From contig CADDZE010000040.1 in assembly GCA_902812465.1 (NCBI GenBank), positions 1 to 33,876 on the forward strand: DNA of 33,876 nt. The letters run 5' to 3'. The translations under genes and the position numbers were made by a program. Under the pieces are notes generated by a model that was given only the letters and a program-made list of their open reading frames with translations, made no database searches and was not told where the DNA came from. Shown here in pieces: positions 1 through 33,876 of this stretch. Position 1 is the first letter of the stretch, and every line of letters begins with the position of its first letter. The stretch comes from Acidobacteriota bacterium (lineage in GTDB: Bacteria; Acidobacteriota; Terriglobia; UBA7540).

Positions 1-45
1 CTGTTAACCGAAGGGTTGCAGGTTCGAGTCCTGCCCGAGGAGCCA
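1..45 (+). tRNA. tRNA-Asn (GTT), 3' part only
   Basis: The window opens inside the anticodon loop. The first seven bases CTGTTAA form the loop with anticodon GTT, which reads Asn codons. The T arm follows as GCAGG-TTCGAGT-CCTGC. The 3' acceptor strand is CCGAGGA, then discriminator G and an encoded CCA ending at 45. CCGAGGA would pair with the usual TCCTCGG start of bacterial tRNA-Asn, which lies outside the window. The D arm and 5' half cannot be seen. Confidence 0.9.
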
Positions 46-112
46 ATCTTTTCAACAAGTTGGCTGTGGGAAGTTTGACAAAGATTGCGTCGGGCCTTTC
101 TCCCGTAGACGT

Positions 113-433
113 TTATCCCACTTGTAGATCAATGGTGAGAAGCGCCTTACAAGAGACGCAGAGGATCTGTCCAGTGTAGGATCCAGAGGAAACAGTGAAG
201 AGCCGAATCTCCCCGCAGCGGGCGCAGGAGGCCGTCGGGCTGTTGGGATCGCAGTCGGTGGGGGGCAGAGGGCCGATCTCGCCTTTGAGTTCGCCCACCC
301 ACTGTGTGGTCGGCTCGAAGGTGGTATAGCAGTAGCTGCAGACATGATTGAAGCAGCAAGACGGCTGGCAGGAGTAAACGACGTCGGTAGAGCCGCATTG
401 GGGGCAGGCGAAGCTAAGAGGTTGCAGATTCAC
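113..433 (-). CDS. Small double zinc-ribbon protein of unknown function
   Basis: About 106 residues. The sequence shows four Cys pairs arranged as two zinc ribbons: CPQC with CSYC, and CARC with CVSC. A Cys-rich SCQPSCC segment lies in the first ribbon. No catalytic domain is visible, so a nucleic-acid or protein-binding role is only inference. The frame stays open well upstream. I chose the GTG at 433 because its GTGA overlaps the stop of the upstream sugar kinase by 4 bases, a translational-coupling arrangement. The alternative is ATG at 481 (122 residues, starting MPRQPSTSED), which would overlap the kinase by 52 bases. Neither start has a convincing ribosome binding site. It is likely cotranscribed with the kinase. 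Confidence 0.7.
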   Translation of the reverse strand: MNLQPLSFACPQCGSTDVVYSCQPSCCFNHVCSYCYTTFEPTTQWVGELKGEIGPLPPTDCDPNSPTASCARCGEIRLFTVSSGSYTGQILCVSCKALLTIDLQVG

Positions 434-1464
434 GTTGTGACTACGCGGCACATCTTCGGAAGTCGACGGTTGACGCGGCATCTGGCGTCCGCGGATGCCA
501 GCGCGCGAGCAAGCATGACAGCACCCTGCACCGGCTCTCGGCGGAGAACAGAAATTTTCACGCCGGGCACTGCCTGGCGAAGCGCACGAGCGAAGCTTTG
601 GCGGACCCTCGAGCTGGCTCGAAACACACCCCCTGCGCATGTTACACGGATCCCGTGGCCATTGCAGCCCATGCGTTTAAGCAGGGCGACGGCAAGCGTT
701 GCCAAGTCGCTGCCTGCTTGGTCGCACAGTCGGCGGGCCACTTGATCCCCACTGCTAGCGGCCCGGAGCACCAAGGGTGCGAGCGCGGCGATTTCAGCTG
801 CGCTGAGCGGCCTCCTGATGACGTCGTCGATGCGCTTGAGGCGTAAGGCGCGAGTGATGGTCCTCGTCAGCGCCGTGCGAGGACCTCGCCCGTCGGCCTG
901 CTGGAGCGCAGCCGCTACGGCCTTCCGTCCCAGATCGTAACCTGACCCGCAGTCGTCAAACGGTATACCCCAGCCGCCGACGCGCCGAGTACGCCCGCGG
1001 CCGTCACGCCCGTAGGCGATTGAGCCCGTACCGGCGATGACGATGACTCCCGGCGCCTCGCCGAGAGCGGCCTCGAGAGCGATCGCGGCATCCGAGGTCA
1101 GTAGATGGCGCCGAGCCGGAATCGCCCTCTGGAGCCATGCCTGCATCCGCCGGTGGACGCGCGCGTCACAGGAGCCGGCCAAGCCCACGCATACCGCATC
1201 AAGCCGAGACCGACGCAGACCTGCCTGGCGAATGGCAGCCGTGGCGGCACGCAACAGTTCGCGCTGGGCTGCAGCGAACCCCACTTTCAGGGGATTCGAC
1301 GGTCCAGCCACCGCGCGCCCCTCGACTTTGCCATGCGAGCCAGCGACCCAAGCCGTCGTTCGAGTGCCACCGCCATCAATGCCCAGCACAAAAGACGCGG
1401 TTTCAGCTAGCTTCGGACCAGCCTCCTTCCATGCTGGCGTCTCTCCACGGTTGACAAGCGGCAT
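430..1464 (-). CDS. BadF/BadG/BcrA/BcrD-type sugar kinase, N-acetylglucosamine kinase-like
   Basis: 344 residues of the ASKHA ATPase fold. The phosphate-1 motif is GIDGGGTRT near residue 28, the second phosphate loop is VIVIAGTGSIAYG, followed by the family-typical GGWGIPFDDCGSGYDLG. The adenosine-side motif is CAGGVF near the C terminus. These match the BadF/BcrAD family branch that includes eukaryotic-type GlcNAc kinases, which phosphorylate N-acetylglucosamine or another amino sugar in the cytoplasm. The exact substrate cannot be read from sequence. The first about 25 residues precede the conserved fold and may be an over-extended N terminus; a GTG just before the GIDGGG motif is an alternative. 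A perfect TATAAT on the minus strand (1484-1479) lies only 14 bases before the chosen ATG, so the leader would be very short. It stands divergent to the galT-like gene. Confidence 0.85.
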   Translation of the reverse strand: MPLVNRGETPAWKEAGPKLAETASFVLGIDGGGTRTTAWVAGSHGKVEGRAVAGPSNPLKVGFAAAQRELLRAATAAIRQAGLRRSRLDAVCVGLAGSCDARVHRRMQAWLQRAIPARRHLLTSDAAIALEAALGEAPGVIVIAGTGSIAYGRDGRGRTRRVGGWGIPFDDCGSGYDLGRKAVAAALQQADGRGPRTALTRTITRALRLKRIDDVIRRPLSAAEIAALAPLVLRAASSGDQVARRLCDQAGSDLATLAVALLKRMGCNGHGIRVTCAGGVFRASSRVRQSFARALRQAVPGVKISVLRREPVQGAVMLARALASADARCRVNRRLPKMCRVVTT

Positions 1465-1478
1465 CGATAGACCGATTA

Positions 1479-1484
1479 ATTATA
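1479..1484 (-). promoter_or_regulatory. Candidate -10 box for the sugar kinase gene
   Basis: Read on the minus strand this is TATAAT, a perfect sigma70 -10 hexamer, in an AT-rich patch that is unusual for this GC-rich region. No good -35 is found 16-18 bases upstream. It lies 14 bases before the ATG at 1464, implying a 5' leader of about 8 bases or a start further inside the gene. Confidence 0.4.
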
Positions 1485-1510
1485 TTATGCCGTAGTCGGC
1501 GCGGCTTTTT

Positions 1511-1528
1511 CGCCTGCCTAGGCAGGCG
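1511..1528. promoter_or_regulatory. Perfect 18-bp palindrome in divergent promoter region
   Basis: CGCCTGCCTAGGCAGGCG is its own reverse complement. It lies between the divergent sugar kinase and galT-like genes, about 27 bases upstream of the kinase -10 candidate. It has no U-tract on either outgoing side suitable for a terminator; the TTTTT lies on its left side. An operator for a dimeric regulator is the simplest reading, but no regulator gene is adjacent. Confidence 0.45.
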
Positions 1529-1568
1529 CTGAGAGCCACAGGGAGCCGCCGAAGTTTACGCATCGCAT

Positions 1569-1584
1569 CCTAGCCATAGCTAGG
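1569..1584. promoter_or_regulatory. Inverted repeat, possible operator upstream of galT-like gene
   Basis: CCTAGC-CATA-GCTAGG has perfect 6-bp arms around a 4-base spacer. It shares the CCTAG core with the palindrome 40 bases to the left. The two together suggest a paired operator for the divergent genes. This is inference from symmetry alone. Confidence 0.35.
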
Positions 1585-1695
1585 TTAAGCGGTTTTCCAA
1601 CCCGCGCAGAAACTCACCGCGAAAACGGGAGGTGCGTGGCCAGAAGAATAAGCGACCAGGACTACCTCGACGCTGGCAATGCTGGAGACGATGAA

Positions 1696-2691
1696 ATGGA
1701 GTTGAGAAAAGATCCCATCACCCAAAGCTGGGTTATCCAGGTGGATGGTGAAGGCTCGCCTACCGATGGACGGGAGTGCCCTCTCTGCCCTGGCCATGAA
1801 TCGAGCTGCCCGCAGAACGTTTACGAATACCCGTACGGCAGCCCGGACTGGCAGGTACGCGTTATCCCTCACCTCAAGCCCCTCTACCGCATCGAAGGCG
1901 ACGCCCAGAGACGAGCCGAGGGGCTTTACGACCGCATGCGCAACCTGGGAGCCCATGAGATCGTCATTGAGCATCGCGATCACAATTTGCCGCTGGCAAT
2001 GCAGAGCGACGAGAATGTAGCCCACGTGCTGCGCGCCTATGTGACGCGCATCAGGGAGCTAAAAGGAGACCGCCGCTTTCGCTATGTGACCGTCTTTCGC
2101 AACCAGGGGCGGGAGGCTGGCCAGGACCTCGCCCATCCCCATTCGGAGATCACCGCGACGCCTTTTGTGCCGCGGCGCGTTGCCTACGAACTGCGCTCGG
2201 CCAAGCAATATTTTCGCCTCAAGGAGCGCTGCCTGCTCTGCGACATCATCAGCCAGGAGCTCAACCAGCAGGTGCGCACCGTGGAGTGGGATGATCAGTT
2301 TATGGCCTTCTGTCCCTTTGCCTCGCGCGTCCCCTACGAAACCTGGGTGCTACCCGTTAGTCATCACGCGTCCTTCGAGGAGCATCTGGCCACTTGGGAG
2401 AGCCAGCTTCGGCTGGCGCGGTTTCTGAAATCCGTCCTGCGCCGGGTGGGCGCTGTTGCTCCTGCACACCACCTCGTCCTGCTCACCACGCCCAACACCA
2501 ACGCCAAGTTCGAGAAGGGTAACTGGGAGACTCTAATGGACGACTCTCACTGGCACTTCGAGATCCTGCCGGTCATACCGTCGCAATTTAAGTCGTACGG
2601 GCTGAAGGAGGTCTACTACAACTCGCTGCTTCCGGAGAAGGCGGCTGCGCAGCTGCGAAATATCGAACCTGCCGCGGAAGCGCGAGCGTGA
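1696..2691 (+). CDS. galT: Galactose-1-phosphate uridylyltransferase family protein (GalT-like)
   Basis: 331 residues of the HIT superfamily. Canonical members exchange UMP between UDP-glucose and galactose-1-phosphate through a uridylylated histidine. Seen here: N-terminal ELRKDPITQSWVI, a CPLC zinc pair at residues 28-31, the active-site segment HPHSE at 147-151, a second CLLC pair, and HWHFEILP near the C terminus. The family normally has Gln after HPH(G/S); here the codon is GAG, giving Glu. Related ADP-glucose phosphorylases share this fold, so the substrate is uncertain. I chose ATG 1696 because GGAG lies 8 bases upstream and the conserved fold begins there. A GTG at 1636, also with an upstream GGAGG, would add 20 residues without family similarity. 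The sugar kinase lies divergently upstream. Confidence 0.85.
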   Translation: MELRKDPITQSWVIQVDGEGSPTDGRECPLCPGHESSCPQNVYEYPYGSPDWQVRVIPHLKPLYRIEGDAQRRAEGLYDRMRNLGAHEIVIEHRDHNLPLAMQSDENVAHVLRAYVTRIRELKGDRRFRYVTVFRNQGREAGQDLAHPHSEITATPFVPRRVAYELRSAKQYFRLKERCLLCDIISQELNQQVRTVEWDDQFMAFCPFASRVPYETWVLPVSHHASFEEHLATWESQLRLARFLKSVLRRVGAVAPAHHLVLLTTPNTNAKFEKGNWETLMDDSHWHFEILPVIPSQFKSYGLKEVYYNSLLPEKAAAQLRNIEPAAEARA

Positions 2692-2774
2692 AGGCCCGTG
2701 GCGACCTCGTTGTCGAGCGAAGGGGTTTGAGTGCCACCCTGCAAAGCCAGCTAACTCGATGAAAGCGAAGCGTG

Positions 2775-5378
2775 CTAGGCACAGCAGCGCATCACGATCA
2801 GCGTCATGTCGTCGTGCTGCGCAGCGCCAGCGGCAAACTCGTCCGCAGCGCGCATGATGGACTGAATCATGGCAGAAGCGCACTGCTCGGCACACGACTT
2901 TACTGCATCCATCATCCGCTCCTCGCCCCACTCTTCGTTTTCACAGTTCATCGCCTCGGAGACGCCATCGGTATAGGCAACGAGCACGTCGCCAGGCACG
3001 AGCGTCACGCTGGCTTGCTCATACGAAGAGTCGGGCAGCAGTCCCACAACGGTTCCGCCCTCGGCGAGCCGTTGGACTTGCCAACCGTCTCGGCAACGGC
3101 GAAAGAGTAGGGGGGGATTGTGACCCGCATTGACGTAACTCAATTGCCGCGCCACCGGATCGTACTGTGCATAGAAGAAAGTGGCATAGCGGTTGGTAGC
3201 CGTCGCCTCATAAACTAAGTGATTCACGTGACGAATCAGCGCCGCCAGGTCGTCCGGTGCGCGCGTGGCTTCCCCCCGCAGAGATGCCTGAAGGCTGGCC
3301 ATCATGAGCGCAGCAGAAATTCCCTTGCCGGATACGTCGCCGATAGCGATACCAAGCCGGCCACCGGGCAGCGCCAGGAAGTCGAAGTAGTCGCCGGCCA
3401 CGCCCTGGGCTGGCCGGCACGCACCATCGTAGTCGAGACCACTGACGGGCGGGCGCTTCTGCGGGAAAAGGCGCTCTTGCACTTCGCGCGCAATCTCGAT
3501 CTCGCGGTTCAGCTTCTCACGCTGCGCCACCTCTTCAGCGATGACCGACGTCAGGCGCGCGTTCTCCAGAGCCAGCCCTGTTTGGACCGCCACAGATTTG
3601 AGTAACCGGATATCGCTGCGCGAATAGGGTTCTTCCGAGCGCTTGGGGCCGAGGCAGATAAAGCCAAGTAAGTGATCCTTGGCTGCCAGGGGCAGTAACA
3701 ACTCAGCGCCCAGCTCGGCAAGCTGGCGGCGTTCTGCCTCGCTCATGTCCGGGCGGCGGTAGAGCCAGGAGGTCGGGTCATCAAGGTAGACGCGAGCGGG
3801 TTCGGTAGCTTCCGCTAACTGCCGCACCGTCGCCGCGCTCTCCGGGAAGACAACCTGAGGCAGCGTGTTGTACCCGAGCGCGTAAGCGGGCCGGTAAGGG
3901 CCGCTGCCGTCGACCAGCGCCGCGACCCGCTCGACGTGAAGCGAATCGGCAATGCGCTGCGAGACCGTGGCCAGCAAGGGCTGAACTTCGACCATAGTGC
4001 GAACCTCGTCGGCCAGTTCGCTCAGCAGCTGCTCGGCATCGTAGGCGTCGCGAAAGAACTTGCGATCGATCCACAGCCTGAGCTTCTGAAATCCTTGGCG
4101 CGTCTTATAAAACAACGCCACGGTCACGAGGATGACCAGAAAAAAGGGGAGTGAGTAGGGCCGCACGTGCCGCAGCACATAGATAACCGCGGCGATGGAG
4201 CAGGAGCCGAAGATCACCTGGATAAGGTTGATGCCACCCTTGGCGAAGGCATACCGCAGTCCCTGCCGGATGACCACGCGCACATCCATGGCGCGCTGCA
4301 CCACGATGATGTAAGCCAGCGTCACCGGCAGCAGGCAGAACAGCGCCCAGGCCGGCCCAATGACCCACCAAGGAAAGTAGTGTTCTATGGATGTGCCGTG
4401 CCACTGGGCGATGAGGGAGAGAATGAGAAGAGGCGTGAGGCTAACAAAAGCGCCTGCGTACAACACGCGCAAGCGGCGCCGCGAGTCGTGGGAGGTGGCC
4501 ATCCGGTACTTGGCACAGACACCCACAAAGAAGCCAGCCACCAAGGCGTACGCAAGGGGGCGGGCCAGCATTTCGGTGCGTGTTAGGAAGCGGTTGATGG
4601 CAAAGACAGCCGCGAGGTGCTGCAGCTCTCCCACTGCGGCCACCACGTGACAAGCCACCATGACCGCCCACAAGGGAAGGGTGGTCCACTCGAACCACGT
4701 CCACCAGCGCGAGCGCAGGCCGGGTGGAAAGGGTTCGGGAAAGTAAACGCCGAGCAGAAACAGCCAAACCGGCCAGCTGTTCTGCAGAAAATCCCAGTAG
4801 ACCACGGCGACGATGCGCGACCTGGGGCCCCAAAATTGGGCGAGCGGGTTGCCTAGACTGGCCAGGCTGAGCATCACCGCCAGGACGAGCCAGGCGCGGG
4901 GGTCCCGCGGGCGGACGGCGGTCGTCCAGAACCCTAGCGTCAAACAGAAGGCGGGCATCACTATGGAAAAAAAGGCAGCCACAGGGTTGCCTCGATCCAC
5001 GGCCATCAACCGCACGGCAACAGTATGAGGCGCCGACCCGACGGGCTGGCCCTTCGGCCGGACCGTAACTAGGAGAAGATCCCCGGGACGGGCGGCGGCA
5101 AGGGCATCCGTAAGAGTCACCCAGCCAGTTACGGGACGCCCGTTGAGGGCCACCAGCGTGTCACCTTCGCCTAACCCCGCCTCCCGTGCGTTGGGGTGCA
5201 AGAAGATGATGCGGAAGGCCGGCTCCTCGCCTTGGGAGTCAAGGAGAAAGGGGGAGCCTACCTGGTTTTCGCGGCCGAACCACTGCGGGAAGCGAATTTC
5301 CGCACGGCGCACCTGGTAGACCACCGACAGGACGAGCAGGACTACCAAGCAGGAATACTGCAGGATGGGGCGTTTCAT
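2775..5378 (-). CDS. Membrane-bound PP2C-type (RsbU/SpoIIE) serine phosphatase with PDZ and GAF domains
   Basis: 867 residues. In order: a signal-anchor helix (about 7-24), a PDZ-like domain (about 50-110, with AREAGLGEGDTLVALNGRPV), roughly eight to nine further hydrophobic segments between 130 and 425, a GAF-like domain (about 465-615), a short coiled coil leading into EIAREVQERLFPQ at 628, and a PP2C domain to the end. Metal-binding acidic motifs are visible: GDVSGKG (680-686), TDGVSE (Asp804) and HDDMTL (856-857). The family dephosphorylates anti-anti-sigma factors in partner-switching pathways. The PDZ would face the periplasm if the anchor is standard, suggesting envelope sensing relayed to the cytoplasmic phosphatase. 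No anti-sigma or STAS gene lies nearby, so the target is unknown. It is monocistronic, convergent with the galT-like gene. Confidence 0.9.
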   Translation of the reverse strand: MKRPILQYSCLVVLLVLSVVYQVRRAEIRFPQWFGRENQVGSPFLLDSQGEEPAFRIIFLHPNAREAGLGEGDTLVALNGRPVTGWVTLTDALAAARPGDLLLVTVRPKGQPVGSAPHTVAVRLMAVDRGNPVAAFFSIVMPAFCLTLGFWTTAVRPRDPRAWLVLAVMLSLASLGNPLAQFWGPRSRIVAVVYWDFLQNSWPVWLFLLGVYFPEPFPPGLRSRWWTWFEWTTLPLWAVMVACHVVAAVGELQHLAAVFAINRFLTRTEMLARPLAYALVAGFFVGVCAKYRMATSHDSRRRLRVLYAGAFVSLTPLLILSLIAQWHGTSIEHYFPWWVIGPAWALFCLLPVTLAYIIVVQRAMDVRVVIRQGLRYAFAKGGINLIQVIFGSCSIAAVIYVLRHVRPYSLPFFLVILVTVALFYKTRQGFQKLRLWIDRKFFRDAYDAEQLLSELADEVRTMVEVQPLLATVSQRIADSLHVERVAALVDGSGPYRPAYALGYNTLPQVVFPESAATVRQLAEATEPARVYLDDPTSWLYRRPDMSEAERRQLAELGAELLLPLAAKDHLLGFICLGPKRSEEPYSRSDIRLLKSVAVQTGLALENARLTSVIAEEVAQREKLNREIEIAREVQERLFPQKRPPVSGLDYDGACRPAQGVAGDYFDFLALPGGRLGIAIGDVSGKGISAALMMASLQASLRGEATRAPDDLAALIRHVNHLVYEATATNRYATFFYAQYDPVARQLSYVNAGHNPPLLFRRCRDGWQVQRLAEGGTVVGLLPDSSYEQASVTLVPGDVLVAYTDGVSEAMNCENEEWGEERMMDAVKSCAEQCASAMIQSIMRAADEFAAGAAQHDDMTLIVMRCCA

Positions 5379-5597
5379 CTTGGAATCATCGCCATCCTAA
5401 CGCCCTCCACTTCGAGGCGTCAACCTGCGGCCGCGGCGATGTAGCTTTGCTTCTTGGTTCGTGCACCAAGTCCGCGGCTTTCTGGCGGCCCGGCAAACCC
5501 ATTGTGTCTTGCGAAGCTCTATTCCCTGCCACCCGAGATAGCCAGGCCTTACCGCACAAAGCGGCACCGCGGCCACGGCCTCCGTCCGTTTACCGAA

Positions 5598-8500
5598 TCA
5601 CTCCGGCACGCTCCTGGCCTCTTCCAGCCTCGGCAGGTGATCGGCGGGCCGCGCCCACCACACATAGAAGGTGGGCAGCAGGAAGACGCTGATGAGCAGG
5701 TCGGCGATCAGTCCGCCGACGATAACGATGGCGAAGGGCCGCTGCGAATCGGACCCGATGGCGTGGGACATCGCAGCTGGCAGCAAGCCCAGCGTGGCTA
5801 CGAGCATGGTCATCATGATGGGTCGCAGGCGGCGCGTGGCTCCCTCGATAGCAGCATCAACCACGGACCATCCGCGGGCGCGCAACTGGTTGATATACTC
5901 CACCATGATCACGCCGATCTGGATGGAGACTCCGAAGAGCGCCATGAAGCCAACGCCTGACGAGACGCTAAGGTGCGTGCCCGTCACCCAAAGGGCGATG
6001 AGACCTCCGATGGGGGCTACAATAATGTTCAGCAAGTTCAGGCCGGCCCACTTGGCGGAGCCGAAGGCGCCGTAGAGGATGACGAAGATGAAGAAGACGG
6101 TCAGCGGAATGATGAGCATAAGCCGGGCCTCGGCACGCTTCTGGCTTTCGTACTCGCCCTCCCAGTCGATGTGGTAGCCGCGCGGCAGGTGAATCCGGGC
6201 AGCTACTCTCCCCATCGCCTCCTTCACCGTACTGCCGAGGTCGCGTCCCCGGACGCTATACTTAATCGCCACGTAGCGTTGGTTTCCCTCGCGGTAGATT
6301 TCGGATGCGCCGTCGCGCTGGTCGATGTTGCAAAGTTGGGCCAGGGATACCCGCTCGCCGCTCGGCGCGAGCAGGCGGATGTTTTCAATGGCTTCCCGGG
6401 TGTTCCGGTATTGCGGCAGATACCGGAGCACCAGGTCGTAGCGCGCTTCACCCTGGAGCACTTGGCTGAGGGCGCTGCCGCCCACGGCGGTCTGGATGAC
6501 GTCTTGCACGTCAGCCACGTTGATCTGGTGGCGGGCACACTGCTGGCGGTTCACGATCACATTCAGGTTCGGCTGGCCGAGAACACGGAGAACGCCCAGA
6601 TCCTCAATGCCCCTGACGCCGCGCATGATATCGGCGATCTGTTCCGCGGTCTGTTCGAGAAGCTTCAAGTCATTGCCGTAAACCTTGGTAGCCAGCTGTC
6701 CCTTCACTCCGCTGACCGCTTCCTCTACGTTGTCTTCGATGGGCTGTGAGAACCCCCAGATCACGCCCGGTATCCTGGACTCGAGCTCGCGCTGCATGGC
6801 AGCTATGAGTTCGTCCTTGTTTTGGTGGAAGACCGGGCGCCATTGTTCTTTGGGCTTCAGGCCAACGAAATACTCTGTGTTGAAAAAACCCGTGGTGTCC
6901 AAACCATCATCGGGGCGCCCGGCCTGGCTGGTAGTCTCGCGAACCTCGGGGAAAGAGGCCAACAGCACTCGCGCTTGGTTTGCTACGCAAATGCTCTCGG
7001 TAGGTCCGGTGCTGGGTGGGAGCGTGCCCCGTACCCACAGGTCACCCTCGTCCAGGTGGGGGAGAAACTCCGACCCGATCACCCCGCTGGCTACCAGGCA
7101 AAAGCTGCTGGCCAAGGCAGCGGCCGCAAGGCCGACCATCACCCAGCGGTGATGAATGGTCCAGCGCAGGGCCGGGCGGTAATGTCTTTCGACCCAGGCC
7201 ACGAATGGGTTCTTCCACTCCGGCGTCTCCTGGCGGAAGAAAAGACTGCACAGCACGGGTGCGATAGTGATCGAGAAGACGACAGCGCCGAGGAGCGCAA
7301 AGGCCACGGTCCAGGCCATGGGGCGGAAAAGACGGCCCTCCACCCGCTGGAGAGTGAAGATGGGCAAGTATGCGGTGATGATAATAATAATCGCGTAGAA
7401 GACCGGCCGTTGCACTTCGTGTGCGGCCGCTCGGATCCGCTGGGGCACGGACTCCGTTGCGTGCTCCTGGTGACCGAGGTGACGGACGATGTTCTCCACC
7501 ATTACGACGGCGCCGTCCACAATCATTCCGAAATCCAGCGCGCCGAGCGAAAGCAGGTTGGCGGGAATCTTTTTCAGGTCAAGGCAGATGGAGGCGAACA
7601 AAAGAGAAAAAGGAATGGTCATCGCTACGATGAGAGCTGCGCGGGCGTTACCCAGAAAGAGCAGAAGGATGATACTCACGAGGATGAAACCCTCGGTGAG
7701 GTTGTGCAGCACCGTGTGCGTGGTGAAGTGAATGAGATCGCTGCGGTCGATGAAGGGAACGATCCTGATGCCCGGCGGCAGAATGCGCTCGTTTAGCTCC
7801 TTCACTTTCTGGTGAAGCCCTTGCAGCGCGGTCTCGGCGTTCGCTCCTTTCCGCATGGGCACCCAGGCGGAGACGACGTCATCGTTGTCGAGGATCGTTC
7901 CATCCTGGCGGTGAATCGCCCTGCCGAACTGGCCCAGGCGAATCTTGGGCCCCTGGGTGACCGTCGCGATGTCTTTCACACGGATCGGGGTGCCGCCCTT
8001 CGTCAGCAGCACCGTATTTTCGATATCCTGTACGTTCCGAACAAGGCCCACCTCCCTCACGTTGACCTGTTGCAAGCCGGCTTCGATGAAGCTGCCACCC
8101 GCGTTCGCGTTGTTGCTTGCCAGCTGCTGCTGCACTTGGCCGAGGCTGAGGCCGTAGGCAATTAGCTTGTTGGGATCGACGCGGACTTGGTACTCGCGGG
8201 TGGGACCGCCGAACGTGGCCACGTCGACGATATCCGGGGCCGACTTGAGATTCTTCTCGATGACCCAGTCCTCGATGGCTTTCAACTCCATCACGTCGTA
8301 CGCCGGGTTGGTGTTATACAGGGTGAAGAAGTAGATCTGGCCGACAGGGCTCCAGTCGGTGCCCATCTGAGGGGTGACACCAGGCGGCAGGCTGACCTGG
8401 GAAAGCCGCTCCAGCACTCGCTCGCGATTCCAGGCATTGTCGGTTTCGTCACCGAAGATCACCTTGAGGTCGGAGAGCCCGAAGATGGTGAAGGAACGCA

Positions 8501-8744
8501 GGTGGACGATTCCAGGGATACCGCTCAGGGCGGTTTCCAAGGGAATGGTCACTTGCTGCTCGATCTGCTCCGCGGCGATGCCGGGCCATTGGGTGATGAC
8601 CTCCACGTAGTTGTCCGCCACGTCCGGGTAGGCTTCGACGGGAAGGCGGTGGAACGAAATCGCACCCCAGCCAAACAGAACGAGAGCCCCTGCCAGCACC
8701 GCGAGGCGGTGGCTCAGGGTGAAGTCAACAACCGCGCGGATCAC
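5598..8744 (-). CDS. HME-type RND efflux pump, CzcA-like inner-membrane transporter
   Basis: 1048 residues, the full length of an RND permease. It starts with the first TM helix (MIRAVVDFTLSHRLAVLAG), then the porter domain (PVEAYPDVADNYVEVITQWPG), then TM2-6, a second periplasmic domain and TM7-12. The TM4 motif DFGMIVDGAVVMVEN at residues 404-418 is the charged proton-relay signature of CzcA/NccA-type divalent-cation exporters. CusA-type copper/silver pumps carry a different TM4 pattern, so Zn/Co/Cd/Ni export is more likely. The start is GTG. The adaptor gene lies directly upstream on the same strand, 265 bases away, separated by a strong hairpin. No outer-membrane factor (CzcC/TolC type) is in the window, so that part must be supplied elsewhere. 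Confidence 0.92.
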   Translation of the reverse strand: MIRAVVDFTLSHRLAVLAGALVLFGWGAISFHRLPVEAYPDVADNYVEVITQWPGIAAEQIEQQVTIPLETALSGIPGIVHLRSFTIFGLSDLKVIFGDETDNAWNRERVLERLSQVSLPPGVTPQMGTDWSPVGQIYFFTLYNTNPAYDVMELKAIEDWVIEKNLKSAPDIVDVATFGGPTREYQVRVDPNKLIAYGLSLGQVQQQLASNNANAGGSFIEAGLQQVNVREVGLVRNVQDIENTVLLTKGGTPIRVKDIATVTQGPKIRLGQFGRAIHRQDGTILDNDDVVSAWVPMRKGANAETALQGLHQKVKELNERILPPGIRIVPFIDRSDLIHFTTHTVLHNLTEGFILVSIILLLFLGNARAALIVAMTIPFSLLFASICLDLKKIPANLLSLGALDFGMIVDGAVVMVENIVRHLGHQEHATESVPQRIRAAAHEVQRPVFYAIIIIITAYLPIFTLQRVEGRLFRPMAWTVAFALLGAVVFSITIAPVLCSLFFRQETPEWKNPFVAWVERHYRPALRWTIHHRWVMVGLAAAALASSFCLVASGVIGSEFLPHLDEGDLWVRGTLPPSTGPTESICVANQARVLLASFPEVRETTSQAGRPDDGLDTTGFFNTEYFVGLKPKEQWRPVFHQNKDELIAAMQRELESRIPGVIWGFSQPIEDNVEEAVSGVKGQLATKVYGNDLKLLEQTAEQIADIMRGVRGIEDLGVLRVLGQPNLNVIVNRQQCARHQINVADVQDVIQTAVGGSALSQVLQGEARYDLVLRYLPQYRNTREAIENIRLLAPSGERVSLAQLCNIDQRDGASEIYREGNQRYVAIKYSVRGRDLGSTVKEAMGRVAARIHLPRGYHIDWEGEYESQKRAEARLMLIIPLTVFFIFVILYGAFGSAKWAGLNLLNIIVAPIGGLIALWVTGTHLSVSSGVGFMALFGVSIQIGVIMVEYINQLRARGWSVVDAAIEGATRRLRPIMMTMLVATLGLLPAAMSHAIGSDSQRPFAIVIVGGLIADLLISVFLLPTFYVWWARPADHLPRLEEARSVPE

Positions 8745-8820
8745 GTTGCGTCCTTAATGAGGTGCCGGGAGAGGGAGGCAGCGACTCGCCAACGTGAGCC
8801 TCGGACCTGGACCGCTCATA

Positions 8821-8910
8821 CATCGCCTCGCGGTCCCTTCGCCCGCCAGGCGGCGGGGGCTGGGATAGTGAACGCGCCACCTTTTGGGAGAAAGGGACCG
8901 CGAGGCGGTG
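8821..8910 (-). repeat. Long-stem hairpin between RND adaptor and pump genes
   Basis: Bases 8821-8839 and 8892-8910 form a 19-bp stem (18 Watson-Crick pairs plus one G-U), with a 52-base loop that holds a smaller GC-rich hairpin (CCGCC...GGCGG). In the transcript it would sit between the adaptor and pump coding regions. No U-tract follows, so it is not a standard terminator. It could stabilise the upstream message, set the ratio of the two proteins, or be a palindromic repeat element. I saw no second copy in the window. Confidence 0.6.
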
Positions 8911-9009
8911 GACGAGCCGCGTCATTTAATGCGATCGCGACCTCGACCCTTCATCCGGAAGCCGCGCCACGGGTTCGTCGCCCGCTAGCGGCGAGTCAAC
9001 CATCATCGC

Positions 9010-10149
9010 CTATTGCTCGGCAGCCGCCTCGAGGGCGAGGGCGTTGGCCACCACCCGCTCACCCGGCTCAATGCCTGACTCGATTTCCTGCAGGTTGCCC
9101 GGCAGCATGCTTCCGGCTTTGACCTCGACGCGGCGAAATTGCCCTCCGCCCAGCGGTACCCACACCCAATCGCGGTCGTGCAGGTGGAGGACTGCCGCAG
9201 CGGGCACGGTGGCGCGCACTTCCTTCTTCAGCGCGTGGAACGTCGCCGTCACGAACATACCCAGGCGCAGCATGCCCGGATTGCGGACTTCCAGACGAAC
9301 CTTGGCTGTACGCAAGTTGGGATCGAGGATGGGGCCGATATTGCTGATCCGGCCCTTCAGCCGGAGATCCGGGTAAGCGTCCAGACGAATGTCAGCGTAC
9401 TGGCCCACCTGCACAAAGTGCAGGTCGTTCTCGTACACGTCGCACAAGATCCAGACATGGGACAGGTCGGAAATGGTGAACGCATTCGGCGATGCCAGAC
9501 CCTGGGTGCCAGCCGCCATGGTTACCTGCTGGTCGGTGATGACGCCGGACGCCGGAGCACGAACGTCCACGATCGCCGAAGGATGGTGGGGGTCGGCCCC
9601 CAAGACGCGGAGACGGTCCAGGGCGGTCTCGACAGCGACCCTGGCTTTGGTCTCAGCGTCTTCCGCGACCTGCAGATCATTTAAGGAGATGGCGCCATGC
9701 ACATAAAGGTCCCGCGCCCTTTCAAGCTGGGTATGCGTCAGCGTTTCATCCGCCACTGCCTGGCGGTAGTCAGAAAACGCTTGGGCAACGTCCTGACTTT
9801 GGACTCGCATCAGAAGCTGCCCCCTGGTTACGGTGTCGCCCAGGCGCGCACGGACCTCCAGCACGCGGCCGGAGGCGGCCGAAATCACGGGAATATTGCG
9901 CGAAATATCCGGGCTGACCGTGCCAGTGACATTCAGCTCGGGCGCTGCCAGGCGTTCGCACGCAACGGCCAGCGGAAATTGCTCCGGACGCTCCGCCCTA
10001 AACACGCCGGCGTTCGACTCGTGCTCGACCCGAGCGGGAGGCGGGGCTTCGGCGCGCGGATCTGCCCGTCCCGGGTTACAGCCGGGAAGCAGCAGGCAGG
10101 ACACCGCGGTCAGCGAGGCAACCGTGAAGCTCCTGTATTTCATGGTCAT
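9010..10149 (-). CDS. RND efflux periplasmic adaptor lipoprotein, CzcB/HlyD type
   Basis: 379 residues. A lipoprotein signal runs to LLPGC with the acylated Cys at about residue 24. Next is a beta-barrel/lipoyl half-motif around SGRVLEVRARLGDTVTRGQLL, a helical hairpin (DVAQAFSDYRQAVADETL onward), and the second lipoyl half with DVRAPASGVITDQQV. The membrane-proximal domain contains GERVVANALALEAA. These are the standard parts of a membrane fusion protein that links an RND pump to an outer-membrane channel and can hand metal to the pump. I chose ATG 10149 because the signal peptide starts there; the frame extends to 10203 but the extra 18 residues would disrupt the signal. It is first in an operon with the pump downstream. 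Confidence 0.9.
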   Translation of the reverse strand: MTMKYRSFTVASLTAVSCLLLPGCNPGRADPRAEAPPPARVEHESNAGVFRAERPEQFPLAVACERLAAPELNVTGTVSPDISRNIPVISAASGRVLEVRARLGDTVTRGQLLMRVQSQDVAQAFSDYRQAVADETLTHTQLERARDLYVHGAISLNDLQVAEDAETKARVAVETALDRLRVLGADPHHPSAIVDVRAPASGVITDQQVTMAAGTQGLASPNAFTISDLSHVWILCDVYENDLHFVQVGQYADIRLDAYPDLRLKGRISNIGPILDPNLRTAKVRLEVRNPGMLRLGMFVTATFHALKKEVRATVPAAAVLHLHDRDWVWVPLGGGQFRRVEVKAGSMLPGNLQEIESGIEPGERVVANALALEAAAEQ

Positions 10150-10409
10150 TGCATCGGTCCCGCTCTTCGCTCTTTGAACGTCAAACGTCGCTAGTCGAAG
10201 CACGGACGAAAGCGGAGGAAACTTCGTGGCGTTCGGTGCGGCTTTTGGGGCGTTCCAGGAGAATAGCGTAGAGGCGCGCCTTACACCCCATCCAGATATC
10301 TTTCGGGCATGCCGAGCCTATCTTTTAGCTAGGGGGACGCGGCCCTGTGTTTTGCTAGAATGGGCGGCCAGAGGCCGGCGTCTTCGGGCAGCTGCGCCAA
10401 GGCAATCCG

Positions 10410-11852
10410 ATGCTCTCCTTTTTGCTGCAAGGTACTCGTACCCAGCTTCTGATGCGAGCCGGTCTGATGATCTTCGCCGTCGCTCTCATCGACTGGCGTG
10501 TGCAAGGGAACGTTTTCTTCGGTTTTCTGTATCTCTTCCCGATGCTCATGCTGGGGAGTTGCCTGGCACCCTGGCAAATCGCGCTTGTAGCGGCAGGTTG
10601 TGTCCTCCTGGCGGAATGGTTGGGGCCGGTAGGATGGGCGCCGTCGGACGGGATTCCTCGCGATATCTTTATGTTTACCGCATACTTTGGCACAGGACTA
10701 TTCGCCTACGAGTCGGCCCGGAATCGCCGTCTCGCCTTGCAGCACGCGCAGGAAATCGAGTGCGAGATGGAATCGCGACGCGAAGCGGAGCAGCAACTCC
10801 AGGTGCTTATTGAGAGCAGCCCGGCAGCCATTCTTACCATCGACGCCGAGGGTCGCATCCTCATGGCCAACCAGGCGGCGCACCGGCTGCTTGGGTTCGA
10901 GCCAGGAGCACTGCCAGGCCAGCCCATCAAGCCATTCGTGCCTCCGCTAGCGAGTATCCCCTACGGGGACGAGACGACTCCGCATTTCCGCACAGCGATG
11001 CAGTGCTACAGCCGCCGGCGTGACGGCGAGGTATTTCTGGCTGAAGTATGGTTTTCCACCTACTGGACGCGCTCCGGCCCGCGCCTGGCCGCCATGTTGG
11101 TCGACAGCTCGGAGGAGCTGCGGGAGCGCGAAGAGGCCAGTCTGCATCAACTGCTCGCTGGCTCGCGCCTGGTGGTAGGTGCCGTGTCTCATGAGATCCG
11201 GAATGTGTGCAGCGCCATTTCCGTGGTTTACGCCAATCTCTCCCGAAGTGAGGCGCTGGCTCACAATGAAGACTTCCGCGCCCTGGGAGACCTGGTGGAA
11301 GCCTTAGGCCGGGTTGCCACACTCGAACTGCGCCAAAGCTCCGGCAGACTCGAGCTGCGGGGCGTCGACCTGCGCGCCGTGCTGGACGAACTGCGCATCG
11401 TGATCGAGCCCGGGTTACGCGAATCCGGTATCGTCCTTCGATGCAATTTGCCGGATAGCTTGCCCTTGGTGTGGGCGGACCGCCAGAATCTCCTGCAGGT
11501 CCTGCTTAATCTCACCAAGAACAGCGAGCGAGCCCTCCGCGGCCGTCCGCAAAGAGAACTATGCATCAGCGCCGAGGTCGCCGGCGAGCGGGTAGTCGTG
11601 CGCGTCTGCGATACGGGCCCGGGCATCCCAGCGCCGGAACGCCTTTTCCGGCCCTTCCAGCCGGGCGCGGAAGCCGTGGGACTGGGTCTCTACCTCTCGC
11701 GCGCCTTCGTGAGGGCCTTCCGAGGCGATCTACGCTTCGAGCCTGTGCCGTCGGGTTGCTGTTTTGCGGTGGACCTGGCGCGATTCAATGCTCAAAGCCA
11801 GGAACCAACGGCGGACATCTATGAGCAAGATTCGGATCCTGTTGATCGATGA
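10410..11852 (+). CDS. PAS-domain sensor histidine kinase with N-terminal membrane segments
   Basis: 480 residues. Three to four hydrophobic helices occupy residues 10-100 with almost no periplasmic loop. A short coiled coil follows, then a PAS domain (about 130-235: SSPAAILTIDAEGRILMANQ), a DHp domain with H-box SHEIRN and phosphoacceptor His261, and an HATPase domain with N-box NLTKNSERAL, G1 DTGPGIP and G2 AVGLGLYLSRAF. All catalytic boxes are intact. The small exposed surface outside suggests it senses the membrane or a cytoplasmic PAS ligand. The cognate regulator overlaps its last 32 bases. The gene is divergent from the efflux operon, so regulation of that operon is possible but not shown. 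Confidence 0.9.
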   Translation: MLSFLLQGTRTQLLMRAGLMIFAVALIDWRVQGNVFFGFLYLFPMLMLGSCLAPWQIALVAAGCVLLAEWLGPVGWAPSDGIPRDIFMFTAYFGTGLFAYESARNRRLALQHAQEIECEMESRREAEQQLQVLIESSPAAILTIDAEGRILMANQAAHRLLGFEPGALPGQPIKPFVPPLASIPYGDETTPHFRTAMQCYSRRRDGEVFLAEVWFSTYWTRSGPRLAAMLVDSSEELREREEASLHQLLAGSRLVVGAVSHEIRNVCSAISVVYANLSRSEALAHNEDFRALGDLVEALGRVATLELRQSSGRLELRGVDLRAVLDELRIVIEPGLRESGIVLRCNLPDSLPLVWADRQNLLQVLLNLTKNSERALRGRPQRELCISAEVAGERVVVRVCDTGPGIPAPERLFRPFQPGAEAVGLGLYLSRAFVRAFRGDLRFEPVPSGCCFAVDLARFNAQSQEPTADIYEQDSDPVDR

Positions 11853-12468
11853 TCATGCGCTGTTTCGCGAGGGCCTGAACCGTCTCCTCGAGGCTGAGCC
11901 CGGGTTCGAGATGGTAGCGCATTGCGCCGCCACGGACGAAGCCCTCGAAGTGTTGCGCCGGCAGCCTATTGATATCGTGCTTCTGGATTTCGACCTCGGG
12001 CGGGACGACGGTTTCCAGTTCATCGAGCGCGCCCGGCGAGCTGGCTTTCACGGCCGGATTCTCATGGTCACGGCCGGCATGGCGGACGCCGAGTACGTGC
12101 AGGCGCTCTGCTTGGGGGTTTGCGGAATCTTTCCCAAGCACCAGTCGCCGCGCCTGCTGGCTGACGCCATTCGCAAGGTCATGAGGGGCGAAATCTGGCT
12201 GGATCAGAACTCGTTACAGGCGCTGATTGACGCCGTCAAGCACCCAGAGCCAGGCTCTGGTCGTCCCTTTACCGAGCGCGAGCGCCAGGTCCTCGAGGGC
12301 GTCTTCGAAGGCCTCACCAACAAGGAAATTGCCGCCCGCCTCGGTATTTCCGAAAGCTCCGTGAAGGCGGCCATCCAGCAACTGTTCGACAAAACCGGCG
12401 TCAGGACCCGAAGTCAGCTGGTGCGCATTGCGCTCGAGGAAGGGCCGTGGCGCACTAAGGCGAACTGA
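11821..12468 (+). CDS. NarL/FixJ-family response regulator
   Basis: 215 residues. The receiver domain shows the acidic pair at residues 10-11 (LLIDDH), phosphoacceptor Asp56 in IVLLDFD, the conserved Thr in MVTAG and Lys in GIFPKH. A linker leads to a LuxR-type helix-turn-helix: FTERERQVLEGVFEGLTNKE and ISESSVKAAIQQLF. This is a DNA-binding activator or repressor phosphorylated by the upstream kinase, which it overlaps by 32 bases. ATG 11821 is chosen because MSKIRILLIDDH is the standard receiver start. The frame extends to 11764, but only inside the kinase. The downstream esterase starts 100 bases later in the same direction and could be cotranscribed. Confidence 0.93.
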   Translation: MSKIRILLIDDHALFREGLNRLLEAEPGFEMVAHCAATDEALEVLRRQPIDIVLLDFDLGRDDGFQFIERARRAGFHGRILMVTAGMADAEYVQALCLGVCGIFPKHQSPRLLADAIRKVMRGEIWLDQNSLQALIDAVKHPEPGSGRPFTERERQVLEGVFEGLTNKEIAARLGISESSVKAAIQQLFDKTGVRTRSQLVRIALEEGPWRTKAN

Positions 12469-12568
12469 GCGGTTTATACTGGGCGGCTGCCGTGCGCCCT
12501 CCGGGCGCCAGCTGCTTCCCCCGCTGACTATCAGTGCCGTTGCAGCTCAACTCACAGGAGGAGCGCCT

Positions 12569-13735
12569 ATGCTGCATACCCGCGCTGGCAGGGTTCTTAT
12601 CCTTTTCGCGGCGGGAGTACTCCCGGCTTGGACGCAGGCCCCCGCACCCGCCAGACCCCAACTACCGCCTCCACGCCTTCAGTCGCCTGAGGTCCAGCCG
12701 GACCTTCGCGTCACTTTCCGTTTCCGCGCGCCCAACGCCAAGTTCGTGGTCGTCAACCGCGAGGGCCTCCAGGCGCCACTGCCCATGCAGAAGGACGCGC
12801 AAGGCGTCTGGAGCGTCACTACCGATCCGCTTCCACCAGACTTCTACGGTTACTCCTTTGTGGCCGACGGCGTCAGCTTGATCGACCCTTCCAATCCACT
12901 AATCAAACCTAACCTGCTCTTTCCCCAAAGCATGATGCACGTCCCCGGTCCCGCGTCTCTCCCCTGGGAGGTAAACGACGTGCCACACGGAACGATTCAC
13001 CATCACTTTTACCGCTCGGCGGCAGTGGGTGATGACCGCGACTATTATGTCTACACCCCGCCGGGGTACGACGCGCAACAGGCGTATCCGGTGCTCTGCC
13101 TACTGCATGGCTACAGCGATGATGCCAGCGCCTGGACCGCCGTCGGCCGCGCCCACGTGATCTTGGACAATCTCATCGCTCAAGGGAAGGTAAGGCCCAT
13201 GATTGTCGTCATGCCCCTCGGCTACGGTGCGCCGGAAATCCTCACCGAGGGATTCGCCGCCTTCCAGCATCCAGAGCTCGTGCGGCGTAACTTTGATAAA
13301 TTTCGCGAGGCCCTATTGAACGAGGTCATCCCGCAGGTCGAGAAGACCTATCACCTTGCCAGCGGCCGCGACCAGTGGGCCATCGCCGGCCTTTCCATGG
13401 GTGGCGCCGAATCCCTCTACACCGGACTCAATGACCTCGACCGCTTTGCTTGGATTGGTGCGTTCAGCACTGGCGGCCTGGGAGAAAAGTTTGACGAGGA
13501 ATTCCCTGACCTCGACGCGAAGGCCAACTCGCGCCTGCGCCTGCTGTGGATCGCCTGTGGAACCGAGGACCGGCTATGGGAGGCCAACCGCCGCTTCCGC
13601 CAGTGGCTGACGAGCAAGGGCGTGCGGCATACGGCTATCGACACCCTGGGCGCGCACACCTGGATGGTGTGGCGGCGCAACCTTGCCAACTTTGCTCCGT
13701 TGCTGTTTCGGGGAGGCGGGTCCTCAGCCCCGTAA
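12569..13735 (+). CDS. Secreted alpha/beta-hydrolase esterase with N-terminal E-set domain
   Basis: 388 residues. A signal peptide spans about 1-24 (ends AWTQA), followed by a Pro-rich linker, an Ig-like E-set/CBM48-like domain (about 45-125: VTFRFRAPNAKFVVV, FYGYSFVADG), then an esterase domain of the Fes/D-type family. The nucleophile is Ser276 in GLSMGG, with Asp334 in GTED and His363 in GAHTW as the likely rest of the triad. This architecture is common in bacterial feruloyl or acetyl esterases acting on plant polysaccharides; the precise substrate is unknown. The strong site AGGAGG about 8 bases before ATG 12569 fixes the start. The preceding open frame overlaps the response regulator and is not used. 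A short hairpin at the stop codon may end transcription. Confidence 0.88.
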   Translation: MLHTRAGRVLILFAAGVLPAWTQAPAPARPQLPPPRLQSPEVQPDLRVTFRFRAPNAKFVVVNREGLQAPLPMQKDAQGVWSVTTDPLPPDFYGYSFVADGVSLIDPSNPLIKPNLLFPQSMMHVPGPASLPWEVNDVPHGTIHHHFYRSAAVGDDRDYYVYTPPGYDAQQAYPVLCLLHGYSDDASAWTAVGRAHVILDNLIAQGKVRPMIVVMPLGYGAPEILTEGFAAFQHPELVRRNFDKFREALLNEVIPQVEKTYHLASGRDQWAIAGLSMGGAESLYTGLNDLDRFAWIGAFSTGGLGEKFDEEFPDLDAKANSRLRLLWIACGTEDRLWEANRRFRQWLTSKGVRHTAIDTLGAHTWMVWRRNLANFAPLLFRGGGSSAP

Positions 13736-13767
13736 AGCGGGGCCGCCGGCTGGTGGCAGGCCGCTTT
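13734..13767 (+). terminator. Hairpin at end of esterase gene, possible terminator
   Basis: AAAGCGG (13734-13740) pairs with CCGCTTT (13761-13767), with further GGCC/GGC pairing in the loop. It overlaps the esterase stop codon and lies between convergent genes. Only a short T run is in the stem itself, so termination strength is doubtful. Confidence 0.3.
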
Positions 13768-13798
13768 GGTCCGGCGCTGGCAAGCTGATTGCTTGATT

Positions 13799-14944
13799 TC
13801 ATCCTCTCCTGGGGCGAGGCAGGGTGGTGGTAGCCACGCCAGGCGCTAGGGCGCTCAGGTCGCGCGGCGGCTTCAAATTCAGCGTCACCTGGAACCACCA
13901 GTTGGGCTGGTAGTTGATCTGGACGGGCACACCCCGCAGACTGCCTTCGGTTCCCAGCAAGATCGTAAAGTTGTCCTTCTTTCCTGTGGCGAGGTTCTCA
14001 ACCTGAAATCGGGTCTCTTTCAGTGCATGGTAGGTTCGCTCGAGTCTTTCCCTGTTGCTGAGGGTGACACGCACGGCCTTCTCGGCCACGAACCGGACAT
14101 TCTGCAAAGTCACTCTATATTCCCTTGAGTTGAAAATGTAGCAACGCGAGACCGGTGTGCGCGTCCCGGCAAGCGCGGCGCCGGTCAGGTCCAGAACCGT
14201 CGACAGGAACCCCCCGCGGCGGCCACAGCCTATCGACGCCCCCTCCAGTTCCCGAACTTTGCGGCCCGCCCCCGATTCCAGCTGGTCCATCACCACCTTC
14301 TCGGCGGCTCCCAGCTCTTGAAAGGTGAAGTCACGCTGCGAGTAGAACGGCACGGTCGCCGCAAGCGCCCGCCCCGGGTCCACGCGGCTGACGATGCCTT
14401 CAAACAGATGCTGGCCCGCCTGCTGCTCGTTGGAAATTTCCCGCTCCATGGCCGTCACCGATTCGCCCTTCGAGGCCTTCATGAACCCAAAGAAGGCGCT
14501 CGATTCGGCTCCGCCTTCCCCGCGCCGCACAATTTCTGTCCCCGCGCCCCAACGATTGATGCCATGCGCTTTCGCGGGGTCCGAGCCGAAGAGTAGGCGG
14601 ATCACCTCGAGGCTTGGGTCAGCCGCCGCCCGGCCTATTCTGATATACCCGCCGCCTATATCATCCTTGCCCGTCCAGAAGAAGAGCAGCCGGATGCGGC
14701 AGGTCATAACAAAATCGTACTCGGCCCCGAACCGCGGCTGAGCCTCCGCCCAATGCACCGCTTCACGGATGGCTGCCTCCGCTTGCGAACCGCCGCGCCC
14801 CGACGCCGTGCCCCCTCGGCATCCGTCTGCCCCGTACAGCAGCAGTACGAGAAGCAAACACGCACTGCGAAGCACGCTCGGCGCGAGCTTTAAACCGTTA
14901 CTACCGTTCGCGGGAACGGTCCGTCGTCGGTGCGTGGCAACCAT
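13799..14944 (-). CDS. Secreted hypothetical protein, possible lipoprotein
   Basis: 381 residues; I do not recognise the family. A hydrophobic export segment lies at about 26-41 (SACLLLVLLLYGADGC). Its Cys could be a lipoprotein acylation site, although ADGC is a poor lipobox. The remainder is soluble, mixed alpha/beta, with a Gly-rich central part (GASIGCGRRGGFLS) and a beta-rich C-terminal end (VQINYQPNWWFQVTLNLKPP). The first 20 residues are Arg-rich and may not be translated; an internal GTG just before the hydrophobic segment is an alternative start. No strong ribosome binding site decides it. It is convergent with the esterase and divergent from the sugar porter. Length, codon use and the export signal support a real gene. 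Confidence 0.7.
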   Translation of the reverse strand: MVATHRRRTVPANGSNGLKLAPSVLRSACLLLVLLLYGADGCRGGTASGRGGSQAEAAIREAVHWAEAQPRFGAEYDFVMTCRIRLLFFWTGKDDIGGGYIRIGRAAADPSLEVIRLLFGSDPAKAHGINRWGAGTEIVRRGEGGAESSAFFGFMKASKGESVTAMEREISNEQQAGQHLFEGIVSRVDPGRALAATVPFYSQRDFTFQELGAAEKVVMDQLESGAGRKVRELEGASIGCGRRGGFLSTVLDLTGAALAGTRTPVSRCYIFNSREYRVTLQNVRFVAEKAVRVTLSNRERLERTYHALKETRFQVENLATGKKDNFTILLGTEGSLRGVPVQINYQPNWWFQVTLNLKPPRDLSALAPGVATTTLPRPRRG

Positions 14945-15377
14945 CGGGACACTCTAACATGGGACAGGGATATTCTGGGACCTGCACGAAGCTTCGCTTT
15001 GGTTAAGGGCGCTGCTCGTCGGCACGTCGACACCGACCGTGACGGGCTTTCCGCCCGGCCGGACCGAGGGTGGGCGGACCCGAGGTGGCTCTCATCGGGC
15101 GTTCGCGTTTGAGCTTGCTTCGCCGTCTACTTTGGGATAAGTAACAAGGCCCCTTAAATCGGCGCGGAACCAAACCCAGAGCTAGCGAGGAGCTGGAGCC
15201 CGTGCACCGGGATACGGGGGTACCGCGTTTTGCCCTATGCGTCGCACTAAGAGGAATAATCCGTCTGGGCGTTCCCGGGCAAGTTAGGACCGTGCCGAGG
15301 CGCCCTGGTAGTTCGCTCTATACCTAACCTCGAGCATAACGCCGCCGCGATCGAAGCTATGACGACGAGGTGCAACC
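14945..15377. other. 433-base non-coding region between divergent genes
   Basis: No coding frame here resembles a protein. The region should hold promoters for the secreted hypothetical (minus) and the sugar porter (plus). I see no convincing paired -35/-10, tRNA or riboswitch. A ribosome binding site GAGGTG lies just before the porter GTG at 15378. Confidence 0.6.
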
Positions 15378-16700
15378 GTGAAGATCAATGCCTACCTGGC
15401 GAAGAGTACGGGCGTGGCCGCGCTGGGCGGCCTCCTGTTCGGATTTGACACGGCAGTGATCTCTGGAACAACCCGTGGGCTGACTGAATCCTTTCATCTC
15501 ACACCGTCCTCGCTGGGGCTAACGGTTTCGATTGCCTTGTGGGGCACGATCGTGGGCGCGATGCTGGCCGGGATTCCCGGCGACCGCTGGGGACGGCGCG
15601 ACAGCCTGCGGCTGATGGCTGTGCTCTACCTGGTTTCTTCCCTGGGCTGCGCCTTGGCGTGGAACTGGTACGCCTTGGTGGCGTTTCGCTTCATCGGCGG
15701 GCTGGGCATTGGCGGCTCTTCGGTGCTCGCGCCGATGTACATTGCGGAGATTGCGCCCCCCGCCGAGCGCGGCCGCTTGGTGGGTTGCTTCCAGATCAGC
15801 GTAGTGCTGGGAATCCTGGTGGCGTATTTCTCCAATTACGAAATTGGCCTAAGAAATCTGGGGCCGCTAGACTGGCGCTGGAAGCTGGGCATCCCTGCGG
15901 CTCCGGCAGCGCTTTTCCTAGTGCTGCTGTTCGGGATTCTGCGCAGCCCGCGCTGGCTGGTGAAGAAGCAGCGCATCGAAGAGGCGCGCCAGGTGCTTCG
16001 CTTGGTCGGGGAAGAGAATTACGAAGAAGAGCTGCAGGACATCATCCGGTCGATTCACCTCGAGGGCGCCCAGGACCGGCTGTTTGCCTGGAAATACCGC
16101 GTGCCGATTTTTCTTGCCGTCACCATCGGGATGTTCAACCAGCTGACCGGCATCAATGCCATTCTTTATTATCTGAACGACATTTTTGTGCGCGCTGGCT
16201 TCAGCCGTGTCTCTGCCGATCTGCAAGCCGTCGCAATCGGTGCCACCAACCTCATATTCACTTTGGTGGCCATGAGCGTGATTGACAAGCTGGGACGGCG
16301 GACGCTGTTGCTGACCGGCTCGGTAGGTATGGCCGGCTGCCTGGCCGGCGTCGCGGCGGTCTTCTTTAGCGGCCAGCACCAAACCTGGCTGCTGTGGCTG
16401 CTCGTGGGATTTATTGCCTTTTTCGCCTTTTCCCAAGGAGCCGTGATCTGGGTCTACATCAGCGAGGTTTTTCCCAACCAGGTGCGCGCCAAAGGGCAGA
16501 GCCTGGGGAGCTTCTCGCATTGGTTCATGAATGCGCTGATCTCCTTCGAGTTCCCGCGCCTGGCGGCGTCCTCCGGCGCGTATCCCTTCGTGTTCTTTTC
16601 GCTCATGATGGTGGTGCAGTTTTTTGTGGTTCTGTTCTTGTATCCGGAAACCAAGGGTATCTCGCTGGAAGAGATGCAGAGGAAATTGGGAATTGCCTAA
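15378..16700 (+). CDS. Sugar porter family MFS transporter (monosaccharide:H+ symporter-like)
   Basis: 440 residues with 12 predicted membrane helices. Sugar-porter signatures are present: GGLLFGFDTAVISG in TM1, GDRWGRRDSL in the 2-3 loop, FNQLTGINAILYY in TM7, DKLGRR in the 8-9 loop, and PETKGISLEEM at the C terminus. The relatives XylE, GalP and AraE import xylose, galactose or arabinose with protons; the substrate cannot be named from sequence. The start is GTG 15378 with GAGGTG about 5 bases upstream. The fructokinase-like gene begins 39 bases after the stop, so the pair is likely one operon for hexose uptake and phosphorylation. Confidence 0.92.
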   Translation: MKINAYLAKSTGVAALGGLLFGFDTAVISGTTRGLTESFHLTPSSLGLTVSIALWGTIVGAMLAGIPGDRWGRRDSLRLMAVLYLVSSLGCALAWNWYALVAFRFIGGLGIGGSSVLAPMYIAEIAPPAERGRLVGCFQISVVLGILVAYFSNYEIGLRNLGPLDWRWKLGIPAAPAALFLVLLFGILRSPRWLVKKQRIEEARQVLRLVGEENYEEELQDIIRSIHLEGAQDRLFAWKYRVPIFLAVTIGMFNQLTGINAILYYLNDIFVRAGFSRVSADLQAVAIGATNLIFTLVAMSVIDKLGRRTLLLTGSVGMAGCLAGVAAVFFSGQHQTWLLWLLVGFIAFFAFSQGAVIWVYISEVFPNQVRAKGQSLGSFSHWFMNALISFEFPRLAASSGAYPFVFFSLMMVVQFFVVLFLYPETKGISLEEMQRKLGIA

Positions 16701-16739
16701 AGCAGCCGGTTGCTTGCCGGCCGCGCATCATTCCGAACC

Positions 16740-17639
16740 ATGGGCCTGGTAGGTGGTATTGAAGCCGGTGGGACTAAGTTCGTCTGTGCCGTCGGAACTT
16801 CGTCTGAGGCCTCGGCCGCGCGAACGGAATTCCTGACGACCACGCCGGACGAAACGATCGGCCGCGCGGTCGAATTCCTCGAGCGGCAGGCCGCGCGGCT
16901 GGGGCGCCTCATCGCGGTCGGCATCGCGTCCTTCGGCCCCATCGATCTAGACCCTGCGTCACCCAGCTTCGGTCACATCACCACCACCCCGAAGCCCGGC
17001 TGGCAGAACGTGGACCTGGCGGGCGTGGTGCGCCGTTCGCTGAATGTGCCCGTCGCGTTTGATACCGATGTGAATGCCGCTGCCCTGGGCGAAAGGCGCT
17101 GGGGTGCCGCCCAAGGACTGGACACGTTCCTTTACCTCACCGTGGGCACGGGCATTGGTGGCGGCGGAATGGTGGCAGGCAAGCTGATGCACGGCGCCCT
17201 GCATCCGGAAATGGGACACATGCGTATTCCGCACAATCCTCAGCGCGATCCCTTTCCGGGGTCGTGCCCGTTCCACGGGGACTGCTGGGAAGGCCTCGCC
17301 TCGGGAACAGCCATCCAGGCGCGTTGGGGGACGAGGGGCGAAGACCTGCCGTCCGACCATGCGGCCTGGCCGCTCGAGGCACGTTATCTGGCGCTGGGAA
17401 TCAGCAACCTGATCTGCGCCCTTTCTCCCGAACGCATCGTGCTGGGAGGAGGAGTGATGCGGCAAGCGCAACTCCTGCCGCTCATTCGCCAAGGCACGCT
17501 CGAGCTGCTCAACGGTTACATCCGCGTCAGCCGCATTCTCGAGCACATCGAAGACTATCTAGTTCCGGCGCAGCTGGGGAGGGATGCCGGAGTGCTCGGC
17601 GCGATCGCCCTGGCGCTGGAAAAAGAAGCGAGCGGCTAG
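16740..17639 (+). CDS. ROK family sugar kinase, fructokinase-like
   Basis: 299 residues. ATP-binding GGIEAGGTKFVCAVG lies at the N terminus, catalytic Asp in DTDVNAAALGE, phosphate loop TVGTGIGGGGMVAGKL, and the metal-binding segment HxxCPFHGDCWEGLASG characteristic of YdhR/GmuE-type fructokinases within ROK proteins. It would phosphorylate fructose or a related hexose with ATP in the cytoplasm. I chose ATG 16740, where the ATP motif starts after five residues; the frame runs to 16710 but the extra ten residues lack similarity. It follows the sugar porter by 39 bases, supporting import followed by phosphorylation. It is convergent with the Tat-exported TIM-barrel gene. Confidence 0.9.
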   Translation: MGLVGGIEAGGTKFVCAVGTSSEASAARTEFLTTTPDETIGRAVEFLERQAARLGRLIAVGIASFGPIDLDPASPSFGHITTTPKPGWQNVDLAGVVRRSLNVPVAFDTDVNAAALGERRWGAAQGLDTFLYLTVGTGIGGGGMVAGKLMHGALHPEMGHMRIPHNPQRDPFPGSCPFHGDCWEGLASGTAIQARWGTRGEDLPSDHAAWPLEARYLALGISNLICALSPERIVLGGGVMRQAQLLPLIRQGTLELLNGYIRVSRILEHIEDYLVPAQLGRDAGVLGAIALALEKEASG

Positions 17640-17647
17640 TCGGTGTC

Positions 17648-17681
17648 CATCCGGCAGCGGCCACGCGGGTAAGGCCGGATG
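17648..17681. terminator. Hairpin between convergent genes
   Basis: CATCCGGC (17648-17655) and GCCGGATG (17674-17681) form a perfect 8-bp stem with an 18-base loop, just after the ROK gene stop and facing the convergent gene. There is no U-tract, so a bidirectional terminator is only a guess. Confidence 0.35.
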
Positions 17682-17706
17682 CTGGGCAAGCTGGCGGATC
17701 GCCCTG

Positions 17707-18657
17707 TCAGCTGAGGTACTGCAGTGTCTCCCGGATCAACCGCTCGGTGCCGGAAAACGGGTCGCTAAGCCGTACCTCCCATTCCATCGAAAAGTAACCC
17801 TTGTATCCGGCAGCTTGGGCGATATGGAACAAGCGCGGCAGGTCCACGTGGTACGTCTTGCCGCCAGCGCCGACCACTGCGTCCTTGACGTGGCACATGT
17901 TAAAAGCATGCTGAAACATGGCGGTCACCGCGCGGGCGTTGAATTCGGCGTCGCCGCCCTGCAGCGAGTTTCCGAAATCCGGCAGGGCGCGGAGGTAGGG
18001 ATTCCCGGCCTTCTCGATGACGTGAACGATCAGGAACGGGTCTTCATTCACCGGGGCGTCGTTTTCCAGAAGCACCACGATGTTCTTGGAAGCTCCGTAG
18101 TCGGCGAGCGCACCCAGGGTCTCAACCGCCAGGTCGACGTCCGGCTTCACGCCCGGCCGGGCCTCCAAGTGCTGCCGGACGCTCGGCGAGCCCACAACGG
18201 CGGCAATGTCGATCCAGCGTTTGCCGTACGCCACGGCCGCTTGTCGCACGGCGGAATCGGGATCCCAAAAGCGGCGGCCCGCCAGGCCCAGGTCGACGAG
18301 GTGCGAGCCCGCCGCCGCGACGGCTTGGCGGAACGCCTCCAGGTAAGCCAGCTCGGTCGATGCGAAGTGGTCCGCGAGGGGATTGATGTTGTAAACGCCA
18401 AAGCGGCTGGCGATCATGCCAGGAAAGTCCTTCAAGTCCATGCCCGGCTTTCGCGGATTGCGCCCGCGGTTGGTGGGACTCTCTATGAACTCACGGAAGG
18501 GATAGGACGTCACGGCCAACCGCTCGCGGGGAGCGGCCGGAAAGGCCAGCGAGGGCTGCTTGGCTTCGACCCGCGGGACGGCAGTCCGCGGAGCGAATAC
18601 CCCGGCGAGCAGCGGAAGATCCAGCAGGAACCGGCGCCGCGAAAGGCGGTACGACAT
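17707..18657 (-). CDS. Tat-exported sugar phosphate isomerase/epimerase-like TIM-barrel protein
   Basis: 316 residues. It begins with a Tat signal: SRRRFLLDLPLLAGVFAP, twin Arg followed by a hydrophobic core. The rest fits the xylose-isomerase-like TIM barrel: VTSYPFREF early, VLLENDAPVNED (Glu as a probable metal ligand), LPDFGN, CHVKDAV (His and Asp) and MEWEV at the end (Glu). These are the typical metal-ligand positions of the family. Such exported members are frequent in Acidobacteria and Planctomycetes, with mostly unknown substrates. The start ATG 18657 has GGAG about 8 bases upstream. It lies divergent from the 67-residue gene and convergent with the ROK kinase. Confidence 0.88.
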   Translation of the reverse strand: MSYRLSRRRFLLDLPLLAGVFAPRTAVPRVEAKQPSLAFPAAPRERLAVTSYPFREFIESPTNRGRNPRKPGMDLKDFPGMIASRFGVYNINPLADHFASTELAYLEAFRQAVAAAGSHLVDLGLAGRRFWDPDSAVRQAAVAYGKRWIDIAAVVGSPSVRQHLEARPGVKPDVDLAVETLGALADYGASKNIVVLLENDAPVNEDPFLIVHVIEKAGNPYLRALPDFGNSLQGGDAEFNARAVTAMFQHAFNMCHVKDAVVGAGGKTYHVDLPRLFHIAQAAGYKGYFSMEWEVRLSDPFSGTERLIRETLQYLS

Positions 18658-18835
18658 GGATTCACTCCAGGCAAGTCTCGGGAGGCATTTGTCGCCCCCT
18701 GAACAGCTTCGGATCCCTGGCGGATTCTATCGCCTTCTGCCGGTTTGTCAACGCTTGGATGCGGCGCCGACGACGCCCGAGGGTTCGCTGCGAGTCCGGC
18801 CCGGGGTAGAATGTCCGCTGGCAGACGGAGGCTCT

Positions 18836-19039
18836 ATGCGCGCCGATTGTGTGGAAGTCTCCTGGGACGCTGGAAAGAGCAAATGGATCGTGCGCATCGA
18901 GGCCGGCGAAGAAGTGGTACGCCGTGTGTTTGACGCACCCAAACATGGGGATGACGAGACGCTCCGCGCCGCAGCTCAGCGTACCGCACAGGGGGAAGGC
19001 TGCGAGCCCGACGTGGGCCAGATCACCGTGAAGCGGTGA
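18836..19039 (+). CDS. Small conserved-looking hypothetical protein, 67 residues
   Basis: MRADCVEVSWDAGKSKWIVR starts a compact soluble protein with a beta-strand-rich front half and a helical back half (DETLRAAAQRTAQGEG) ending in ITVKR. I do not recognise it with confidence. The pattern W-x-V near the front, an Ala-rich helix and a final strand recalls small DUF2188-like proteins, but that is a weak resemblance. The start is supported by GGAGG about 7 bases upstream of ATG 18836; the longer upstream frame lacks a good site. A TAGAAT hexamer at 18807-18812 could be its -10 box. Its 3' end overlaps the convergent toroid gene by 17 bases. Confidence 0.65.
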   Translation: MRADCVEVSWDAGKSKWIVRIEAGEEVVRRVFDAPKHGDDETLRAAAQRTAQGEGCEPDVGQITVKR

Positions 19040-20189
19040 CCTGGCCCGCGGCGGGGGCCGCGGCTTCAAAGCCGTTTCCCAGGCCGCACCCATAGAGCAG
19101 GTGAAAGAGGGTCATCACCTGTTGCCGGGGGTACGAACGGCGGTCCGCGAGAAGGCCGTAGTCGCCCTCCGAGAAGTTGAAGCTGCCGTCGGGCTTCTGG
19201 CGGTCCAAGAGCCGCGCGTAGCAACGCTGACTAGCTTCCGGGAAAGTGAGCAAGCCGCGCGCGGCAGCCTCGTGCAACGCAGCAGCGAGCACAGCGGTAT
19301 AAAAATCCACCTCCGGGCCCCCGCGCCGGCATCGCGAACAATCCGCGGCACAAGCGCCGTTCGGTTGAACACCTTGCTCGAGAAACAACGCGAGCTTCGC
19401 CAGGATGGATTGTATCCGCGCACCAGGCCGTAGCGCGTCGCACCATGCCAGCTTCAGAAACTGAAAGGCGTTGTACTGGAAGCAAAGATAGTGGGGACGG
19501 TCCTTTTCGTGCGTACCTGCCAGCGTGTAGGGCAGCTCGCCACTGGCTAACTGGGCCGCAGCGATGAAGTCGAGCAGGGGGTCTACGTGCTCCAGGAACC
19601 GCGCGTCACCCGTTGCACGCCACAGCCGGAGGAACAACCAGGCGGCTTCAACGGAGTTGTTGGTCACTTTGCCCCGCGGCTGGTCGAAGTAGTTGACCGC
19701 TTCCCCCGACGAGTGTTTCTGAAATCCGATACGGCGGACCAGGTAATCGTACCAGCGCCCGGCCCCGTCGAGATATTCCTTGCGTGGCTCGCGCTGGTAG
19801 CTGGCCAATAACCCGATGGCGGCCCAGTTGCCCTCCACCGTGGCCACCAAGTGCCGCCGCTCGGGCAGAGGATACGGCCAGAAGCCCGCCGAAGTCTGGC
19901 AGAGAAGAATGGCCTCTGTGGTCTGGATCGCGGCCTTCCGGTAGCGGGATTCTGCGGTGGCTTCGTGCAACGCCCAGTTGCAGAGAACCCAGTAGCCTTG
20001 CGACTGCATGAAGACATGGTGGTCGTGCCAAGGAAGAAACCGCAGATAGCTCTTGGCGAAGCGCCAAAGCCGCAGATTCAAGCGGACGCCAGGGTCTGGT
20101 CCGCGCAGCAGGCCGCCGCAAAGATGGCTTCGCCACAGGTGGGCGTAGAGGCGCTGGGCGGCGCGAAATAAGTCTTCCCGAGTGGGCAT
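19023..20189 (-). CDS. Alpha-helical toroid protein of unknown function, linked to a glycosyltransferase
   Basis: 388 residues, almost all alpha-helical, with repeated hairpin motifs such as TSAGFWPYPLPERRHLVATVE, LASGELPYTL and KPDGSFNFSEGDYGLL. The spacing resembles an (alpha/alpha) toroid, as in terpene cyclase-like or glycosidase-like six-hairpin proteins. A Cys cluster CAADCSRC could bind zinc. There is no signal peptide, so it is cytoplasmic. Conserved-looking His, Asp and Glu are spread through the repeats, but I cannot name a catalytic set. It follows the GT4 glycosyltransferase by 33 bases on the same strand, so a role in polysaccharide or glycolipid synthesis is plausible but inferred only from context. 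Confidence 0.75.
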   Translation of the reverse strand: MPTREDLFRAAQRLYAHLWRSHLCGGLLRGPDPGVRLNLRLWRFAKSYLRFLPWHDHHVFMQSQGYWVLCNWALHEATAESRYRKAAIQTTEAILLCQTSAGFWPYPLPERRHLVATVEGNWAAIGLLASYQREPRKEYLDGAGRWYDYLVRRIGFQKHSSGEAVNYFDQPRGKVTNNSVEAAWLFLRLWRATGDARFLEHVDPLLDFIAAAQLASGELPYTLAGTHEKDRPHYLCFQYNAFQFLKLAWCDALRPGARIQSILAKLALFLEQGVQPNGACAADCSRCRRGGPEVDFYTAVLAAALHEAAARGLLTFPEASQRCYARLLDRQKPDGSFNFSEGDYGLLADRRSYPRQQVMTLFHLLYGCGLGNGFEAAAPAAGQVTASR

Positions 20190-20222
20190 CGTCGCGATGA
20201 GGCGCTGGGCGGCCCAGGGAGA

Positions 20223-21269
20223 TCAAGACGAGCTTTTGCTGTTACGGCGCGCCAGAACTCTGGCATAGACCTGGCAAATCCTGGCAGCCGCTTGGGCCGA
20301 GGAGAAACGCTGGCTCACCCTTTCCCTTCCCAGCGTCCGCGTTCCTCGGCGGCAAACCTCGACCATCTTCTCCGCCATCGCCGCGGCATCGCGCGGCACA
20401 ATAAAACAGCCCTCCGTCATGCCCACGGCCTCGCGAACGTCGCCCACGTCCACCGAGACGACCGGCAGACCGACGGCCATGGCCTCCTTCACGATGTTCG
20501 GCGACCCTTCGGAGTGCGAGGCAAGCACCAGCAGGTCCGCCGCGTTCAAGTAGAGAGGCATCTCGCGGTGCGGCACGCGGTTGACTTGCAGCACTTCAAT
20601 GTTAGGCACGGCTTGGCGCGCACGGGCAACCGCTTCCTCGATCAGATCGTAGCGCTTGTTGGCAATTTGGGGATCGTAGGGGAAGAGCACTAGCTTCTTT
20701 CGGGGATCAAGGTGGAGGTGACTACGCGCCTCGGACTGCGGGAGGGGGCGAAACAGGTCCAAGTCAACCCCATTAGGAATCACCTCGGCTTGATCGAGGG
20801 CCAGCTTGGCTTGCATGGCCACACTCTTGACGATAACCGCGGCCGCCAGGCGCGACAGGACGAAGCTCGAAGCCTGGAACAGGCGGCCCACCAGGGTGAC
20901 GCGCCCCCGGCGGTCGCGGCGTCCGAGCACATCATCCCCCATGAAGGAAACTACCAGCGGCACGCGGCACTGGCATCGGGCCACCCAGCCGGACAAGCCA
21001 AAGTGGGCGTGCACCAGGTCGTACCTTTGTCGGCGGACGCACCGCCTGACTTCGCTGACGGCGCGCACGTAGTTCCAAAGCGACCGCCGCCCGTCGACGA
21101 AGAGGACCTCGTACTCAACGCCATGAGTTCGCAGCGACTCCATCTGGGCCTGGACCATGGCGCCGTACGCGGGGTTCTGCTCGGTTGGCCAAAGGTTGGT
21201 GACCACCAGCACGCGGCAGGCGGGGCGCGAGCGCGACTCATCCCCAGCTGCGCAGGTGGCAGCAGCCAT
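20223..21269 (-). CDS. GT4-family glycosyltransferase
   Basis: 348 residues of GT-B fold. The N-terminal domain carries VLVVTNLWPTEQNPAYGAMV and VHAHFGLSGWVA. The C-terminal nucleotide-sugar domain has VIPNGVDLDLFRP, KLVLFPYDPQIANKRYDL and the E-x7-E motif (EGSPNIVKEAMAVGLPVVSVDVGDVRE), typical of retaining GT4 enzymes. It would transfer a sugar from an activated donor to a polysaccharide, lipid or protein acceptor in the cytoplasm; donor and acceptor are unknown. Start ATG 21269 directly follows a TAA stop of a small upstream frame. The toroid gene follows. The two may be part of a small surface-glycan cassette that lacks polymerase and flippase genes here. Confidence 0.9.
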   Translation of the reverse strand: MAAATCAAGDESRSRPACRVLVVTNLWPTEQNPAYGAMVQAQMESLRTHGVEYEVLFVDGRRSLWNYVRAVSEVRRCVRRQRYDLVHAHFGLSGWVARCQCRVPLVVSFMGDDVLGRRDRRGRVTLVGRLFQASSFVLSRLAAAVIVKSVAMQAKLALDQAEVIPNGVDLDLFRPLPQSEARSHLHLDPRKKLVLFPYDPQIANKRYDLIEEAVARARQAVPNIEVLQVNRVPHREMPLYLNAADLLVLASHSEGSPNIVKEAMAVGLPVVSVDVGDVREAVGMTEGCFIVPRDAAAMAEKMVEVCRRGTRTLGRERVSQRFSSAQAAARICQVYARVLARRNSKSSS

Positions 21270-21392
21270 TTACATCAGCACCGGACACTTCGACGGGTCC
21301 TGCAGCGGCACGCCTAGTTCGAGAGCATGCAGCACGTCATTCCAAACGGGCTGCAGCCTCGCCGCATCGTCTGCCCAGAAATCGAAGGTCAT
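21270..21392 (-). CDS. Possible small ORF abutting the glycosyltransferase start
   Basis: A 40-residue frame beginning MTFDFWADDAARLQPVWNDV and ending PSKCPVLM, with TAA touching the glycosyltransferase ATG without a gap. Its amino acid mix looks protein-like, and the position suggests translational coupling. The frame is open upstream to 21485, but that part contains a GC hairpin (21427-21444), so I prefer the internal ATG, which has AGGTG close by. It could also be the C-terminal remnant of a lost gene. Function unknown. Confidence 0.3.
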   Translation of the reverse strand: MTFDFWADDAARLQPVWNDVLHALELGVPLQDPSKCPVLM

Positions 21393-21589
21393 CAGCACCT
21401 GCACGGTTTGGCACGCCGCGTGTGGTCCTCCCCTTGGGGGGAGGGTCGTCCTTTTCCACGCTGCCATGAAGTTCCATTGTTCCACCGCCTCGGCGCGAGG
21501 GCAAGTACGCTGAGAGGCACCGGCATGAGGGCGGCGTTAACCTCTGCCGGTCCTCCGCACGCGCAGCAGGCCGCGCAGACGAGGAGTGG

Positions 21590-21618
21590 TTGACAAGGCC
21601 GAGCCTTCAGGATATGAG
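21590..21618 (+). promoter_or_regulatory. Sigma70-type promoter of the histidine operon
   Basis: TTGACA at 21590-21595 is a perfect -35. After a 17-base spacer, TATGAG at 21613-21618 matches four of six -10 positions. Transcription would start near 21625. It lies 196 bases before hisI and just ahead of the attenuator-like structures. Confidence 0.6.
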
Positions 21619-21629
21619 TAGATGTGTCC

Positions 21630-21707
21630 ATGCGAGGCTCGCTAATATATCGCCATCGGCGCCTAAGCCATCAGGCGCAGTGTCAGCGGGCCCCGTTGGC
21701 AAGCTGA
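21630..21707 (+). CDS. Candidate his leader peptide, 25 residues
   Basis: The frame ATG 21630 to TGA 21705-21707 encodes 25 residues, including IYRHRRLSHQ with two His (codons at 21654 and 21669). The start lies about 5 bases after the predicted transcription start, so translation would be near-leaderless; there is no ribosome binding site. It ends between the two arms of the antiterminator-like stem, as a regulatory leader would. Classical his leaders have many more His codons, so this is tentative. An alternative 7-residue frame starts at 21622. Confidence 0.3.
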   Translation: MRGSLIYRHRRLSHQAQCQRAPLAS

Positions 21708-21772
21708 TTCAGAGATCAGTCAAAGCAGCCGGGCCCGCTGATAAAGACAGATCGGCGGGCCTTTGTTATTTT
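21659..21772 (+). promoter_or_regulatory. Attenuator-like RNA leader of the histidine operon
   Basis: Three stems can form. First, a small hairpin pairs 21659-21664 with 21673-21678 (GCGCCT/AGGCGC). Second, an antiterminator-like stem pairs 21681-21693 with 21731-21743 (13 pairs, one G-U). Third, a terminator stem pairs 21731-21742 with 21751-21762. Stems two and three share 21731-21742 and exclude each other. The logic resembles amino-acid operon attenuation. No T-box consensus was seen. Whether a ribosome, a protein or a small molecule controls the switch is not visible. Confidence 0.65.
21731..21772 (+). terminator. Intrinsic terminator upstream of hisI (attenuator terminator)
   Basis: GGGCCCGCTGAT (21731-21742) pairs with ATCGGCGGGCCT (21751-21762) around an 8-base loop, giving 12 pairs including two G-U. 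It is followed by TTTGTTATTTT. This is the classic intrinsic terminator form, placed 19 bases before the hisI start codon. Confidence 0.75.
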
Positions 21773-21790
21773 GGGACCGGAAGAAAGCGG

Positions 21791-22168
21791 ATGATCATGC
21801 TCAAAGAATCGTTGGTTCCAGCTATTGTTCAAGATTTCGCCAGCGGGGAGATACTTATGCTGGGTTATATGAACCAGGAGGCGCTGGACCATACCCTTGG
21901 CTCCGGCCAGGTTACCTTCTTCAGCCGGAGCCGCCAGCGTCTGTGGACGAAGGGGGAGACTTCCGGCCACCGGCTGCGGGTCCGCGAAGTGCGGGTGGAC
22001 TGCGACGGTGACGCGCTGCTGGTCCGCGCACAACTAGAAGGCCCGGGCTGCTGCCATCTGGGCTATCGTTCGTGTTTCTTCCGCCGGCTGACGCCAGCCG
22101 GCGAAGAGGTGGTGGCGGAACGCGAGTTCGATCCTGAGAGGGTGTACCCGGATTCGGAGCGCGCATGA
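21791..22168 (+). CDS. hisI: Phosphoribosyl-AMP cyclohydrolase
   Basis: 125 residues; step three of histidine synthesis, opening the purine ring of PR-AMP. The metal-binding motif DCDGD and the Cys motif [15 protein letters not shown] are intact, as are [18 protein letters not shown]. Length matches the stand-alone cyclohydrolase; there is no fused HisE pyrophosphatase domain. I chose ATG 21791, with a second ATG at 21797; the open frame continues upstream through the terminator but that part is leader RNA, not protein. It is the first gene of the operon and its stop overlaps the hisG start by 4 bases (ATGA). Confidence 0.93.
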
Positions 22169-23034
22169 AGCTGAAGCTGGGACTGCCCAAGGGGAGCTTG
22201 CAAGAAGCGTCGCTGAACCTCTTTCGGCGCGCGGGATTCGAAATTGTCGTCCATCCGCGTTCCTATTTTCCCCGCATCGACGACGAGGAGATCGAGTGCA
22301 TGCTGATTCGCGCCCAGGAGATGGCGCGTTACGTCGAGGATGGCGTACTCGATGCCGGCCTCACCGGTAAGGACTGGATTCTCGAGCACGGTGGCGACCT
22401 CCACGAAGTCGCCGATTTGATCTATTCGAAGCAAACGATGGGCAAGGTGCGCTGGGTGCTAGCCGTACCCGAGGAGTCACCCGTCCAAACTGTCCGCGAC
22501 CTCGAGGGCAAGATCATCGCCACCGAGCTGGTGAAAGTCACCGAGCGCTATCTCGCCGAGCGTGGTGTGACGGCCAAGGTTGAGTTTTCGTGGGGCGCCA
22601 CAGAAGTGAAGCCCCCAGTGCTGGCAGACGCCATCGTCGAAGTGACGGAAACCGGTTCTTCCCTGCGGGCCAATGGGCTGCGCATTGTCGAGACGGTGCT
22701 CGAGTCCAACACCAAGCTGATCGCCAACCATGCTGCGTGGGCTGACCCGTGGAAGCGCCAAAAGATCGAAACCTTGGTGATGTTGCTTCATGGAGCCATC
22801 GAGGCAGCAGGAAAGGTCGGGCTGATGCTTAACGTCCGGCGTGCCGACCTGCCCGGCGTCCTGGCAGTACTCCCCGCACTGAAGCGCCCCACCATCTCCG
22901 AGCTGAGCGAGCCCGAGTGGGTGGCCGTCAACACCGTAATTGAGGAAAAAACCGTTAGGGAGATCATCCCCCGCCTCAAGGCTGCAAAGGCGCAGGGCAT
23001 TGTCGAGTACCCGTTAAATAAGATCGTGATGTGA
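22165..23034 (+). CDS. hisG: ATP phosphoribosyltransferase, long form
   Basis: 289 residues; the first and committed step, joining ATP and PRPP. The N terminus [19 protein letters not shown], the central [10 protein letters not shown] and the PRPP-binding segment [17 protein letters not shown] are typical. The C-terminal about 75 residues (from [13 protein letters not shown] to PLNKIVM) form the ACT-like regulatory domain of long-form HisG, so feedback inhibition by histidine is expected and no HisZ is required. Start ATG overlaps the hisI stop. The usual tight spacing of the operon is broken after this gene by 271 bases carrying two direct repeats. Confidence 0.94.
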
Positions 23035-23165
23035 GTCGAGGAGCGACCCTAGCGTTTACATCTCAGACGAGTCGGACAATACATCCGCAGGTATACAATT
23101 CTTCGGACCGCCCGGGGCGAGGTCACAACAAGCCGAAGGGTTTCACGGGTCGCAGTACACCAAAT

Positions 23166-23187
23166 TTAAGGAACGAAGCCACCAAGT
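23166..23187 (+). repeat. Direct repeat, copy 1
   Basis: First copy of a 22-base sequence beginning TTAAGGAACGAAGCCACC; the match continues weakly into a following TTGAAAA. It lies in the hisG-hisD gap. The second copy begins exactly 120 bases further on. Confidence 0.85.
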
Positions 23188-23285
23188 TGTTGAAAACACG
23201 ACGAGGCGAGGTAATACTCTCGAGACCTGCGGCAAGGGCGGTCCCTCTTTCCGCAGTCCAAGATCGCAAGTTCAAATCATAAAAC

Positions 23286-23307
23286 TTAAGGAACGAAGCC
23301 ACCAAGT
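23286..23307 (+). repeat. Direct repeat, copy 2
   Basis: Identical over 22 bases to copy 1, followed again by an A-rich TTGAAAA stretch. It runs into the proposed GTG start of hisD at 23306, so the first hisD codons may be repeat-derived. On the minus strand both copies translate to LVASFLKF within one open frame, an accident of the duplication. Confidence 0.85.
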
Positions 23308-24622
23308 GATTGAAAATAAAGGATCGCGCAGTCGTGATGAGCACCGCGGGACGTTGAAGATTGTTCCCGCCTCCAGCAGCCGATTCCGCAAACTCCAGGC
23401 GTGCCGCACGACATTTTGGGCAGACGCTGAAGAGACCGCCAGCCGGATTCTAGAGGATGTACGCCGCCGGGGTGACCGTGCCCTGATCGACTGGACACGG
23501 CGCCTGGACGGCATTGATCTAACCCGGCAGGGCTTTGAGGTCAACCGGAAAGAGATCGATAAGGCATGCGGCCAGTGTCCTCGCGGGTTTCTTGCTGCAC
23601 TGAAGAGTGCGGCGCGGAACATCCGTCGGGTGGCCCGGCAGCAGGTGCCGCGCACCTGGTGTATCCACACCGCGCGCGGCGTCACTATCCGACAGGTGGT
23701 GAAACCCTTGGAACGCGTCGCCTGCTACGTGCCGGGGGGGCGCTTTCCCTTACCCTCGACCGTTCTGATGAGCGTGATCCCTGCGCAGGAAGCGGGCGTC
23801 CGGGAGGTGATCCTGGCATCGCCGAGGCCCTCCCCGCCCGTCCTTGCGGCCGCGAGCCTCCTCGGGGTGAAGCGGATCTTCAGGCTGGGCGGGGCGCAAG
23901 CCATCGCCGCATTTGCCTACGGCACGGAGAGCGTGCCGCGTGCCGAAAAGATCGTTGGACCCGGTAACCGCTACGTGGCGGCAGCTAAAAAGCTGGTGGC
24001 GGGCGAGTGCGGCATCGACTTTGTAGCTGGCCCGACCGAGCTCGTCGTGGCCGGAGGCTGCGGCCGCCCCGAATGGATTGCCGCGGACCTGGTGGCTCAG
24101 GCCGAGCATGACCCGGATGCGATGTCGCTCTTCATCACGCCCTCGCGGCCACTGGCGGCGCAGGTTCAGGCAGAGGTCAGGAGCTTACTGAGCCGCCTCG
24201 ATCTGCCAGTGGCCGCTGCCGCTTTGCGGCAGCAGGGGGCAATCATCCTGACTCACAGCCTTTCGGAGACGATCGAGTGTTGCAACCGGCTGGCACCAGA
24301 GCACCTCGTACTCCTGGATGACGCCGCTCCTTATCTCGCACGGGTAGCCTCCGCCGGCTCGATTTTCCTCGGCCGCTATGGCGCCGTTGCAGCCGGCGAT
24401 TACGCCTCGGGCAGCAACCACATTCTCCCCACCGGTGGAGCCGCCCGGGTGCGGGGAGGGCTGAGTGCCGCCGACTTCGTCAAGGCGATCACCGTTCAGC
24501 GTTTGTCACGCTACGGTCTGGCGCGCTTGCAGCGCACGATTCTCACGCTGGCAGAGGTGGAAGGCCTGAGAGGGCACGCACACTCTGTGCGGGCGAGGTT
24601 CACGCATGCGCATCACGGTTAA
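23306..24622 (+). CDS. hisD: Histidinol dehydrogenase
   Basis: Up to 438 residues; the two NAD-dependent final oxidations from histidinol to histidine. Visible motifs: YVPGGRFPLPSTVLM, the NAD region RLGGAQAIAAFAYGTESVPR, GPGNRYVAAAKK, AGPTELVV, the zinc-linked QAEHDPDA, catalytic APEHL, GDYASGSNHILPT and GHAHSVRAR. The start is uncertain. GTG 23306 is the first available start but lies within repeat copy 2 and has a poor ribosome site. TTG 23354 (422 residues, beginning MKIVPASSSRF) agrees better with normal HisD N termini. The stop overlaps hisC by 17 bases. Confidence 0.92.
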   Translation: MIENKGSRSRDEHRGTLKIVPASSSRFRKLQACRTTFWADAEETASRILEDVRRRGDRALIDWTRRLDGIDLTRQGFEVNRKEIDKACGQCPRGFLAALKSAARNIRRVARQQVPRTWCIHTARGVTIRQVVKPLERVACYVPGGRFPLPSTVLMSVIPAQEAGVREVILASPRPSPPVLAAASLLGVKRIFRLGGAQAIAAFAYGTESVPRAEKIVGPGNRYVAAAKKLVAGECGIDFVAGPTELVVAGGCGRPEWIAADLVAQAEHDPDAMSLFITPSRPLAAQVQAEVRSLLSRLDLPVAAAALRQQGAIILTHSLSETIECCNRLAPEHLVLLDDAAPYLARVASAGSIFLGRYGAVAAGDYASGSNHILPTGGAARVRGGLSAADFVKAITVQRLSRYGLARLQRTILTLAEVEGLRGHAHSVRARFTHAHHG

Positions 24623-25739
24623 GCCACGCGCCGCCATTGGCCGCCTGCCGACCTACCGCCCGCCCGAAGAAGGCCGCGTGGGCAAGCTGCGCCTGGATTT
24701 TAATGAGAACACGCTGGGCTGCGCCCCCGGCGTGGTGCGGGAAGTGCGCCGCATCCTGACAGCGGAATGGCTTGCGTGCTATCCGGAATACGAATGCGGC
24801 CGCCAGGCCCTGGCTTCCTATTACGGCGTTTCGCCCAGCGAGCTGCTGCTGACCAACGGCGTGGACGACGCCATCAAGCTCATTTGCGATACCTTCGTCA
24901 GCCCCGGCGATGTGCTAGTCACGCTCGCGCCGACGTTTCCCATCTACCAGTTCTTCCACCAGCTGGCCGGCGGCCGCACCAGAATCGTGCGCTACGACCA
25001 GCATCTCCGTTTAACCGGCGAGAAGGTGCTCAAGGCCCTCGAACGCAGGACTCGCTGGGTCGCGCTGGCCAATCCCAACAACCCTACTGGCACGTTGATG
25101 GCCAAGAGTGACATCGAAGCGATTCTCCGCGCCGCGCCCCGCACCCTGGTGCTGGTGGACGAGGCTTACTTTGACTTCTCGGGCGAAACCGTGCTGCCCT
25201 GGATTAGGAAATTCCCCAATCTGGTGGTTTCGCGCACTTTCTCCAAGGGTTTCGGGCTGGCGGGGTTGCGGCTGGGCGTATTACTGGCTCAGGCGGGTCT
25301 TATCGCCGACCTGCGCCGGGCACACGCTGCCTTCCCCGTGAATTCGGTGGCCGTAGCCTGCGCGCTGGCGGCTATCCGCCACGAGGACTATGTTCGCCGC
25401 TACGCGCGAGCGGTACGCACCAGCCGCGCGATGCTGTGCCAGTACTTGGACGCACTGGGTGTCACCTATGCGCCGAGCGCCACCAATTTCGTGCTGGTAC
25501 GGTTCGGCGAGCGCTCGCCGGAAATCGCGCGCCGTCTTCGCCTGGAGAATATTCTGGTGCGCGACTGGAGCTATGATCCGTCCCTGCGCAGCTACCTGCG
25601 TATCACGCTGGGCACGGCTAGCCAGACTCGGCGGCTGATTGCGGCGCTAGCACGGCAACAGCACCTGATGGACACACGCGACGGCGACGGCGGGTGGCGC
25701 CGCTTCACTCGCTATTCGTCCACTGGATACTTCGCATGA
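24606..25739 (+). CDS. hisC: Histidinol-phosphate aminotransferase
   Basis: 377 residues; a PLP-dependent class II aminotransferase that converts imidazole acetol phosphate to histidinol phosphate using glutamate. Seen: [11 protein letters not shown] near the N terminus, [31 protein letters not shown] and the PLP lysine in [16 protein letters not shown]. The final Arg region [14 protein letters not shown] is also present. The gene overlaps hisD by 17 bases and its stop overlaps hisB in ATGA, so translation is likely coupled. Confidence 0.93.
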
Positions 25740-26338
25740 GGCAGGATGGTCCAAGGATTGGCAAGGTACATCGCCAGACGGCGGAGACGGACGTTCAGGT
25801 GCGCCTGAGCCTGGACGGCAGCGGGCGCTACCACGTCTCAACCGGCATCCGGTTCCTCGATCACATGCTCGAGCTCGTGGCCCGCCACGGCGCCTTTGAT
25901 CTGGATTTGGCGGCGCACGGTGACCTCGACGTGGACCAGCATCACACCGTCGAGGACGTGGGCATCGTCCTCGGCCAGGCGCTGCGCCAGGCCCTCGGCA
26001 ACAAGCGCGGCATCAACCGCGCGGGCTACTTCCTCATGCCTATGGATGAAGCGCTCGCCGTGGCGGCGGTCGACCTCAGCGGCCGTCCCTATTTGATGAT
26101 GAAGGCGCCCATCCGCGCGCGCCGGGTCGGAGACCTTGAAGCTGAACTCATCGAGGACTTCTTTCAGGGATTCGCAGCAGCGGCGGGCGCCAATGTGCAT
26201 CTGCGTCTGCTGCAGGCGCGCTCCAGCCACCACGCTGTCGAAGCGCTGTTCAAAGCTTTTGCCCGCGCCCTACGCTATGCCGTCGCGCGCGATCCGCGGC
26301 TGAAGCGACAACTTCCCAGCACCAAGGGGCTCCTGTGA
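25736..26338 (+). CDS. hisB: Imidazoleglycerol-phosphate dehydratase (monofunctional)
   Basis: 200 residues; dehydrates IGP to imidazole acetol phosphate. Manganese-binding His/Glu motifs are intact: [30 protein letters not shown], and [18 protein letters not shown]. Length is that of IGPD alone; no N-terminal HAD phosphatase is fused, so histidinol-phosphatase must be encoded elsewhere. ATG 25736 overlaps the hisC stop by 4 bases. Its stop overlaps the GTG of hisH. Confidence 0.95.
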
Positions 26339-26979
26339 TCGCCCTGGTCGACTATGGCGGCAACGTTGGCTCGGTGCGCAAGGCCATCGAGTATCTAGGC
26401 GCTGCCGCGGATGTGATTAGGGTGCAGGCAGCGGACGCAGCGGCGCGTCTCCGCCGGGCGGAGAAGATCATCCTGCCAGGTCAGGGCCATTTCGGCGTGA
26501 TGGCGCACGCGCTGGCAGAGTCGGGGCTGAAGGCAGATTTGAGCGATCAGCTCGCTGCCGGAACTCCCTTCTTCGGAATCTGCCTGGGCCTGCAAGTACT
26601 CTACGAAGGTAGCGATGAGGCTCCGGGCGTGGCAGGTCTCGGCCTGCTTCGCGGCCCAGTGAAGCGACTCCAGCCCGTACCCGCGCCGCAGCGGGTCTGG
26701 GGACCGGCTTCGGGAACGAAGGTACCCCACGTCGGCTGGAGTCAGCTCGAGATTCGCAAGCCCGCTAGCCGCCTGCTGCGCGGCATCCCCGACGGCAGCT
26801 TCTTCTACTACTGCCATTCGTATTACGGCCCGGTTACGGCGGAGACCTGTGCCATCACCGAATATGGTTCGCCGTTCGCGGCCGCTGTCGAGCGCGGCCA
26901 CGTCTGGGCGGTCCAGTTTCATCCTGAAAAGTCCGGCCAAGCCGGATTGCAGGTGCTAATGAACTTTCTCAATCTGTGA
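26335..26979 (+). CDS. hisH: Imidazole glycerol phosphate synthase, glutaminase subunit
   Basis: 214 residues of the class I glutamine amidotransferase fold. The nucleophile is Cys83 in GICLGLQ; the His and Glu of the triad are in FHPEKSG at about 196-198. It releases ammonia from glutamine for His[11 protein letters not shown] is the usual HisH signature. GTG start overlaps the hisB stop by 4 bases. The partner hisF begins 143 bases later, wider than the other spacings in the operon. Confidence 0.94.
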
Positions 26980-27122
26980 ACACGATCGGTCGTTCTCGGG
27001 CCTCCGATGTTCGTTCTGAGTTCAGATGATTCCTTGAAGTTTAACGGCCACCATCGTAGGTAAGCCAAGGCCGAGAAAAGAGCAACTCAGAGCCGCGAAC
27101 CGCCGAACCCGGAGCAAGAAAA

Positions 27123-27980
27123 TTGCTCGCTAAACGCATTATCCCCTGCCTCGACTGCCGCGACGGACGTGTAGTGAAAGGCGTTCGGTTCGTGGAACTG
27201 CGCGACGCCGGCGATCCGGGTGAGCTGGCAGAGGCGTACAACCGCGAGGGCGCCGACGAACTGGTGATGCTCGACATCTCGGCCTCGCGCGAGGGCCGTG
27301 CCACGCTTCTGGATACGGTTCAGCGCGTCGCCCGCCGCCTGTTCATTCCACTAACCGTAGGCGGCGGCCTGCGGACTATCGATGATGCGGAGCGGTTACT
27401 CGGTGTGGGGGCGGACAAGGTGGCGGTCAATACGGCTGCAGTGGAGAAGCCGGAGCTCGTCCGAGAACTCGCCGCGCGGTTTGGCAGCCAGGCGGTTGTC
27501 GTAGCCATCGATGCAAGGCGGGCTTCGCCCCTCGAAGCTCCAAACTGGAACCTTGGAAGCTTCGAGTCTACACCCCCCCTCCCTTCCTCGCGTGGGAGGG
27601 CGGAGGGAGTGACGGCAAAGGTGAAGCAGCCGTCCTGGGAAGTGGTGACGTATGGAGGCACCCGCCGGACGGGACTGGATGCGGTCGATTGGGCTCGCCG
27701 CGTCGAGTCGCTGGGAGCGGGCGAAATTTTGCTGACCTCGATGGATGCGGATGGCACGCAGCAGGGCTTTGATTGCGAACTGACAAGGGCGGTCTCGACC
27801 GCCGTGCGGATTCCGGTGATTGCCTCGGGAGGGGCGGGCACGCCTGAGCACTTTGCCCAGGTGTTCCTCGAGGGCGCAGCGGACGCCGCCTTGGCTGCCT
27901 CCGTGTTTCATTTCGATCAGTATTCGATTCGCCGCTTGAAGGAGTTTCTGCGTCGACGCGGGATTTCTGTCAGACTTTAG
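27123..27980 (+). CDS. hisF: Imidazole glycerol phosphate synthase, cyclase subunit, with in-frame insertion
   Basis: 285 residues against about 253 usual. The (beta/alpha)8 barrel is otherwise standard: [17 protein letters not shown] with Asp11, VGGGLRT, catalytic Asp130 in [23 protein letters not shown] and [11 protein letters not shown]. The extra residues, about 134-168, separate AIDARR from SWEVVTYGG, where homologs have a loop of only a few residues. That loop is at the top of the barrel, near the HisH interface and ammonia path. Its DNA is palindromic (separate entry). The frame is maintained and both catalytic Asp are present, so activity is likely kept. TTG start with GGAG 8 bases upstream. 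Confidence 0.93.
27518..27600 (+). repeat. Palindromic insertion inside hisF
   Basis: Three hairpins stand in a row within the extra codons: a short GGGC-TTC-GCCC type at 27520-27530; 27531-27543 with 27553-27566 (13 pairs, one bulge); and CCCTCCC 27577-27583 with GGGAGGG 27594-27600. The block stays in frame without stops and encodes Pro/Ser/Glu-rich residues. It resembles coding palindromic elements known from Rickettsia, but I cannot claim relatedness. Confidence 0.6.
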
Positions 27981-28069
27981 AGCTACTCGGTTTGCGGTTC
28001 GGAGTCTGTTTGACTGCGAAGGCCCGAAGGATCCATGAGCCACAACAGCAGTCAACAAACCATGCGCAA

Positions 28070-28795
28070 ATGATTATTCCCTGCATTGATTTAATGGACG
28101 GCAAGGTGGTGCAGCTCGTGCAAGGGTGCGAGGCGAAGAAGAAGCTCGAGCTGCCAGATCCCGTGGCCGTCCTCGAACGCTTTGCCGAATATGCGGAAGT
28201 CCAGGTGATCGACCTAAATGCAGCGATGGGCCGCGGCGGCCAGCCGGAAATCGTGCGGCAACTGTGCCGCCGAAAGCCTTGCCGGGTGGGCGGCGGCATA
28301 CGCAGCGTGGCGCGTGCTTTGGAGGCAGTGGACGCCGGCGCGCACAAGGTCATCACCGGCAGCGCCGCCTTCACCGAGACAGGCATCAACCGCGCCTTCC
28401 TCGAAGAGCTCGCGCAGTCGGTCCCCAGAGAAAAGCTGATGATTGCGGTCGACTGCTGGGGCAACCGGGTCGCCATCCATGGCTGGAAGAAGGTGCTTCC
28501 GCTGACCGCCGATAAAGCTCTGCCCCAGCTAGAGCCGTATGCGTCAGAGTTCTTGTGTACCTGCATCGATACGGAAGGCCAGCTGGCGGGAACGAGGATC
28601 GATTGGTTTCGCGCCCTGCGCCGCGTGACGCGGCTGCCGATTACGGCGGCGGGCGGCATCACCACGGACGAGGAAGTGCGTGCGCTGGAGGCGATGGGAA
28701 TGAACGCCGCCCTGGGCATGGCCATCTATCGCCGGTGCTATCCGGAACTCTTTATAGCCTCAGACGGGCGCGGTGGCAGCCATCAGTCGATGTAA
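28070..28795 (+). CDS. hisA: ProFAR isomerase (HisA)
   Basis: 241 residues; Amadori rearrangement of ProFAR to PRFAR, feeding HisF. The N terminus MIIPCIDLMDGKVVQLVQG carries the catalytic Asp7. The second catalytic Asp lies in MIAVDCWG. Phosphate-binding GGGIRS and AAGGITT are intact. The terminal strand is LGMAIYRRCYPE. I chose ATG 28070 because the barrel starts there; the upstream frame has no similarity. It follows hisF by 89 bases and ends the operon. Its last 13 bases overlap the convergent alanine racemase gene. The family could also include a PriA-type dual enzyme, but nothing indicates that. Confidence 0.9.
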   Translation: MIIPCIDLMDGKVVQLVQGCEAKKKLELPDPVAVLERFAEYAEVQVIDLNAAMGRGGQPEIVRQLCRRKPCRVGGGIRSVARALEAVDAGAHKVITGSAAFTETGINRAFLEELAQSVPREKLMIAVDCWGNRVAIHGWKKVLPLTADKALPQLEPYASEFLCTCIDTEGQLAGTRIDWFRALRRVTRLPITAAGGITTDEEVRALEAMGMNAALGMAIYRRCYPELFIASDGRGGSHQSM

Positions 28796-29988
28796 ATTCG
28801 GGGGACGCGCTTGCCGATGGAGCAGAGGACTTCATAGGGAACGGTATCCAGTTGGGTGGCAATTTCAAGTGCGGTGATGGAGCAATGTTCGGATCGGCCA
28901 ATGAGGATCGCTTCATCGCCCACCATCACTCCCGGAATGTCCGTGACGTCCACCAGGGTCAGGTCCATGCTGATGTGGCCCACGATGCGCGCGTAATGGT
29001 CCGCGATGATGACGTGTCCGCGATTGGAAAGCGCTCGGCTGAGACCGTCCGCGTAGCCAACCGGTAGAGTGGCGATGCGGGATGGCCGCCGCGTGTAGAA
29101 GGCAGCACCGTACCCGAGGGGAGTGCCGCTGGGTACGTCCTTGAGGTAGACCACTCGCGATTTGAAGCTCAGGATTGGCTCGAAATCCTTGGTGTCGGGC
29201 GCTCTCTTCCCGGGCGGCGTGACAAAGGGAAGGCAGTATCCATAGAGCAGCGCGCCGATCCGCACGAGGTTTTCGGGGATGTTACAGTCCAACAGCAGCG
29301 CCGCGCTATTCGAAACATGAATCCACTCGGGTTGGACATCAAACCAGGGGAGTTGTTTCAGGGCGGCGCGAAAGCGATCCACCTGCTCGGCTGTCTGGCA
29401 AGCGACGAGATCTTCGGCCGAGGCAAGGTGGGTGAAGACGCCGGTCATCCGGAGGCGCGGCGCATCACCGGCTAGCTGCTGGTAGCGCTCAATGAAGGCC
29501 GGAAGCAGGCCGGGCGGCAGGCCCAAGCGTCCCATGCCGGTGTCAATCTTCAAGTGAAAATCGATGGTTGCGTTCATCCGCGCGGCGCACTCGGCGTAAG
29601 TATCCAGGCGGGCCGTCGAGGAGACCGAAGGCGTCAGCCTGTAGTGAAGCAGGTCGGCAGGATCGCTCATGTAGAGTCCGCCGAGCAGGAGGATCGGCTG
29701 ATGGACGCCCGCATCGCGAAGTTCGATGGCTTCTTCGACCGTGGCGACCCCCAACCAGTCGGCACCGCATTCGGCCAGCACTTTGGCGACGGGCACGGCG
29801 CCATGGCCGTAGGCATCCGCCTTGATCACTGCCATCACCCGGCAGGACCTGCGCTCCGCCAGCGCGCGCACACGCTCGAAGTTGCGGCGCAGGGCTCCCA
29901 GCGATATTTCCGCCCAGGTCGGCCGCAGCAGTTTGTCCGGTTGGAAGGTCACAGGGAGCCAGTCAGCGTACGCATCAGGCGGGATCAC
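28783..29988 (-). CDS. alr: Alanine racemase
   Basis: 401 residues, fold III PLP enzyme that makes D-alanine for peptidoglycan. The PLP lysine is Lys56 in AVIKADAYGHG. The catalytic tyrosine is in TLPVGYADG. Other conserved parts are HLKIDTGMGRLG, GVFTHLASAED, SNSAALL and VGHISMDLTLVDVT. Start is GTG 29988, 3 bases after the dnaB stop, with GAGGGG overlapping that stop as the likely ribosome site. The first 20 residues precede the conserved core. dnaB and alr are probably cotranscribed, an order seen in several bacterial phyla. Confidence 0.94.
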   Translation of the reverse strand: MIPPDAYADWLPVTFQPDKLLRPTWAEISLGALRRNFERVRALAERRSCRVMAVIKADAYGHGAVPVAKVLAECGADWLGVATVEEAIELRDAGVHQPILLLGGLYMSDPADLLHYRLTPSVSSTARLDTYAECAARMNATIDFHLKIDTGMGRLGLPPGLLPAFIERYQQLAGDAPRLRMTGVFTHLASAEDLVACQTAEQVDRFRAALKQLPWFDVQPEWIHVSNSAALLLDCNIPENLVRIGALLYGYCLPFVTPPGKRAPDTKDFEPILSFKSRVVYLKDVPSGTPLGYGAAFYTRRPSRIATLPVGYADGLSRALSNRGHVIIADHYARIVGHISMDLTLVDVTDIPGVMVGDEAILIGRSEHCSITALEIATQLDTVPYEVLCSIGKRVPRIYID

Positions 29989-29991
29989 CCC

Positions 29992-31353
29992 TCACACGTC
30001 TTCCATGCCCGGCGAGTAGTTTTCGAACCGGGTATAAGGCTTCAGGAAAACCAGCTTCAGCGGACCGGTAGGGCCGTTGCGCTGCTTGCCGATGTTGAGC
30101 TCGGTGACTACACCCAGGTCCTCGGTATCGTGGTCGCCGTTGCGGCCGGAAGCCGGACGGTGGATGAAGATGACCACGTCGGCGTCCTGCTCAATCGAGC
30201 CCGAGTCGCGCAAATCAGAGAGCTGAGGTTCGCGTCCCTTGCCGGCTTCAGGCGCGCGGCTGAGCTGCGAGAGCGCAAGGACGGGCACATTCAGCTCTTT
30301 GGCGATGCTCTTCAGGCCGCGCGAAATGAAGCTGACTTCCTGGGTGCGATTCTCGAACCGCTGGTGGCCGGTGACGAGCTGCAGGTAGTCGACAATCAGC
30401 AGGTCCAGCCCGCGCTCCGCCTTCAGGCGCCGCGCTTTGGCGCGAATCTGCATGATGCTGAGAGCTGGCGTATCCTCAATGAACAGAGGAGCTTCCGCCA
30501 GGCGCCCGAGCGCCGCCGTCATTTTGGCCCAATCCTCTTTGCTGGCAAAGCCCGTGCGCAGCTTGTGGCTGTCGATGCGGCCCTCCGAGCAAAGCAGGCG
30601 GATAAGCAAGGACTCTTTGCTCATCTCCAGCGAAAAGATGGCCACCACCTTCTTCGTGACGGTAGCGGCGTGGGCGGCAATGTTGAGCGCCAGCGCCGTC
30701 TTGCCGAGAGAAGGGCGGGCGGCGATGATCACCAGCTCGCCCGGCTGCAGCCCGGAGGTCATGCTGTCGAGATCCACGAAGCCCGTCTCGATGCCGGTCA
30801 CGCCGTGGCCGCGCTCGAAGAGCACATCCAGGGTGCCGAAGCTAGACTTCACGATATCCGGGATGCGGAAGAAGCCGGAGCGCACCTTCTCCGAGGCCAG
30901 TTCGAGCACCTGGCTCTGCGCCAGGTCGATCAGCGTTTCCGGGTCGTCCTGAGCCTCGAGGCAGCGGGCAATGACATTGCTCGAAGCGTTGATCAGCCGC
31001 CGGACCAGCGCCTTCTCCTTTACGATGCGCGCGTACTCGTGCACACTGGCCGCCGTCCCCATGGGGATGCCGTCGGTCAGCGAGGCCAGGTACGCCGCGC
31101 CGCCCACGCGCTCCAGCAAGCCTTCCTTGCCCAGCTCTTCGGCTACCGTAACCAAGTCAATGGTGCGGTTCTTTTCGAAAAGCGCCAGCATGCGCTCGAA
31201 GATGATACGGTGGGCTTCGGAGAAGAAGTCGTCCTTCCCCGCAACTTCCAGAACGATGGTCAGCGCGCTGTTATCGAGCAGAATGGAGCCCAGCAGGGCG
31301 CGCTCCGCTTCGAGGTTATGAGGCAGGGTTACTTCCTGGATCGCTCCGGGCAT
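29992..31353 (-). CDS. dnaB: Replicative DNA helicase
   Basis: 453 residues. The N-terminal domain starts at LPHNLEAERALLGSILLD, followed by a linker and a RecA-like ATPase. Walker A is AARPSLGKT at about 211-219, Walker B LLIVDYLQLV, followed by EISRGLK-like SFISRGLKSIAKEL, the QLSRAPE motif and DLRDSGSIEQDADVV with the arginine finger region. It unwinds DNA ahead of the replication fork as a hexamer. No intein is present. ATG 31353 gives the standard N terminus. It is the first gene of the dnaB-alr pair. Confidence 0.96.
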   Translation of the reverse strand: MPGAIQEVTLPHNLEAERALLGSILLDNSALTIVLEVAGKDDFFSEAHRIIFERMLALFEKNRTIDLVTVAEELGKEGLLERVGGAAYLASLTDGIPMGTAASVHEYARIVKEKALVRRLINASSNVIARCLEAQDDPETLIDLAQSQVLELASEKVRSGFFRIPDIVKSSFGTLDVLFERGHGVTGIETGFVDLDSMTSGLQPGELVIIAARPSLGKTALALNIAAHAATVTKKVVAIFSLEMSKESLLIRLLCSEGRIDSHKLRTGFASKEDWAKMTAALGRLAEAPLFIEDTPALSIMQIRAKARRLKAERGLDLLIVDYLQLVTGHQRFENRTQEVSFISRGLKSIAKELNVPVLALSQLSRAPEAGKGREPQLSDLRDSGSIEQDADVVIFIHRPASGRNGDHDTEDLGVVTELNIGKQRNGPTGPLKLVFLKPYTRFENYSPGMEDV

Positions 31354-31460
31354 GGGTGCGAGGATGCGATTATATCATTCGCGATAGGAAGCCGCCGCGG
31401 CTGCTCCCCGCCGAGTTTCACCGTCGCCAGCGCCGCGGCTGTATAACCGGCCCCTTGCCC

Positions 31461-32669
31461 CTACCAACTGTGGATGGTGCCGTCGAGTCGCCGATTGACG
31501 GGCAGATAGGCACGGCGGTACGGGTACTGGGCGGCCAGCCCTTCGTCGATATCCACTCCCAGCCCGGGGGCGTCGCCGGGGTGCATCATGCCGTCGGAGA
31601 ACGTGTAGGCGTGCGAAAAGACGCGCTCCGTCTCCGCACTGTGACGCATATATTCTTGGATCCCGAAATTATGCACGCTCAAGTCGAAGTGCAGCGCGGC
31701 GGCGATGCACACGGGGCTCATGTCCGTGGCGCCATGGCAGCCGGTGCGCACGTGGTACAGCTCAGCCAAGCTGGCAATCTTGCGCAAATGCGAGATGCCC
31801 CCGGCGTGGACCACGGTCGTGCGGATATAGTCGATCAGTTGCTCCTGGATGAGCTGCTGGCAGTCATAGACGGAGTTGAACACTTCGCCGACAGCGAGCG
31901 GCGTGGTGGTGTGCTGTCGGATCAGCCGGAAGCTCTCCTGCAGTTCGGCGGGTACCGGGTCCTCCAGCCAGAACAGATGGTACGGCTCTAGGCTTTTGCC
32001 CAGCCGCGCCGCTTCAATGGGCGTCAGCCGGTGGTGCACGTCATGCAGCAGGTGGACTGCAGAGCCGAATTCTTTGCGCAGCCGCTCGAACAAGTGGGGC
32101 ACGAAATTCAAGTAAGCTTCCGAGCTCCAGAGGCACTCGGGAGGCCGGCCGGGCTCGGCCGGCTCATAATAGAAATCGCCGCGGCCCACGCCATAGACGG
32201 TCGCCATTCCAGGCACGCCGGACTGGACGCGGACCGCCTTATACCCCAGGCGCAGGTACTCAGCGACAGCATGAAGGGTGCTTTCGATATCGGCTCCGCT
32301 GGCGTGGCCGTACACCATCACGGCATCGCGCGAGGCACCGCCCAGCAATTGGTACACGGGAACGTTCAACGACTTGCCCTTGATGTCCCACAACGCTGTG
32401 TCAACGGCGCTGATCGCCGTCATGGTGACCGGGCCACGCCGCCAGTAGGCACCTTTGTAGAGATACTGCCACGTGTCTTCGACGCGGCGGGCGTCGCGGC
32501 CGATGAGCAGCGGAATGACGTGATCGGCCAAATAGCTGGCAACAGCAAGCTCCCGGCCGTTCAGCGTGGCATCGCCCAGGCCGTAGAGGCCGTCTTCCGT
32601 GGTGACCTTGAGCGTGACAAAATTACGTCCAGGACTGCAGACGATGACCTTGGCGTCCGTGATTTTCAT
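31461..32669 (-). CDS. manD: Mannonate dehydratase family protein (enolase superfamily, ManD/RspA type)
   Basis: 402 residues, the exact length of characterised ManD enzymes. Metal ligands fall at Asp210 (HDVHH), Glu236 (WLEDP) and Glu262 (GEVFNS). Catalytic candidates Arg147, Tyr159 and His212 occupy the numbering known for the family. The HGATD segment is at 312-316. ManD dehydrates D-mannonate to 2-keto-3-deoxygluconate in uronate catabolism; some relatives prefer D-gluconate or have very low activity, so substrate should be held open. The gene stands alone: no uronate isomerase, KDG kinase or aldolase is adjacent. ATG 32669 begins [18 protein letters not shown], the usual start. Confidence 0.9.
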
Positions 32670-32745
32670 AAGCTTGTCAGAAGATCAGCGATTGGCGCTC
32701 AACATAACGCGCGGGACTCCGGGTATCCCAGCCGGTTAAACAGGC

Positions 32746-33561
32746 TTACTCCTCCTGCTTTACTTGGTTCCACAGGACTTCCAGTTCGTCCGCCGTGCAG
32801 TCCGCCAGGCGACTCCCCTGCTCCGCCGCTCTGCGCTCGAGGGCACGAAAGCGGCTGGCAAACTTCTGGTTGGCACGACGCAGACAGGTCTCCGCGTCGG
32901 AACCCAGGTGACGCACCAGGCTGGCGGCAGCGAAGAGAAAATCGCCGAGCTCTTCCTCCAGTTGCTCTCGGGCCGCTACCCTGCCCTGAGCATCGCCGAG
33001 CACGCGGCGCACTTCGCTTAGCTCTTCTTCGATCTTCGCCAGAACATCCGCTGGATGCTTCCAGTCGAATCCTAGCTCTGCCGCGCGCACACCGAGCTGG
33101 TGAGCCATTAGCGTAGCGGGCAGGCTTTCCGGGATGCTGTCGAGCACGGAAGGGATGTGGTCGGTGTCGCGAGGAGAAGCTGCGGAGCGGCGTTCCAGCT
33201 CTTTGGCGGTTGTCCAGTTTCGCAGGGCGTCCTCCGGTGTCGATGCTCGGGCATCGCCAAAGACGTGCGGATGGCGCCGCACCAGCTTCTCGCAAATGGC
33301 CTCCACTACCTGATCGAAGTTGAAGCGGTTCTCCTCCTCGGCTAAGCGCGCCAAGAAGACGATGTGAAAGAGAAGATCGCCCAGTTCATCTCGCAAGCCA
33401 TCGGGCTCCGGCTGCCGGGCTGCGTCCGCAACCTCGTAAGCCTCGCAGAGCACCTGCGGCCACATCGAGCGGTAATCCTGGGCCCGGTCCCACGGGCAGC
33501 CCTCGGGGCCGCGCAGCCGCGCTACCAAGTCAACGAGCCTCTGAATGGGATGTTCTGTCAA
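32746..33561 (-). CDS. mazG: Nucleoside triphosphate pyrophosphohydrolase MazG
   Basis: 271 residues with two tandem all-alpha NTP-PPase domains. The first contains GPEGCPWDRAQDY, then LCEAYEVADA, where the first Glu of the EExxE metal motif is replaced by Cys39, followed by RDELGDLLFHIVFLARL. The second domain has EEELSEV and EEELGDFLFAAASLVRH intact. In the E. coli enzyme the C-terminal domain carries catalysis, so activity is probably kept. It hydrolyses NTPs to NMP and pyrophosphate. Start is TTG 33561 with GAGG a few bases upstream. HisE belongs to the same superfamily and is absent from the his operon. Confidence 0.92.
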   Translation of the reverse strand: MTEHPIQRLVDLVARLRGPEGCPWDRAQDYRSMWPQVLCEAYEVADAARQPEPDGLRDELGDLLFHIVFLARLAEEENRFNFDQVVEAICEKLVRRHPHVFGDARASTPEDALRNWTTAKELERRSAASPRDTDHIPSVLDSIPESLPATLMAHQLGVRAAELGFDWKHPADVLAKIEEELSEVRRVLGDAQGRVAAREQLEEELGDFLFAAASLVRHLGSDAETCLRRANQKFASRFRALERRAAEQGSRLADCTADELEVLWNQVKQEE

Positions 33562-33876
33562 AGGACCTCAACGGGCGCTAGACGCCACCCTCTGTTTTTC
33601 CTTTCCAGGCACAGCAGCTGACGGGATCGCAAGTCAGGCGGTTCTGCAAACTGAGCCCCTTGGTGGGGGCTTATCCGCCACCTACTCTAGCAGCTAGCCG
33701 TCGGGAGGCGCAAGATGCGAGCTCAGGGTGTCATTGGCACATTAATCAGCCGGATGAATGAGCACGTGATCTGTCGGCTGAAGGCGGCGAGGGGAATCGG
33801 GCATTCTGTCGGGAGGGAGGCAGAAGGTGACGATACTCGGAAGCCGCCTGGGAGCGGACGAGGAAAGTACAGGAAG
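33562..33876. other. End region of window, mostly non-coding with possible gene start
   Basis: A short hairpin AGCCCC/GGGGCT lies at 33654-33671. Two starts with strong ribosome sites point rightward: ATG 33715 preceded by GGGAGG, and GTG 33827 preceded by GGGAGGGAGG. Both frames run off the window. There is no recognised protein, and no clear promoter. Confidence 0.5.
33715..33876 (+). CDS. Possible 5' end of a gene running off the window
   Basis: ATG 33715 opens a frame of 54 codons to the window edge (MRAQGVIGTLISRMNEHV onward), with GGGAGG six bases before it. The translation becomes Gly/Arg/Lys-rich and unconvincing. The alternative GTG 33827 frame (MTILGSRLGADEES) also has a strong site and looks more protein-like. 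Only one, or neither, is real. Confidence 0.25.
   Translation, partial: MRAQGVIGTLISRMNEHVICRLKAARGIGHSVGREAEGDDTRKPPGSGRGKYRK

Follow-up and report, generated by a model that had tools for sequence, protein, structure and literature searches.

Attenuation of histidine biosynthesis genes through a leader peptide has been documented in Proteobacteria and in some Firmicutes (PMC9413887, PMC2965389), and the His leader peptides of Firmicutes carry 3–5 consecutive His codons (PMC9413887, PMC2965389). According to a 2010 survey, hardly any of the attenuators predicted in Acidobacteria had been given a function (PMC2965389). Our literature search returned no report of His leader attenuation in this phylum, although older comparative work may have touched on it. 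Here we examine the region upstream of the his operon in a 33,876-nucleotide stretch of Acidobacteriota DNA (hereafter the window), where an earlier note had proposed a his attenuator. We consider it highly probable that the element is a ribosome-mediated transcription attenuator of this operon.

The leader upstream of hisI

The operon hisI-G-D-C-B-H-F-A begins with hisI (21791-22168, plus strand), and an intrinsic terminator on the same strand, consisting of segment 4 (21751-21762) and a U-rich tail that together span 21751-21772, stands 5' of this first biosynthetic gene. Segment 3 (21731-21743, plus strand, GGGCCCGCTGATA) supplies the 5' arm of the terminator and also the 3' arm of an antiterminator with segment 2 (21681-21693, plus strand, TGTCAGCGGGCCC). 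The 2:3 stem joins 21681-21693 to 21731-21743 in 13 pairs, one of them G-U, with a duplex energy of -28.7 kcal/mol, while the 3:4 stem joins 21731-21742 to 21751-21762 in 12 pairs around a loop of 8, followed by the tail TTGTTATTTT, with a duplex energy of -24.8 kcal/mol. Segment 2 is in turn the 3' arm of a stem with segment 1 (approximately 21637-21644, plus strand, GGCUCGCU = GGCTCGCT), which was located by folding, with the 1:2 stem counted on alignments; the two segments pair in the minimum free energy fold of the window leader. The earlier note had described the alternative pairings of the shared segment, the perfect TTGACA upstream and the nearness of hisI (its ATG at 21791 is 18 nt past 21772), and all of these hold. 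Its coordinates for the 12-bp stem stand as well, and those for the 13-bp stem need one change, as the 3' arm ends at 21743 and not at 21742. Segment 1 and the leader ORF described below were overlooked.

The region 21622-21775 folds with a z-score of -4.87, and 0 of 200 shuffled sequences were equally stable. The arrangement, defined as one segment with two alternative stems of at least 11 bp, one of which ends in a U-tail, was absent from all 300 dinucleotide shuffles; a scan of both strands of the 33.9-kb window returned the leader site as the sole case.

The promoter (21590-21618, plus strand) combines a perfect -35 box, TTGACA at 21590-21595, with a 17-nt spacer and a -10 box, TATGAG at 21613-21618, that scores 4/6; transcription is predicted to start at ~21625. 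A homologous promoter was found in 62 other leaders. We rejected the weak -10 box as a sign of faulty prediction, given that the -10 boxes of the relatives are better and in register. The leader ORF (21630-21707, plus strand) encodes MRGSLIYRHRRLSHQAQCQRAPLAS in 25 codons, from the ATG at 21630 to the stop TGA at 21705-21707, and is a homologue of the His-run leader peptide of the relatives. A frameshift was also rejected, since the ORF is colinear with those of the relatives through codon 18, where the conserved Cys-Gln of segment 2 lies (codons 18-19).

The best -10 box ends 6–14 nt before the leader start codon in all 63 leaders with enough upstream DNA, a spacing with a mean of 10.1 and a standard deviation of 1.9 (4.1 in shuffled controls), and Shine-Dalgarno-like 4-mers are present in 2 of 64 leaders. 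Transcription generally begins some 7 nt downstream of a -10 box. Together with the observed spacing, this gives an untranslated leader of ~0–8 nt, so that translation of the leader ORF is probably leaderless or nearly so, judging from promoter position alone.

Around the leader, the upstream gene encodes a glycosyltransferase (20223-21269, minus strand) and is oriented away from it. The gap between attenuator and hisI, 18 nt in the window, exceeds 100 nt in five other loci (L003, L007, L025, L028, L029). Further downstream, HisF (27123-27980) has an insertion of ~40 residues near residues 135-177 compared with the family profile, and hisA comes after hisF.

Conservation across the class and related leaders

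Relatives were gathered through hisI, and the regions upstream of it were compared. A homologous leader was present in all 28 relatives with upstream DNA (27 from the window's family, one from its order), and nearly all of them show a clear His run (for example, MLCALAHHHYHFSFGVTCQWAPA). Their leader ORFs have 19–25 codons, and the run lies at about codons 7–12 in nearly all, as in MLRALAHHHHHHHFSFGVTCQWANA (L023). The stop codon is 7 nt past segment 2 in most relatives and 13 nt past it in the window, measured alike. Across 63 leaders, with the window excluded, His codons account for 25.9% of the leader frame versus 3.9% and 2.2% of the other frames; this 26% compares with 2 of 25 codons in the window copy.

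In an alignment of 29 sequences, 96.6% of cells are paired in the 2:3 stem, 93.8% in the 3:4 stem and 84% in the 1:2 stem, where 9 of 16 pairs show double changes. Shifting one arm by 1–3 columns cuts stem pairing to 29–48% in these 29 sequences. Within the family, the 2:3 stem varies too little for strong covariation, and its 2 double-change pairs were matched by 148 of 500 shuffles. A wider set of 64 sequences from the class was aligned with a model that lacks 2:3 and so is not fitted to it; there the stem has 25 double-change cells versus 9.2 in shuffled data, a count reached by 0 of 500 shuffles. Covariation of 1:2 and 3:4 was stronger than that of 2:3 on the 64 sequences, but this alignment had been fitted to both stems. 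The predicted, mutually exclusive stems 1:2, 2:3 and 3:4 are supported by covariation in these alignments. The earlier note had staked its reading on conservation and covariation of both of its stems, and both were seen in the relatives; its call of a transcription attenuator of the his operon is likewise borne out, with the His-codon leader, the stems and the terminator all conserved there.

At E<=0.001, the covariance model matched 204 of 399 genomes of the class. Of 40 class-level loci, 35 have hisI directly downstream, and the other five were set aside as not being his leaders (L142, L144 and L160 are aromatic; L146 and L166 are apparently chance matches). In a sample of the phylum at E<=1e-5, matches came from 12 genomes of the class and 2 outside it; the latter two are leaders of the aromatic kind, one preceding a DAHP-synthase-like gene and the other a trpE-like gene. 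The sequence GATCCTGGCTCAGAATC, which we take to be the acidobacterial primer site Acid31F, occurs in 7 of the 14 class genomes, one of them from the window's family, and the one context that was read is clearly 16S; going by this site, the host class probably belongs to Acidobacteriota. The assembly of the window's own genome contains no 16S gene. A contig scan with HisI returned only distant phyla, which were left out of the comparison. A second attenuator of the same model in the window's own genome was considered and rejected, the match being weak (L197, E 0.0075); it lies upstream of a threonine-synthase-like ORF, and no leader peptide was recognised there.

Leaders of similar form were observed before other genes. 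In the window's own genome, an intact aromatic leader, VSHHAPNAYWFSLWYYFARSG, stands before aroF; the aromatic leader ORF at L219, upstream of the DAHP synthase (G000:C64:923-1942), ends in AYWFSLWYYFARSG and a stop codon and is followed by a terminator, a predicted intact Phe/Trp/Tyr attenuator. Aromatic-rich leaders with terminators, such as MFSTYANAFWYFSYRFWGFAPNR and MYSSLTHGRFFYYFSFWRRCQRAPA, also precede DAHP-synthase-like genes at L186/L142, L188/L144, L192, L193, L196, L160 and L214, the last of which is outside the class. In another class of the phylum, a MMIAATFNRYYWWYR leader and a terminator precede a trpE-like gene for anthranilate synthase component I (L218, G422:C121:107-247). 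Seven further loci (L189, L190, L194, L195, L200, L202, L203) have MCCC leader ORFs (ATG TGT TGT TGT) with terminators, and the genes after them include a sulfate adenylyltransferase, a nitrite/sulfite-reductase-like gene and a TauE/SafE permease.

Proposed switching and the histidine run of the window copy

In these leaders, the control codons reach into segment 1 or adjoin it and the stop codon is near segment 2, such that the position of the ribosome sets the fold. The sequence itself shows the leader ORF, the stems, the promoter and the terminator to be conserved, the folding switch comes from computation, and we infer stalling, termination and histidine dependence. RNA polymerase would start at ~21625, and a ribosome would load at 21630, a few bases from the 5' end. 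When charged tRNA-His is scarce, the ribosome would stall at the control codons (codons 7–11 in relatives; CAT at 21654 in the window) and mask segment 1, leaving segment 2 to capture segment 3 as it emerges; the resulting antiterminator would allow hisIGDCBHFA to be transcribed. With ample histidine, a ribosome at the stop codon at 21705 would mask segment 2, and the 3:4 terminator would form. Termination would be expected without translation too, 1:2 plus 3:4 being the most stable fold.

We simulated ribosome masks with an assumed footprint of 15 nt on each side. With the ribosome at the middle His codon, nascent RNA formed the antiterminator in 28 of 29 sequences; with the ribosome at the stop codon, it did so in 0 of 29, and the full-length folds had the terminator in 29 of 29. 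In the nascent window RNA, segment 2 can pair with segment 3 ahead of the synthesis of segment 4 when a ribosome sits at CAT codon 9 (21654), but not when it sits at the stop. In untranslated RNA, 2:3 is already present in the nascent folds of 11 of 29 sequences, one of them the window. In equilibrium folds of the full-length window RNA, the terminator is favoured in most of these states and persists when a ribosome occupies CAT codon 9. Antitermination therefore depends on 2:3 forming ahead of the terminator, as it does in other attenuators.

The window copy differs from its relatives in the peptide. Its His codons, at 21654-21656 and 21669-21671 on the plus strand, are the only 2 in the 25-codon ORF, a count shared with L003 and tied for the lowest of 64 leaders (median 6), and codons 7–11 read Tyr-Arg-His-Arg-Arg (YRHRR) where the relatives have the His run. 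With one or two useful His codons left, the sensor is eroded, and the response to histidine is probably weakened. In a tree of HisI and HisG, the window branches early within its family, L003 falls elsewhere and the outgroups have 6–8 His codons, so the loss looks both derived and repeated. Many members of the class have a fixed Arg in HRHHHH, which is consistent with tolerance of CAY to CGY substitutions because segment 1 stays paired.

How far this erosion has gone admits several readings. The window copy, and it alone, could be a decayed attenuator that no longer senses histidine and acts as a fixed partial terminator, a reading compatible with attenuation in the rest of the family. YRHRR in place of the His run would fit such decay, as would the degraded runs of L003, L012 and L031 (2–3 His codons) on separate branches of the his-gene tree. 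However, decay should cost pairing too, and all stems are intact and at least as long as the family consensus; the frame is also open and colinear, with one CAT left at the control position. We regard complete decay as possible but doubtful. The genome seems to have kept attenuation in general, its aroF having an intact aromatic leader. Were the RNA switch instead kept whole and the histidine sensor lost, his transcription would be gated by an input other than histidyl-tRNA, either arginine codons or general translation speed; we think this unlikely, and if true it would be a natural case of an attenuator whose input has changed or been lost. The specific proposal that the leader now answers to a different amino acid, with arginine the likeliest, draws on the three Arg codons found where the control codons lie (CGC CAT CGG CGC, codons 8–11) and on HRRHR in L003 and RHHRIH in L012. 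Yet one transition turns CAY into CGY and preserves segment 1 pairing, the fixed HRHHHH occurs in many class members, and arginine control of his genes would be without metabolic reason, which makes this proposal quite improbable.

Two further readings would deny the element a ribosome as its sensor. Mutually exclusive stems do not by themselves name the sensor, and a T-box, metabolite riboswitch or protein-binding leader could in principle use them; but no relevant Rfam family was matched at gathering thresholds or at E<=10, and relatives have a His-rich peptide at the same place, leaving such a sensor very remote. Intergenic terminators are common, and this one could belong to the upstream gene with its second pairing due to chance. 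That gene points away, though, a promoter and leader ORF stand before the terminator in the relatives, and the triple arrangement was absent from the 300 shuffles; we give this explanation practically no weight. Ribosome-mediated attenuation of the his operon, probably with a weakened histidine response in the window, is the reading we carry forward.

Comparison with known attenuators

The data point to a His attenuator, backed by covariation, that spans an entire class probably belonging to Acidobacteriota, accompanied by similar candidate attenuators before aromatic and cysteine/sulfur genes. From the conserved promoter-to-start spacing, leaderless translation is predicted to be the usual way in which ribosomes enter these leader peptides, and the His runs, which vary from intact to eroded, form a natural series for asking what number of regulatory codons attenuation requires.

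The earlier note had called the layout unlike that of the enteric his leader and suggested an undescribed class. We found otherwise on the first point: the relatives show the classical layout, with a His-codon peptide, segments 1–4 and a stop near segment 2, and it had seemed odd because the window copy has lost most of its His codons, which hid the peptide. The enteric leader (RF00514) shares with this one the His-codon peptide, the alternative antiterminator and terminator stems and the place upstream of the his operon. In contrast to the enteric case, the first gene here is hisI, the His run of the window is eroded, and the leader ORF begins ~0–8 nt from the predicted 5' end without a Shine-Dalgarno sequence. 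There is also no covariance-model match: our Rfam search returned neither the enteric His_leader RF00514 nor a T-box at gathering thresholds or at E<=10, in line with the earlier note's view that this is not a T-box.

The Firmicutes His leader-peptide attenuators (PMC9413887), including those of hisS/hisZ in bacilli (PMC2965389), are likewise non-enteric, lineage-specific and unmatched by RF00514, but they belong to another phylum and are likened here by these features. The leaderless polycysteine sORF attenuators of mycobacteria (Canestrari et al. 2020), as they are cited in PMC9031893, share the probable leaderless ORF read by a ribosome; they differ in amino acid and phylum, and the leaderless start proposed here follows from promoter position. 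The MCCC leaders before sulfur genes in the relatives are candidate cysteine attenuators similar to these leaderless mycobacterial ones. Set beside these systems, an undescribed class is mostly the wrong description, as the mechanism is classical ribosome-mediated attenuation, and what may be new is its lineage together with the probable near-leaderless start.
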